DNA of 64,000 nucleotides from Candidatus Vesicomyidisocius sp. Pext_18_S21 (GTDB taxonomy: Bacteria; Pseudomonadota; Gammaproteobacteria; PS1; Pseudothioglobaceae): contig CP072535.1 of the NCBI GenBank assembly GCA_021730165.1, positions 62,001-126,000 of the forward strand, in the 5' to 3' direction. A program made the position numbers and the translations under genes. Of this stretch, positions 1-64,000 are shown piece after piece. The notes beneath the pieces were generated by a model. It was not told where the DNA came from, searched no databases, and saw only the letters and a list, made by a program, of their open reading frames with translations. Within the stretch, counting starts at the first letter, position 1. Each line of letters starts with the position of its first letter.

Positions 1-613
1 GTCTATCACGTTCTATTTCATCTTTGGGACGAGTTTTTATGTAATCAAATAATTTGATAACCTTGTAAACACCTTTGGCTTTAGCGGCAGTTTTAGCGGC
101 CATCTCTGCCTCTCGTTTAGTTACAGCTCCCATAAGATAAACTACCTGATTTTCAGTCATCACCTGAACGTGAGTTGGATGAAATACCTCTTGATTCTGA
201 AATAGGAATTCAATTTGTATAGTGATGGTTGAATCTTTAGCTCTACTTAGTAGTCCATTTGAAGGGCCTAATTTAATTTCATTAAATATTTGTGAAATTT
301 TTGGTATTTGAAGTTGTGCTTGTTTACTTGCATAAATACGTATTTTAGGGGTTGCTACTTTTCCAGTAATAAGTACTGTTTTGTTATAAACCATGAAATT
401 AAGATGTGCATTGTTTAATATTAAATCTTTGCTAGACCAGGTAAATAACCTTAGAGTAATGGTTTGATCATCTAACACTTCTCCAGCACTACGCCTGTCA
501 TTACTTACTGAGATAATTGAGCTAACAGTTGAAACACTTTGAATAACTGATACACAAGCTGTTAGAAGTAAGAAGCTTGCCATTAGAAGTGTTGATAGAA
601 TGATTTTTTTCAT
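1..613 (-). CDS. dolP: BON-domain outer-membrane lipoprotein, DolP/YraP-like (partial)
   Basis: The reverse strand reads open from an ATG at 613 to the left edge of the window, giving at least 204 residues, so the 3' end is missing. The product starts with a lipoprotein signal peptide: MKK, a hydrophobic stretch and a lipobox L-T-A-C with Cys20 as the lipidation site. Two BON-like repeats follow; the second includes the stretch VQVMTENQVVYLMGAVTKRE and then a run of Ala/Lys. E. coli DolP has about 191 residues and sits at the outer membrane near the cell-division site, where it supports envelope integrity. The gene diverges from rsmI; in E. coli the two also lie in the same neighbourhood (yraL to yraP). 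The family call is good; the exact orthologue is inferred. Confidence 0.8.
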   Translation of the reverse strand, partial: MKKIILSTLLMASFLLLTACVSVIQSVSTVSSIISVSNDRRSAGEVLDDQTITLRLFTWSSKDLILNNAHLNFMVYNKTVLITGKVATPKIRIYASKQAQLQIPKISQIFNEIKLGPSNGLLSRAKDSTITIQIEFLFQNQEVFHPTHVQVMTENQVVYLMGAVTKREAEMAAKTAAKAKGVYKVIKLFDYIKTRPKDEIERDR

Positions 614-938
614 GATGTTGTATTTTTCAAGGTGTCTTTACTTTACACACTATATTTAAAATATTTTAAATTAGATTTAAGTCTAACGAAATCAAATTTA
701 TAGAGATAATTTTGATATTTTTTTTGAGTAATTGTTTATATCATAGAATTGAAAGAAGTGTTAGCGTGATATATATTTTTAATAAAAACTAGTATTTAGT
801 TGATTTTATAAAGCATAATAATATCTAATTTCACTCAATCATGGTTTAATATTTTTTTAATGAGTTTAATATGTTATTGGAATAAATATGTCAATATAAT
901 ATTCTTTTATCTGATAGCTATTTTTTGTAAAACTAAAT
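614..938. other. Divergent spacer between dolP and rsmI
   Basis: These 325 bases are very AT-rich and hold no plausible reading frame. They must contain the promoters for the divergent dolP and rsmI genes, but I see no clear -35/-10 pair. Confidence 0.5.
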
Positions 939-1781
939 ATGAATGGAACACTTTATATTATCGCTACACCGATTGGAAATTTAAATGATATCACTTTTAG
1001 GGCTATTGAAACGTTAAAAACAGTTGATATTATTCTAGCAGAGGATATAGGTCACTCTAAATATTTGCTTAATCATTATGATATTAAAACATCCATGCAT
1101 ACTTTTCATGAGCATAATGAAAGGAGTAAAACTCCTGATGTAATCAATAAATTATTAGAAGGAAAGCATATTGCATTGATTAGTGATGCAGGAACGCCAC
1201 TTATTAGCGACCCAGGTCATGTATTAGTGATAGAGGCGAAGAAAGTAGGTATTAAGGTATCGCCTATCCCTGGTTCTAATGCAATGATTAGTGCAATTAG
1301 TGTATCAGGAATTGCCAGTAATAAATTCAGTTTTTTTGGTTTTTTACCTAGTAAACAATCGGCGCGTCTTAGGACTATTCAATCCATTGCGAATATCAAT
1401 GAAATGGCTATTTTTTATGAATCACCTAATCGTATTCTTTCCTGTGCTCAAGATTTACAAGCAGTATTGGGTAATGAACGAATTGTTTGCTTTGCCAAAG
1501 AACTGACTAAGTTGTTTGAGACTATTAAGACAAATACATTACCACAGTTGATTGATTATTTACAAGCAGATAATACACACCAAAAAGGTGAATTTGTGAT
1601 TCTTATTTCTGCAGTAAAGAAAAACAATAAAGCCTTAGGAGAGAAAATGTTGAATAAAGTATTACCAATTTTGCTTATTGAGATGGGTGCGGCAAAAGCA
1701 GCTAAACTTGTAGCTAAAATGACTGGCTTTGATAAAAGATACTGCTATCAAAGAGCTATTGAGCTTAAGTATCTTTTATGA
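939..1781 (+). CDS. rsmI: 16S rRNA (cytidine-1402-2'-O)-methyltransferase
   Basis: RsmI 2'-O-methylates C1402 of 16S rRNA in the decoding centre, using SAM. The 280-residue product has the usual family length. It begins with the tetrapyrrole-methylase fold motif GTLYIIATPIGNLNDIT and continues with LISDAGTPLISDPG (about residues 82-95) and the PIPGSNA segment. The usual AEDTR motif after the first helix reads AEDIGHS here, which changes a normally conserved Thr-Arg pair. A conserved YESPNR motif is present at about 161-166. The gene stands alone between dolP (divergent) and coaE (convergent). The family assignment is firm. Confidence 0.93.
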   Translation: MNGTLYIIATPIGNLNDITFRAIETLKTVDIILAEDIGHSKYLLNHYDIKTSMHTFHEHNERSKTPDVINKLLEGKHIALISDAGTPLISDPGHVLVIEAKKVGIKVSPIPGSNAMISAISVSGIASNKFSFFGFLPSKQSARLRTIQSIANINEMAIFYESPNRILSCAQDLQAVLGNERIVCFAKELTKLFETIKTNTLPQLIDYLQADNTHQKGEFVILISAVKKNNKALGEKMLNKVLPILLIEMGAAKAAKLVAKMTGFDKRYCYQRAIELKYLL

Positions 1782-2006
1782 ACTTTTATACATAAGGATA
1801 TTTATTTTTGTAATAACACTATAAAGATATTAAAGTCTATTATCCATAATTTTATTTTAAATAATGCATTATAGGAGAGGAATAAGATAGGGTTAAAGTC
1901 ATGCTATTTAATCTGTTGTATGGATAATATAATGGTTGTTTATTTTAACAAAGAGGAGATTAATAATACTATCGAACATTCAATAAATGGTAATATTATT
2001 AATAGA

Positions 2007-2612
2007 TTATAAGTCAATTAGTTTTTTGTACAACTGATTAGTTTTATGGGTTAAATCAGCAATTTCTAGGTTATTTTCAATGATATCAGTAGGTAATTTG
2101 TCACGTAATTTTAAGCGTAATGAATGACTAAATTGTGCAGAAACCATATTTTTTGCTTCCTTTGTACTAATATTATCTCGATTAATCAATCTTTTCAATT
2201 GTTGTTTTTTATTGCAGCTAATAATAATTGCTCTATTAAACAAATGAGTAAGATTATTCTCAGCTAATAATGGTACTTCAACCACCACTAATTTGGCTTT
2301 TAGTTTTTTAATTTCATTTTCCATATGTATTAATATTCTTGGATGTAGTATTTCTTCAATTAATTTTTGATTAGATTTTTTTTCTAATAAAATTTTTCTT
2401 AAAATACTACGGTTAAGGCTTTTATTAGTATTAATAATATCATCACCAAAGTGTTTGATTAATTCTTTAAGTTCAATTGTATTAGGTCTAATAATTTTTT
2501 GTGCAAGTTTATCAAGGCTTATAATATTTAAGCCTAAATTACTCAAGATTTGACTTATTTTTGATTTACCACAAGCAATTCCACCTGTTAATGCTATTTT
2601 AATGATTGACAT
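2007..2612 (-). CDS. coaE: Dephospho-CoA kinase
   Basis: CoaE performs the last step of coenzyme A synthesis, phosphorylating dephospho-CoA with ATP. The 201-residue protein is the normal length. It carries the P-loop GGIACGKS at residues 10-17, the LDKLAQKI segment near 34-41 that corresponds to the family's LDAD region, and the LHPRI motif near 89-93. The start lies about 84 bases from the 5' end of tRNA-Met, which is on the other strand. No operon partner such as pilD or yacG is present beside it, consistent with a stripped-down genome. Confidence 0.93.
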   Translation of the reverse strand: MSIIKIALTGGIACGKSKISQILSNLGLNIISLDKLAQKIIRPNTIELKELIKHFGDDIINTNKSLNRSILRKILLEKKSNQKLIEEILHPRILIHMENEIKKLKAKLVVVEVPLLAENNLTHLFNRAIIISCNKKQQLKRLINRDNISTKEAKNMVSAQFSHSLRLKLRDKLPTDIIENNLEIADLTHKTNQLYKKLIDL

Positions 2613-2696
2613 ATTAATTTGATTTTATCAAAATTACATCTTGTCTATTGACATTTATACTAAATCTTTCGATAATGTTTCTTTTTATAGTTATGT

Positions 2697-2773
2697 GGTT
2701 ATGTAGCTCAGCTGGTTAGAGCACAGCATTCATAATGCTGGGGTCGGTGGTTCAAGTCCACCTATAACCACCA
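2697..2773 (+). tRNA. tRNA-Met (CAT), elongator
   Basis: A 77-nt cloverleaf can be drawn: acceptor GGTTATG with TATAACC (one G-T pair), D arm GCTC/GAGC, anticodon stem CAGCA/TGCTG around the loop TTCATAA with anticodon CAT, T arm GGTGG/CCACC, discriminator A and an encoded CCA. The paired first acceptor base and the D arm match elongator tRNA-Met rather than initiator tRNA. The decayed island starts right after it. Confidence 0.96.
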
Positions 2774-3190
2774 TATTTTATAAGGCTTTTGTTCTTCTAT
2801 ACTTGTTAATAAAAAACTTTGGGACAACATTAGACATTGTTCTTGGTACACAATAGACCACACCTTTAAACACCATTTTTCGCTCTATACATAAGGTTAA
2901 CTCTTTCCAACAGTGGAGGGGAAAATTATTTTAAGGATTGTTTGTAGATACAATTAACTCATGAGATATTCAGTACTATATACGCCATACGTAATAAGTA
3001 AATATTGTCTATTATTTTTTTGATTAGATAGTGAAAACTTTACTGTTTTTTTTGTTTAATAGTTCCTGATATTGTTTTTTGCTGATTATTCGTGTGATAT
3101 ATTTTCATCATAAAATGTAAAGTTGATTTGTAATGAAAGAATAATATTTTATAAGAAAATAAACTTATCTGCTGATGAATCATAATTTGT
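2774..3190 (+). other. Gene-free left end of the decayed island
   Basis: These 417 bases follow tRNA-Met directly. No frame stays open for a credible protein, and I recognise no motif. Upstream parts of the broken helicase may once have been here, but nothing in the translation supports that. Confidence 0.4.
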
Positions 3191-5132
3191 ATGGTGGAAA
3201 TCCTACAGTCAGAAGAACTAGTTAATTCTGGTGATTATCTAAAAGCGTCTAAATTATTCAATGACCACAAGGATTACTTTCTGGGGAAAGATAGGTCTAA
3301 AGAGTGCTATGGATCGTTTTCTAAAATTATCAGTGGTCTAAATAATAAATACCAAAATTACAGTTTAATTTTAAGACTAGAGGTGAATACTATCAGTATT
3401 TTAGAGATTATTTTTTCAAAATATTTAAATATGTAGAAATCTCTGGATTAACGACATTCCAAAGAGAGATTGTAAAAAGTATTGAGGAATGCAAAATTGC
3501 AAATTTCTTGCTATTTAAGTGGTGCATTATAAGTATGAAGCTAAAATATGAACATGATGTGTCGAACAGAGATTACAGACAATATGAGTCAGATTTCTCA
3601 TTATTTCAAGATGGTAATAGAACCTACTTAGAACATTTTGGTATCAATAAGTAGAGGTAAGCCCTATATCATTTTTTAGAAATAATAGAGAAACCCAATC
3701 TTAGGCAACCAAAAGATATACAAATGAGATGAAATGGAAAATAGATTTGCACAAGACTTATTCAACTGTACTGATTGAAACATATTGTTATGAGATGTTG
3801 AAAAATAATGAAATTTTTTATGACAAACTTAAGAAAAGATTGTTAGATGTTGGCATTAAGTTAAATCCAAAAACATCAGAAGAAATATGGGAAATCATTA
3901 ATAAGTTCTATCAAAATGAAGGGAAGGAACTGATAGGATTGTTTGAAATAATGAAGTTTAACCAATACTCAATAGTATCGGTTAGAAAAAGAGCTGGCAA
4001 ATTACAAGATGACTTTTTTAGAAAGAGAAGTCAGTTATTTTTGGATATTATTGAATCTATATATGATGGATATTAATCACACTTGACTGAGAAAAAAGAT
4101 ATTGACTTTAGTGATATGATTAATAAAGCTACTGAGTATATTTCAGGCCGTAAATATAAGAATAAAATTAGTTATGTGATTATTGATGAGTTTCAAGATA
4201 TTTCAATTGGTAGATATAACTTGGTAAAGGAAATAAAGAAAACAAACTTTAGTTGCAGGCTTTTCTGTGTTGGTGATGATTGGCAACAATCTGTTGATTT
4301 ACAGGTAATGATATTGCATTTTTTAAAAATTTTAGTGATTATTTTGGTGTTACTGAACAATCTAAAATTGAAACAACATATCATTTTCATAATCCATTAA
4401 TTGATTTATCCAGTCATTTTTTCAGAAAAACCCTAATCAGTCTAAAAAAGAATTGCGTAGTACTAATTATCTAATTAGATACTCTAAGAATGACGATACC
4501 AGTACACTCTGATAGATATTTTTAATGAATTGATGATAAGACATAGAGAAAATTATTATTCTTTCTGGCCATAATCGTGTTTAGAAGATATGGTTAAGAA
4601 TGAAGATAACTTTCTGTTGATAGCAATCTGAAGACTACAGATAAAAAAAAGAAAAAAGGTTGTTGTTTCATATAAGAGGAAAGACAATAATAATATTTAA
4701 CAAAATATTAAAGCAAAATTTCAAACAATTTATTTTTCTAAAGGACTTGAGGCAGATGTTGTAATAATATTACGGTGTAATGCTGAAAATTTAGGTCTTC
4801 TAAATCATATGGAAGAGAATACAGTATTAAACTTGTTGTTAAGTAAGACAGATCAGTTTAAAAATACCGAAGAAAGGCGACTATTTTATGTAGCTATGAC
4901 ACTTGTTAAAGAAATGTTATATTTCATTATATATAGCTAAAGTCTATATCTATTTTAGAAATATAGGCTGAAACTGAACAGGAATCAAATGTTAAATGCT
5001 CTATGTTACAAGAAAGTATATATAATTCTAAGGAGTTGCAGAGTGGCTAGAAATGGAAATAGGTATATATTTTATGGGTGTATCAATTATAAATACAGAT
5101 GTAGAAAGAACTATAGAGTTTTTGAAAATTAA
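3191..5132 (+). pseudogene. Broken UvrD/REP (HelD-like) DNA helicase with a C-terminal zinc-ribbon remnant
   Basis: Fragments in several frames line up in order with a superfamily 1 helicase of the DNA helicase IV type. Near 3440-3480 the text resembles the Q motif (LTTFQREIV), but the Walker A segment that should follow is absent. Near 3600-3650 comes RTYLEHFGI, typical of this subfamily. At 4170-4290 lie motif [11 protein letters not shown], and motif III, LFCVGDDWQ. After a frameshift at about 4300 come GNDIAFF and FGVTEQSKIETTY (motif IV region). At 4730-4900 are motif V, FSKGLEAD, and motif VI, EERRLFYVAMT. The last frame, 5043-5132, reads RNGNRYIFYGC then NYKYRC, much like a topoisomerase-type C4 zinc ribbon. 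Several frameshifts, in-frame stops and the missing ATP-binding loop make it non-functional. The next gene begins 17 bases later. Confidence 0.85.
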
Positions 5133-5148
5133 TCTAATTGGATAGAAG

Positions 5149-5571
5149 ATGATTATTAAAATATTACTACTGCTTTCTATATCTTTTGCTGTGCCAGCCA
5201 AACCTCAATATGGTACAGTCATAGTGTCAAAAGTAATCAGTGTTTATGATGGTGATACCTTCAGAGTAAACATAGACTCACTACCTTCTATAGTAGGCAA
5301 GAACATACCTATTAGAGTGAATGGAGTAGATACTCCAGAGATACGAGGAAAGTGTCAATATGAGAAGAATTTAGCATTTAAAGCAAGAGATTTTGTAAGG
5401 GCTAAACTAGCTACTGCTAAAGAGATTAAGCTAACTAATCTACAAAGAGGTAAGTACTTTAGAGTTGTTGCTAATGTGGTTGTTGATTCTGTTAGTTTAG
5501 AGCAAGAGCTTCTTGATAATAACTTGGCTTACGAGTACAGTGGTGGTAAGAAATTGAGTTGGTGTAAATAG
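5149..5571 (+). CDS. Secreted thermonuclease-like (SNase fold) protein
   Basis: The 140-residue product has an N-terminal hydrophobic signal peptide ending near residue 16 (SFAVPA) followed by one SNase domain. Family landmarks are present: VYDGDTFRVNI with the calcium-binding aspartates, IPIRVNGVDTPEIRG with the catalytic Arg and Glu, RGKYFRVVANV with the second catalytic Arg, and a C-terminal LAYEYSGGKKLSWC typical of plasmid and phage-borne members. Such enzymes cleave DNA or RNA with calcium, here probably in the periplasm or outside the cell. The frame is intact although both flanking reading frames are broken. The spacing suggests it was co-transcribed with the upstream helicase. Whether it is still expressed is unknown. 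Confidence 0.8.
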   Translation: MIIKILLLLSISFAVPAKPQYGTVIVSKVISVYDGDTFRVNIDSLPSIVGKNIPIRVNGVDTPEIRGKCQYEKNLAFKARDFVRAKLATAKEIKLTNLQRGKYFRVVANVVVDSVSLEQELLDNNLAYEYSGGKKLSWCK

Positions 5572-5583
5572 GGGGTTTTCCAT

Positions 5584-5790
5584 ATGACACAAGGAGAGTT
5601 AAAATCATTAATTCAGTTAAATCCTTCTTATATTGTATAAGTAATAGTAATGTATTACAAAGATAAGAGATATTTTTTGACCCTGACAGAAAATAGAAAG
5701 AGAAGTTTTCTAAATATAACACTTGTAGATATATTGACTACGGCAATACACATTGGGATTGTAATAAAAAACACTAAATCTTATATTTAA
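5584..5790 (+). pseudogene. Small ORF interrupted by one in-frame stop
   Basis: An ATG at 5584, preceded by a G-rich stretch, opens a 69-codon frame. It is broken by a single TAA at 5638-5640 (codon 19) and then stays open to a TAA at 5788. The first part reads MTQGELKSLIQLNPSYIV; after the stop it continues with YYKDKRYFLTLTENRKRSF. I do not recognise the family. Position and strand suggest it was the third gene of a helicase-nuclease-small-protein set. Confidence 0.4.
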
Positions 5791-5804
5791 ACCAGTTTCC
5801 CTTT

Positions 5805-5832
5805 CCGGCCTCTCTTTTAGATGGGCGGCCGG
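5805..5832. repeat. GC-rich inverted repeat
   Basis: A perfect 6-bp inverted repeat (CCGGCC and GGCCGG) is separated by 16 bases. All-GC arms are exceptional in this AT-rich sequence. It lies just after the end of the small broken ORF. There is no T-tract, so a standard terminator is not obvious. Confidence 0.5.
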
Positions 5833-5930
5833 CAATTCTATCTAGATAACCTATCAAAAAAGTCTACAATTATTTTCAATGAAATTAAGTTAGTGTAGGT
5901 GATTTATGTTTGGTACAATTTTATTAGATA

Positions 5931-6203
5931 ATGATTATATTTCTTGTAACTGCAGAATTGCTTTATTTGTGTGGTTGTGGTGCTATCAAAGTAACACTTA
6001 AATCACGAAGATTGGCTCTCAAAAGCCACAGGGAAGAAATAACAAAATTACTAGATATGTTGGATGAGTTAAAACGGAGAGGTTATTCCGTAGAAGCAGA
6101 CTCTAAAGAATTTGAAGAGATATTAGATGGTTTTTCTGAAGCGTTGTTCGGAAGAAGTGGTTACAAGATGGCAATCCTATTTTCTTCTCCTAATGATAAT
6201 TAA
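5931..6203 (+). CDS. Hypothetical protein in the decayed island
   Basis: A 90-residue frame with a hydrophobic start (MIIFLVTAELLYLCGCGA) followed by a charged helical segment (HREEITKLLDMLDELKRRGY and EFEEILDGFSEALFG). I do not recognise it. The balanced composition and helix-like pattern make it look more like a real protein than most frames in this region. The start has no obvious Shine-Dalgarno sequence and an in-frame TAG lies two codons upstream, so it may be the surviving part of something longer. Confidence 0.35.
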   Translation: MIIFLVTAELLYLCGCGAIKVTLKSRRLALKSHREEITKLLDMLDELKRRGYSVEADSKEFEEILDGFSEALFGRSGYKMAILFSSPNDN

Positions 6204-7024
6204 AAATAATTTTAGTTATCGCTGGATGTATCCAGTCTACAGCTAGTAAATATACAATTTATAACTGTTAGGTAGAATAATTGGTGTGCTACTGATGTAC
6301 TCTGAAATAAAGGGTTTTGATTTGTGCTATTATACTGTTAATCAATAGTTATGGTTTTTTAGTTTTTTAGTTCGATTTGTGTTTAAAGCTATATCAATGT
6401 CATGCTTATTTTTAAGATATTTGTGACATCTAAAGCAATATTCGTCTAATTTGATTTAGGATATTTGTTTTACATCTATAGTAATAAGGTTAATGAGTTT
6501 TTGTAATTTTATTATTGGTTGTTTATGTTGAATTTTGATAGAAGACATGATAATTTTTACTTCAAAATTTGTATGAATAACCCATTCAATGAACTTTTTG
6601 GTATCAATAGAATTGTGATAATATTTACGTTTTAGATAGTTATTCTCATTGTGTATTGTAGAATTCATATTTCAGTACAGCATTCATTTAACTCTGATTT
6701 AACACCTTTTTTTGGATGAGGGTCTGCTGTATGAACTTCTTTACAAGGTCAACTGAGACGCTTAGCAGTACACAAAGTGCTTCGTTATATAACAATATTC
6801 ATATCAATAAGCCCTGTAGAATTGTTTAAATAGATAGGTTTCATCAATAATATGGTTATTGTGTAGTTGATATCAATATATTGAATATTGAGTTTTAGTT
6901 CGCGGGATCTTTTCCTTAGAGCAGTTGGAACCAAATAAGGGCCTTCATACTTTTGATCAAGCGATGATTGTAGTTCTTTGATAAGCTGTGTAGATTCGTT
7001 CTGGTTCAACTAACTCGTATTTAA
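6204..7024. other. Decayed sequence between the hypothetical ORF and the integrase remnant
   Basis: This stretch has short reverse-strand frames (about 70 codons at 6456-6668 and 6785-7009) with no recognisable domain and no good ribosome-binding site. They are best read as debris of genes that followed the integrase. Confidence 0.4.
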
Positions 7025-7710
7025 TATTGTTCCATTTGACTTGCTTCAATATATAGTTAGTTATTTTGTTCATAGGTTCTCTTAACTTTTTTATGTGGAT
7101 AATAAGTAACCTTTAGTACATCACGCTAATCCTTCTGGTTTAGAAGTCTTTTTAGTGCATATCTATTAATATTTAAATCTTTAGTAATTGTAATAAAAGT
7201 TCTTCTTAGATTATGTAAATTGAAATAAAACTCATTAATTTTCCTAACTCTTTCGACTTATTTCTTAGGGTTATTAAGTAGCTTATCTGGGGTAGTCCCT
7301 TGAAATATGTATATAGGTTATCTGATTTACGTCGTTTTAATATCTCTAATAAAAATGGTGTTAGTTGTAATGGACGTATCTCGTAATTTTAGAAGAGTGG
7401 TCTTTGAAATCGATATCGTCTCATCTTAGGTCACTTGTTTTCCGCCTATGGTAAATCTGTGAATAAGATGAATAAAAAGAAATCTCGGCAAGTATCAGCC
7501 AATTGAATATATAATATATTGTATCTTTATATTGATAGTTTGGTAGTTTCATTACAGCGTCATACCATATCCTTCAGGTCATAACCCTTTATAAAACAGC
7601 TTATTTTGCATATTTTCCTTATTTTAAACTTTAACATGACTGAGTCTTAATATATTGGTTATTTGTTATACGGAGGAATAGGTAAAGCATCCAATGTTGG
7701 TTTATTAAAA
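7025..7710 (-). pseudogene. Decayed tyrosine-type phage integrase
   Basis: Read on the reverse strand, several frames give an integrase in order. An N-terminal piece reads NFNKPTLDALPIPP. Then come PLQLTPFLLEILKRRK near 7340-7380, TPDKLLNNPKK near 7270-7310, and the catalytic box YFNLHNLRRTFIT near 7195-7230 with the His-x-x-Arg pair. It is followed by NRYALKRLLNQKD, an in-frame stop, RDVLKVTYY (the region of the nucleophilic tyrosine) and a family-like ending REPMNKITNYILKQ near 7045-7085. At least three frame changes and several stops show the gene is dead. It marks the region as a former integrated element. Confidence 0.8.
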
Positions 7711-7873
7711 TTAATTATTTCCTTGTTTGCTATAGACCACCAAAACTCTGGAACAATAGGGGAGTAATATTTAAATATTACTTAAAATAATTTAATTTAT
7801 CCCATAATTATGATTATTTTTTGTTACAAGAAATCATTTTTGATGTGTCTTTATTAAAGAGTATTTTTTTACG

Positions 7874-7879
7874 TATAAT
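7874..7879 (+). promoter_or_regulatory. Probable -10 box of the tkt promoter
   Basis: A perfect TATAAT lies 30 bases before the tkt start. A weak -35 (TTATTA, 7851-7856) is spaced 17 bases upstream. The same decamer ACGTATAATC occurs upstream of polA. Confidence 0.45.
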
Positions 7880-7909
7880 CATTTAGTATTTTGTTCAAGG
7901 AATTTTACT

Positions 7910-9895
7910 ATGCCATCACGTAGAGATTTAGCAAATGCCATTCGTGTTTTAAGTATGGATGCAGTTCAAAGGGCAAACTCAGGTCATCCAGGTGCGCCAA
8001 TGGGTATGGCAGATATTGCACAGGTGCTTTGGAATGATCATTTAAAGTATAATCCAATGAATGCTAAGTGGACTAATCGTGACCGTTTTGTGTTATCAAA
8101 TGGACATGGTTCAATGCTTATTTATTCATTGCTACATTTGTCAGGTTACGACCTTAATATGGATGATATTAAAGATTTTCGTCAATTACATGCTAGAACT
8201 GCAGGGCATCCTGAATATGGTTATGTAGATGGTATTGAAACAACAACAGGTCCATTAGGACAAGGTATTACTAATGCAGTTGGTATGGCAATTGCTGAGC
8301 GAACTTTGGGTGCACAATTTAATAAGTTGGGTCATAATATTGTTGATCATAACACATATGTATTTATGGGTGATGGTTGTTTAATGGAAGGTTTATCTCA
8401 TGAATCTTGTGCTATGGCAGGTACATTAGGACTTGGTAAATTAATTGTTTTTTGGGATGATAATGATATTTCTATTGATGGTCATATTTCTGACTGGATG
8501 GAAAAAGATGTGGCAAGTCGTTTTGATTCTTATGGTTGGCATGTTGTTCGCGATGTTAACGGTCATGATCCTGATGCAATTAATTCTGCAATTAATGCAG
8601 CTAAGGGTGAAATTACTAAGCCCTCATTTATTTGTACACGTACAACTATTGGTTTTGGTTCGCCTAATTTATGTGGTACTCATAATTGTCATGGTGCGCC
8701 ACTTGGTAATGAGGAGATTGCAGCAACTCGTAAAGAGTTGGGTTGGGATTTTGCTCCATTTGAAATTCCTGTAGATATTTATGCAGGATGGGATCATAAA
8801 AAAAAAGGTATTGCTGATGAATTAGCTTGGAATATTAAATTTGCAGCTTATAAGGCGGAGTTTTCAGCAGATGCTACTGAGTTTGAGCGTCGTATGTCTG
8901 GTGATTTACCTGCTAACTTTGAAGTTGAAATGGATAAATTTATTTCTAAAACACAAGATGAAATGCCAAATATTGCTTCTCGTCAGGCCTCTCAACGTAC
9001 TATTGAAGCTATGGGTCCATTATTGCCAGAAATGTTTGGCGGTTCTGCTGATTTAACTGGTTCTAATTTAACTAATTGGTCAGGAACTGTTAAAGTGAAT
9101 GCACAAAATGCAAATGGTAATTATCTTTCATGGGGTGTACGTGAATTTGGTATGGCACATATGATGAATGGTATAGTGCTTCATGGTGGTTTTAAGGTTT
9201 ATGGTGCAACTTTCTTTATGTTTATGGAATTTATGCGTAATGCATTACGTATGTCAGCACTTATGAAAATTGGTACAATTTATGTTTATACCCATGATTC
9301 TATTGGTTTAGGAGAAGATGGACCTACGCATCAGCCAGTTGAGCAGTTAGCAACTATGCGTATGATTCCTAATTTCCAGTCTTGGAGAGGATGTGATGCA
9401 GTTGAATCAGCAGTTTCTTGGAAAATGGCAATGCTTAGAGGTGACGCACCAACAGGATTGGTATTTTCACGTCAAACTTTGACAGCAATGGAACGAACTT
9501 CTGAACAAGTAGAAAATATTGAAAAAGGAGGTTATGTTCTTAAAGATTGTGAAGGTGTGGCTGATATTATTTTTATTGCAACTGGTTCTGAAGTGAACTT
9601 AGCAATTGAAGCGGTAGCTGTAATAAATGCTAAGGTTCGTGTAGTTTCAATGCCTTGTACAAATGCTTATGACGATCAAGACCAATCTTATAAAGATTCA
9701 GTTTTAACGCCAGGTGTTAAACGTCTTGCGATTGAGGCAGGTGTTGCTGATGGATGGTATAAATACGTAGGCTTAGATGGTGGTGTGGTTTGTATGACAA
9801 CTTTTGGTGAGTCTGCACCAGCAGATCAATTATTTAAAGCATTTGGCTTTACAGTAGATAATGTCATTGCACAAGCAAAAGCCATTATTGGTTAG
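7910..9895 (+). CDS. tkt: Transketolase
   Basis: Transketolase moves two-carbon units between sugar phosphates with thiamine diphosphate, serving the Calvin cycle and the pentose phosphate pathway. The 661-residue protein is full length. It has the N-terminal [13 protein letters not shown] motif, the ThDP/metal motif beginning GDGCLMEG near residues 154-161, the SADLTGSN segment, and the conserved [15 protein letters not shown] stretch near 464-478. The start follows an AGGA ribosome-binding site. It heads a carbon cluster with gapA 76 bases downstream on the same strand. It also marks the right border of the decayed island. Confidence 0.97.
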
Positions 9896-9971
9896 ATAAT
9901 ATATTTAAACATGGTAAAAATGACTGATAATTTTTGAGTGTTTTTAATGAAGTAAAATAAGGAGTAATAAA

Positions 9972-10967
9972 ATGGCAATAAAAATAGGTATTAATGGTTT
10001 TGGTCGTATTGGTCGTATGGTATTTCGTGCAATTGCAAAAGATTTTCCAGAATTAGAGGTAGTGGGTATTAACGATTTATTAGAGAATAAATATTTAGCA
10101 TATATGCTTAAATATGATACAGCTCATGGTCGTTTTGATGATGATATTACAGTTGATAGCGATAACTTTTTTATTAATGGTAAAAAAATTCGCTTGTCAG
10201 CTGCACAGGATCCTGCTAACCTTTCATGGGGCGATATTGATGTAGATGTAGTAATTGACTGTACTGGTTTTTTCTTAACTAAAGAATCTTGTCAATCGCA
10301 TATTGATGCAGGTGCAAAAAAAGTGGTTCAATCAGCACCATCTAAAGATGATACACCAATGTTTGTTTATGGCGTAAATCACACCGAATATTCAGGCCAA
10401 GTTATTATTTCAGCGGCATCTTGTACCACAAATTGTCTTGCACCAATAGCTAAAGTGATTAATGATAATTGGGGCTTAAAGCGTGGTTTAATGACAACAA
10501 TTCATGCATCAACAGCGACACAGAAAACAGTTGATAGTCCTTCAATGAAAGATTGGAGAGGCGGTCGTTCGGTATTTGAGAATATTATTCCTTCATCAAC
10601 AGGTGCTGCTAAAGCAGTAGGTGTTGTATTACCAGAACTTAATGGTAAGTTAACAGGTATGGCATTTCGTATTCCATCAGTTGATGTTTCAGTTGTTGAT
10701 TTAACTTGTGAGTTAAACAAAAGTGCAACTTATGAACAAATTTTTGACTCTATGAAAGAGGCTTCACAGGGATCAATGAAGGGTACGTTGGCTTATACTA
10801 AAGATGCAGTTGTTTCAAGTGATTTTCGTGGTTTTAGTGCTTCTTCAATTTTTGATTATAATGCAGGGATTGCCTTGGATGATAAGTTTGTTAAAGTTGT
10901 ATCTTGGTATGATAATGAGTATGGCTATACCTGTAATATGCTTCGCTTAGTTAAGTATGTTGCTTAA
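9972..10967 (+). CDS. gapA: Glyceraldehyde-3-phosphate dehydrogenase, type I
   Basis: The 331-residue enzyme interconverts glyceraldehyde-3-phosphate and 1,3-bisphosphoglycerate. The nucleotide-binding motif INGFGRIGR is at residues 6-14, and the catalytic cysteine sits in [12 protein letters not shown] near residue 150. INDLL after the second strand, with its Asp, suggests a preference for NAD, although in autotrophs the enzyme must also run in the reductive direction. A strong AAGGAG ribosome-binding site precedes the ATG. It probably shares a transcript with tkt. Confidence 0.97.
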
Positions 10968-11418
10968 TTTATTAAAGACACGTCTCGTATTGCTTACTAG
11001 TTGTGTTTTATGTCATATTTGTATATGAAAAATTCAAAATTGAATTTTAGTTAGTTGATTTGGAAAATTAAAACAAGTTATTACAAATAATTAGTTTAGT
11101 ATTTTAGATATATTTGATATTAAATATACATTAGAAATAAAGACTAAAAATTAGCAGAGGAGAGTGTCGAGTATTTAAATTTTGGAATCTAAAAGTCGTA
11201 AAAGATATTATTGAAAAGGATATAAATTTAGTTACAATGTTGTTGTGGTGAGTTTTGGTATATACTCAGAATAATGTTATCAAAGTTGGGTTATTATTAC
11301 TATCTAAATAAATTATTTAACTATGGAATACCAATGTATTATTACCGTTAGTTGAGTTTGTTGAAAAAAAATCCTGATTAAAATTATTGATCAGACTGTT
11401 GAATATAGGAGAATTATT
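10968..11418. other. Gene-free spacer between gapA and pgk
   Basis: These 451 bases have no credible coding frame. A near-perfect palindrome (9-bp arms, 2-base centre) lies at 11029-11048 but has no T-tract. The pgk ribosome-binding site (AGGAG) is at the right end. Confidence 0.45.
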
Positions 11419-12597
11419 ATGTCAGTTATTAATTTATCAGATTTAGATTTAAACTCAAAACGAGTGTTAATTCGTCAAGATCTTAATGTGCCGATTTCTA
11501 ATGGTGTTGTTACCAGTGATAAACGTATCAAAGCTTCATTACCAACTATTAAAATGGCTTTGAAACAAGGTGCTAAAGTGATGTTAATGTCACATCGTGG
11601 TCGTCCAATTGAAGGCAATCCAAGTGATAGATTTAGTCTACAGCCTGTTGCAGATCGTTTGAGTGAGTTATTAAACATTAAAGTACGTTTAGAAAAAGAT
11701 TGGTTGGATGGTATTGAGATGAACAATGGTAAGGTAGTGCTTTGTGAAAATGTTCGCTTTAACGTTGGTGAAATGGTTAATGATGATGAGTTATCTAAGC
11801 GTATGGCATCTATTTGTGATATTTTCGTGATGGATGCATTTGGTACTGCTCATCGTATTCAGGCATCTACTTATGGTGTTGCTAAATATGCACCTATTGC
11901 TTGTTCCGGTCCATTATTATCGGAAGAGCTTAATGCACTTGGTAAGGCGTTAGATAATCCTAAACGTCCAATGGTTGCAATTGTTGGTGGCTCTAAAGTT
12001 TCAACAAAACTGACTGTGCTTGAGTCGTTATCCAAGATAGTGGATCAACTAGTTGTAGGTGGCGGTATTGCCAATACTTTTATTGCAGCTCAGGGCTTTA
12101 ACGTGGGTAAATCTTTATGTGAGTACGATTTAATTCCAATAGCAAAAAAACTTATGGAAGATTGTGAAATTCCAGTATCAAAAGATGTAGTATGTGGTAA
12201 GGAGTTTTCAGATGTTGCTGAAGCTGAAATTAAAGCATCAAAAGATGTTGCTGATGATGATATGATTTTTGATATCGGACCTAAATCTGCTCAGCAGTTA
12301 GCTGATATTATTAGAAATGCAGGTACGATTGTATGGAATGGTCCAGTTGGTGTCTTTGAGTTTGAGCAATTTGCTGGTGGTACGGAAACGTTAGGTAAAG
12401 CGATTGCTGAGTCTAATGCATTTTCAATTGCTGGTGGTGGTGATACATTAGCGGCTGTTGATAAATACGGTATCGAGGATAAAATAAGTTATATTTCAAC
12501 TGGCGGTGGTGCATTCTTAGAATTTCTTGAGGGTAAAAAATTACCAGCAGTAGAAGTTTTAGAACAAAGAGCTTTAGAGGGTATAAAACTTGCATAG
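11419..12597 (+). CDS. pgk: Phosphoglycerate kinase
   Basis: Phosphoglycerate kinase converts 3-phosphoglycerate and ATP to 1,3-bisphosphoglycerate in the Calvin cycle. The protein is 392 residues, the usual bacterial size. Landmarks are the N-terminal [11 protein letters not shown] motif, SHRGRP (substrate-binding Arg), the [11 protein letters not shown] hinge region, and the C-terminal nucleotide motif GGGDTLAAV followed by [13 protein letters not shown]. An AGGAG site precedes the start. Its last 8 bases overlap the start of pyk, implying translational coupling. Confidence 0.97.
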
Positions 12598-14032
12598 AAG
12601 AACTAAAATATTAGCAACACTTGGCCCTGCAACGGATAAAGAGGGTGTATTAGTTAGTATTCTTGAGGCTGGTGTTAATGTTGTGCGCATTAATTTTTCA
12701 CATGGTTCAGAGAAAGAACATTTGAATAGAGTTAAAGCAGTACGCGCTTGGGCAGAAGCTAATCAAACTTATGTAGGTGTTTTGATGGATCTTCAAGGCC
12801 CTAAAATTCGTATTGCTGCTTTCAAAGGTGGAATAAAGATTCAGTTGAATAATGGAGATACCTTTGTACTTGATGCTGATTTAGATGAAAACTTAGGTAA
12901 TAAATATTCAGTGGGTATTGCATATAAAAAATTACCACAAGAAGTTCAAATTGGTAGTATTTTACTTCTAGATGATGGAAAAATAATACTAAAAGTTACT
13001 GATATTAAAGGTAATAAAATTAATACTAATGTGGTTCAAGGTGGTATTTTATCAGATAAAAAAGGAATTAATCTTCGTGGTGGTGGTTTATCTGCTAATG
13101 CACTAACCAAGAAAGATAAAAAAGATATTTTAATTGTAGCAAAAGCTAAAGCAGATTATGTGGCTTTATCATTTCCAGTTAGTGGTGATGATGTACGCGA
13201 AATTAAGAAATTATTAAAACAGGTAGATTGTGATGCCGGCGTAATTTCAAAAATTGAACGTGCTGAGTCCTTAGTAGATAGCGTTATTTTAGATATTATC
13301 AGAGAATCAGTGGGAATTATGGTTGCGCGCGGTGATTTAGGTGTTGAAATTGGTGATGCACAATTACCTGCACAACAAAAACGTTTAATTAAGTTAGCTA
13401 GATCAAATAATCGAATAGTTATTACTGCAACACAAATGTTAGAATCAATGATTATTAATCCAATCCCAACTAGAGCTGAGGTTTTTGATGTCGCTAATGC
13501 AGTATTAGATGGTACTGATGCAGTAATGCTTTCAGCCGAAACAGCAGTAGGTAATTTTCCTGGGAATGCTGTTAAAGCCATGCACGATGTTTGTATTGAA
13601 GCTGAAAAAAATCCAATTGCTAAAATATCTCATCATCGTCTTGATGAAACCTTTACTTATATTGATGAAACCATTGCTATGAGCGCAATGTATGCTGCTA
13701 ATCATATGGGTGCTAGAGTGATTTCTACTTTAACAGAAGGTGGTAAAACCGCTATATGGATGTCAAGAATTAGCTCAGGTATTCCTATTGTAGCAATGTC
13801 TGATAAGATATCTACTTTGCAAAAGGCTACGCTTTATCGTGGAGTTCATCCTTGTTTTTTATCCACTAAAAAAGATTGGACAGAGATAAATAAGGCTGTT
13901 ATTAAGCGGTTACAAATTGGAAATTTTGTTTATGATGGTGATACTGTTATATTAACTAAAGGTATGTATAAAAATAAGTCTGGTGGTACTAATCTGATGA
14001 AAATTTTGACAGTTGGCGATTCAGAGTATTAA
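12590..14032 (+). CDS. pyk: Pyruvate kinase
   Basis: Pyruvate kinase makes pyruvate and ATP from phosphoenolpyruvate. The 480-residue protein has [13 protein letters not shown] at the start, the VRINFSHG motif, the active-site [12 protein letters not shown] segment near residues 245-256, and the [11 protein letters not shown] loop. Translation most likely begins at a TTG at 12590, because the family N-terminus begins two codons later and no ATG is available nearby. A GAGGG sequence inside pgk provides the ribosome-binding site. The start overlaps the pgk end by 8 bases. In an autotroph it links Calvin-cycle output to lower glycolysis. Confidence 0.96.
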
Positions 14033-14107
14033 AATAAGAGTAAAAATAGTTATATTTGTATAAATAATAAAAGTAGTAAACTTTAAAAACTTAAAAAGGA
14101 GAAAAAT

Positions 14108-15169
14108 ATGTTAATTTCGTTAAGAGAATTATTAGATCATGCTGCAGATAACAACTATGGTATGCCAGCATTTAATATTAATAATATGGAACAAGTCCAT
14201 GCTATTATGAAAGCAGCAGATAAAACTAATAGTCCTGTTATTATGCAAGGTTCTGCCGGCGCACGAGGCTATGCAGGTGAACCGTTTTTACGTCATTTAA
14301 TTTTAGCGGCAATTGAAATGTATCCACATATTCCAGTGGTTATGCATCAAGATCATGGTTCTGATCCGTCTGTCTGTTTGCGTTCAATTCAATCTGGCTT
14401 TTCATCAGTGATGATGGATGGTTCATTAGAGCCAGATATGAAAACTCCAGCTTCATTTAAGTATAATGTTAATGTGACTACTGAAGTTGTAAAAATGGCA
14501 CATGCAGGCGGTGTTTCTGTTGAAGGTGAATTGGGTTGTCTAGGATCATTAGAAACTGGAATGATGGGTGAAGAAGATGGTCATGGTGCTGAAGGTAAAT
14601 TAGATTTAAATATGTTACTAACTTCAGTTGAAGAAGCTGCTGATTTTGTTAAATTAACTAATGTTGATGCATTAGCTATTGCTATCGGTACTTCGCATGG
14701 TGCTTATAAATTTACCCAAGAACCAACGGGGGATGTGTTACGTATTGATAGAATTAAAGAAATCCATGCACGTATTCCAAATACTCATTTAGTTATGCAT
14801 GGCTCTTCTTCAGTACCACAAGATTGGTTAAAAATTATTAACAACTTTGGTGGTGATATGGGTCAAACTTATGGTGTTCCTGTAGAGGAAATTCAAGAGG
14901 GTATCAAGCATGGTGTACGTAAAGTTAATATTGATACTGATTTACGTATGGCGTCGACTGGAGCGATTCGCAAACACCTAGGTGAAAATACATCAAACTT
15001 TGATCCACGTAAATTCTTAAAAGAAGCAACTAATGCGATGAGTGATATTTGTGTAGCTCGTTTTGAGGTATTCGGCTCAGCAGGTAATGCTGATAAAGTC
15101 ATCGTATCCTCATTAGACACTATGAGTAAAAAATATCTTTCTATCGAGTTAGACTCTCAAGTAAAGTAG
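14108..15169 (+). CDS. fba: Fructose-bisphosphate aldolase, class II (Calvin-cycle subtype)
   Basis: This zinc-dependent aldolase condenses dihydroxyacetone phosphate with glyceraldehyde-3-phosphate, and usually also with erythrose-4-phosphate in autotrophs. The 353-residue protein carries the metal-binding [10 protein letters not shown] motif near residues 78-87, the VEGELGCLG segment with catalytic glutamates, [11 protein letters not shown], and VMHGSSS. These match the subtype found in cbb clusters. A strong AAGGAG ribosome-binding site precedes the start. It ends the pgk-pyk-fba run and is followed at once by a perfect 25-bp hairpin. Confidence 0.95.
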
Positions 15170-15177
15170 AAGTATAA

Positions 15178-15233
15178 CAATTTATAATAAACAAGGCTCG
15201 TTAAAAAAAACGAGCCTTGTTTATTATAAATTG
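15178..15233 (+). terminator. Perfect 25-bp hairpin between fba and mnmG
   Basis: Left arm 15178-15202 and right arm 15209-15233 are exact reverse complements, with a six-A loop. The GC-rich core (AAGGCTCGTT and its complement) lies inside AT-rich outer arms, and T-rich sequence follows the core on both strands. It begins 9 bases after fba and ends 6 bases before mnmG. It probably terminates the carbon operon and could also affect mnmG translation. Confidence 0.85.
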
Positions 15234-15239
15234 ATAAAT

Positions 15240-17111
15240 ATGAAACAATCTAAGCGTTATTTAGTTATTGTTATTGGTGGTGGTCATGCTGGTACAGAAG
15301 CGGCACTTGCGAGTGCACGCATGGGAGTTAGTACGTTGCTTATTTCTCATAATATTGAAACACTTGGGCAAATGAGTTGTAATCCTGCAATTGGTGGGAT
15401 TGGAAAGGGACATTTAGTTAAAGAAATTGATGCTATGGGTGGTATTATGGCACACACGATTGATAAATCTGGGATACAATTTCGTACATTAAATGCCTCA
15501 AAAGGTTCTGCGGTACGTGCTACTCGTGCACAGGCTGATCGTATTTTGTATAAGTCAGAGATTCGTTATGCTTTAGAAAATCAAGATAATTTATCTTTAT
15601 TCCAACAGGCAGTCGATGATTTAATTATTGAAGGCGGTCAAATTAAAGGTGTAGTGACTCAAATTGGACTTACTTTAATGGCAGATAAGGTTATCCTTAC
15701 ATCAGGTACTTTTTTAGGCGGTATTATCCATATTGGACAACGTAATTTTCAAGGTGGTCGTGCAGGTGATGCACCTTCCAACGCTCTATCAAGAAAATTA
15801 CGCTCTTATGATTTAGGTGTTAATCGATTAAAGACAGGTACACCACCAAGATTGGATGGAAGAACATTAGATTATTCTCTCATGCAAGTACAACCAGGAG
15901 ATATACCACTACCGACATTTTCATTTATAGGTGTTAAAGAAGAACATCCAAGACAAATTCCTTGCTATATTACTCATACAAACAACAGAACCCATGATTT
16001 GATTCGTAGTGGATTAAAAGATTCACCTATTTTTACTGGAAATATAGAAAGTATCGGTCCTAGATATTGTCCATCTATTGAAGATAAAGTAGTGCGTTTT
16101 AATGAGCGTGATTCACATCAAATCTTTGTTGAACCTGAGGGACTAAGTACTAATGAGGTTTATCCAAACGGAGTATCTACATCGTTATCTTATAAAGTAC
16201 AATTAGATTTTATTAATTCCATTAAGGGTTTTGAGAATGCACAAATCATACGTCCAGGCTATGCGATTGAATATGATTTTTTTGATCCTAGAGGATTGAA
16301 ACAAACATTGGAAGTTAAAAAAATATCAGGATTGTATTTTGCTGGACAGATTAATGGCACTACGGGTTATGAAGAAGCGGCAGCCCAAGGATTGTTAGCA
16401 GGTGTTAACGCTGCATGTGCCATATTAGAAAAAGATGCTTGGTTACCGAAACGAGATGAGTCCTATATTGGCGTTATGGTAGATGATTTAATTACAAAAG
16501 GTACTAATGAGCCTTACCGAATGTTTACCTCGCGTGCTGAATATCGCCTATTATTAAGAGAGGATAATGCAGATGAGCGTCTCACACCCAAGGCTAAAGA
16601 ACTTGGGTTAATTAGTGAGTCTCGTTGGCAGTCTTTTAAAGTTAAATATAAGACTATTGAACAAGAAAAAAAACGTCTTAAAAATACTTGGATACAAGCA
16701 AACGACACTCAGGCAAATTCGATTTTAAATCAAAATATAAGTCATGAATACTCTTTATTTGAATTACTTAAACGCCCTAAAGTTGATTATCAAATATTAA
16801 GTAAAATAGAATCTGGTAAACCATTTTTAACGGATATTACTTTAATGAGAGTGATTGAAAATCAAATTAAATATGCTGGTTATATTAAGCGTCAACTAGT
16901 GGAGATTAAAAAATATCGTAAGAACGAAAATACAGTATTATCTACAAATATAAATTATAACTCAATTAAAGCGCTCTCTGTTGAGGTTAGACAAAAACTT
17001 GAACTACATAAGCCAGAGACTATTGGTCAAGCAAGCCGTATCCAAGGCGTCACTCCTGCTGCTATTTCTATTTTATTAGTTTATTTAAAAACACACATTA
17101 GTCAAGATTAA
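15240..17111 (+). CDS. mnmG: tRNA uridine-5-carboxymethylaminomethyl modification enzyme MnmG
   Basis: MnmG works with MnmE to modify the wobble uridine of certain tRNAs, using FAD, NADH and methylenetetrahydrofolate. From the ATG at 15240 the product has 623 residues, the normal size. It shows the FAD-binding [17 protein letters not shown] motif, the [14 protein letters not shown] motif, the TGTPPRLDG segment, and the C-terminal [19 protein letters not shown] helix. I chose ATG 15240 over the TTG at 15231, since the TTG lies inside the hairpin arm and adds residues that do not fit the family. No Shine-Dalgarno sequence is visible. Confidence 0.96.
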
Positions 17112-17475
17112 TGTTAAAGGACGTTAGTTAATAGGTATGAAGTTTGAAAATAAATAAGTCAATAAGGTTATGAAGTATATTGCTTTGATTATTAATTAGA
17201 TTTAGACTTACAATCTAAATGCTATTAGAATCTTGGAACAATGTAATTTTATGTTATTTGATAAATTTAATGATAATTAACAATCTTTAATTTGGTTAAT
17301 TCTAGGTTATAACCCTGTTAGGTTAAATCTTGCTTTAGATAGACTATTTTTAATAGTCTTTTTCGAGGTTGAAAAAAATATTGAAATTGATACAATAATT
17401 ATTATGCGATAATAACGAATACTTGTTAATAAAAGGAAACAATATTTTAAGTAAAAGGAATTTATTAGGAGATAA
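17112..17475. other. Spacer after mnmG
   Basis: These 364 bases have no coding frame of note. They hold a terminator-like hairpin at 17341-17363 and, at the right end, the AGGAG site of the next gene. Confidence 0.45.
17341..17363 (+). terminator. Rho-independent terminator-like hairpin downstream of mnmG
   Basis: An 8-bp stem (AGACTATT with AATAGTCT) and three-base loop are followed by a run of T, about 230 bases after the mnmG stop. Confidence 0.6.
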
Positions 17476-18276
17476 ATGAAAAAAATAGGGTATTTTTTAA
17501 TAGGTTTAATTGTTATTTTGGTTCTTATTATGATGTTTGCATTTGACCCAATAGGAAAAAAATACGTACAAAAGTATGCACAAAATATACTTGGAACACC
17601 GATAACTATTAGTCAATTTAGTAGTAGCTTCTGGGATAAGCGTTTAAATATTGATTTTATTGAAGTGCAGAATCCACCAAATTTTAATAATAAAGATGCT
17701 TTTTATTTAGATCACTTTGTATTAAAAATAGGTGATGGTACCACTCTAGATTTAATTGTTATTGATGAGCTATCTTTTGATGGAATGCATTTTATTTTGG
17801 AGCAAAATAAGACTAACATGAATTTAGTTACACTAATTGATAACTTAGGTAAGAATAGCAATAATACCACTTTATATTCATCTGATAAAACTCATAACGT
17901 TATCGATAAAAGAATTAAGATTAATCAATTTAATGTTATTAATACTACATTAAAAATTGATACAAAATGGCTTAAAGAGACAATTAAAGTGCCTAACATT
18001 AACCTTCAAAAATTCGGTGGTAGCAGTGGTATTACACTTAGTAAAGTTGGTCAAGAATTGATGGAAATTGTGCTTAATAATTTAGAAAATGCTTTAGAGA
18101 AAAAAGGTATTGAACTAGGAAAGAAAGAAATCAAAGAAACTCTAATTCGAAGATTATGGATTAATAATATTCAAGAAAAGTTTAAATTGGATAAATTTAA
18201 AGAATCATTAGATTTTAGTGAAACTAAAAAGTTACAAAATCAAGCTGAAGATTTATTTCAGAAACTTGGTTTTTAA
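17476..18276 (+). CDS. Membrane-anchored AsmA-like protein
   Basis: The 266-residue product has one N-terminal transmembrane helix (about residues 5-24) and then a periplasmic part. The opening pattern, in which the helix is followed by a repeat-like ITISQFSSSFWDKRLNIDFIEVQNPPNF and then a domain rich in short beta strands, resembles the start of AsmA/DUF748-type proteins linked to envelope lipid transport. The C-terminal third is charged and helical. A strong AGGAG site precedes the ATG. It is followed 6 bases later by tatD and probably leads a four-gene run through ubiA. The family assignment rests on pattern only. Confidence 0.6.
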   Translation: MKKIGYFLIGLIVILVLIMMFAFDPIGKKYVQKYAQNILGTPITISQFSSSFWDKRLNIDFIEVQNPPNFNNKDAFYLDHFVLKIGDGTTLDLIVIDELSFDGMHFILEQNKTNMNLVTLIDNLGKNSNNTTLYSSDKTHNVIDKRIKINQFNVINTTLKIDTKWLKETIKVPNINLQKFGGSSGITLSKVGQELMEIVLNNLENALEKKGIELGKKEIKETLIRRLWINNIQEKFKLDKFKESLDFSETKKLQNQAEDLFQKLGF

Positions 18277-18282
18277 TTAATT

Positions 18283-19053
18283 ATGCAAATAGTTGACTCG
18301 CACTGTCATCTTGATAAGTTAGATTATGTTAATTTTGGCGGTAATATTGAGAGTGTAATTGCTCATGCCAAAGAATTTTCTGTTATCAAATTCTTGTGTG
18401 TATGTATTGATTTAGAACATTTTGATGAGGTACTATTTTTGGCGAAAAAGTACCCACAAATTTATGCTTCAGTTGGTGTACATCCTGTTAATACAAAAGG
18501 CAAAGATCCAAGCATTTGTCAGCTTTTAAAATTAGCAAATTATGAAGAGGTTATTGCTATTGGTGAAACTGGTTTAGATTATTTTCATATTAAAAAAGCA
18601 ATAGCTGGTTGGCAACGAAATCGTTTTAGGCGACATATTAGAGCTTCGAACCAATCAGGCAAGCCAATGATTATTCATACACGTAACGCCAAAGAAGATA
18701 CTATTAAGATTATGCAAGAGGAAAAAGCCACACAAGGTGTAATGCATTGCTTCTCTGAAGATTGGGAAACTGCTCAAATGGCATTGGATTTGGGTTTTTA
18801 TATTTCTTTTTCTGGTATTATTACTTTTAGAAGTGCTAAAGATTTACGTGAAGTGGCAAAAAAAGTACCAAGTGATAAATTATTAGTTGAAACTGATTCT
18901 CCATATTTAACACCTATGCCTTATAGAGGCACTTCTAACTTACCAGCTTATAGTTATTATGTTGTTGAGAAGTTAGCTGAAATTCGTGGTGTGAGTATTA
19001 ATGATATCGCTAGTACAACTACAAGTAATTTTGAACAACTTTTTTTAACATGA
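18283..19053 (+). CDS. TatD-family metal-dependent deoxyribonuclease
   Basis: The 256-residue protein is a TatD/YcfH-type TIM-barrel hydrolase with its metal ligands visible: DSHCHLD at residues 5-11, the Glu of IGETGLDYF near 94-102, HTRN, the His of MHCF, and ETDSPYL near 205-211. Members act on DNA 3' ends and D-Tyr-tRNA or related substrates; the exact substrate cannot be read from sequence. In many gammaproteobacteria a YcfH-type gene follows holB and tmk, but here it lies between an AsmA-like gene and rluC. Its last four bases overlap the rluC start. Confidence 0.9.
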   Translation: MQIVDSHCHLDKLDYVNFGGNIESVIAHAKEFSVIKFLCVCIDLEHFDEVLFLAKKYPQIYASVGVHPVNTKGKDPSICQLLKLANYEEVIAIGETGLDYFHIKKAIAGWQRNRFRRHIRASNQSGKPMIIHTRNAKEDTIKIMQEEKATQGVMHCFSEDWETAQMALDLGFYISFSGIITFRSAKDLREVAKKVPSDKLLVETDSPYLTPMPYRGTSNLPAYSYYVVEKLAEIRGVSINDIASTTTSNFEQLFLT

Positions 19054-19961
19054 GTGTTAGCTTTCAAACTATTGATGAATTTTCACAAGGTCAACGTTTG
19101 GATAATTATTTACTTAAAATACTTAAAGGCGTTCCTAAATCTCATATCTATAGAGTTATTCGTAAAGGTGAAGTACGTGTTAATAAAGGTAGAAAAAAAT
19201 CAGAATATAAATTAAACTTAGATGATATAGTTCGTATCCCACCAATTAAAGTGTCTACAACTAAGTTTATGTATATTTCATATAATCTAAAAAAAATATT
19301 AACTAATGCTATTTTATATGAGGACAAGGGGTTACTTATTATTAATAAACCAAGTGGTCTGGCGGTGCATAGTGGTTCTGGTGTTAATGTTGGTGTTATT
19401 GAAGCGCTTCGGCAAATGTATAAAGAACCTATTGAACTGGTGCACCGATTAGATAGCGCTACTTCTGGGGTTTTGTTAGTTGCTAAAAAGCGTCTAGTGT
19501 TAAAAAAATTGCATGAGCAATTAAACAAACATAGCATAGAAAAACATTATATAGCCTTGGTGAAAGGGGTATGGTCAAAAAAAATACACACTATTGATGC
19601 GCCACTATATAATAATTCAAGATATACAAAGGTAGATGTTAAAGGTAAATATTCAGTTAGTCATTTTCATCCACTTAAAAATTTTAGTACTGATAATTTT
19701 GCTGCTTCATTGGTTAATATTAGTATTGAAACTGGTCGTACTCATCAAATCCGTGTACACGCAAAGTATGCTGGACATGCGTTGGCTTGTGATAATAAAT
19801 ATGGGGATAAAGAATTTGATAGACAAGTAAAATTCAAAGGTCTAAAAAGATTATTTTTGCACTCGAATCAACTCATTTTTATTAATCCATTGACGAGTAA
19901 TATTCAAAAAGTAAATGCACCTTTGCCGGTTGAATTAGAAGAATTCTTAGCTAAATTATGA
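19050..19961 (+). CDS. rluC: 23S rRNA pseudouridine synthase RluC
   Basis: RluC makes pseudouridine at three positions of 23S rRNA (955, 2504, 2580 in E. coli). The 303-residue product has an N-terminal S4-like domain, including GQRLDNYLLKILKGVPKSHI and RKGEVRVNKGRKK, which fits RluC better than RluD. The catalytic motif ELVHRLDSATSGVLLVAKK near residues 129-147 holds the essential Asp. GRTHQIRVHAKYAGH follows near 230. It overlaps tatD by 4 bases and ubiA by 4 bases, so the three are probably translated from one transcript. Confidence 0.93.
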   Translation: MSVSFQTIDEFSQGQRLDNYLLKILKGVPKSHIYRVIRKGEVRVNKGRKKSEYKLNLDDIVRIPPIKVSTTKFMYISYNLKKILTNAILYEDKGLLIINKPSGLAVHSGSGVNVGVIEALRQMYKEPIELVHRLDSATSGVLLVAKKRLVLKKLHEQLNKHSIEKHYIALVKGVWSKKIHTIDAPLYNNSRYTKVDVKGKYSVSHFHPLKNFSTDNFAASLVNISIETGRTHQIRVHAKYAGHALACDNKYGDKEFDRQVKFKGLKRLFLHSNQLIFINPLTSNIQKVNAPLPVELEEFLAKL

Positions 19962-20827
19962 GTTTTCATTTTAAGACTACTTCTTTTGTGGCGTATTTGC
20001 GTTTAATGCGTTTGGACAATCCAATTGGTATTTATTTATTATTATGGCCAACATTATGGGGGTTATTTTTGGCGTCAGAAGGGTTTCCTGATTTAAAATT
20101 ATTATTAATTTTTGTTTTAGGTGTTATATTAATGCGATCAGCAGGTTGTGTGATTAATGATTATGCAGATAGATACATTGATAAATTGGTAGAACGCACT
20201 AAGCATAGACCTATTGCCTCAGGTAAGATTCATCATAGATCTGCGCTTAGATTTTTTGTATTATTAATTCTGTTGGCATTTTTATTGGTATTATTAACTA
20301 ATTGGTTAACTATCCAACTTGCTATGATTGCGGTACTATTAACAATTTTGTATCCATTTACTAAGCGTTGGACTCATTTTCCACAATTTGTGTTAGGCTT
20401 AGCATTTTCGATGAGTGTATTAATGGCTTTTTCAGCAACCCTTAATGAGATTCCAATTACTGCTTGGTATGTATTTGCAGCAACAGTTGTTTGGACAGTA
20501 ATTTATGATACGATGTACGCTATGGCTGATCGAGAGGAAGATTTAAAAATTGGGATCAAGTCAAGTGCTATTTTATTTGCAAAATTTGATAGATTAATTA
20601 TTGGAATTTTACAAATTATATTTTTGCTAATTTTGATAGAAATATCAAATGTTTTTAATCTAACTATTTCTTATAATATTACATTACTTTTAGTTGCATT
20701 GTTAATGAGTTATCATCAATATTTAATTAAAAATAATAATAACTATTCTTATTTACATGGATTTTTACATAATAATTATATAGGTATGGTAATTTTTGTA
20801 GGGATTATGTTATCTGTTGGATTATAG
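19958..20827 (+). CDS. ubiA: 4-hydroxybenzoate polyprenyltransferase
   Basis: UbiA attaches the polyprenyl tail to 4-hydroxybenzoate in ubiquinone synthesis, in the inner membrane. The 289-residue protein is strongly hydrophobic with about eight membrane segments. Both Asp-rich prenyltransferase motifs are present: NDYADRYID near residues 64-72 and DTMYAMADREED near 185-196. LRLMRLDNPIGIYLLLWPTLWG near the N-terminus is typical of the family. Its start overlaps rluC by four bases. Ubiquinone is expected to accept electrons from sulfur oxidation here. Confidence 0.95.
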   Translation: MSFHFKTTSFVAYLRLMRLDNPIGIYLLLWPTLWGLFLASEGFPDLKLLLIFVLGVILMRSAGCVINDYADRYIDKLVERTKHRPIASGKIHHRSALRFFVLLILLAFLLVLLTNWLTIQLAMIAVLLTILYPFTKRWTHFPQFVLGLAFSMSVLMAFSATLNEIPITAWYVFAATVVWTVIYDTMYAMADREEDLKIGIKSSAILFAKFDRLIIGILQIIFLLILIEISNVFNLTISYNITLLLVALLMSYHQYLIKNNNNYSYLHGFLHNNYIGMVIFVGIMLSVGL

Positions 20828-21378
20828 ATATTATATGAATTATATAATACTAAAGAATTTATGGATGGTAATATTTGACTGGTTAAATAAACTAAACTTG
20901 ATTGCAGAGAGTAATATGGTAATGAATTTATGTCTAAAATATCACAGTTCTAACAAAAAAGATTAATGATTTGGTAAAGTATATATCTATTAGATAATTA
21001 TATTTCGATGATTGATATTTGTAATCTTGTTAAGAGACTTATGTTGATTGTAAGGTTGTTTTACTTTGTATAGGTTTTATACCTTTAAAGATATGATTAA
21101 CTTTTATGGTATTAATTTAGTTATAAGGTACAGTTGGTATTTATATTCAACATTGTTAAATTTATATTACTGGGCAACACTTATTAAATTAATAGTAATT
21201 GATAGGTATTTAAATAAAATAGCAACAAAAGAAGATATTAGTATTCATAAAAACCTTAGTTTTGTATAGGTTAACCGAGTTACAGGATAAATATAAGATT
21301 AAGTTTAGTATTAATCTAAACGGCTTAACAAAAAAATCTCATTATTTTTTTGTTAATAAAAGAAGGTTTATTGGTTTT
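20828..21378. other. Spacer between ubiA and dapD ends
   Basis: The 551 bases hold no gene I can support. A 67-codon frame at 21066-21269 has a biased, Tyr/Ile/Leu-rich composition and no ribosome-binding site. The right end contains an AT hairpin that suits dapD termination. Confidence 0.4.
21325..21356 (-). terminator. AT-rich 13-bp hairpin downstream of dapD
   Basis: Perfect 13-bp arms (21325-21337 and 21344-21356) with a 6-base loop. On the reverse strand it starts 23 bases after the dapD stop. Stretches of seven A or T make it look like a weak bidirectional terminator. Confidence 0.55.
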
Positions 21379-22194
21379 TTATATGCCTCGTAAAAGCTCA
21401 TTTATACCTACTTTATAACGTGTTTTTGCATCTACTTGTTTAACAATTACTGCGCAATAAAGTGAATAAGTGCCGTCTTTACTTGGTAGGTTTCCAGGTA
21501 CAACTACTGAACCAGCAGGGATACGTCCATATGTTATTTTATTTGTTTTACGATTGAATATTTTTGTGGATTGTCCAATATAAACACCCATTGAAATAAC
21601 AGCACCTTCTTCAACAATCACACCTTCCACTATTTCTGATCTAGCACCGATAAAACAATTATCTTCAATAATTGTCGGAGTTGCTTGTAATGGTTCCAAT
21701 ACTCCACCGATACCAACTCCCCCTGATAGATGTACATTTTTACCGATCTGAGCGCATGACCCTACTGTTGCCCAAGTATCTATCATTGTGCCTGAGTCTA
21801 CATAAGCACCAATATTGACATAACTTGGCATCATCACTGTATTTTTAGCAATAAAAGATCCGTATCTCGCACTTGCCGGTGGAACTATACGGACACCTGC
21901 TTTATTGAATTCATCTATTGACATGTCAGCAAATTTAGAAGGTACTTTATCAAAGTATTGAGTGAATCCACCTTGCATAGGTATATTTTCTTCCAATCTA
22001 AAAGATAACAAGACTGCTTTTTTCAGCCATTCGTTAACCTTCCAATCACCTACACTTTTTTGTTGTGCAATACGTGCTTTACCAGAATTAAGTAGATGAA
22101 TGGCATCAGCAACGGATTGCTTTACTTTTACATTGACTGTTTGTGGATTAAGATTAACTCTATCTTCAAAGGCTTTTTCAATAATATCTTTCAT
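21379..22194 (-). CDS. dapD: 2,3,4,5-tetrahydropyridine-2,6-dicarboxylate N-succinyltransferase
   Basis: DapD succinylates tetrahydrodipicolinate in the lysine and meso-diaminopimelate pathway. The 271-residue protein matches the family size. It begins with a helical domain and continues with left-handed beta-helix hexapeptide repeats between about residues 105 and 230, such as [19 protein letters not shown], followed by the conserved stretch from [15 protein letters not shown]. It is transcribed away from ccoG. lysA, later in this window, completes the pathway. Confidence 0.95.
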
Positions 22195-22355
22195 GTTAAA
22201 TTCTACTTAAATAAATTAAGAATTATATCATTAATCATGCATTATTGATAAGTGGTGGATTTAAATTATTGTATTTCTTGATAAAATTAAGAAAAAATTA
22301 GGATTAATGATATGATACTTAAAATATAAAACTCCTCCTTATAAAGAGGTAAAAC

Positions 22356-23750
22356 ATGACAGATAAAAAAATCCAAATAGAAAACTTATATGAAGAAGGT
22401 GAACTGTGGGTGCAAAACCTAGGAGACAAAACCATTCATGCAAAACGCATGAAGGGAAAATTCCGTAATTTAAAATGGTTAGCTATTGTTGTTTGGTTGC
22501 CATTTTTTATAGGCCCATATCTTACTTGGAACGACAAACAGGCTATTCTATTTGATATAGATAACAGACAATACCACTTATTTAGTATTACCATTTTCCC
22601 ACAAGACATTTGGATGTTGACTATGGTATTGCTATTTTTGTCTATTTTACTTGCAATAATGACCACTGTTTTAGGTCGGATATTTTGTGGTTATTTTTGT
22701 TTTCAAACAATTTGGACAGATATTTTTACCAAAATAGAACAATGGGTTGAAGGTACACCAGTACAACGTCGAAAGTTAGATAAAGAGCCAGTGAGTTTTA
22801 ATAAACTTAAACTCAAATTAGTTAAACATTCTATTTGGATAGCAATTGCACTTTTTTCTGGTGTTACTTGGATGCTGTATTTTGGTGTTACTTGGACTGA
22901 TTATGTTAAGGGTAATGTTACTTCTACAACGGTGGTTATCACTGCTATTATTTCATTTGGTGCTTATGTATTTGCTGGATTTATGAGAGAGCAAACTTGT
23001 TTGTGGATTTGTCCATATGCGCGTATTCAGGGAGCTATGGTTGATGAGCAGAGCATTTTACCAACTTATGATTATTATCGTGGAGAGCGTCGTGGCAGAC
23101 TTAAAAAAGGTGAGTTTGTTAAAGGTTTTGGTGATTGTATTGATTGTCATCAGTGTATTGCTGTTTGCCCAACAGGTATTGATATTCGAAAAGGCCAAGA
23201 GTATGGTTGTATTACTTGTGGACTATGTATTGATGCTTGTGATTTGGTAATGGAAAAAGTTGGTAAGTCTAAAGGTTTAATTTGCTACACCTCCTTAGAT
23301 GAGATGAAATTTAACAAGCCAGTTAAGGTGTTTTATAAACGCCCAAGGGTTATTATTTATGCCTTAGTATTATTTTTGGCATTATCAATATTGGTTTATG
23401 GTATTTTAAATCTTGCACCAATGGACTTAAAAGTACTACATGATAGACAGCCATTATTTGTACAACTTTCTGATGGTTCTATTCGCAATAAATACGAACT
23501 TAAAGTTATGAATAAGACAGATAAAATCATGTCAATTAGTATTAGTTTTAGAAGTAAAATTAAAAATCTAAAATCTAAAAAATCGTTTAAGACAATGATG
23601 ATTCCAAGTGGTAATATTAAATCTATTTATGTTTATTTAATAGCTTTAGAAAGTAATGTAGGTTCTGATAATAACGTTATATTTGTGGTTAAAAGCGAAC
23701 AGGCTACTTTAGAATATAAAACTTTATTTTTCACGTCTAAGAGTATGTAA
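22356..23750 (+). CDS. ccoG: Cytochrome c oxidase accessory protein CcoG (FixG/RdxA)
   Basis: CcoG is an inner-membrane ferredoxin-like protein needed for copper handling during cbb3 oxidase assembly. The 464-residue product has membrane helices near residues 40-60, 85-110, 160-180, 190-215 and 340-360. Two 4Fe-4S motifs are visible: CIDCHQCIAVCPTG (about 262-275) and CITCGLCIDACD (about 287-298). The C-terminal periplasmic part is an Ig-like domain. An AGAGG site precedes the start. The next gene, fixH-like, starts on the last base of the ccoG stop. No ccoNOQP genes are in the window, so the oxidase itself must be encoded elsewhere. Confidence 0.95.
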   Translation: MTDKKIQIENLYEEGELWVQNLGDKTIHAKRMKGKFRNLKWLAIVVWLPFFIGPYLTWNDKQAILFDIDNRQYHLFSITIFPQDIWMLTMVLLFLSILLAIMTTVLGRIFCGYFCFQTIWTDIFTKIEQWVEGTPVQRRKLDKEPVSFNKLKLKLVKHSIWIAIALFSGVTWMLYFGVTWTDYVKGNVTSTTVVITAIISFGAYVFAGFMREQTCLWICPYARIQGAMVDEQSILPTYDYYRGERRGRLKKGEFVKGFGDCIDCHQCIAVCPTGIDIRKGQEYGCITCGLCIDACDLVMEKVGKSKGLICYTSLDEMKFNKPVKVFYKRPRVIIYALVLFLALSILVYGILNLAPMDLKVLHDRQPLFVQLSDGSIRNKYELKVMNKTDKIMSISISFRSKIKNLKSKKSFKTMMIPSGNIKSIYVYLIALESNVGSDNNVIFVVKSEQATLEYKTLFFTSKSM

Positions 23751-24229
23751 TGAGTATTTATAAAAGCCCAATCATGATGGTTATGTTAATGCTTTTTATC
23801 ATTTTAGTGGGCGCAACTGTTTATCGAATTATTATTGCACTTGAAACTCATCCAGGATTGGTGGTAGAAGATGCGTATTTAAGTGGTCAACGTTATGCAA
23901 TAACATTAAATCACAAAAATCAATTAGCACAGTTTGGTTGGGTATTAAATCTTGTCACTCCAGAAGTGGTGATTCATAATATTAAACAAATTTACACGGT
24001 TAATAGCACACAGCATGGTAAGACTTTGTCAGATGCTTTGGTTACAGCATATTTTTATCGTCCTTTAGAAAAACGACACGATTTTTCTATTAATATGGTA
24101 TTTAGTCAAGAAATTGATCAATATCAAGCATATATAATATTACCTTTAAAAGGACGCTGGGATTTGCTGGTTGAAGTGGTTAAAGAAGGGTTAGTACAAA
24201 GAGTTTCTAAAAAACTATTTGCTCAATAG
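23750..24229 (+). CDS. FixH-like membrane protein
   Basis: The 159-residue product has one N-terminal membrane helix (about 7-29) and a periplasmic domain of beta strands. Immediate overlap with ccoG (TAATG) and the LVVEDAYLSGQRYA segment, which recalls the FixH pattern in which the helix is followed by a conserved DxYYxGL-type stretch, support a FixH family call. FixH proteins aid cbb3 oxidase maturation. Sequence conservation is weak, so position is the main evidence. Confidence 0.65.
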   Translation: MSIYKSPIMMVMLMLFIILVGATVYRIIIALETHPGLVVEDAYLSGQRYAITLNHKNQLAQFGWVLNLVTPEVVIHNIKQIYTVNSTQHGKTLSDALVTAYFYRPLEKRHDFSINMVFSQEIDQYQAYIILPLKGRWDLLVEVVKEGLVQRVSKKLFAQ

Positions 24230-24844
24230 TTTTAATTTTTTTAGGTTATATTAGTTAAGGGATTCTTCTTTTAAATTCTTTTAATAAAAAACTTAGAAGA
24301 TGAAATTCCTAATAATATGTATTATATATGCTTGATTTACATTTATAAATTATTGCTATTTATTCTTAAATTAGTATCATTTTTTGTTATTTCTTTTATT
24401 TAAAGCGATATATAATATTATAAACATTTTTTTTATTGTTAATAAAATGATAAACCAATAATTCTTTCAATGGCAATAATTTTATTAAGATTATTGCCAT
24501 TGAAAATGAATATAACCTTAATTTTTATCCATACCAGGATAATATAAATTTAGAAAACCTGAATATATTAAGTTAAATAAATATTGAATACTAAGTTTAA
24601 TAAAATCTAATAGTTATTTTCATTAGATATAGCAAATTTGTTAACTACAAACAACACTATTACGGATTCAATTATTTAGAACGGTTTAACTATTGTTATA
24701 AGCCATGAAAAACCATCATTAAAAATGTTATTTAAACCTTTAAAAATATCATTATCGTTGGTGTTAACCATAACAATTATAGTAGCAATAACAAATGAAA
24801 TAAGTGGGATATCCTTTATATGAGCTTCCTTTTACTTGCTATAA
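24230..24844. other. Spacer with a hairpin and a possible transporter remnant
   Basis: These 615 bases contain a perfect 15-bp hairpin at 24466-24504. On the reverse strand, at about 24666-24818, there is a 40-codon fragment with membrane character (PLISFVIATIIVMVN and then GFSWLITIVKPF). Nothing else is recognisable. Confidence 0.4.
24466..24504. terminator. Perfect 15-bp hairpin in the spacer after fixH
   Basis: Arms 24466-24480 and 24490-24504 are exact reverse complements with a 9-base loop. It lies about 240 bases after the fixH-like stop and 340 bases after the znuC-like stop on the other strand, so it could serve either. There is no clear T-tract. Confidence 0.5.
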
Positions 24845-25564
24845 TTAATACTTATGTTCATGATTATGATGATGTTCATAAGTAGCCATTAGTTCATCTA
24901 TTTGGTCAGCAAATAAATCATTAAATTGCGCATCTTTTAAAATAGTATCTGGCCTCCCTATGCAACAAATATGATGGTATAGACATAAGACTTGGGTTGA
25001 TTCCTTCATTACTCTATGAAGGTCGTGTGATACCATGAGTACAGCACAATTTTGTTGTTTATGAATATCTTGAATAAGTTTATACAGATGCATTTGACCA
25101 CTTACATCAAGGTTTTGAGTGGGTTCATCAAGGATTAAGACATTTGGCTTTGCAAGTAAGGCGCGTGTCAGTAATACGCGTTGTATTTCACCACCAGATA
25201 AATTTTTTAATGCTAAATGTAGTATTGTTTCAATACCTGTGAGTGTGGTTGTATTTTTTAAGAACTTGGCTTCAATTTTTTGGTTAAGTTTGAGAAAATC
25301 AATCACTGAGATTGGGATAAACTCATTAGGAATGAATTTTTGTGGTGTGTAGCTTAGTCTGATATGGTTAGATTTTTTAATCTTACCATTATCAGGAGTA
25401 ATAAGCCCAAGTAGAATTTTAATTAATGAGCTTTTTCCAGCACCATTTGGGCCAATTAAGGTAATGAATTCTCCTATTTTTAATTCAAAGCTAACATCAT
25501 CAAGCACTTTTTTACCATGATGGCTAAGACTAATATGATTTGCACTAATAAGGGTTTCTGACAT
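24845..25564 (-). CDS. znuC: ABC transporter ATP-binding protein, ZnuC-like
   Basis: The 239-residue ATPase has Walker A GPNGAGKSS (about 38-46), a Q-loop in YTPQKF, the signature LSGGE near 122-126, and Walker B LILDEPTQNLD followed by a switch His in VSHDLH. Overall it matches ZnuC, which powers zinc import with ZnuA and ZnuB. The C-terminus is His-rich (YEHHHNHEH), a frequent trait of zinc-related proteins. No permease or binding-protein gene follows it, unlike the usual znuCB operon, so its partners are elsewhere or lost. It diverges from polA. Confidence 0.8.
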   Translation of the reverse strand: MSETLISANHISLSHHGKKVLDDVSFELKIGEFITLIGPNGAGKSSLIKILLGLITPDNGKIKKSNHIRLSYTPQKFIPNEFIPISVIDFLKLNQKIEAKFLKNTTTLTGIETILHLALKNLSGGEIQRVLLTRALLAKPNVLILDEPTQNLDVSGQMHLYKLIQDIHKQQNCAVLMVSHDLHRVMKESTQVLCLYHHICCIGRPDTILKDAQFNDLFADQIDELMATYEHHHNHEHKY

Positions 25565-25603
25565 GGAATAATAAGGATTGCTAACTAGTTTTTATTTTAT
25601 ACG

Positions 25604-25609
25604 TATAAT
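25604..25609 (+). promoter_or_regulatory. Probable -10 box of the polA promoter
   Basis: TATAAT lies 46 bases before the polA ATG, inside the same decamer seen before tkt (ACGTATAATC). A possible -35 TTGCTA at 25579-25584 is spaced 19 bases away. Confidence 0.4.
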
Positions 25610-25655
25610 CTTACAACTGTGTTTATGTTTAAAAATTAATAAAAGATGGAACTTT

Positions 25656-28385
25656 ATGCCACATAAACTAATTTTAATGGATGGCTCTGCTTTTTTATTC
25701 AGAGCTTATTTTTCTACGTTAAAGCAGAATTTAACCAATCAAAATGGGTTTCCTACAGGTGCTATGTTCGGTGTTATTAATGCTATAAAAAATCTTCAAA
25801 GGAAGTACCAAGAGGCTAGAATAATTATTATATTTGATGCTAAAGGTAAAAATTTCAGGCATGATATTTACCCACAATATAAAGCGAATAGAAAACCAAC
25901 TGATAGTGGATTAGTGCTTCAAATTGAACCTTTGTATGAGATAATTCAAGCTATGGGCATTCATCTTATATGTGTGCCTAAGGTTGAGGCAGATGATGTA
26001 ATTGCTACGTTAAGCTGTTGTACTAATCAAAATAATATTAAGACTATTATTGCGAGTGGCGATAAAGATTTAATGCAGTTGGTGGGTACGAATATTTCAC
26101 AATTAGATATGAAAGGTATTTTGCATGATCGCCAAAGTGTGATTGAAAAGATTGGTATTGCACCAGATAAAATTTTAGATTTTTTAGCTTTGACTGGTGA
26201 TAGTGTAGATAATATTCCTGGTGTACCTAGTGTTGGTCCTAAAACAGCTATTAAATGGCTACAAATTTATAGTGATATCTTAGGAATTAAGAAAAATGCA
26301 ATGCAGATTAAAGGAAAAGTGGGTGAAAAACTACGTGATAATTTTGATCTTTTAGATTTATCTTATCAATTAGTTAAGCTGAAATTTGATGTAGTGTTGC
26401 CTTTTAATATTTTAGATGATGAGCCAGTGAAAAATATTAATAAATTGGCTGATTTATATCAGCAGTATGGGTTTTTTATGTGGTTAAAACAATTAGATAA
26501 TGTGCCTGTATTAAAGCAAAAGAGTATGCAGGTTATTGGAACAGATACAGGAGTTAATAACTCGGCTGATATTCTTAAAGGCTATTCACAGACATTAGTA
26601 TTAGATTTGGATATATTTAATACAATGGTTAGTCGTCTTAAAATCTTAAAGACATTTGTATTTGGTTTAGAAGCTACTTCGTTAGATTTTATGAATGCTT
26701 CCATTGTTGGTTGGGTATTTTTAATTGATAAGGATAGTTTTTATGTGCCTGTTGGTCATGATTATCTAGATGTACCAAAGCAGTTGAATTTTAATGATGT
26801 ACTTAATCAACTAAAGCCAATTTTAGAGGATGTGTCTATTAGTAAAATTGGGCAAAATTTAAAATATAATGCACATATTTTATCTAATTATAAAATTGAT
26901 TTGCAAGGTATTAGTGATGATATTATAGTGAAATCTTATTGTTTAAATTCAGTTGCTACAAGGCATAATATGAATGATTTGAGTAAATATTATTTGAATT
27001 ATCAAACCATTCATTTTGTTGGTATATTAGGTAAAGGTAAAAAACAAATTACTTTTAATAAAGTTAATGTAGAAATTGCTCTTCTTTATGCTTGTGAAAA
27101 TGTGATAGTGATAAGTTTATTAAATTATATATTAGATGAAGAAATTGCTCAATATCCTAGATTAGTTAAATTGTATCAAAACCTAGAATTGCCATTGATT
27201 AAAGTTTTATTATGCATGGAGCGTAATGGTGTTGAATTAGATGTGAACGTATTAAATACTCAACAGTTAGATATTACGCAACAAATGAAGGATATTCAGA
27301 ATCAAGTATTTGAACTGGTAGAGAATGTGTTTAACCTTGAATCTCCTAAACAAATTCAACGAATTTTATTTGAGTCTGAAGGTTTAGGCTTAATTCCTTT
27401 GAGAAAAACCCCTAAAGGCGTACCCTCTACTAATGAGGAGGCTTTAAAACTTTTAGACCATCCGGTGGTAGATCTAATATTAAGTTATCGAACATTAGTT
27501 AAACTTAATTCTACTTATCTTGAAGCACTTCCTAGAAAGGTTGATTTAAATACGCATAGACTTCACACTTCTTATAATCAGGTAGTAACTGCTACAGGTC
27601 GATTATCATCAAGCAATCCAAATTTGCAAAATATCCCTATTTTCTCTGAACAAGGTTCGTATATTCGTAGTGCATTTATTACAAGTAAAGGCAATGTTAT
27701 TATTTCCGCTGATTACTCACAGATTGAATTAAGGATTATGACACAATTATCCAAAGATCAAAATTTATTAGAAGCTTTTAATAATGATAAAGATGTACAT
27801 AGCGAAACCGCATCAACTATGTTTAATATACCAATTGATGAAGTAACATCAGAATATCGTAGGCGCGCCAAAGTGATTAATTTTGGTTTGATTTATGGTA
27901 TGAGTGCATTTGGATTAGCAAAGCAAATTGGTGTATCTAGAACCGAAGCAAAGCAATATATGGATACTTATTTTGATAACTATCCTAGTGTGCTACATTA
28001 CATGGATAATATTAAAGAAACTGCAAAAATACAAGGTTATGTTGAAACTATTATGGGTAGACGTTTGTATTTACCACAAATTAATGCTAAAAATAAGATG
28101 TTACAACAACATGCACTTAGAACTGCTATTAATGCCCCAATGCAAGGTTCTTCAGCAGATATCATTAAAAAATCTATGCTTGATGTTTACACATGGATTG
28201 GAGAAGATAATCCAGATATTAGAATGATTATGCAAGTACATGATGAGTTGGTATTTGAGGTAAGTGCGTCAAAAGCTGATGAATTTTCCCGTAAAATACA
28301 AGCTTTAATGGTCAATGCTTATTTATTGGATATTCCTCTTAAAGTAGATATAGGGATTGGTAATTCTTGGAAAGAGGCACATTAG
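25656..28385 (+). CDS. polA: DNA polymerase I with altered proofreading site
   Basis: Pol I removes RNA primers and fills gaps. From ATG 25656 the protein has 909 residues; an upstream in-frame start at 25578 would add 26 residues that include the promoter region, so I reject it. The 5' nuclease domain keeps VEADDVIATL, SGDKDLMQLV and TGDSVDNIPGVPSVGPKTA. The polymerase domain keeps motif A DYSQIELR (about 684), motif B RRRAKVINFGLIYG (about 735) and motif C VHDELVF (about 862). The 3'-5' exonuclease domain is present but its metal-binding Asp residues are changed: FDTET of E. coli reads FGLEA (Gly337), NLKYD reads NLKYN (Asn405), and AAED reads ACEN (Asn482). The Glu of the first motif remains. 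Proofreading is therefore probably lost. Confidence 0.96.
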   Translation: MPHKLILMDGSAFLFRAYFSTLKQNLTNQNGFPTGAMFGVINAIKNLQRKYQEARIIIIFDAKGKNFRHDIYPQYKANRKPTDSGLVLQIEPLYEIIQAMGIHLICVPKVEADDVIATLSCCTNQNNIKTIIASGDKDLMQLVGTNISQLDMKGILHDRQSVIEKIGIAPDKILDFLALTGDSVDNIPGVPSVGPKTAIKWLQIYSDILGIKKNAMQIKGKVGEKLRDNFDLLDLSYQLVKLKFDVVLPFNILDDEPVKNINKLADLYQQYGFFMWLKQLDNVPVLKQKSMQVIGTDTGVNNSADILKGYSQTLVLDLDIFNTMVSRLKILKTFVFGLEATSLDFMNASIVGWVFLIDKDSFYVPVGHDYLDVPKQLNFNDVLNQLKPILEDVSISKIGQNLKYNAHILSNYKIDLQGISDDIIVKSYCLNSVATRHNMNDLSKYYLNYQTIHFVGILGKGKKQITFNKVNVEIALLYACENVIVISLLNYILDEEIAQYPRLVKLYQNLELPLIKVLLCMERNGVELDVNVLNTQQLDITQQMKDIQNQVFELVENVFNLESPKQIQRILFESEGLGLIPLRKTPKGVPSTNEEALKLLDHPVVDLILSYRTLVKLNSTYLEALPRKVDLNTHRLHTSYNQVVTATGRLSSSNPNLQNIPIFSEQGSYIRSAFITSKGNVIISADYSQIELRIMTQLSKDQNLLEAFNNDKDVHSETASTMFNIPIDEVTSEYRRRAKVINFGLIYGMSAFGLAKQIGVSRTEAKQYMDTYFDNYPSVLHYMDNIKETAKIQGYVETIMGRRLYLPQINAKNKMLQQHALRTAINAPMQGSSADIIKKSMLDVYTWIGEDNPDIRMIMQVHDELVFEVSASKADEFSRKIQALMVNAYLLDIPLKVDIGIGNSWKEAH

Positions 28386-29277
28386 TGATTTAACTTACAA
28401 GTTTTATTTTGTTATGTTATAGCTTGATTTTAATCAGTCATTTAAGTTTGTTAGATTTCTTTGTAAAAAAAAGATGTTTTAAAAAATAAAAATTTTCCAA
28501 TCCTAGATTTTAGAGTGGGTATTAAAAAAGCAAAAAATAATTGTATTTTGGTAGAATATAGAGAAATACATGTTATGAATCAATTATTACTCTTGTAATG
28601 TTAAAAATGACAATGAGTATAACAGTCGATATAACTAAATTAAATATAGTAATCTTTGGATTATTATATTAAAACAGAATTAGATCTGTATGTAAAAAAA
28701 TAGGTATATAAATTTTATTTAGATATATTACAGGATAGTAAAGATTAAATTTATTAGTCTTACACAGGTACGTGATAAATTAGATGTTTAACGTTTGATT
28801 TTAAAGAATCAATTGTATAAAAATAGTAAATTAGCGAGGTTCTTGTAAAAATATAAATTGACTTAATTTATTAAATCAAATAATTATTCTAATTTAGAAG
28901 GTGAATTTTTAGAGTTAGACGTCGAAAATGTTTTGAGATAAAAATAAAATTATCATTCACAAGAATAATAATTTCACGTCAAAGAAATAGAAATATATAT
29001 AAAATCAATTAAAATGAGTAAAAATACCACCCTTTCAGATAAAATAACTTTAAAAATATTAATAACTTTTGCTTAAATTAGTATCGATCTATTTGGATAT
29101 TGAGAATTTTTTGTATTTTATTGTATGGCTTATTTTTTTGTAGTTTATTTGATGTTTATAATGCATAATATTGGAAGGATTAATTATAGTTTCTAAATCT
29201 AACACATGAAGTAGAATTTATAGCAAAAGAACGCTAAAGCGATTGATTTTTACATTTAGAAAATACAGAAGATAATT
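28386..29277. other. Gene-free spacer between polA and argS
   Basis: These 892 bases contain no supported gene. Stop codons are frequent in all frames and I recognise no motif in short translations. It probably holds one or more genes decayed beyond recognition. Confidence 0.45.
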
Positions 29278-30996
29278 ATGAAACAACGATTACAACAATT
29301 GTTAATGCAATCTTTAGAAGTATTGATCGACAATAATATACTTGAAAATATGCCTGAGAATATTCGTATTGACCATTCTAAAAATAAAGCTCAAGGAGAT
29401 TTTGCTTCTAATATTGCGATGTTATTGTCTAAACAAGCACAGTGCTCCTCTAAAGTATTGGCACAAAAAATTAAAGCTAATTTTCCAGATTCTGTTGATG
29501 TGGAAAAGATTGAGATTGTAGGTCCTGGTTTTATTAATTTTTTTATGTCACAAAGTTCAAACGCTTTAGTGGTAGAGGATATTATTAAGCAAGGTGGGAA
29601 TTATGGTTTGTCTAATATTGGTATGGGGCAACGAGTTTTATTGGAATTTGTCTCTGCTAATCCAACAGGTCCACTTCATGTAGGACATGGTCGTGGAGTA
29701 GTATATGGTGCAGCGGTTGCTCACCTTCTACGTGCAGTAGGTTTTGAAGTTGATTGTGAATATTATGTGAATGATGCGGGTCGGCAGATGGATATTTTGG
29801 CTATTTCAGTTTATTTACGTTATGTTGAAACTGAACAATTTCCAGATAACGGTTATAAAGGGGATTATATTTTTGATATTGCTAAAAAAATTAAGGGTAT
29901 CAAAAAACTTGATATTTTTACTAATACTTGTAAAGATATATCCAAATGTAAGATTCAAAAAAATAGTATCGACAAGGAAAGACATATTGATGATTTGATT
30001 GCTAATTGTAAGTTCCAATTAGGAAGTGATTATAGAAAAGTCTTTGATTTTTCGATTAATAGTATTTTAAGTGGCATTAAGATTGATTTAGCTGATTTTG
30101 GTGTTGAATATCATCAGTGGTTCTCTGAACAGTCTTTAGTGGATAGTGGCTTGAGTGAAAAAATTGTTAAAAAATTACAAGATTTAGGATATATTTATGA
30201 AAAAGGAGGTGCTCTTTGGTTTAGAACCACTGATTTTGGTGATGATTTAGATCGTGTTGTAGTTCGTGATAATGGAATACATACTTATTTTTCCTATGAT
30301 ATTGCCTATCATTTTGGAAAGTTTGAACGTGGTTATGATAGGATTATCAATATTTGGGGTGCTGACCACCATGGTTATATAGCAAGGGTTAAGGCATCAA
30401 TTAAGGCACTTAATTACAATCCTGATAAGTTGGAAATCTTATTGGTACAGTTTGTTAACCTTTTTAGGGGTGGTAAAAAGGTTTCCATGTCAACCCGTAG
30501 TGGTTCGTTTATTACTTTAAAAGAATTGCGTGAAGAAGTAGGTAATGATGCAGCACGTTTTTTTTATATTTTACGTAAATCAACACAACAGATGGATTTT
30601 AATCTAGATTTAGCTAAATCAAAAAGTAATGAAAATCCAGTATTTTATATTCAATATGCTTATGCACGTATTTGTTCAGTTTTAAAACAGGGTAAGCCTT
30701 TTATGGCAGATATTGATTTATTGGTATTAAATAATGAGTTAGAAAGTTTATTAATTAAAGAACTTAATCGCTATAAAGATATCTTGCAATCATCTGCACT
30801 TAATTATGAGCCACACGTATTAGCTTGTTATTTACGTAAATTAGCTGGCTATTTTCACAGCTATTATAATAATAGTGAGTTTTTGGTAGATGACGATAAA
30901 TTGAGGAATTCAAGGTTATTACTCATTACAGCAGTTCAGCAAATATTATCGAATGGTTTAAATTTATTGGGAATTAGCACACCTAATTCAATGTGA
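29278..30996 (+). CDS. argS: Arginyl-tRNA synthetase
   Basis: ArgS charges tRNA-Arg. The 572-residue class I enzyme has the N-terminal Add-1 domain, the HIGH-type motif in [15 protein letters not shown] (about 124-138), a WGADHHGYI motif near 360, and a KMSK-like segment KVSMSTRSG. The C-terminal anticodon-binding domain ends with the usual helices. An insertion around residues 203-250 rich in Lys/Ile separates the catalytic halves. Its stop overlaps the GTG start of the next gene by 4 bases. Confidence 0.96.
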
Positions 30997-33900
30997 ATGA
31001 CCAAGAACAAAGGCGAGAAGCGTTAGACGTTAGTCAATCTTTTATTATTCAAGCGCCTGCTGGTTCAGGGAAAACAGAGTTATTAACACAACGTTATTTG
31101 AAATTATTATTAGTCAGTGATTCTCCTGAGAGTGTGATTGTGATGACTTTTACTAAAAAAGCTGTTAGTGAGTTGACTACTAGAGTGATTGAATCATTAG
31201 GATTAGCTCAAGAAAATCGACCAAAAGATCCACATAAACAAATTATTTATGATTTAGCTTTTCAAGTGTTAGAAAGATCTAAGACGTTTGATTGGCAATT
31301 ATTAAACACACCTGAGCGATTTAAGATTTTAACGATTGATAGTTTATCACGTTTGATTACCAGTCGTTATCCAAGTAAAAATAAATTAGTGCCTAAGAAA
31401 GTTATATCTCAAAATTGGGCACGATATTGTATGTATTTTCAGGCTGCTAAGCAAACTTTATTAGCAGTTGATGAACTTGAATATCAAGATAGTATTGAGT
31501 CGATTCTTTTATATTTGGATAATAATGTTGATAGATTTTATCAGTTGGTTACGGATATGCTGGCTAAAAGAGATCAGTGGATCTTGAAATTATATCAACA
31601 TGGTACGCTTAATATTGAAACTTTGAGGCTAAGTTCTGAAAAGGTTATTATTCAACATTTATTTCTGTTAAAAAATGAAGTAGAATATTATTTTGATCCA
31701 ACTTTTTTTAAATTGTTAAAATATAATTCTAAGCTAGAATTTTCTCAGATTCAAGGCGTACCTGATGCCACTATTAAATCGCTAGAAGTTTGGAAAAATT
31801 TGAGCAGGTTATGTTTGACGGTACAAGGTAAGTGGCGTTCATCATTGAATAAAAATAACGGTTTTCCTGCAGAGTTAAAAATGCAGAAACGAGCTATTAT
31901 CAAAATATTTCAATCTTTATCTAGTCATGAACAATTAAGAGAGTTATTATCAGGGGTTGAATATTTGCCTGATATTAATTTTTCAACTGATCAAATTAAT
32001 GCTCTGCAAGATATTGCACAAGTATTAAAGTTAGCTGTTTCTCAATTGAAAATTTTATTTGATGTTAATCAAACGCATGATTTTATTCAAGTTTCTTTAG
32101 ATGCTGATCAGGCTTTAGATGAATATCATGTTGGTGATATAACGTTATTCTTGGATAATAAAATCCAACATATTTTGATTGATGAGTTTCAAGATATCTC
32201 AGTTATACAGTTTTCTTTATTAGAAAAATTAATTTTTAACTGGCACTCAGGCGATGGAAAAACACTATTTTTAGTAGGTGATCCTATGCAGTCTATTTAC
32301 TTATTTAGGCAATCTCAGGTAGGTTTATTTTTGCAGGTTAGAGCGCGAGGAATTGCTAATATTAATCCTAAATTCTTACAACTTTGTACTAATTTTCGTT
32401 CCTCTCAATCTGTTGTTGAGGGAAATAATGAAATATTCTCAAAGATATTTCCTAATCAGGAAGAGGCTTATAAGGGTGCAATTAAGTATGAGTATTCAAA
32501 GGCCCATTTTACTGCTGAAAGTAAAAAAGCTATTAATTTTTATCCATTTGCATATAAACGTTATGATTTTGAAGCACAACAAGTTTTAAAAATAATTCAG
32601 AATAATCCAAGAAAAGAGATTGCTATTTTAGTTAGAAATCGTTCACATTTAAATAATATTGTACCTGTTTTAAAGCAGGCTAATATTAAATTTGAGGCAG
32701 TAAAAATACTTCCATTAAAAGATGATTTATTTACCCGTGATTTGCTTAGCTTAACTCGGGCATTAAGATATTTAGGTGATAAACTTGCTTGGTTATCTAT
32801 TTTAAGAGCCCCTTGGTGCGGATTGTTGTTAGAAGATTTACTTGTATTATCACAAAATAATAAACGTGTTATCTTTGATCTTATTCAGGATGATAAGATA
32901 TTACAAGATCTAAGTTCAGATGGACGTATTCGTGTGGATAATTTTGCTTATGTTTTAAGTGATATTGTTAATCAACAATCTAGATTTAGTTTTACTCAGC
33001 TACTTGAATTTGCGATTAATCAATTAGTACCTCCAAATTCTTTATCTGTTAAACAGTCTATGATTAAAACTCAGTTCTTGCAAATTATTTATGACTGTGA
33101 GTTTGAGCAACAGTTGGATGTTGAAACTATTAATCAAATGTTAGATGAACTGTATACACCTAGTGTGAATGTATTAAATGCACGAATTAAGTTAATGACT
33201 ATTCATGAAGCGAAAGGCTTGGAGTTTGAGTTGGTTATTATTCCTGGGTTGGGAAGAGCATCACAAAATAATAGATCACCTATTATTCACTTACAAGAGT
33301 TTAGTAATCAGTCTTTATTATTAGCGCCGATAAGGTCTTATACACAATTAAATGATAGTTGTACTTACATTTATTTAAAGCATATTAAATCACAACAAGA
33401 TAGGTTTGAAACCATTCGTTTATTATATGTAGCTATGACACGTGCAAAATATAAAATTTATTTATTAGCAACATTAAGTCAAAGTAATCAAGCCATTAGA
33501 AATACTTTTTTAAAATTATTAGAACCTATATTTCAAAATCAGTTTGACCAGCTCAAGCCGTCAGTTATTGAGGATAATAAACAACCCATTCGAGCGCCAG
33601 AGTTAGTACGTTATATTAAGCCTATAGAATATAATAATTTGCCTGATAGAAGTAAGAAAAAAATAAATTTTCAGCTTAATATTGACTTACAATATAAAAG
33701 CTTACTTGGTACTTTATTACATCAATATTATGCAGATGAATTATTCGCACCAGATAGACAAAATATAAGAGTAAGATTGGTTGAATGTGGTATTGGTAAT
33801 ATGGATATAGATGATTCTATAGACTTTATTATTAATATGCTTAATTTAACGAAACAAGATAAATACTTTTCGTGGTTATTTAAACAAAGACTATCAACCC

Positions 33901-34163
33901 AGGTTGAAGTAGAATTTATTAATGACAAACGTAACATTATTATTGATCGATTATTTATTGATGAAGGCGCTTTGTGGGTTATTGATTTTAAAACTGAAAG
34001 ACAAGTAAATAATGAGTCAATATTACAATTTATACAAAGGCAAAAAATTAAACACAGCCATCAATTATTATTTTATAAAGTGATTTTATCAGAATGTTAT
34101 TTAATGGAGGTAAAGTGCGCTTTATATTGTCCAGCAGTACAAGAATTGATTAGAATTGGCTAA
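30993..34163 (+). CDS. AddA/RecB-like helicase-nuclease
   Basis: A 1056-residue superfamily 1A helicase with a C-terminal RecB-type nuclease. Helicase motifs in order: Walker A APAGSGKT (Lys27), motif Ia [10 protein letters not shown], the LTIDSL segment, motif [11 protein letters not shown] near 395, motif [15 protein letters not shown], motif IV NFRSSQ, motif [18 protein letters not shown] near 735 and motif [12 protein letters not shown] near 812. The nuclease keeps GTLLH, IIDRLF and VIDFKT near 997, then QLLFYK. This layout suits AddA, a repair exonuclease for double-strand breaks that normally needs AddB; no addB is adjacent. The start is GTG at 30993, overlapping argS by 4 bases; the nearest ATG is out of frame. 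Confidence 0.88.
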
Positions 34164-34520
34164 ATATTTATTTTTTAATATTACTTAGTTGATATGTAAT
34201 CCATATTATATTTTTCGACTAAATATAAAGAAGTTATACCAATACGGAGAACATAATTTAACGGTTCTCATATTGGTTTTTAATGAATAAATTATTTCAA
34301 TATTTTCTTACTAGTATTGTAATTAACAATTACATTGTTTTTATTGGGTGAATGACGTGAATAGAGTCAGGTATTTTATCGAGTATATTTTTAGTTTTGA
34401 ATTTAAACCTAATATTTATTTAAAAAAATGAGATACAAGGTTAAGTTAGTGATATTAAAAAAGACTTTAAGTTTAAGTATTGTGTACTAATCTAAATTTA
34501 TACGAAAGAGTTTATGATTC
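34164..34520. other. Spacer after the AddA-like gene
   Basis: The 357 bases contain one terminator-like hairpin at 34238-34281 and no coding frame I can support. Confidence 0.45.
34238..34281 (+). terminator. Hairpin terminator of the argS-addA transcript
   Basis: Near-complementary arms (ACCAATACGGAGAAC, 34238-34252, with GTTCTCATATTGGT, 34264-34277) form an imperfect stem followed by a T-run. It begins 75 bases after the AddA-like stop. Confidence 0.65.
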
Positions 34521-35102
34521 CTAGTTATAATTTTTAAACAGAGCATTAATCATTGCTACTGCATCACATCCAGCATTAAATGCTTGTTGTTGGTTGTAAA
34601 GGTCAATACCACCGATACCAACAATTGGTATGTGTAATATTTGTTTTGCTTTAGTAATTACATTAAGTGGGCAATGTGGTGCGTTAGTTTTGGTTTTGGA
34701 ATCGAATAGTGCACCAAAGGCTACATAATTAGCACCTTGTCTTTGAGCTTGAAATGCTAAATTAATGTCATTATAGCAAGATATACCAATGATAGAATCA
34801 ACACCTAATTGCTGTCTTGCTTGTTGTATTGAGCCATCATCTTTTCCTAAATGTACACCATCAGCATGAACTTTTTCTGTTAGATTAATATCGTCATTTA
34901 TGATAAATAAAGTATTATGCAATGAACATAGTTGACGTAATGCATACGCCTCTTTGAGTTTCATATTGTCGTTATTAGTTTTGTGTCGATATTGGAGTAT
35001 ACTAATCTGATGTTTGGTAATTACCCATCTTATTAGAATAGAATTAAGTGAAGCATCTGGGGTTATTGCATATATATGGCTAATTTCTTTATTAAAAACC
35101 AT
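34521..35102 (-). CDS. thiE: Thiamine-phosphate synthase
   Basis: ThiE joins the pyrimidine and thiazole halves to make thiamine phosphate. The 193-residue TIM-barrel shows ISILQYRHK (the QYR substrate-contact motif), FIINDDINL, ADGVHLGKDDG, the GISCYND segment and a C-terminal PIVGIGGIDLYN with the phosphate-binding Gly-rich loop. The start at 35102 is supported by an AGGG sequence 8 bases upstream on its strand. The start codon overlaps, head to head, the ATG of lptC. No other thi genes are adjacent. Confidence 0.92.
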   Translation of the reverse strand: MVFNKEISHIYAITPDASLNSILIRWVITKHQISILQYRHKTNNDNMKLKEAYALRQLCSLHNTLFIINDDINLTEKVHADGVHLGKDDGSIQQARQQLGVDSIIGISCYNDINLAFQAQRQGANYVAFGALFDSKTKTNAPHCPLNVITKAKQILHIPIVGIGGIDLYNQQQAFNAGCDAVAMINALFKNYN

Positions 35103-36063
35103 GTTTGACCCTCAGTTAAGACGTAGTTTATTAAGTGTATTTTTTATTATAGTAATATTTGGTATTATATGTTTTTTTATAGGATTATTTTTGTTTTCAT
35201 GCTCCATTCAGGAGGATAAACATAAAGCATCATTAATACATAATCAAACTTCTTTTGAAGAAGTGACTTATCTTGAAAGAATTGATAATTTTTCTTTGCA
35301 GGTGTTTGATGCTAAAGCGGAATTGTCATATTTTGTTAAAGCTAAAAGCTATTTTAGTTTTAACAACTTACCAGCACTTCTAATAGAACCGGAAATAATA
35401 TTTTATGATGCAAAAGGTAATAAAAATTATGTATTAAATTCTAAACGTGCTCAATATGTTGACAATAGTGGAATTAAGTTTAAAGGGAAAGTTGGTATTC
35501 ATTTTAGCAATGGACTTAATCATAAGATAAATACAGAAGAATTATTACTCGATATTGAGACTAGAGACTTGATGAGTAAGAAACAAGTGACTTATTTAGG
35601 TGAAACCGTCAAGATTATATCCCAAGGTATACAGATACGAGCTAAATCTGATATAATAAAGTTAATAGGTAATATTAAGATCAATCAAAGAGATGGTCAA
35701 CAAATATTGACTAAAGACTTGTATATTAATCAAATTGAAGGTCAAAAACATTTTTATTCAAAAAATAAAATTGTTTACATGTTTCAAAAAGATAAAATTT
35801 ATGCTGATGGTATAGATATAAATGAACAAGAACGAATTATAGAATTATTAGGTAAAGTAAGAATTGTGAAAGACTCTGGTTCTAATATTAGTACTAAAAA
35901 TTTGTCTATTGATCAATCAAATGGTTTAGAAATATATAAAACCAAAGAAATGGTACACTATCGATCTAATACCGCTGATATTCATGCTGTTGGTATGATT
36001 TATGATGTCATTAAGCAAAAAATAAAGTTGACAAGTGATGTGTCTGGGACACTCTATAAATAA
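35101..36063 (+). CDS. lptC: LptC-like LPS export protein with an extended C-terminal domain
   Basis: LptC is the membrane-anchored bridge that passes LPS from LptBFG to LptA. The 320-residue product has one N-terminal membrane helix (about 14-36) and a periplasmic beta-jellyroll. LptC usually has about 190 residues. Here the pattern seen near residues 165-195 (GIQIRAKSDIIKLIGNIKINQ) comes back at the end (ADIHAVGMIYDV and IKLTSDVSGTLYK), suggesting a duplicated or LptA-like second fold. No lptA or lptB follows. The ATG at 35101 is the best start because it opens just before the helix; earlier in-frame starts would run through thiE. No Shine-Dalgarno sequence is visible. Confidence 0.75.
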   Translation: MFDPQLRRSLLSVFFIIVIFGIICFFIGLFLFSCSIQEDKHKASLIHNQTSFEEVTYLERIDNFSLQVFDAKAELSYFVKAKSYFSFNNLPALLIEPEIIFYDAKGNKNYVLNSKRAQYVDNSGIKFKGKVGIHFSNGLNHKINTEELLLDIETRDLMSKKQVTYLGETVKIISQGIQIRAKSDIIKLIGNIKINQRDGQQILTKDLYINQIEGQKHFYSKNKIVYMFQKDKIYADGIDINEQERIIELLGKVRIVKDSGSNISTKNLSIDQSNGLEIYKTKEMVHYRSNTADIHAVGMIYDVIKQKIKLTSDVSGTLYK

Positions 36064-36348
36064 GATTAATTTTTATGTTACCAACAATCCTAACTAAATT
36101 ACTCTTACTTTAAGAGCATGGTATTTAAATATAATATATATGACTGAACAAGAACCTGCACTATCTTAAAGACAAGTAGATCTCGCGTAAAATTTGGTAC
36201 TAAATATAGTTATATTTTTATTAATCCTGCTTAGATATTCTTAATTTATATATCTATAGGGGTATGTTGAAATATCCCTATAGAGTGATATAGGTAAAAA
36301 TGACCATAGGTATAATTTTTGGTTTTATATTGAATATAGGATTATAAT

Positions 36349-37563
36349 ATGTCAAAACTAGTTCCTCCACATGGAGGTGATAAATTAAAGCCTTTAGCTT
36401 TAGAAGGTAATTCTCTAATGGTTGAGTTAGAAAAAGCAAAATTATTATTAAAAGTTAGCTGCTCTTCAAGAGAAGTTGGTGATATTATTATGATGGGTAT
36501 TGGGGGTTTTACGCCGTTAGAAGGCTTTATGGATAATGTAAATTGGCAGAGTGTATGCGATAATATGACGATGTCAAGTGGTTTATTCTGGCCAATTCCT
36601 ATTACTTTGTCTACTAATAGTGAAGATATTAAGCAGGGTGATGAGGTTACTTTGGTTAATGGAGAAACGGATGATATTATTGCTACTATGGTTATCAGTG
36701 AAAAGTATTCGATTGATAAATCTCATGAGTGTAATACTGTTTATAAAACAACTGAAATGGCGCATCCAGGAGTTGTAATGGTAATGGCTCAAGGAAAATA
36801 TAATCTTGCTGGTTCTATCAAAGTATTATCAGATGGTAATTTTCCTGAAAAATATGGTAGTTTATACATGACTCCCATGGAAACTCGTGCTTATTTTGAT
36901 GACAAAGGTTGGAAGACAATCGCAGCATTTCAAACACGTAACCCAATGCACCGTTCACATGAATATTTAGCTAAGATTGCAGTTGAGATTTGTGATGGTG
37001 TTATGATTCACTCAGTATTAGGTGGTCTTAAAGATGGAGATATTCCTGCTAATGTACGTTCAGAAGCAATTTCAGTATTAATTGAAAATTATTTTGTAGA
37101 TAACACAATCTTACAATCTGGTTATCCATTAGATATGCGTTATGCAGGTCCTCGTGAGGCATTATTACATGCATTATTTAGACAAAATTATGGCTGTTCA
37201 CATCTTATCGTTGGTCGTGACCATGCCGGTGTTAATGATTATTATGGTCCATTTGATGCACATAATATCTTTGATGTGATTGCTAATGATGCGTTAGTGA
37301 CAAAGGCATTAAAGTTTGATTGGACATTCTGGTGTCATAAATGTGGCGGTATATCTTCAATGAGAACTTGTCCTCATAGTTCAAAAGATCGTGTATTACT
37401 GTCAGGTACTGAAGTTCGTAAGATACTTTCTGAGAAAAAAGAGTTGCCAGAGACTTTTTCTCGTCCTGAAGTAGCTAAAGTGCTACAAGCATATTATGCT
37501 AGTATTAAAAATGAAGATAAGGTAGAAATTAAATTGAATAATCATTCTATTAAAAAGTGTTGA
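36349..37563 (+). CDS. sat: Sulfate adenylyltransferase (dissimilatory ATP sulfurylase)
   Basis: In sulfur oxidisers Sat runs in the ATP-forming direction: APS plus PPi gives ATP and sulfate. The 404-residue homo-oligomeric type shows [14 protein letters not shown] with the QTRNP and HxxH nucleotide-binding motifs near residues 195-208, [13 protein letters not shown] near 285-297, and a CHKCGG...CPHSSKDR zinc-like cysteine set near 328-345, seen in many Sat proteins of this group. An AGGA site precedes the start. It lies 206 bases upstream of aprM, so it is either the first gene of the apr transcript or separately controlled. Confidence 0.97.
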
Positions 37564-37769
37564 ATGTCTTAATTTTGTATATCTAAAGAGATACGCTGTA
37601 ATATTACCATAAAGCAATAGGTTTGATTTTTTGAGCTAACTTTATGCAAGTATAATAGGTCGAATTTTGACTTAATGCCATTAAGTGTTGAAACAAAAAT
37701 AGGGAATGCTAATTAAAAAAAGTTGGCACAATTTAGAATGAGAGTGATTTAACTTAAGGAGAAGAACTA

Positions 37770-38639
37770 ATGATCGATATCAATTCAACACCAATTGCTA
37801 GCTTATTAGCAGAAGGTATTTCATATGCAAATATGCAAATGTACGTAGTTATTATGATTGCTTTAGTGGTTATTATGACAGTATTAGATTTGTTGCATAA
37901 GAAAAGTTCAATTTACTTTTTTAATGCAACAGCTAAATCTGAGAAGGATTTAGCTGCAGGTAATGCGCCATGTTCATTGGGTAAAGAAGAAGATAGACTT
38001 AAAATATTAAGTGTTGGTGATAAAGTAAATATATTGGCAAGTACAGTTGTAGTAGATATTTCAACAGCTGGTGAATTTAGTAATGGACTTCGTAGATTGG
38101 TACATATTTTAACTATGTGGGGTTTTATTTTCTTTAATGTAGCAACTATAATTATTATTTTTGGTGCACAAGAAACTCAGATATTAGCACAAGTGTGGAA
38201 TATTGGTGCAATAATGCTATTTTTTGGTACATTTTGGTATTGGTTTGGGTTTAAAGTAGACAGTCAAGCAGAAGGTTATTCGTGGACAAGGGTGGTTATT
38301 AGAAGAGATATGTTTAGTTTGTCATTAATGGCAACTTCGGTATCTGTACTAGGTTGGAACATATATGACGGTGGTACTGGTGTATGGTTCATTTTAGTTC
38401 TTTTGTCTACTACATCACTATTTGGTGGTGTATATTGGTCTAAATTTTCTCATATGTTTTTTAAGCCTATTGCTGCATATAATAAGAGAATTATTAAAGC
38501 TAACGGTACAAATGAGAATTTGCCTCATGAGACAAGAAATGATGTGTGGCAACAAAATAGACATTCAATGAAGCTTTTAAAAGATGCTCCTATGGATATG
38601 GGCCTTGGTATTAAGCGTGAAGCGCCTAAGCATTATTAA
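37770..38639 (+). CDS. aprM: APS reductase membrane anchor AprM
   Basis: AprM is thought to link soluble AprBA to the quinone pool. The 289-residue protein has about five membrane helices (near residues 20-40, 110-132, 140-160, 182-200 and 207-225), separated by short loops. Position directly before aprB and aprA, with sat upstream, matches the sat-aprMBA arrangement of sulfur-oxidising gammaproteobacteria. A strong AAGGAG site precedes the start. I see no QmoABC genes in the window, so AprM is the likely electron partner. Confidence 0.9.
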   Translation: MIDINSTPIASLLAEGISYANMQMYVVIMIALVVIMTVLDLLHKKSSIYFFNATAKSEKDLAAGNAPCSLGKEEDRLKILSVGDKVNILASTVVVDISTAGEFSNGLRRLVHILTMWGFIFFNVATIIIIFGAQETQILAQVWNIGAIMLFFGTFWYWFGFKVDSQAEGYSWTRVVIRRDMFSLSLMATSVSVLGWNIYDGGTGVWFILVLLSTTSLFGGVYWSKFSHMFFKPIAAYNKRIIKANGTNENLPHETRNDVWQQNRHSMKLLKDAPMDMGLGIKREAPKHY

Positions 38640-38670
38640 TATTAATTAAATAAGAAGAGAGGAAAATAAT

Positions 38671-39150
38671 ATGCCAACTTTTGTATATATGACTCGTTGT
38701 GATGGTTGTGGACATTGTGTAGATATTTGCCCATCTGATATTATGCACATTGATGATAAATATCGTCGTGCTTATAATATTGAACCAAGCATGTGCTGGG
38801 AATGTTATTCATGTGTTAAAGCATGTCCACACCAAGCAATTGATGTACGTGGTTATGCAGACTTTGCGCCATTAGGGCACAGTGTTCGTGTTATTCGTGA
38901 TGAAGAGAAAGGCACTATTGCATGGAGAGTTAAATTTCGTGATGGACGTGTAAAGAATTTCTTATCACCAATTACGACTCAGCCATGGGGAACTAAGATT
39001 CCTGATCTCAGAAATGAACCTGAGCCTAGTGATGATATGCGTAACTCACAGTTATTAGCATTTGAACCTAAATATATTCGCATGGATGATGGCGATATTC
39101 ATACATTAGAATCTAATGGCTTGAAATTTAAAGAAGGAGTGTATTACTAA
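38671..39150 (+). CDS. aprB: Adenylylsulfate reductase, beta subunit
   Basis: AprB carries two 4Fe-4S clusters that pass electrons from AprA. The 159-residue protein has CDGCGHCVDICPSDIM at about residues 10-25 and CWECYSCVKACPHQAI near 47-62, eight cluster cysteines in total. The C-terminal tail wraps around AprA in known structures and is of normal length here. A GAGAGGA ribosome-binding site precedes the start. Its stop overlaps the aprA start by 1 base. Confidence 0.97.
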   Translation: MPTFVYMTRCDGCGHCVDICPSDIMHIDDKYRRAYNIEPSMCWECYSCVKACPHQAIDVRGYADFAPLGHSVRVIRDEEKGTIAWRVKFRDGRVKNFLSPITTQPWGTKIPDLRNEPEPSDDMRNSQLLAFEPKYIRMDDGDIHTLESNGLKFKEGVYY

Positions 39151-41033
39151 TGGGTATTAAAACAATTGTAGAAGACAACATTGATATTTTAGTTGTTGGC
39201 GCTGGTTTAGGTGGTACAGGTGCTGCTTATGAGGCTAGATATTGGGGTCGTAATAAAAAAATTATAATTGCAGAAAAAGCAAATATTAATCGTTCAGGTG
39301 CTGTTGCTCAAGGTTTGTATGCAATTAACTGTTATATGGGTACTCGTTTCGGTGAAAATAATCCTGAAGACCATGTGCGTTATGCGCGTATGGATTTGAT
39401 GGGTCTGGTTCGTGAAGATTTATTATTTGACATGGCTCGCCATGTTGATTCTGCAGTACATAAGTTTGAAGAATGGGGTCTTCCACTAATGAAGGATCCT
39501 AAGAGAGAAGCTATTGGTGCTTATATGCGTGAAGGTCGTTGGCAGATTATGATTCACGGTGAATCATATAAGCCTATTGTTGCTGAAGCTGCAACTAAGC
39601 AAGCTGATAAAGTTTATAACCGTATTATGGTTACTCATTTATTAATGGATGATAAGAAAAAGAATCGTGTTGCTGGTGCTGTAGGTTTTAATGTACGTAC
39701 TGGTAATTACCACGTGTTTAAGTCTAAGACTACTATTGTTGGTGCTGGTGGTGCGTCTAATATTTTTAAGCCTCGTTCAGTCGGTGAAGGTATGGGTCGT
39801 GTATGGTATGCACCATGGTCTTCTGGTTCTGCTTATGGCTTATTGATCGAAGCTGGTGCGAAAATGACACAAATGGAAAATCGTATTGTTCTTGCCAGAT
39901 TTAAAGATGGTTATGGTCCTGTTGGCGCATACTTTTTACATCTTAAGACTTATACCCAAAATGGTTATGGTAATGAGTACGAGTCTAAGTGGTTTCCAGC
40001 ATTATCAAAAATGGTAGGTAAAGAATATTTAGATACGGAAGGGCAACATTTATCTCATAAACCAATTCCAACTTGTTTGCGTAATCATGCATTTATTAGT
40101 GAGGTAAATGCTGGTCGTGGTCCAATTCATATGGTAACAATGGAAGCATTTAAAGATCCTCATTTAGAAGAAGTTGGTTGGGAAAATTTCTTAGGTATGA
40201 CTGTTGGTCAAGCAGTACTTTGGGCTGCAACAGATGTTGATCCTAAATACGAAAATCCTGAGTTAACAACTTCTGAGCCATATGTAATGGGTTCACACGC
40301 TACTGGTTGTGGTGCATGGTGCTCAGGTCCTGAAGATATTTCGCCTGATGAATACTTTTGGGGTTATAATCGTATGACGACGGTAGATGGCTTATTTGGT
40401 GCTGGAGATACTGTTGGTGGTACGCCACATGCGTTCTCATCAGGTTCATTTACAGAAGGTCGTTTAGCTGCTAAGGCGGCTTGTAAGTATATTGATGATG
40501 GTAAAGCAGAAGGTATTGTTGTATCTAACAAGCAAATTGCTGAGCGTAAAGAACAAATTTATAAGCCTTTAGAGAATTATACGATTGGTCGTAATGAAAT
40601 TACTGCTGGTACAGTATCTCCAAGCTACATCCTTCCAATGAGTGGATTGCAACGTTTACAAAAGATTATGGATGAGTATTGTGGTGGTGTTACTGTTTCT
40701 TATGTAACTAACGATAAGTTGCTTAATATAGGATTGAAGAAGTTATCTATTTTAGAAGAAGATTTAGAACATATTGGTGCAGAAGATCTTCATCAGTTGA
40801 TGCGTGGATGGGAATTAAGACATCGTCATAGAACTTCTGAATGTGTGACCCAGCATACACTATTTCGTAAGGAAACTCGTTGGCCTGGATATTATTATCG
40901 TGGAGATGCTATGAAATTAGATGATAAAAATTGGCATGTATTAACAGTTTCTCATCGTAATCGTATTACTGGTAAATATACACTAGAAAAGGCACCTTGT
41001 TACCATTTAGTTGGTGAAGAGGATGAGAAGTAG
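39150..41033 (+). CDS. aprA: Adenylylsulfate reductase, alpha subunit
   Basis: AprA is the FAD subunit that oxidises sulfite plus AMP to APS in sulfur oxidisers. The 627-residue protein is full length. It has the FAD-binding GAGLGGTGAAYEARYWG motif near residues 17-33, the GAVAQGLYAINCYMGTRFGE segment, IVGAGGASNIFKP near 198-210, and GAGDTVGGTPHAFSSGSFTEGRLAA near 420-444. A GGAG site inside aprB precedes the ATG, and the overlap TAATG suggests coupled translation. A terminator follows. Confidence 0.98.
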   Translation: MGIKTIVEDNIDILVVGAGLGGTGAAYEARYWGRNKKIIIAEKANINRSGAVAQGLYAINCYMGTRFGENNPEDHVRYARMDLMGLVREDLLFDMARHVDSAVHKFEEWGLPLMKDPKREAIGAYMREGRWQIMIHGESYKPIVAEAATKQADKVYNRIMVTHLLMDDKKKNRVAGAVGFNVRTGNYHVFKSKTTIVGAGGASNIFKPRSVGEGMGRVWYAPWSSGSAYGLLIEAGAKMTQMENRIVLARFKDGYGPVGAYFLHLKTYTQNGYGNEYESKWFPALSKMVGKEYLDTEGQHLSHKPIPTCLRNHAFISEVNAGRGPIHMVTMEAFKDPHLEEVGWENFLGMTVGQAVLWAATDVDPKYENPELTTSEPYVMGSHATGCGAWCSGPEDISPDEYFWGYNRMTTVDGLFGAGDTVGGTPHAFSSGSFTEGRLAAKAACKYIDDGKAEGIVVSNKQIAERKEQIYKPLENYTIGRNEITAGTVSPSYILPMSGLQRLQKIMDEYCGGVTVSYVTNDKLLNIGLKKLSILEEDLEHIGAEDLHQLMRGWELRHRHRTSECVTQHTLFRKETRWPGYYYRGDAMKLDDKNWHVLTVSHRNRITGKYTLEKAPCYHLVGEEDEK

Positions 41034-41063
41034 AGGTTTAATTAAAATTTCTATTTTAATAAG

Positions 41064-41096
41064 AAGGCCAATATTTATATGTTGGTCTTTTTTATT
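41064..41096 (+). terminator. Rho-independent terminator after aprA
   Basis: An 8-bp stem (AAGGCCAA with TTGGTCTT, one G-T pair) is followed by a run of T. It lies 30 bases after the aprA stop and ends the aprMBA transcript. Confidence 0.8.
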
Positions 41097-41143
41097 TATT
41101 GTGTATTTTAAGAAAAAAACGTTTTTTTGGAGTTATTAAATCA

Positions 41144-41494
41144 ATGAATATTATTGATAAAACAGATGAGGAAATTTTAGCAATTGCAAATCCAATGTGG
41201 AATAACTTAGTTAAATATTCTAATAATGGTAATTACGGTGCTTTTAGTCGTCATTTTTCAGAAGATTTTTTGCGTGGTGCTAATGAAATTGAAATGGGAA
41301 AGCAATTTGCTCGTAGTGAATTAACTAAAGGTCTTGAAAAAGGTGCAGGATACTTAGGTATGATTCGTCGTGGTCAATATGTAACTGTGTTGTATAAACA
41401 AACCCATTCTAAAAAAGAAGGCGAGTATTTAGGAAGGTTGGTGCTTGGTTATGAAGATGATGTGGTTAAAATTTTTGGTACAACAATTTTTTAG
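41144..41494 (+). CDS. Conserved-looking hypothetical protein downstream of aprA
   Basis: From ATG 41144, preceded by GGAG, the product has 116 residues. An earlier in-frame start at 41099 lies in the terminator region and is unlikely. The first half is helical (NPMWNNLVKYSNNGNYGAF, then HFSEDFLRG) and the second half is beta-rich (GQYVTVLYKQ, GEYLGRLVLGYEDDVVKIFG). The pattern recalls NTF2-like folds, but I cannot confirm it. It lies 6 bases before a SlyD-like gene. The frame is well kept in a genome that discards genes, so it is probably functional. Confidence 0.7.
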   Translation: MNIIDKTDEEILAIANPMWNNLVKYSNNGNYGAFSRHFSEDFLRGANEIEMGKQFARSELTKGLEKGAGYLGMIRRGQYVTVLYKQTHSKKEGEYLGRLVLGYEDDVVKIFGTTIF

Positions 41495-41499
41495 AAATT

Positions 41500-42006
41500 G
41501 TGGATAATATTATTAAAGAGTTTAAATATGTTGAGCTGATCTATAAAGTTATTGATAAAAAGACTGGTAATATTTTTTTATCAATTGAGTATCCAGTCGG
41601 CTATGTGCATGGTATTAATGATACATTAGGTAAAGAGGTTATTAATGAATTAGAGGGTAAAAGGCAAGGAGATGTTATTGAGGTTGAGATTGATGTAGAT
41701 AAACTCTATGGAATTCGTGACGAATCTTTAGTTTTTATTGATAAAATAGAAAATATTCCTCAGGAATATCAGAAAGTTGGTACTAAGATTGTTATGGAAA
41801 ATTCTAAAGGAGAGTCTAAGGATTTTTTGGTAACTAAAGTAGATGATAAAAAAGTTACTATTGATGGTAATAATCCTCTTTGTGGTCGTGAGGTTAAGTT
41901 TATTCTTGACATTCATTTGGTTCGTGATGCAACAGATAGAGAGATGGAAGTAGGTGGTATGATAGATAAACAGCCAGATATAGAACAATTATTAACAGTG
42001 CATTAA
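41500..42006 (+). CDS. SlyD-like FKBP-type peptidyl-prolyl isomerase
   Basis: The 168-residue protein begins at GTG and has the SlyD layout: an FKBP half with EYPVGYVHGINDTLGKEV, LEGKRQGDVIEVEID and YGIRDESLVFIDKIENIP. An inserted flap follows, and then VTIDGNNPLCGREVKF and IHLVRDAT close the FKBP fold. The His-rich metal-binding tail of E. coli SlyD is absent. SlyD-type enzymes help folding and metal insertion. Its position, 6 bases after a hypothetical gene and 2 bases before another, suggests a three-gene operon next to the sulfur-oxidation genes. No Shine-Dalgarno sequence is obvious. Confidence 0.8.
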   Translation: MDNIIKEFKYVELIYKVIDKKTGNIFLSIEYPVGYVHGINDTLGKEVINELEGKRQGDVIEVEIDVDKLYGIRDESLVFIDKIENIPQEYQKVGTKIVMENSKGESKDFLVTKVDDKKVTIDGNNPLCGREVKFILDIHLVRDATDREMEVGGMIDKQPDIEQLLTVH

Positions 42007-42008
42007 TC

Positions 42009-42362
42009 ATGAGTATTGATTTTTTAGAATCAGAAATAAAGACCATTCAAACTGCAGTTAATCAGCGCTGGAAAAAAGAAAATATTAATGTTAATTTAGC
42101 TGATATTGAAATTACTAAAGAAGGTGAATTAACACTTATTCCAGCAGCTGTTTGGGAAGATGAAAACTCAACTTTTATTATTTTAAAGATAGGTATATTT
42201 TCTTACAAAAGTTTATTTTATTATTTAACTGATAAGCGTTTTGATACTGGTGTTTCTGAGTATAACGATTTGTATGAATGTGCGAATACATTGTTAAAAG
42301 CGCAAGCAGATTTTATTTTAAGTGAACATACCAAAGATTTGAATTTACATAGTCTTAAATAA
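42009..42362 (+). CDS. Hypothetical protein, third gene after aprA
   Basis: A 117-residue acidic, soluble protein with no signal peptide. It has an N-terminal helix (LESEIKTIQTAVNQRWKKEN), a central strand pair, and a C-terminal helix (DLYECANTLLKAQADFILSEH). I do not recognise it. It starts 2 bases after the SlyD-like gene and is followed by a good terminator, so it closes that transcript. Confidence 0.65.
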   Translation: MSIDFLESEIKTIQTAVNQRWKKENINVNLADIEITKEGELTLIPAAVWEDENSTFIILKIGIFSYKSLFYYLTDKRFDTGVSEYNDLYECANTLLKAQADFILSEHTKDLNLHSLK

Positions 42363-42385
42363 TATTTATGTAAGACTCAAATTTT

Positions 42386-42424
42386 AAAAAAAGACATACT
42401 ATATTATATATGTCTTTTTTTTTA
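42386..42424. terminator. Bidirectional terminator between the hypothetical gene and hppA
   Basis: A 13-bp stem (42386-42398 with 42409-42421) whose arms end in A7 and T8 runs, with a 10-base loop. It lies between two converging genes and can serve both strands. Confidence 0.8.
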
Positions 42425-42437
42425 GGAAAATTAATTT

Positions 42438-44435
42438 TTATAAAATAGGGATAATCATGATTGCAACGATATTGATAATTTTGATTAATGGATTGATTGC
42501 AGGCCCAGCTGTATCTTTATATGGGTCTCCTACTGTATCACCAGTAATAGCAGCTTTATGGGCATCTGAATCTTTTCCACCAAAGTGACCGCTTTCGATA
42601 TATTTTTTTGCGTTATCCCATGCTCCACCACCTGTGGTCATTGATATTGCAACAAAAATACCGGTTGTAATAGAACCAATTAATAATCCCCCTAACGCTT
42701 CAGCACCTAATAATAAACCAACTACAACTGGAAATGCGATTGGTAGAATAGAAGGTAATATCATTTCTTTAATGGCTGATTTGGTTAACATATCAACTGC
42801 TTTAGAATAATCAGGTTTTTGTGTGTAATTCATAATACCTGGTATTTCTTTAAATTGACGACGTACTTCGTTAACAATTTCACCTGCAGCACGACCAACA
42901 GCTTCCATTGCCATTGAGCCGAATAAGTAAGGTATCAACCCCCCTAGGAATAAACCAATAATAACCTTGTGATCTGAGAGGTCAAATGGTATATTACTAC
43001 CAAATTTAATTGAAATTTCATTGGTAAAATCTGCAAATAAAACTAGTGTTGCTAAACCGGCAGAGCCAATTGCATAACCTTTAGTTACTGCTTTAGTAGT
43101 ATTACCAACAGCATCTAAAGGATCGGTAATATTGCGAATTTTTTCTGGAAGTTTAGCCATTTCTGCTATACCCCCAGCATTGTCCGTAATTGGACCATAA
43201 GCATCTAGAGCAACAATAACGCCTGTCATTGATAACATAGCGGTTGCTGAAATTGCAATAGCGTATAAACCGCCTAGTTCATACGCACCCCAAATACTTG
43301 CGCATACTGCAAGGATAGGTAAGGCAGTGGATTTCATGCTTAGGCCAATGCCAGCAATAACGTTAGTACCATCGCCTGTGAGTGATGCTTTTGCAACATG
43401 TTGTACAGGACTATATTGAGTTGACGTGTAATACTCTGTTACTACAATCATAACAGCTGTTAGTGCTAAACCAATGAGTGATGCGTAGAATAAACTTATT
43501 CCCATATTCATGTTATTGGTAATAAAGTAGAAAGTAATTGCAGCTAGTACTGCTGATACGATTAGGCCTTTATATAAAGCACCCATGATAGAACCACTAT
43601 CGGAGATTTTAACAAAAAAAGTACCTATAATGGATGTAATAATTGAAATTGCTCCTAGAGCTAATGGGTATAAAATAGCATTATCACCTAAGCCTAAAAC
43701 ACCTGCAAGCATCATAGTTGCAATAATAGTTACTGCATAAGTTTCAAATAAGTCAGCAGCCATACCTGCACAATCACCAACGTTATCACCAACGTTATCA
43801 GCGATTACTGCAGGATTACGTGGATCATCTTCTGGAATACCAGCCTCAACTTTACCAACAATATCAGCACCAACGTCAGCACCTTTAGTGAAGATGCCAC
43901 CGCCTAAACGCGCGAAAATTGAAATGAGAGAACCACCAAATGCAAGACCAATCAGTGCGTGTAATGCATCTTTTTGTGCAATGCCGTATTCAATCATACC
44001 GGTGTAGTAACCAGAGACACCTAATAGTGCTAAGCCAACGACTAACATACCTGTAACAGAACCACCTTTAAAGGCAACTTGAAAGGCAGCATTTATACCA
44101 TTATGAGCTGCTTGTGCTGTTCTAGCATTAGATTTAACTGACACATTCATGCCAATATAACCTGTTATACCTGATAATACTGCACCAACTAAAAATCCAA
44201 GACCAACTGTATAGCCTAAAAAGTAGGTAATAATGATAAGTAATATAACACCTGCTATAGCAATGGTTGAATATTGACGGTTTAAGTAAGCACTTGCTCC
44301 TTGTGCAATTGCATTTGAAATTTCTTTCATTTTATCATTACCTAAAGGTTGTTTGTTAATCCAGGTAATTGTCAATAAGCCATATAAAACAGCGACAATT
44401 GATGCCGAAATGGCAAGGATAAGAATTATGTCCAT
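42438..44435 (-). CDS. hppA: Membrane-bound proton-pumping pyrophosphatase, K+-independent type
   Basis: The enzyme couples PPi hydrolysis (or synthesis, in reverse) to proton movement across the inner membrane. The 665-residue product is highly hydrophobic with about 16 membrane segments. The catalytic loop [24 protein letters not shown] lies near residues 213-236. The GNTTKA motif holds Lys448; Lys rather than Ala at this place marks K+-independent family members. A strong AAGGAG site precedes the start. On the same strand adk and pfp lie upstream, a grouping known from symbionts and methanotrophs with PPi-based carbon metabolism. Confidence 0.96.
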
Positions 44436-44957
44436 TATTTTATTTTCTCCTTTTTACTTGTGTGTGTTAATTTTATTCAAGGTTGATTATAGTTAATAAT
44501 TTCCTATATAGTGAAATGATAATTAAAATAATTTTATAGAATATAACTTATTTTAATTATCATTTAGAGTGTTAATAAATACTAGTATTTATTTCAATAT
44601 TTGTTTTTTGATATTATGATCAATTTTTCCCTCATTTAAATATAACTTAAGTTATAAGTAGTTTTTTAATAAAATTAGGCTAAGCTTGTTTAATTGAAAA
44701 TATTTTAGGTGTAGTGTATAGAAGTATTGTTGATTGAGTTTTGGGGAGTAGCATTATTTTGCAATTAGGTGTTATCTAATAGATTTAAGATGCTTTTCGA
44801 TAAAACAGTAAATTTTAATTGTTAGTTAATAGACTGTTATTTTGGGTTATATTTTGAAGATATTTATTTTTATGATATGATATTCTTTCTAAGAAACAGG
44901 ATGAAATATTATGTTAATTTCTCTTGTACTAGTTCTAATCATAATAAATTAAAATGT
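44436..44957. other. Spacer between adk and hppA
   Basis: The 522 bases contain a perfect 18-bp inverted repeat (44514-44565) and the hppA ribosome-binding site. No gene is supported; a 13-codon frame at 44911 is too short to claim. Confidence 0.45.
44514..44565. repeat. Perfect 18-bp AT-rich inverted repeat upstream of hppA
   Basis: Arms 44514-44531 and 44548-44565 are exact reverse complements with a 16-base loop. It lies 79-130 bases before hppA on that strand, downstream of adk. It could be a terminator for adk, an attenuator or a protein-binding site. Confidence 0.6.
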
Positions 44958-45608
44958 TTAATTTAATTGTTTATAGATACGATCTCTAACCTCATCAAGC
45001 GTACCTATACCAATAGCTGCAGCATATTTAGGTGCGTTACTATCTTTATTCATCCAGGACTGGTAGTAATTAACTAGTGGTTGAGTTTGATTATGATATA
45101 TATCTAGGCGTGATTTTACCGTATTTTCGGAATCATCTGAGCGTTGTACTAGTTTTTCACCAGTAATATCATCAAATCCTTCAACTTTAGGTTGATTATA
45201 GGTAATATGATAAGTACGACCTGATTTTAGGTGAGTGCGACGACCTGACATACGAGCAATAATTTCTTGATCTGGCACTTGAATTTCAATTACAAAGTCA
45301 ATTTTAACATTATCTTTTTTTAATGCCTCTGCTTGAGTGATTGTACGTGGAAATCCATCAAATAAAAAGCCATTTTTACAATCATTTTTTTGTATTCTTT
45401 CTTTGACTAAATTAATAATAATATTATCAGAAACTAAACCACCAGAATCCATGATTTTTTTAGCTTCAATACCTAATGCTGTGCCTACCTTAACAGCAAC
45501 GCGTAACATATCTCCAGTTGAAATTTGAGGTATTGAATATTTATGACAAATATTGGTTGCTTGGGTGCCTTTACCTGCTCCAGGAGGACCTAATAAAATT
45601 ATGTTCAT
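44958..45608 (-). CDS. adk: Adenylate kinase
   Basis: Adk interconverts ATP, AMP and ADP. The 216-residue long form has the P-loop [11 protein letters not shown] at residues 7-17, STGDMLR, FDGFPRT near 83-89 and the LID domain [12 protein letters not shown] without zinc cysteines. In this setting it may also process AMP and ADP linked to APS metabolism, but that is inference. An AAGGA site precedes the start. It lies between pfp and hppA on the same strand. Confidence 0.96.
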
Positions 45609-45677
45609 TTTTTCCTTGTTTGTTTTATTTAATGTTTTAGCTAAAATAAAAATATTTGTCCCTTTTAGGAGTAAAAT

Positions 45678-46922
45678 TTAAACTTCAAATGGAGGTAATT
45701 TTTTATCCACCATTAATTTTTTCATTACTACATAATCAGGTAAACCATTTTTGTATGGTGGATAGTCTTCACCTTCAATAAGTGGTTGTAAATATTCACG
45801 ACAAGCCTCAGTAATGCCAAAGCCGTCATTAGAAATATAGTTCATAAGCATTATTTTTTCAATGTTGGCAATATCTTTTAACTTACCTGAACCAATTTTC
45901 CAAGTATAAGGATTATTTGATGTTCGAATAATAGCAGGCATGATTGAGTTTTTACCTTCAAGTGCCATGTTAACAGCTGCCTGGCCTAATGCATAGGCTT
46001 GTTTAACATCGGATTTTGAGGCTAAGTGACGAGCAGCACGTTGCAAGTAATCTGCAACTGCCCAGTGGTACTTATAACCTAAGGTATTTTTTATTAATTT
46101 AGCAATAATGGGTGCTACGCCACCAAGTTGAGCATGACCAAAATCATCGTGTGTATTTTGTTCTGATAGGAAACGACCATCTAACCACTTTGCACCTTCG
46201 GATACAACAATTGTGCAGTAGCCAAATTCTTTAACATTTTTATCAACTTTAGCTAAGAATTTTTTTTCATCAAAACCAACTTCTGGGAATAAAATCACGA
46301 CAGGGATGGATTTATCAACTAAACCACCTGCTGATGCAATCCAACCCGCATTACGACCCATAACTTCAAGGACAAATATTTTAGTTGAAGTTGCTGCCAT
46401 TGAAGCGACGTCAAAACTAGCTTCCATGGTAGAAACAGCAATATATTTAGCTACCGATCCAAAACCTGGAGAATTATCTGTAATTGGTAAGTCGTTATCG
46501 ACTGTTTTAGGTATATGAATAGCTTGAATTGGATAGCCCATTGATTCAGATAATTGAGAAACTTTTAAACAAGTATCTGCTGAATCTCCACCGCCGTTGT
46601 AAAAAAAATAACAAATATTATGTGCTTTAAAAACTTCGATTAGTCTTTCGTATTCTGCTTTGTTTGTCTCTAAAGATTTCATTTTATAACGACAAGAGCC
46701 AAAGCCACCAGAAGGTGTGTGTTTTAAGGCTTTAATATCGGCGCTAGATTCTTTTGAAGTATCTATTAAATTTTCAGTTAATGCACCGATAATACCGTTT
46801 TTACCTGCATAAACTGTGCCGATTTTATTTGAATGTTTACGTGCTGTTTCAATTACACCACAAGCTGATGCATTAATTACAGCAGTTACCCCCCCCGATT
46901 GTGCATAAAAAGCATTTTTCAT
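45678..46922 (-). CDS. pfp: Pyrophosphate-dependent 6-phosphofructokinase
   Basis: The 414-residue enzyme phosphorylates fructose-6-phosphate with PPi, or in reverse makes PPi from fructose-1,6-bisphosphate and phosphate. PPi specificity is supported by GGGDSADT (Asp in the nucleotide loop, about residue 109) and by Lys in PKTVDND near 141, where ATP enzymes usually have Gly. An AAGGA site precedes the start. Members of this type in autotrophs also act on sedoheptulose-1,7-bisphosphate. With hppA nearby, PPi from these steps can be turned into a proton gradient. No fructose-bisphosphatase is in the window. Confidence 0.95.
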   Translation of the reverse strand: MKNAFYAQSGGVTAVINASACGVIETARKHSNKIGTVYAGKNGIIGALTENLIDTSKESSADIKALKHTPSGGFGSCRYKMKSLETNKAEYERLIEVFKAHNICYFFYNGGGDSADTCLKVSQLSESMGYPIQAIHIPKTVDNDLPITDNSPGFGSVAKYIAVSTMEASFDVASMAATSTKIFVLEVMGRNAGWIASAGGLVDKSIPVVILFPEVGFDEKKFLAKVDKNVKEFGYCTIVVSEGAKWLDGRFLSEQNTHDDFGHAQLGGVAPIIAKLIKNTLGYKYHWAVADYLQRAARHLASKSDVKQAYALGQAAVNMALEGKNSIMPAIIRTSNNPYTWKIGSGKLKDIANIEKIMLMNYISNDGFGITEACREYLQPLIEGEDYPPYKNGLPDYVVMKKLMVDKKLPPFEV

Positions 46923-46979
46923 TATTTTTCCTTAATTTAATTCAATAATTATACCTTTAAAACCTTTAAATTATTGAAT

Positions 46980-47462
46980 TTAATTGAAAATATAAGGAAT
47001 AATTTGCCATTTTTGGAAGTGGTTAATTTTAAGAATAAAGCATTTTGAACCACCATGATTACGTGTTTTCCCAGCAGCACCAGGGTTGATAATCCAAGGT
47101 GTTTTTATCTTATCTATGACTTGTTTGTGAGTATGTCCATAAATGATAATTTTTGAATTGGGATAGGCGGATCTTAACGAATTATGAGAAGGTTGATGAT
47201 GTCCATGTTTGTGTCCATGTTCGATGATGATATTTCCACTTGAAAAACTTAATTTTTCTATTAAATTTAGATGAGTTATGTGTGTGTCATTATTACCTTG
47301 GATAGCAATTAATTTTTGTTTAGGTTTGAGCGTTTGAAGGGTTTTTTCATCAATAATATCACCAGCATGAATAATAATATCGCATTGGTTCATTAACTTA
47401 ATAATATTGGGATGGATAAATCCATGTGTGTCTGAGAGAATGCCAATTGATGTATTTATCAT
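46980..47462 (-). CDS. YfcE/MJ0936-type metallophosphoesterase
   Basis: The 160-residue protein is a small calcineurin-like phosphodiesterase. Metal ligands are visible: LSDTHG at residues 9-14, HAGDI near 32-36, GNND near 55-58, EHGHKHGHH near 80-88, and YGHTHKQV near 109-116. It hydrolyses phosphodiesters in vitro; the natural substrate is unknown. It lies 57 bases upstream of pfp on the same strand and may share its transcript. Confidence 0.88.
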   Translation of the reverse strand: MINTSIGILSDTHGFIHPNIIKLMNQCDIIIHAGDIIDEKTLQTLKPKQKLIAIQGNNDTHITHLNLIEKLSFSSGNIIIEHGHKHGHHQPSHNSLRSAYPNSKIIIYGHTHKQVIDKIKTPWIINPGAAGKTRNHGGSKCFILKINHFQKWQIIPYIFN

Positions 47463-48097
47463 ATGTTAATATTCCTTGATAGGTTACAAGTTTGTTCAAA
47501 GTTTTTGATATTAGTAAGCTCTTTTATTGATTTTATTAATGGTAATGATAGTTCTATATGCCATATTGTTTAGAGGAATTTAGCACAGATAAAGAGTTGT
47601 CAAAAAAAGATATTTTTGTTTGTTAAGCTTATTTGAGTTTTATAATTTGAGCTAAAATTACTGTTCTTTTTTACATTAAAAGATTGTATCAAATGAGTCG
47701 TTTGTGTTTTCAATTGAATGGTGTTCCTACCTATAAATGTTAGTAACTAAATAAATGTACTTTATATTGTGTCTTCTGGTTTAGTGTAAGATAGATTTTA
47801 TCATAAAAAGGATGTATTTAAGTCATATGAACTATATCCTTTTTTGGTTTAGTAATTTTCAGTTTAAATACTTCTTTATCAATAATTCAAACAATACGAA
47901 TGTAACTTTCTTTATTCCTTACGAAGAATAAGATAGATTCTCTCATTTATATTTTGATTTTTGGTGGATTAAGTTGTGGTTTATTATGCAAATATCAATG
48001 TAGTATGTCATATTCTTCCATTGAAAAATTTAAGTTTAGTAAAGTACTGTTTATGTTTAATAAAATTAAAATAGTATCTATTGAAGATCAGTTAATA
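47463..48097. other. Spacer between the phosphodiesterase and cysS
   Basis: The 635 bases hold no supported gene. A terminator-like hairpin (47805-47844) has 9-bp arms ending in A5 and T-rich runs and a loop of about 22 bases; it could end the cysS transcript. A 61-codon frame at 47954 overlaps the cysS end and looks like chance. Confidence 0.4.
47805..47844. terminator. Terminator-like hairpin
   Basis: Arms AAAAAGGAT and ATCCTTTTT pair exactly, with a 22-base loop; T-rich sequence follows on both strands. The long loop lowers confidence. Confidence 0.4.
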
Positions 48098-49486
48098 CTA
48101 TTTTTTACGCCAAGTTGTACCATTGATATTATCCTCTAGTATAATATCAAATTTAGCTAGTTCATCTCTAATGTAGTCACTTAGTGTAAAATCTTTATTG
48201 ATTCTGGCTTTATTTCTATTGGTGATTTTTGTATTAATTTGTTCATCAGATAAAGAAATACCTTGTTTTAAAAAATTTTCTGTATTCATCTGTAAAATAC
48301 CAATGTAACCACCGAGTTTTTTTAATAATTGTGCCAAGGTGTTGGCTTGGTCAGTGTTATTTTCACGTTGTATATTGACTGTTTTTGCCAATTCAAATAA
48401 AACACTTAAAGCAATAGGTGTATTAAAGTCGTCGTCAAGTGCTTCATTAAATCGAACTAAATAATCAAAATGTATAGATATTTCCTTATTTCTTACATTA
48501 CAAGTATTTAAGCCGCGAATAGTAGTGTATAAGCGAGACAGTGATGATTTTGCTTTATTAAGATTTTCATCTGAGAAGTTGAGTGGACTGTGGTAATGAG
48601 AACTCATGATAAAATAACGCAAGATTTCTCCATTATAGTTTTTTAATACATCACGAATTGTGAAAAAATTATTTAGCGATTTACTCATTTTCTTATTATT
48701 AATATTCACAAAACCAATGTGCATCCAAGTATTAACAAAAGTGCAATTATTTGCACCTTCAGATTGGGCAATTTCGTTTTCATGATGGGGAAAGGTTAAA
48801 TCCATTCCACCACCATGAATATCAAAATGATTACCCAAGTGATGTGTGGACATAGCAGAGCATTCAATATGCCAACCAGGTCGACCCTTTCCCCAAGGAG
48901 ATGACCAATTTGGCTCGTTAGGTTTAGACATTTTCCAGAGGACAAAATCTAGAGGGTCTCTTTTGGCACTTTCTACCTTAATTCTAGCTCCTACTTCAAG
49001 TTTATTAAGGTTTTTCCTTGAGAATTTCCCATAATTTTTAAAATGTCGTACTGAATAATAAACATCACCATTATGAGCTTGATAGGCAAAGCCTTTCTGA
49101 ATTAGTGATTTAATCATACAAAATATTTGTTCCATTGTATTAGTTGCACGTGGTTCAATATCAGGTGGTAGTATGCCAAGCTCATGTTCATCCTCGTGCA
49201 TGGCGTCAATAAAACGATTACTTAATGTGTATATATCCTCTTTATTTTCAACGGCGCGTTTGATAATATTGTCATCAATATCGGTAATATTGCGCACATA
49301 TTTAACATTTAAGAAATGTCGTCTAAGATGGCGGGTGATGACATCAAACATCACCAATACTCGTGCATGACCCATATGACAATAATCATAAACTGTCATC
49401 CCACAAACATAGATACCGACTTTATCATTATTAATTGGTTGAAAAATCTCTTTTTGTTTACTTAGAGTATTGTAAATTTTAAGCAT
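48098..49486 (-). CDS. cysS: Cysteinyl-tRNA synthetase
   Basis: CysS charges tRNA-Cys. The 462-residue class I enzyme has the zinc and HIGH region CGMTVYDYCHMGHARV at residues 28-43, WHIECSAMS near 205-213, HHENEIAQSEG and the KMSKS motif near 265. Length and motifs are normal. It stands apart from its neighbours, diverging from the peroxiredoxin gene. Confidence 0.97.
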   Translation of the reverse strand: MLKIYNTLSKQKEIFQPINNDKVGIYVCGMTVYDYCHMGHARVLVMFDVITRHLRRHFLNVKYVRNITDIDDNIIKRAVENKEDIYTLSNRFIDAMHEDEHELGILPPDIEPRATNTMEQIFCMIKSLIQKGFAYQAHNGDVYYSVRHFKNYGKFSRKNLNKLEVGARIKVESAKRDPLDFVLWKMSKPNEPNWSSPWGKGRPGWHIECSAMSTHHLGNHFDIHGGGMDLTFPHHENEIAQSEGANNCTFVNTWMHIGFVNINNKKMSKSLNNFFTIRDVLKNYNGEILRYFIMSSHYHSPLNFSDENLNKAKSSLSRLYTTIRGLNTCNVRNKEISIHFDYLVRFNEALDDDFNTPIALSVLFELAKTVNIQRENNTDQANTLAQLLKKLGGYIGILQMNTENFLKQGISLSDEQINTKITNRNKARINKDFTLSDYIRDELAKFDIILEDNINGTTWRKK

Positions 49487-49583
49487 AAGTAGTATTTTAA
49501 CGTAAGTATTTATCCAGTTTTATCTTGTCAATAAATTATAAACCCTTACTTTCTGAATTATGATTTATTAGTATAAGTAACTG

Positions 49584-49589
49584 TATAAT
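49584..49589 (+). promoter_or_regulatory. Possible -10 box of the peroxiredoxin gene
   Basis: TATAAT lies 35 bases before the start. The -35 region is weak (TGATTT at 17-base spacing). Confidence 0.35.
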
Positions 49590-49624
49590 TGACTAATATT
49601 TCTTTATTATATTAGGAAAAATAT

Positions 49625-50224
49625 ATGAATGTTTTAGTAACACAACAAGCTCCAGATTTTAAAGCTGCTGCTGTTTTAGCAGATAGTACTATTGTTAATA
49701 ATTTTCAACTTTCTGACTTTAAAGGTAAGAAAATTGTATTATTTTTTTATCCATTAGATTTTACTTTTGTTTGTCCTTCAGAAATTTTAGCGCATCATCA
49801 TAGAATGATGCAGTTTAATGATAAAGGTGTTAAAGTAGTTGGTGTTTCAGTAGATTCACAATTTACGCATAATGCATGGCGTAAGATCGCTCCAATGGAT
49901 GGTGGTTTAGGTGTTATTGATTTTCCATTGGTGGCTGATACTAATCATTCTATTATGAAATCTTATGGTATTGTGCATCCAACAGGTGTTGCATTGCGTG
50001 CGTCGTTTTTAATTGATGAGAATTTTGATATTCGTCATCAAGTAGTGAATGATTTACCACTAGGACGTAATGTTGATGAAATGTTGCGAATGGTTGATGC
50101 ACTTGATTTTCATAGTAAGCATGGCGAAGTTTGTCCCGCAGGTTGGAATAAGGGTGATGAAGGTATGAAAGATACACCTGCTGGCGTAGCTAATTATTTG
50201 TCACAATATGCCGATAAATTATAA
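49625..50224 (+). CDS. Typical 2-Cys peroxiredoxin (AhpC/TSA family)
   Basis: The 199-residue protein reduces hydrogen and organic peroxides. The peroxidatic Cys is in FTFVCPSEI near residue 51 and the resolving Cys in HGEVCPAGW near 170, with the usual C-terminal YL motif region (NYLSQY) that makes such enzymes sensitive to over-oxidation. An AGGA site precedes the start. Rubredoxin lies 47 bases downstream and is a plausible electron carrier; the usual AhpF gene is not adjacent. Confidence 0.93.
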   Translation: MNVLVTQQAPDFKAAAVLADSTIVNNFQLSDFKGKKIVLFFYPLDFTFVCPSEILAHHHRMMQFNDKGVKVVGVSVDSQFTHNAWRKIAPMDGGLGVIDFPLVADTNHSIMKSYGIVHPTGVALRASFLIDENFDIRHQVVNDLPLGRNVDEMLRMVDALDFHSKHGEVCPAGWNKGDEGMKDTPAGVANYLSQYADKL

Positions 50225-50271
50225 GTAAATAAGTCTTATTTTCTTATAATTTTATGCATGGAGGATTGGTA

Positions 50272-50442
50272 ATGGTAATGAAGAAGTATAGATGTATTGT
50301 GTGTGGTTGGGTATATGATGAATATTTAGGTACATCCAAAGAGGAGAGTGAGTTAGGCCAAAAATGGGAAAATATTCCTGAGGATTGGGTGTGTCCGGAT
50401 TGTGGCGCTAGCAAGTCTGAGTTTGAAATTGTTAAAATCTAG
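50272..50442 (+). CDS. Rubredoxin
   Basis: A 56-residue one-iron electron carrier with both metal knuckles: CIVCGW near residues 8-13 and CPDCGAS near 42-48, with WVYDE and the EDWVCP segment between. I place the start at ATG 50272, because GGAGG lies 8 bases upstream; the earlier ATG at 50254 would put the ribosome-binding site inside the gene. It probably shares a transcript with the peroxiredoxin gene. Confidence 0.93.
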   Translation: MVMKKYRCIVCGWVYDEYLGTSKEESELGQKWENIPEDWVCPDCGASKSEFEIVKI

Positions 50443-50479
50443 TTAAATATTATTTTAAAGATTAATATAAAGAATTAGA

Positions 50480-51550
50480 ATGTCTAAAGTATTAATATTA
50501 CCAGGTGATGGTATTGGTCAAGAAGTTGTAATACAAGCACTTAAAGTGATTGATTTTCTGAATGCAAATTTTAATCTTGGTATGACGCTTGAACATGGCT
50601 TGATTGGTGGTAGTGCTTATGATGTAACTGGTTCTCCTTTGCCACAAGATACATTGGATTTTGCACGTAAATGTGATTCTATTCTATTAGGCGCTGTGGG
50701 TGGCTATAAGTGGGAATCTTTATTACGTGATTTGCGGCCAGAGCAAGGTTTATTAAGACTACGTGCAGAAATGGATTTGTTTTCTAATTTACGTCCTGCA
50801 ATTCTATATTCACAACTCATTAGTGCTTCCACATTAAAAAAAGAAATGGTATTAGGACTTGATTTGATGATTATTCGTGAGTTGGTTTCTGGTATTTATT
50901 TTGGCAAACCGCGAGGTATAGAGATACGTAATGGACAAAGATGTGGTTTTAACACAGCTACTTATTTTGAGTCAGAAATCAGGCGTATTGGGCATTCAGC
51001 TTTTAAAATTGCACAACTCCGTAATAAGCGTGTTTGTTCTGTAGATAAAGCAAACGTGTTAGAGGTATGTGAATTATGGCGTAAGGTTATGATAGATCTG
51101 GCTAAAGATTATCCAGATGTTGAGCTGTCACATATGTATGTAGATAATGTTGCAATGCAATTAGTTAGAAAGCCTAAGCAATTTGATGTAATAGTTACCT
51201 CAAATCTATTTGGTGATGTATTGAGTGATTGTGCAGCAATGTTGACTGGTTCAATTGGTATGTTGCCATCAGCTTCACTTAATCAATATGGGTTTGGTAT
51301 GTATGAACCTATTCATGGTTCAGCACCTGATATTGAAGGCAAAGATATTGCTAATCCTTTAGCGGCTATCTTATCGGTTGCTATGATGTTGCGTTATTCA
51401 CTTAATCAAGAGCATTTGGCGCTTAAAATTGAAGTGGCAGTTAATGCTGTATTAGATAAAGGTTATCGCACGCGAGATATTTTAACAGAAGGTGATATAG
51501 TTGTTGGTACGAACGAAATGGGTAATTTGGTGGTAGAGGAATTAGTATGA
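50480..51550 (+). CDS. leuB: 3-isopropylmalate dehydrogenase
   Basis: LeuB performs the third step of leucine synthesis, oxidising and decarboxylating 3-isopropylmalate with NAD. The 356-residue protein shows [10 protein letters not shown] at the start, [10 protein letters not shown], the substrate-binding [13 protein letters not shown], the [11 protein letters not shown] loop, DKANVLEV and [20 protein letters not shown] near 236-255. These choose LeuB over isocitrate dehydrogenase. No other leu genes are adjacent in the window. Confidence 0.95.
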
Positions 51551-51847
51551 ATATTTTAGTCTCTAAATACAAATGTTTTAGAGTTTATATTATCATCTAT
51601 AAAGTTATTGTTTGATAAGATTTATCATCGAATAGTAAGACATTATTTAGCTATATATTTTTGTCAAAAAACTTTTGACCATATTATAGAAAGATACTTT
51701 TATTTAACTATAGATAAAATTCTAATTATGCGTAAGAAGTCTTAATATTTTTTAAAATAAAATTGTACAATCTGGTACTATTATTTATCTTTACTTGAGG
51801 TTTGAAAGTTTAAAATGATAAAAGATCATCTTAAGAATTAAGTTTAA

Positions 51848-51875
51848 ATTCATTAAAATATATATTTTAATGAAT
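51848..51875. terminator. Perfect 12-bp AT hairpin downstream of leuB
   Basis: Arms 51848-51859 and 51864-51875 pair exactly around ATAT. It lies about 300 bases after leuB, so its role as terminator is uncertain. Confidence 0.4.
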
Positions 51876-52220
51876 CCTACTATTTCCCGTTAGTTTTATT
51901 CTTTCTTTTATAGACTAAATATATTATAGTTGAACGTTATTTTGCTAAATAACTATGTTCAATACAGATATAATTTGTATAGTATTCTAATATATTGTTT
52001 ATAAAAATGATGGTTTCGTTGTATAAGTTCAGGTGTTTTTATAAAATATTTTCTTATTAAGGAATATTTTATATCATATGTTAATGTTCATCCAATAGAC
52101 AATCCATTTTCTTTGACACAGTTTATTAAGTTTTATGGTGCGACTTTTTAGTTTTTAAGTTTTTATTCAAGTTTTGTTAATAATCTAGTAGAGATTATCT
52201 TTATTCTATCATTGCCAATA

Positions 52221-52250
52221 TATACTATTAAAAAAGGATTTAATAGTATA
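52221..52250. repeat. Perfect 12-bp inverted repeat
   Basis: TATACTATTAAA and its exact complement lie around a 6-base loop in the leuB to MBL spacer. No T-run follows. Confidence 0.4.
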
Positions 52251-52628
52251 ATTATTTGTATTTAACTCATGAAAAATATAAAAAGTTTAATTAGAGTTTA
52301 ATTCTATTATATATACTACTGTATTAAGCCTTGTGACTGATTTATAAACTACGCTAAAATTTAGCAACGAATAAGAAGGCTTAACTATGCAACCAATGTT
52401 TGCTAGATTTGTGTTAATGGAGTTGGTAAATAAATGGAATCTACTATTTGAGCAAAATATCATTTGATGAATATCGTGTACTTACCTTGCTAGTATACTT
52501 ATTAAAAATAATGGCATTAACATAGTAATAAAGATTGTTATTGACTATCAATATATGATATAGATTGATTAAACTAACTAAGTTGTATAAATAATAATTT
52601 TTAATCTATCTTGCTATATAATTAATTT

Positions 52629-53597
52629 TTATAACTCTAGCGCTTCAATTTCAAGTAGTACTTTACTAATGTGATTACCAAGTTGCTTATCAAACCCATG
52701 CCAATTCTTATAGGAATTTAATTTTTTAATAGCGATAGGTTTAATTTCATAGTCAGTAAAATCTTTTTCATAACCTTTTTTAGCTTCAGATTGAATGATT
52801 AGTAAGTAATCTAAAAATGGCTTAACAGCATGGTTTACATTGCCTGATGAGCCATGGCCAGGTACGTAATAATTTAGACCTAAGTTTGTTGCATATTGCA
52901 ATACTTTGATGTTGTTATGTATGCTAGAGCTATTGTCAAAACGACCCATACGATTAACAAAACTATTATCTCCTAAGAATAAAGTTTTACTGTTAATATG
53001 TTCAATCATAATATCTGTATTAGTATGTGATTTTATAGTAGGGTTGTGAATTTTAAATTGTTCTGAGTCTAATTTGATTACTTGTAAATGTTGGGTTGGA
53101 TTAGTTGGATAAGTGGCAATCGTGTCTTTTGTTAAACCGTTAGTCATTTTTGTTATTAGATTAATCCATTTATCGCCTTTTCCATTTCTAGCTTCAATAA
53201 TCATTTGTGGATGGGCATAAATCTTAGTATTGGGATATTTTTCGATAATTGCATGGTTACCTAACCAGTGGTCGCCATGAATATGCGTATTAAAGATAGA
53301 AATAATAGGTTTTTTGGTAATTTTTTCAACTTCTTTAATTACTTTTTTACCAATATCATAAGTACTACCTGGGTCAATAATAATAACACCTTCTTTTCCA
53401 ATAATAATGCCAGGGTTGTTTATAAATCCTTGGTTTTGAATATTAGGCTCCCCAAATGGACCATGAATAACAAGTAGATTATTGCTAATCTTTTCAGGTG
53501 AGAATTCACCTATTCCTTCAATTTTCCAGGCGTTTGATAGGGTTGATAGAGTTAAGGTAAATAAAAGATAGATTGTTTTCAATATTTTCTCCAACAA
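52629..53597 (-). CDS. Periplasmic metallo-beta-lactamase-fold hydrolase (SoxH-like)
   Basis: The 322-residue protein has an N-terminal signal peptide (about residues 1-23, ending SNA) and an MBL fold with all zinc ligands: HIHGDH in FNTHIHGDHWLGN near residues 105-117, SHTNTD near 190, LGDNSF near 208 and PGHGSSG near 244. The closest families I know are the SoxH-type and quinoprotein-relay hydrolases, often found in sulfur oxidisers and with unknown substrates. It is flanked by long spacers and stands alone. Confidence 0.8.
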   Translation of the reverse strand: MLEKILKTIYLLFTLTLSTLSNAWKIEGIGEFSPEKISNNLLVIHGPFGEPNIQNQGFINNPGIIIGKEGVIIIDPGSTYDIGKKVIKEVEKITKKPIISIFNTHIHGDHWLGNHAIIEKYPNTKIYAHPQMIIEARNGKGDKWINLITKMTNGLTKDTIATYPTNPTQHLQVIKLDSEQFKIHNPTIKSHTNTDIMIEHINSKTLFLGDNSFVNRMGRFDNSSSIHNNIKVLQYATNLGLNYYVPGHGSSGNVNHAVKPFLDYLLIIQSEAKKGYEKDFTDYEIKPIAIKKLNSYKNWHGFDKQLGNHISKVLLEIEALEL

Positions 53598-54028
53598 AGA
53601 TTATTGTATCTTATCAGATTTATAGGTATAATATATGAAACAGAGTTGCTCTTTTTTATTGTATAAAGTTAAATATATAACAGTTCAGAGGAGTCTAATT
53701 TTGTTGATATAATAAGTTATACTTGGAAATAAATCATAAATCATAAATCATTTTTAGATTTTTTAATGAGTATTACGAGAGTAGTTATTCCTAGTTTAGT
53801 AGATGCAGAATTCATTTAGGTAAGTAATAATGCTTATTGTTAACTTCCTTTGTTGTATTTGGTGTGATTTTGTCTATGCTACGATGGCATGAATATTGGA
53901 TATAGTTGTGCAATTAATTTAAGTATTAATAGCGTTAATTTTTATTAGTATATATTGATATGATTGTATCTAAACTATGCGTTTTAATGATGATGCTAAA
54001 TCGTAAGATTTATGTTTGGCATTAATCA
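53598..54028. other. Spacer upstream of nudE
   Basis: The 431 bases show no coding frame. Their right end contains the start of a 13-bp tandem repeat that reaches into the nudE start region. Confidence 0.4.
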
Positions 54029-54053
54029 ATGGCATTAATCAATGGCATTAATC
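54018..54053 (+). repeat. 13-bp tandem repeat across the nudE start
   Basis: Unit GGCATTAATCAAT occurs twice and then for 10 more bases. Each full unit boundary creates an ATG, and 13 is not a multiple of three. Confidence 0.8.
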
Positions 54054-54604
54054 TAACTATGCGCAAGAAACCAACAGTATTAAATATTAAAACTATTGCT
54101 ACAACTAATTTTTTCAATATTGAGGAAATGGATATTAAATTCTCAAATGGTGAAAAAAGAATATATGAACGTTTAAAACCATTTGAAAATGGTACAGTAT
54201 TAATTGTTCCTATGTTGGATGATGAAACTGTGCTTATGATTTATGAATATTCTGGCGGTACAGATAAATATGAGCTTGTATTAACCAAGGGGAAAATTGA
54301 TGATAATGAAATACTTATTGAGGCTGCTAATAGAGAGTTAATTGAAGAAATTGGTTTTGGTGCTAATAAATTAACCTTTATTAAAGAAATGACTATTGCA
54401 CCTAGTTATCAATCTAGTATTACCTATATTGTATTAGCACAAGATTTATATAAAGCAAGTGCACAAGGTGATGAGCCAGAATTATTAGAGGTTGTTACAT
54501 TTAGAATGGCTGATTTGGAAAACTTGGTTTACAACGAACACTTAACTGAGGCTAGAAGTATTGCAGCTTTATACATGGCGAGAGATATGATTAATAAACA
54601 ATAA
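54029..54604 (+). CDS. nudE: ADP compounds hydrolase NudE
   Basis: NudE hydrolyses ADP-ribose, NADH and Ap3A. The protein has 191 residues from ATG 54029, or 181 from ATG 54059, which begins MRKKPTVLNI and fits the family N-terminus better. The Nudix box GKIDDNEILIEAANREL...EEIGFG near 91-114 is complete, and APSYQSS after it matches NudE. The upstream ATG lies in a 13-bp tandem repeat, so repeat copy number could change the start context. No Shine-Dalgarno sequence is clear for either start. Confidence 0.9.
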   Translation: MALINGINLTMRKKPTVLNIKTIATTNFFNIEEMDIKFSNGEKRIYERLKPFENGTVLIVPMLDDETVLMIYEYSGGTDKYELVLTKGKIDDNEILIEAANRELIEEIGFGANKLTFIKEMTIAPSYQSSITYIVLAQDLYKASAQGDEPELLEVVTFRMADLENLVYNEHLTEARSIAALYMARDMINKQ

Positions 54605-55200
54605 TATAATAATCTTAGTTGTTGAAATATCTAAGAATTTTTTGTCATTTTCTGACGTTAAAAATACTGATGGTTTTGATTGTATTAAGTGTTAATTAGA
54701 GACTTATCAACGAGTGATTTTATTTTGATCTATCGGATTAAAGCTAGTATATTAGTATTTTCTAGATTTAAGAGTAATGACTACTTTAGAGTGATTTTTA
54801 TTTCAAACAGTTTAAATAAAATGATTCAGCGTAAAAATTAAAATGCTACTTGGATTCATAATGATATGGTGCGTGTTTATAGTGAACTTTACAAACAAGG
54901 ATTTACGTACTTAGTTGGATATGTGGTAAGATTTTAAATTGGCAGGTAGATTTTATCGTATTGTTTTAAGTTAAGTATTTTTTATGAATCTATTTTTTAT
55001 GATACGTAATGCTTATAAGTTTATTTTTGTATATCTGTTCATGAATATATTTTATAAATTTGGTTGATTGTTAAGTCGAGAACTTGCATTTAAAAAACTT
55101 TGGTATTTTAATATACAGTGTTATGTGTTAACGCAGTTATTAACAAAATTATTGTAAAATAGCCTGTGTTTTAAATAAAAAAAACAGGCAAGGAAGTAAT
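54605..55200. other. Gene-free spacer before the lysA operon
   Basis: The 596 bases hold no supported gene. The right end has the ribosome-binding site of the small lipoprotein gene. Confidence 0.4.
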
Positions 55201-55329
55201 ATGAAAAAGATAACCATACTTATAGTATTAGCCTTTATTGTTATTATTACTGCTTGTGGAAAGATGGGTGAATTGGAACGTATTAAATCATCATCATTAG
55301 GTATATCAAGCATTACCCAAATGGTATAA
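55201..55329 (+). CDS. Short lipoprotein, LptM/LppL-like
   Basis: A 42-residue peptide from ATG 55201 with an AAGGAAG site just upstream. It has a lipoprotein signal peptide with a lipobox I-T-A-C and Cys19, followed by GKMGELE and a short polar tail. Its stop overlaps the lysA start by 1 base. A tiny lipoprotein just before lysA or dapF is a known arrangement (lppL in Pseudomonas, lptM/yifL in E. coli); LptM helps LptD assembly. Confidence 0.75.
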   Translation: MKKITILIVLAFIVIITACGKMGELERIKSSSLGISSITQMV

Positions 55330-56570
55330 TGAGTTTTTCTTATCAAAATCATATACTACATGCTGAGTCTGTTGCTATAGCAGATTTGATGAAAACCTAT
55401 GGATCACCTCTTTATGTTTATTCAAGGACAGATATTGAGTATAATTGGCATTTGTTTAGTCATGCTTTTGGTATTCATCCACATTTAGTTTGTTATGCAG
55501 TTAAAGCCAACTCTAATCTAGCAGTGCTTAGTGTATTGGCAAAAATAGGCTCTGGTTTTGACGTTGTATCTAATGGTGAATTAGAACGTGTTTTACTTGC
55601 TGGAGCGGATGCCTCTCGTTGTGTTTTTTCAGGTGTGGCTAAAACAAATATTGAGATTAAACGTGCTTTAGAAGTTGGTATTTTTTGTTTTAATGTTGAA
55701 TCTATGGCGGAGATGAGTCGTATTGAACAAGTAGCAAAAGAAATGAGTATGCAAGCACCAATTTCATTACGAGTAAATCCTGATGTCGATCCAAAAACAC
55801 ATCCGTATATTTCAACAGGACTTAAGGAGAATAAATTTGGCGTTGATATCGATGATGCTATTCCTATCTATAAAATGGCATATAACTCCCCATATTTAAA
55901 AGTTAAAGGAATAGATTGCCATATTGGCTCACAATTAACAAAAATATCTCCTTTCCTAGATGCATTGGATAAAGTGCTTGAATTGGTTGCTAAACTTGGT
56001 AAGCTTAATATTCATGTTACTCATTTGGATTTGGGAGGAGGTGTTGGTATTAAGTATGACAATGAACAAACAATTGATATTAATGCTTATATTTCTTCCA
56101 TTCTTGATAAAGTAGGTAGTCTAAAAATTATTTTAGAACCAGGTCGGGCAATTGTCGGTAATGCTGGTATATTTGTTACCAAAGTTGAGTTTTTAAAACA
56201 GAATTCAGATAAGTCATTTGCAATTATTGATGGTGCAATGAATGACTTATTGCGCCCTTCTTTTTATCAAGCTTATCATCAAGTATTGCCTATTGATGAG
56301 AATGCTGAAGGCATTGATGCTCATTGGGATTTAGTGGGGCCAATTTGTGAAACAGGTGATTTTTTAGCTAAAAATAGAAGACTTTCTTTATCGGAAGGAG
56401 ACTATTTAGCGCTAATGTCTGCTGGTGCTTATGGTTCTACTATGAGTTCAAATTATAATTCCCGTCCTAGGGTAGCGGAAGTAATGGTATTAGGTAGTCA
56501 ATACACATTGGTACGAGAACGTGAAACTATTCAAGATTTGTTTAATAAAGAATATATGATTAATGACTAA
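55329..56570 (+). CDS. lysA: Diaminopimelate decarboxylase
   Basis: LysA decarboxylates meso-diaminopimelate to lysine with PLP. The 413-residue protein shows the PLP-lysine motif VCYAVKANSN near residues 53-62, SGFDVVSNGEL, HIGSQL near 197-202, the DLGGGVGI phosphate-binding loop, EPGRAIVGNAG, CETGDF near 343-348 and a final GAYGSTMSSNYNSRPR. The start is coupled to the upstream lipoprotein gene. It overlaps yhbY by 8 bases. Confidence 0.96.
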   Translation: MSFSYQNHILHAESVAIADLMKTYGSPLYVYSRTDIEYNWHLFSHAFGIHPHLVCYAVKANSNLAVLSVLAKIGSGFDVVSNGELERVLLAGADASRCVFSGVAKTNIEIKRALEVGIFCFNVESMAEMSRIEQVAKEMSMQAPISLRVNPDVDPKTHPYISTGLKENKFGVDIDDAIPIYKMAYNSPYLKVKGIDCHIGSQLTKISPFLDALDKVLELVAKLGKLNIHVTHLDLGGGVGIKYDNEQTIDINAYISSILDKVGSLKIILEPGRAIVGNAGIFVTKVEFLKQNSDKSFAIIDGAMNDLLRPSFYQAYHQVLPIDENAEGIDAHWDLVGPICETGDFLAKNRRLSLSEGDYLALMSAGAYGSTMSSNYNSRPRVAEVMVLGSQYTLVRERETIQDLFNKEYMIND

Positions 56571-56865
56571 ACTAACCAATAATCAAAAAAAGTTTCTTAG
56601 ATCAAAAAGCCATAATTTAAAACCTATTGTGATGGTAGGACAACATGGATTAAATGAGTCTGTTTTCGCAGAGATTAAGATATCTATGGATAAACATGAA
56701 TTATTAAAAATCAAGATACGTATGGATAAAAGAGCGGAAAAGAAAAAAATAATTTATAAAATTATTAATACTTATCATGCCCATTTGGTGCAAGTTATTG
56801 GTAATATTGTGGTTATTTATCGTGCATTTAATGAAGACCCACAAATTATCCTGCCAAGAAAATAA
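56563..56865 (+). CDS. yhbY: YhbY-family (CRM domain) RNA-binding protein
   Basis: The 100-residue protein is a single CRM domain tied to large ribosomal subunit assembly. It has LTNNQKKFLRSKSHNLKPIVMVGQHGL and later LLKIKI, then the GNIVVIYR strand. It overlaps lysA by 8 bases and lies 6 bases before lpxB. Family call is firm. Confidence 0.9.
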   Translation: MTKLTNNQKKFLRSKSHNLKPIVMVGQHGLNESVFAEIKISMDKHELLKIKIRMDKRAEKKKIIYKIINTYHAHLVQVIGNIVVIYRAFNEDPQIILPRK

Positions 56866-56871
56866 AGCTCA

Positions 56872-57957
56872 ATGAGAATTGCAATTAGTGCAACAGAAGC
56901 TTCAGGTGATTTAATTGCTTCTAAATTGGTTAAATCCTTAAGAAAGCAAAACTCTAATATCATCATTGAAGGATTAGCCGGGGATAAAATGTTTGCTGCT
57001 GGGTGTATACAGGATTGGGATCAAAGACAAGTAAATGTGATGGGTTTTAGTGAAATTTTAAAGAAGTTACCTTTTTTATTTATTTTGCGTAAACGTATTA
57101 TTGCTTATTTTTCTAGTCAAAAACCTGATGTTTTTATTGGTGTTGATGCGCCGGATTTTAACTTTGTGATTGAGAGAAAACTTAAATCTAAAGGTATTAG
57201 AACTATACATTTTATTTCTCCTTCTGTTTGGGCTTGGCGTCAATCACGAGTTAAAAAAATTAAACAATCAACAGATTTAGTGCTGTGTTTATTTCCATTT
57301 GAAGTAGACTTTTATCAAAAGTATAATCAAAGAGCATTGTTTATTGGGCATCCCTTGGCACAGAGTTTGCGCCCTAGAAAATCACATATTGAGACAAAAA
57401 ATATTCTCCTAATGCCAGGGTCTAGACAAAGTGAAATTAAGCTATTATTGCCTGAAATATTGTTGGCAGTTGAAATAATGTCCTTACAAGATAGAATGTT
57501 AACTTTTAACTTGGTTTTAGTGAATGATGAATTATTGGATTGGGTAACTATCCAAGTAGGGAATATCCCAGTTGAAATTTCATTTGATGATGCACATACA
57601 CGTATGTTAAGAGCAGATTTAGCGTTAGTTGCATCAGGTACTGCAGCGTTAGAGTTAACTTTGGTTGGTGTACCTATGGTAGTTATTTATAAACTGTCTC
57701 GTTTTAGTTATTTTATTGCTTCAAGATTAGTTAAAAGTAAATATATCAGTTTACCAAATATAATTGTCAATAAAAATCTAGTACCAGAATTGATACAAAA
57801 TAGTGCTAATGGTGATAATATTGCCAAACATGCCATGATAATTATGAATCGTGATAATAAATCATTAATTAAAGAGTTTAATGTAATTCATCAACAGTTA
57901 GACTTAAATGCTAGTGATGAATCAGCACGTATTATTTATGAGTTTATCAACGAATAA
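56872..57957 (+). CDS. lpxB: Lipid-A-disaccharide synthase
   Basis: LpxB joins UDP-diacylglucosamine and lipid X to form the lipid A disaccharide. The 361-residue GT-B enzyme has SATEASGDLIASKLVKSLR at the start, GVDAPDFNF near 90-98, the ISPSVWAWRQSRVKKI motif near 117-132, MPGSRQSEI near 179-187 and the GTAALELTLVGVPMVVIYK donor region. It is slightly short but complete. Its end overlaps the likely nadC start by 20 bases. Together with lptC it shows that LPS is still made. Confidence 0.95.
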   Translation: MRIAISATEASGDLIASKLVKSLRKQNSNIIIEGLAGDKMFAAGCIQDWDQRQVNVMGFSEILKKLPFLFILRKRIIAYFSSQKPDVFIGVDAPDFNFVIERKLKSKGIRTIHFISPSVWAWRQSRVKKIKQSTDLVLCLFPFEVDFYQKYNQRALFIGHPLAQSLRPRKSHIETKNILLMPGSRQSEIKLLLPEILLAVEIMSLQDRMLTFNLVLVNDELLDWVTIQVGNIPVEISFDDAHTRMLRADLALVASGTAALELTLVGVPMVVIYKLSRFSYFIASRLVKSKYISLPNIIVNKNLVPELIQNSANGDNIAKHAMIIMNRDNKSLIKEFNVIHQQLDLNASDESARIIYEFINE

Positions 57958-58771
57958 GTACATTCTCAATAGTGTTGTATTAGCTTTAGACGAGGATCTT
58001 GGTACTGGTGATGTTTCTGCTGATTTATTATTAGATAAAATAAATACAGCTGAGATTATCTCAAGAGAATCAGGTATTATTTGTGGCATAGAATATGCAC
58101 AGAGTACATTTTTATTGCTTAATGAGAATCTTAAACTATATTGGAAAGTTAAAGATGGCGAGGACATTAATCCAGGGCAGGTCTTATGTGTTTTAATAGG
58201 TTCTTCCAAGGCTATTATTAGTGCTGAGAGGGTGGCACTTAACTTTTTACAGATGTTAAGTTCTGTGGCAACAAGAACCCATTACTTAGTAAATAAAATT
58301 AACCATACTAATGCACAATTATTAGATACTAGAAAAACCATTATTGGATTAAGATTAGCACAAAAATATGCTGTAAAATGTGGTGGCGGTGTTAATCATC
58401 GTATGGGTTTGTATGATTGTATTATACTAAAAGAGAACCATATTGTTGCTTTAGGTTCAATTACTTTGTCAGTTAAAACGGCAATAGAAAAATATCCAAA
58501 TCTACCTTTAATTGTTGAAGTTGAGGATTTAAATCAATTACAAGAGGTGCTTAAACTTAGTGGTGTAACTAGAGCATTGTGTGATAATTTTCTCATAAGT
58601 GATTTAATACAAGCAGTTGTTATGGCTAAAGGTAAACTACCTTTAGAGGCTTCTGGTAACATCAATGAGAGTACTATTGTAGAAGTGGCTAATACTGGTA
58701 TTGATTTTATTTCTATAGGTAGTATCACTAAGAATATTCAAGCGATAGATTTATCTTTAAGGTTTATTTGA
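57938..58771 (+). CDS. nadC: Nicotinate-nucleotide pyrophosphorylase (carboxylating)
   Basis: NadC converts quinolinate and PRPP to nicotinate mononucleotide in NAD synthesis. From ATG 57938 the protein has 277 residues, the usual length; a frame opening at 57908 would add ten residues from inside lpxB. Motifs are DEDLGTGDVSADLL near the N-terminus, LDTRKTIIGLRLAQKYAVKCGGGVNHR near 131-157 (active site), LKENHI, and VEVEDLNQ near 191-198. Its last 15 bases overlap the end of cysQ on the other strand. Confidence 0.94.
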   Translation: MSLSTNKYILNSVVLALDEDLGTGDVSADLLLDKINTAEIISRESGIICGIEYAQSTFLLLNENLKLYWKVKDGEDINPGQVLCVLIGSSKAIISAERVALNFLQMLSSVATRTHYLVNKINHTNAQLLDTRKTIIGLRLAQKYAVKCGGGVNHRMGLYDCIILKENHIVALGSITLSVKTAIEKYPNLPLIVEVEDLNQLQEVLKLSGVTRALCDNFLISDLIQAVVMAKGKLPLEASGNINESTIVEVANTGIDFISIGSITKNIQAIDLSLRFI

Positions 58772-59542
58772 AGCAAAGAAAATAGGGCTAGTTAAATCAT
58801 CTTTAGTATTGTAACTGAGAGGCTTTTCATTTTGATTAACAACACTGCCTCCGGCATTTTGTAGAATGCATACGCCAGCAGCAGTATCCCATTCAGAACA
58901 AGGACCAAATTTTGGGTAATAGTCATATTTACCTTCTGCAATAGCACAAAATTTTAGCGCACTACCTAATTGTGACACCTTATAGGTCTTGTATTTTTTT
59001 AAATGGTTTTTTAATTGTTTATTGTGTGATGACCAATGACCAATGACAATTCTTAAAGGGTTGTGATTGGGGCGTACATTTAATGGCTGAATAATATTCT
59101 TTTCTTGTTTGAATACTTTGTTTGCGTCTGTTGTATAGTAGTGTGTTTTTCTTGGTGGTGCATAAATCATACCAAATATTGGTTTGTGTTGTTTAATATA
59201 AGCAATACAAATACAAAACTCATCTGTTTGTTTAAGAAAATCACGAGTACCGTCAAGTGGGTCAATTATCCAGTATTCACGCCATTTAGAGCGCTCAGAA
59301 AATTCAATTATTTCAGATTCCTCTGAAAGTATAGGTGTATTTGGTGTAAGTTTTGATAGTGTTTTAACAATGAGTTGATGTGCGTTTTTATCAGCAATGG
59401 TAAATGGTGTTTTATTTGATTTTATTTTAATATTAAGTTTATTCTCGTATAGTGACATAATCATATCGCCAACTTTCGTGGTCATTCTAATTAGTTTTGG
59501 TATGAGTAAATCAAACATAGATATATTATCATATCTCATCAA
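58757..59542 (-). CDS. cysQ: 3'(2'),5'-bisphosphate nucleotidase CysQ
   Basis: CysQ hydrolyses 3'-phosphoadenosine-5'-phosphate, a by-product of sulfate assimilation and acyl carrier protein synthesis. The 261-residue magnesium-dependent phosphatase has PILSEESE near residues 69-76, WIIDPLDGTRDFLKQTDEFCICIAY near 89-113, and the C-terminal CSEWDTAAGVCIL near 213-225. It converges on nadC with a 15-base overlap. Confidence 0.93.
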   Translation of the reverse strand: MMRYDNISMFDLLIPKLIRMTTKVGDMIMSLYENKLNIKIKSNKTPFTIADKNAHQLIVKTLSKLTPNTPILSEESEIIEFSERSKWREYWIIDPLDGTRDFLKQTDEFCICIAYIKQHKPIFGMIYAPPRKTHYYTTDANKVFKQEKNIIQPLNVRPNHNPLRIVIGHWSSHNKQLKNHLKKYKTYKVSQLGSALKFCAIAEGKYDYYPKFGPCSEWDTAAGVCILQNAGGSVVNQNEKPLSYNTKDDLTSPIFFASNKP

Positions 59543-60421
59543 GTATGATAAGTATTGATGGAAATGGTAGGTCTAATTGGACTTTAACCAAGAATTAATA
59601 GAATAAAATATTAAAAGCAGAGTAATTTTTGATACTGTAAATAAAAATATTAAAGTTTTTCATTGTGTTTGGTCTAATTATGATAGAGAATATATCTTTA
59701 TTGATTCGTTAAATTAGAATTACTATTCTTGTATAAGATAGTAATAATTGGAGTGTTATTTTAACATAATTTTAGAAGATTTAAAATAAAGTAAATAAAT
59801 TTTACAGAAAGTGTATTAACTAATAAAAACCTGTTGTATTTGACAATTTTTCTGTGTAATAGTTATCCTTTACATGTGTCAACTTTATTAATATTGTTAT
59901 TAAATATGTAATTAGAATTAGAATAATAATTATGATTTTTAAGTTTTAATTCGTAGGTATTTACTTTTATTTGTTAAACTATATTCCTAATATTGTAAGG
60001 TATAGGATACCGTTATTTTTTTAATAATGTTATCCTAAGGTCAACATAAATTTTATCATCAGAAAATATAAAAACCTTGTATTTAGCAAGTAAAGGATTA
60101 TCTTAATACTACGTATTAGTAGTTTACTATTTTATATCTGGATTTTTAGTATTATCAGTTTTTTTATTATTAAGACTGTTACTTTCTTTAAACTTATTAT
60201 TAAATAGTTTTTTAATTCAAAATTGCGACTAATCCTTGTCTCCTAAAGTGTTTTATTTTGATAAATACTAACTTTTAAAAGGGAAGATGATGTTGTTAAT
60301 AAAATTAAAAAATTATCTTGTAATTAACAGTAATTAGTAATCTTATAAAATTCTTTAGATTTTCTAAATACTCACTAAATAGTAAGTTATTGTAAATAAT
60401 GATATATTATAAGTAACTAAG
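59543..60421. other. Gene-free spacer between cysQ and tRNA-Ile
   Basis: The 879 bases hold no supported gene. A 15-bp stem with one mismatch and a G-T pair (60003-60017 with 60023-60037) is present. The rest is AT-rich with stops in all frames. Confidence 0.45.
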
Positions 60422-60498
60422 TGGTGGGCCTACTTGGACTTGAACCAAGGACCGATCGATTATGAGTCGATTGCTCTAACCAACTGAGCTATAGGCCC
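60422..60498 (-). tRNA. tRNA-Ile (CAT, lysidine type)
   Basis: A 77-nt cloverleaf with a perfect 7-bp acceptor stem (GGGCCTA/TAGGCCC), D arm GCTC/GAGC, anticodon stem ATCGA/TCGAT around CTCATAA, T arm CTTGG/CCAAG and encoded CCA. The anticodon CAT with the CGACTCATAATCG arm resembles E. coli ileX, so it most likely reads AUA after lysidine modification by TilS, rather than being a Met tRNA. Confidence 0.9.
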
Positions 60499-60505
60499 TA
60501 TAGAA

Positions 60506-62317
60506 TTATTCTAAAAAACTTTGTAATTTATGCGCACGAGAAGGGTGTCTTAATTTACGTAGTGCTTTAGCCTCAATCTGACGAATACGCTCACGAGTGA
60601 CATCAAATTGTCGACCAACCTCTTCTAAAGTATGATCAGTATTCATGTTAATACCAAAACGCATTTTTAATACTTTAGCTTCACGGGGCGATAAGTTAGA
60701 AAGTAAATCACCTGTAGTTTCTCTTAAGCTTTCTTTGGTGGTTATTTCAACGGGTGAAGATAGATTAGTGTCTTCAATAAAATCACCAATATTAGAATCT
60801 TCATCATCACCAACTGGTGTTTCCATTGATAATGGTTCTTTGGCAATTTTTAAGATTTTAATAATTTTGTATTCTGGTAACTCCATTTCAGTTGCTAGTT
60901 CTTCAGAAGAAGCTTCTCGACCAAATTTTTGCAAGAGTTGGCGACGTACACGATTAAGTTTGTTAATAGTTTCAATCATATGAACTGGGATACGAATAGT
61001 ACGTGCTTGGTCTGCAATAGAACGAGTAATAGCTTGACGAATCCACCAAGTTGCATAAGTAGAAAACTTATAACCACGACGATATTCAAATTTATCAACT
61101 GCTTTCATTAAGCCAACATTTCCTTCTTGTATTAAATCTAGAAATTGCAATCCACGGTTGGCATATTTTTTAGCAATTGAAATTACTAACCTAAGATTAG
61201 CTTCAATCATTTGAGATTTTGCTTTTTTAGCACGACGATCACCACGACGATACATTTTATTTAGTTTTTTAAGTTCAACAATAGTTAGTTGCATTTCCTC
61301 TTCGAATTGTTGAAGGTTTTTTTGAGCGTAGTAAATTTTATCTTTACTATCTTTTAGATTATTTTTAATTTTTTCATCTAATTTAATGGTATCAAGCCAA
61401 TTGAAATTAGTTTCATTATTAGAAAATAATTCAAAAAAATGTAATCGATTCATTCCTGCGTCTAGGCAGGTATTTTTAATGATTTTTTCTTGTTCTTTGA
61501 CTTGACTTACACGATTACAAATAACTTCTATCATAGTATTGACTAATTTAGGAGCTAGGCGTAAATCTGATAATCCTTTAGATAACTGTTGACGTGTTCT
61601 AATTGTTTTGTTATGGCGAAATCCAAGTTGTTCAGTGGTTTTGTTGTAAATTTCAGAGTATTTTAGAACTGTGTCAAAACGGTTGTATACTTGATTTTTA
61701 TCTGGTCCTGTGTATTCCATTTCTTCTATTTCTTCATATTCTTCATCGTTATCAAACTCACCTGCATCAAAGGCTATTTTCTTATTAGCGAAATCTTCTG
61801 CGTCACCTTGATAACCTATAATCACATCAGTCATTTTACATTTTCCTTCTTCTAAACGGGTGTGTGCTTTAAAGAAAAAATCTGTAATAACAGGATACAA
61901 TGTGATACTTTGCATAATTTCAAATACCCCAGCTTCAATTTCTTTAGCAATACGAATTTCGTCTTCTTGCTCTAATAAATCTACAACACCCATTTCACGC
62001 ATATACATTCTAACTGGATCTGTTGTTCTTCCAAACTCCGAATCAAGAGCTGCTAGCGCTGCTATTGCGGCTTCTGCTGAAGTTGATTGTGCTTTGGCAC
62101 CAGATTCAACTACTAAGGTGTCTGCATCCGGCACTGTATCAGAAACGGTAATATCCAATTCTTCAAGAATTGTAACAATAGGCTCTACTTGTTCTTGAGT
62201 TAATAAGTCTTCTGGCAAGATATCATTAATTTCAGAGTAGGTTAAGTAGCCTTTTTCTTTTCCTACCATGATGAGTTTTTGTAGTGCTTGCTTGTGTGCT
62301 TTAGTTGTGGATTTCAT
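60506..62317 (-). CDS. rpoD: RNA polymerase primary sigma factor sigma-70
   Basis: The 603-residue protein has all primary sigma regions: region 1.1 at the start, region 1.2 [16 protein letters not shown] near 101-116, the non-conserved region, region 2 [27 protein letters not shown] and [27 protein letters not shown] near 380-440, region 3, and region 4.2 [20 protein letters not shown] near 575-594. Length agrees with gammaproteobacterial RpoD. It lies 7 bases upstream of tRNA-Ile, so read-through is likely. No dnaG or rpsU is next to it. Confidence 0.97.
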
Positions 62318-62416
62318 AAATTATGATTATTATATTTGAAAAGCCAAATGATGGATTATACCCAAAGTTATTAGTTAGAAATCATAGCCTTGTATTACGA
62401 TGTTTTTATTGTACCA

Positions 62417-63370
62417 TTATGTAAAAATAGTACTAATAGATTGTTCTTCGCTAATTCGTTTAATAACTTCAGCCATCGTTGGTGCAATTGATAATTGTCT
62501 AATTTTAAAACAGTTAGCAACATTAATATTGAGCGGAATAGTATTAGTTGTTATTAATTCATTCAGTTGAGAATTATTAATATTATTAATTGCATTACCA
62601 GAAAGTACTGCATGGGTGGCATAGGCTACCACCTCTTTTGCGCCTCGTTGTTTTAAAATACTGGCAGCTTGGCAGAGTGTACTAGCGGTATCAACCATAT
62701 CATCAATTAAAATACAACTTCTATCCTTAACATCACCAATAACATTCATTATCTTAACCATGTTAGGTACTGGTCGGCGTTTGTCAATAATGGCAAGATC
62801 TGCATCATTTAAGCGTTTTGCAGCAGAGCGTGCCCTTACTACACCACCTACATCAGGAGATACAACAACAATGTCTTTGTAATTTTTAGATAAAATATCT
62901 TCAATTAGAACGGGCTGGGCATAAATGTTGTCAATTGGGATGTTAAAAAATCCTTGAATTTGGTCTGCATGTAGATCAACGGTTAATATTCGGTCGACGC
63001 CTGCAGATTCAATTAGTTTTGCTGCAAGTTTTGCTGTAATTGGTACACGAGTTAAGCGTGATCTACGGTCTTGTCTTGAATAGCCAAAATACGGTACAAC
63101 AGCAGTAATTCTTGTAGCTGATGAGCGTTTAAGTGCATCAACGATAATCAAAAGTTCCATTAGGGTTTCAGCTGAAGAAGGTCCGCAAGTAGGTTGAATG
63201 ATAAATACATCACAACCCCGTACATTTTCTAATATTTCAACTTGGGGTTCACCATCGCTAAATCTACTTATAAGTGCTTTACCTTGTACAACATTTAAAC
63301 TAGAAATAATTTCTTTAGAAAGTTCAGGGTTAGCATTACCGCTAAAGATTTTAATTTTGTCAAGAGACAT
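62417..63370 (-). CDS. prs: Ribose-phosphate pyrophosphokinase
   Basis: Prs makes PRPP for nucleotide, NAD and amino acid synthesis. The 317-residue class I enzyme has KIFSGNANPELSKEI near the start, SRFSDGEPQVEI, the VVPYFGYSRQDRR flexible loop near 93-105, VDLHADQIQGFF near 130-141, VSPDVGG near 169-175 and the PRPP-binding DDMVDTASTLC near 222-232. The order ispE, tRNA-Gln, prs on this strand is the common gammaproteobacterial arrangement. Confidence 0.97.
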   Translation of the reverse strand: MSLDKIKIFSGNANPELSKEIISSLNVVQGKALISRFSDGEPQVEILENVRGCDVFIIQPTCGPSSAETLMELLIIVDALKRSSATRITAVVPYFGYSRQDRRSRLTRVPITAKLAAKLIESAGVDRILTVDLHADQIQGFFNIPIDNIYAQPVLIEDILSKNYKDIVVVSPDVGGVVRARSAAKRLNDADLAIIDKRRPVPNMVKIMNVIGDVKDRSCILIDDMVDTASTLCQAASILKQRGAKEVVAYATHAVLSGNAINNINNSQLNELITTNTIPLNINVANCFKIRQLSIAPTMAEVIKRISEEQSISTIFT

Positions 63371-63438
63371 AGAGGTTAACCAATACCATTAAAGTGGCTA
63401 AATTATACGCTTATAAAATATGAAATATAAAAATAAGT

Positions 63439-63513
63439 TGGCTGGGCTGGCAGGATTTGAACCTGCGTATGACGGGATCAAAACCCGTTGCCTTGCCGCT
63501 TGGCGACAGCCCA
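63439..63513 (-). tRNA. tRNA-Gln (TTG)
   Basis: A 75-nt cloverleaf: acceptor TGGGCTG/CAGCCCA, D arm GCC/GGC, anticodon stem ACGGG/CCCGT around TTTTGAT with anticodon TTG, T arm GCAGG/CCTGC, discriminator G and encoded CCA. Its 5' half overlaps the end of the ispE reading frame by 36 bases. Confidence 0.96.
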
Positions 63514-64000
63514 ATTGTAAATGGGAGAATTATTGATTGCACGTGTTACAAAACTCATCCATTTTTTTGGCACTTTTTTAGCCGCTGCCAAGGCATCTTT
63601 TTCAGTTAAGAATTCATTAAAAACACAGCTTCCTGTACCACTCATTCTAGCTTGTCCGACACGATTATAGCAAGTATTTAGGTGTTTTAGCGCAACACTA
63701 ATTTCTGCTTCTAATGCTATAGCCACTTGTAAACAATCATTATGAGTGTTTACAAGCTCAGAGAAGTTGGCTATTCTCCCTTGAGGTTCGCTTATTGTCA
63801 ATGCATAATGAGAAAAAATTTCTTTAGTTGAAATGTGTTTATTAATAAAAACTACTAGAAAGTAATGATCCGGTGTTTTAATAGGACTTAGAATATTTCC
63901 TATACCTTCTGCCCAAGCACTTTGAGCAAAAATGAATACGGACACATCCGCACCTAAATTTAAACCTAACTTCATAAGTTGTGCCTGAGTTAATTTTGTA
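63478..64000 (-). CDS. ispE: 4-diphosphocytidyl-2-C-methyl-D-erythritol kinase (partial, 3' part)
   Basis: IspE is the GHMP kinase of the MEP isoprenoid pathway. The window holds about 174 C-terminal codons; the frame continues past the right edge. Reading from the edge, TKLTQAQLMKLGLNLGADVSVF precedes the AWAEGIGN segment, then the GHMP motif ARMSGTGSCVF near the C-terminal third and a NNSPIYN end that matches the usual family terminus. The frame does not stop there but runs 11 more codons into tRNA-Gln, ending at a TGA (63478-63480) in the tRNA anticodon loop. Confidence 0.92.
   Translation of the reverse strand, partial: TKLTQAQLMKLGLNLGADVSVFIFAQSAWAEGIGNILSPIKTPDHYFLVVFINKHISTKEIFSHYALTISEPQGRIANFSELVNTHNDCLQVAIALEAEISVALKHLNTCYNRVGQARMSGTGSCVFNEFLTEKDALAAAKKVPKKWMSFVTRAINNSPIYNWAVAKRQGNGF

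Follow-up and report, generated by a model that had tools for sequence, protein, structure and literature searches.

The stretch of 64,000 nucleotides analyzed here (the window) lies in a complete genome of 1,023,779 bp (G000) and carries polA in an uninterrupted reading frame. The encoded protein scored over the cut-offs of NF004397 (1024 bits) and TIGR00593 (829 bits), and Pfam matches comprised 5_3_exonuc_N, 5_3_exonuc, DNA_pol_A_exo1, and DNA_pol_A. The domains follow in the order 5' nuclease, 3'-5' exonuclease-like domain, and polymerase, which is that of bacterial DNA polymerase I (PolA1). No second family A polymerase and no backup copy of polA were found in the window's genome. The conserved motifs of the 5' nuclease were found, and the polymerase domain carries motifs A and C with their catalytic Asp (DYSQIELRI at 686 and VHDE at 861, respectively) as well as the O-helix RRRAKVINFGLIYG. 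A first-pass annotation had described the motifs of both domains as intact and had placed the gene in a reduced-genome vesicomyid symbiont, and both statements agree with these results.

Table 1. Position of polA, its domains, and the five exonuclease-site codons in the window (clade I, the window's genome and its three closest relatives; see below)
Feature	Position	Strand	Basis or remark
polA, DNA polymerase I, 909 aa	25656..28385	+	ATG start; NF004397 and TIGR00593, Pfam domains
5' nuclease (FEN-like) domain, intact	25656..26525	+	Pfam matches; conserved motifs present
3'-5' exonuclease domain, fold predicted to be kept, active site apparently degraded	26580..27155	+	PF01612, 57.9 bits
Codon 337 GGT, Gly for E. 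coli Asp355	26664..26666	+	gapless Klenow alignment
Codon 339 GAA, Glu kept (E. coli Glu357)	26670..26672	+	Lys in G034
Codon 405 AAT, Asn for E. coli Asp424	26868..26870	+	window species only
Codon 478 TAT, Tyr kept (E. coli Tyr497)	27087..27089	+	
Codon 482 AAT, Asn for E. coli Asp501	27099..27101	+	AAT in 4/4 clade I genomes
Polymerase domain, intact	27156..28382	+	PF00476, 499 bits; DYSQIELRI and VHDE present

Residues of the 3'-5' exonuclease site

The DEDDy residues of the exonuclease (Asp355, Glu357, Asp424, Tyr497, and Asp501 in E. coli Klenow) read G, E, N, Y, and N in the window PolA. Three of the five are therefore replaced (D355 by G337, D424 by N405, and D501 by N482), while E339 and Y478 are retained, and the motifs FDTE, NLKYD, and YAAED became FGLE, NLKYN, and YACEN, respectively. 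These are the residue numbers that the first-pass annotation had given by eye, including the kept Glu of the first motif. The top matches of a phmmer search against the PDB were wild-type Klenow (1dpi) and D355A Klenow (1kln). Alignment of the exonuclease domain to Klenow of the PDB required one single-residue gap, which is distant from the motifs. The motifs and their flanks align without gaps, as had been claimed, and an acidic residue at a shifted position was found at none of the three motifs; an alignment slip was ruled out. With the DEDDy site lost and the remainder of Pol I intact, the window PolA would be classed by its sequence as a proofreading-deficient Pol I.

Exonuclease-site changes among relatives

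The closest relatives of the window PolA belong to three genomes of ~1.02-1.03 Mb with 93% identity, of which G034 (1,022,154 bp) is presumably Ca. V. okutanii HA. Another member of the genus, G036 (1,160,782 bp), is taken to be Ca. Ruthia magnifica. The four small genomes (Vesicomyosocius, ~1.02-1.03 Mb) correspond to vesicomyid clade I of PMC3202245 and PMC5310779, because their pattern of recA, mutY, and uvrB loss matches the one published for that clade.

Of the 70 PolA rows in the family, 8 departed from DEDDy. Written as D355-E357-D424-Y497-D501, the clade I site is G-E-N-Y-N in the window, S-E-D-Y-N in both G042 and G037, and S-K-D-Y-N in G034. The replacements of D355 by Ser or Gly and of D501 by Asn are thus common to all four clade I symbionts, with E357K in G034 and D424N in the window species as terminal additions. 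At position 337, the three other clade I genomes carry Ser (AGT) and the remaining genus members Asp. Position 405 is GAT or GAC in every genus genome except the window's, and D424N accordingly rests on one genome. Close relatives outside clade I keep DEDDy, with the exception of two single changes, D501Y in G036 (D-E-D-Y-Y; codon TAC at position 482, which is Asp in the other genus members outside clade I) and Y497C in G039 (D-E-D-C-D). Outside the genus, two other family members, G066 (L048; K-K-D-Y-Q) and G001 (L070; D-A-C-Y-K), lost the site independently. Both of them are on long branches, and recA was over the cut-off in both.

With single-site ancestral states read from the tree, at least five DEDDy changes are required, and well-supported branches force four of these. 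Monophyly of clade I has a branch support of 100; with the clade on one side of a fully supported branch, a loss on its stem fits positions 337 and 482, and a later origin fits the changes at 405 (window) and 339 (G034). Scoring the motifs and dating the changes on a tree, which had been proposed as a check, thus returned a loss that is common to clade I and stepwise. The shared loss, its stepwise gain, and its near-absence in sister lineages go beyond what the first-pass annotation had described.

The codon paths run from GAT or GAC to AAT at 482, from GAT to AAT at 405, and from GAA to AAA at 339 in G034, so that the clade I codons suggest G->A steps. If position 337 followed the path GAT-GGT-AGT, the Gly of the window would represent either the earlier state or a reversal to it. 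G036, in which mutY carries a stop, went from GAC to TAC by a G->T transversion. Transversions of this kind are favored by MutY loss, yet a lone event proves nothing.

Downstream of polA, a gap of 892 bp (28386-29277) with 20.7% GC precedes argS; no open frame longer than 44 aa occurs within it, and an Rfam search of it gave no match. The other clade I genomes share the gap, with a deletion shortening it in L005; in most of the remaining genus members, polA and argS are only a few bases apart. In L075, the position of the gap is occupied by an ORF of 211 aa (5841-6476) that is NYN/PIN-like by eye, and the gap is probably an eroded gene. The N-terminus of clade I ArgS (window 29278-29544; L009 and L075 compared) matched G044 and L019 (another genus) at 69-71% and most of its own genus at only 55-60%, which hints at recombination or at two argS versions beside polA.

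Selection, repair background, and interpretation

Conserved columns, counted as changed if altered in at least one clade I member and otherwise conserved, were changed in clade I at 15 of 73 positions of the exonuclease domain and at 20 of 314 positions of the 5' nuclease and polymerase domains combined (Fisher p=5e-4), with the 5' nuclease accounting for 6 changes in 120 columns. Neither the clade II set (7/77 exonuclease vs 20/324 rest) nor the Ruthturnera set (4/76 vs 9/319), which are not resolved as clades in the tree, reached significance in the same test. Within the exonuclease domain of clade I, the changes affected 4 of 5 catalytic columns and 11 of 68 other conserved columns (Fisher p=0.0055).

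In a codon model with separate branch classes for background, clade I stem, and clade I crown, omega of the exonuclease domain was 0.10, 0.17, and 0.29, respectively. An omega of 1 in the crown was rejected by 10.3 log-likelihood units, which indicates that purifying selection continues to act on the domain. Omega of the polymerase domain rose from 0.058 in the background to 0.176 in the crown. The near-equal rise in both domains (2.9x in the exonuclease and 3.0x in the polymerase) points to a general relaxation over the whole gene; relaxation specific to the exonuclease was not borne out by omega alone and appeared only in the conserved-column tests. The structure predicted for PolA had a pLDDT of about 82-97 in the exonuclease domain and found its best structural match in Klenow (TM 0.93-0.94 of the target over some 600 columns), although the alignment behind the model contains homologues and the model demonstrates only compatibility of the sequence with the Klenow fold. 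Taken together, sequence and model point to an active site that is gone in a fold that is kept.

Repair genes were searched family by family across 12 genomes of the genus. DnaQ was over the cut-off in all 12 with its DEDDh residues in place, and replication by Pol III should therefore still be proofread. MutS1 was absent from all 12 genomes, so that MutS-dependent mismatch repair would not be available to correct errors made by Pol I during gap filling. RecA was absent from the four clade I genomes and no more than a remnant in G036, and MutY was absent from clade I, interrupted by a stop in G036, and reduced to a remnant in G040. UvrB was intact in the eight genomes outside clade I; G034 lacked it, and G000, G042, and G037 retained only broken remnants. 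In the window's genome, the uvrB fragments have many stops and lie outside the window (G000:C1:407057-408786). Losses of recA, mutY, and NER have been published for clade I (PMC3202245, PMC5310779), and polA was not named among the repair losses of these symbionts in any paper found. The search for translesion polymerases covered the Y family (PF00817), of which no member was found in any of the 12 genus genomes or in G001 and G066.

Loss of 3'-5' proofreading with the 5'-nuclease and polymerase functions kept appears well supported by the residues of the three domains. The window PolA would be the ordinary DNA polymerase I of the cell, which matures Okazaki fragments and fills repair gaps, and its 3'-5' exonuclease site has probably decayed past function. 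By the chemistry of Klenow, a mismatched 3' end should stay uncut without the Asp residues that hold the two metal ions. It is very probable that catalysis was lost in the course of reductive evolution with the Klenow scaffold kept, and that this loss was tolerated rather than selected. Being a component of the Klenow body and still subject to purifying selection, the exonuclease domain would persist, and the loss would be tolerated as one of several in repair (recA, mutY, and uvrB), with DnaQ kept. Two terminal lineages of clade I have lost more (Asp424 in the window species and Glu357 in G034); Asp424 is kept in the three relatives of the window species, and some residual activity is therefore possible there.

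The other readings were judged against the same evidence. A sequencing or assembly error is hardly credible, as the changes at 337 and 482 are common to three other complete genomes and the frame is open, even though Asn405 was seen in one genome only. Weak exonuclease activity, persisting in the window PolA via Glu339 and Tyr478 or via an alternative metal ligand, is very unlikely; Glu and Tyr are kept, the domain holds several acidic residues and is still constrained, but all three metal-binding Asp are replaced in gapless motifs with no shifted acid at any of them. Klenow mutated at these residues is the standard exo-minus enzyme.

Adaptive loss is a more serious candidate but also improbable. 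The exo-minus Pol I would then act as a translesion polymerase able to extend mismatches and to read past damaged bases. Such a role has been proposed in H. pylori, whose Pol I bypasses lesions without proofreading in a cell that lacks Y-family polymerases and mismatch repair (PMC3121766). The setting is similar in that PF00817 is absent from the genus and from the exo-degraded G001 and G066, leaving by this measure no other translesion polymerase in the cell, mutS is absent from the genus, and in clade I uvrB is eroded and recA gone. However, DEDDy is mostly kept in clade II and Ruthturnera, which are likewise without MutS and Y-family polymerases, no sign of positive selection was found (omega below 1 in every class fitted), and the changes vary between species in a manner that resembles decay. 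There is thus only a slim chance that the clade I enzyme was retained as a translesion or mismatch-extending substitute for the missing pathways and raises the mutation rate, and tolerated decay on a kept scaffold is preferred.

The annotation had further suggested that the PolA loss could feed the AT drift of the genome. No support for this was found in this analysis, as replication should still be proofread by DnaQ and the losses of MutY and NER already offer explanations for the drop in GC (PMC3202245, PMC5310779); mutY loss has been tied to the reduced GC of clade I and R. magnifica (PMC3202245). The PolA changes occurred in the same lineages as mutY loss, and the effects of the two are therefore inseparable from sequence. 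Most PolA changes are G->A, as AT-biased mutation yields, and may be its consequence. The share of the genome that Pol I copies is small. According to work cited within PMC3121766, E. coli without Pol I proofreading shows a mutator phenotype biased toward the lagging strand.

While the principle of Pol I proofreading loss is already known, the interest lies in the steps preserved among close relatives, which would represent a stepwise and recent loss caught in progress within one bacterial genus. Living species show the site intact or with one, two, or three residues replaced, and their other repair losses have already been mapped; they provide a natural series for asking whether Pol I proofreading affects the rate and spectrum of mutation in cells that lack mismatch repair.

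Comparison with known Pol I enzymes

The window PolA shares the three-domain architecture of E. coli Pol I and ~48% identity over the Klenow region, but has G, N, and N where E. coli has D355, D424, and D501. Bst and Taq Pol I, both among the fold matches of the window PolA model, likewise keep the exonuclease fold with the catalytic residues gone. These losses belong to other phyla and their exonuclease domains are more degenerate, whereas the window PolA keeps E and Y of DEDDy and has intermediates in living relatives. Pol I of Helicobacter pylori (HP1470), also full-length, belongs to a genome that has neither mismatch repair nor Y-family polymerases; it was found to lack proofreading in vitro and to be mutagenic in vivo (PMC3121766). 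That loss was measured biochemically, while the one proposed for the window PolA is read from sequence and is recent, within one genus.

In a 2026 survey of >3000 bacterial species, roughly one in two Pol I orthologues had DEDDy substitutions; these were reported mostly from Firmicutes, Tenericutes, and Actinobacteria and showed no relation to genome size (PMC12926913). Among Gammaproteobacteria sampled evenly across families (loci L125-L223), clean losses of the exonuclease site occurred in 9 of 94 scorable genomes, and about nine in ten keep the site. Genomes with a loss were smaller (median 1.7 vs 2.8 Mb, p=0.0024), with losses in 6 of 26 genomes of up to 2.0 Mb and in 3 of 68 above, in a post hoc comparison with rounded sizes, some MAGs, and five unscorable genomes set aside. 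This concentration in small genomes differs from the bacteria-wide result (PMC12926913) and may be a within-class trend. The inactive-exonuclease PolA1 enzymes of that survey carry DEDDy substitutions as the window PolA does, but theirs are largely phylum-specific, whereas the window case is found at the level of species.
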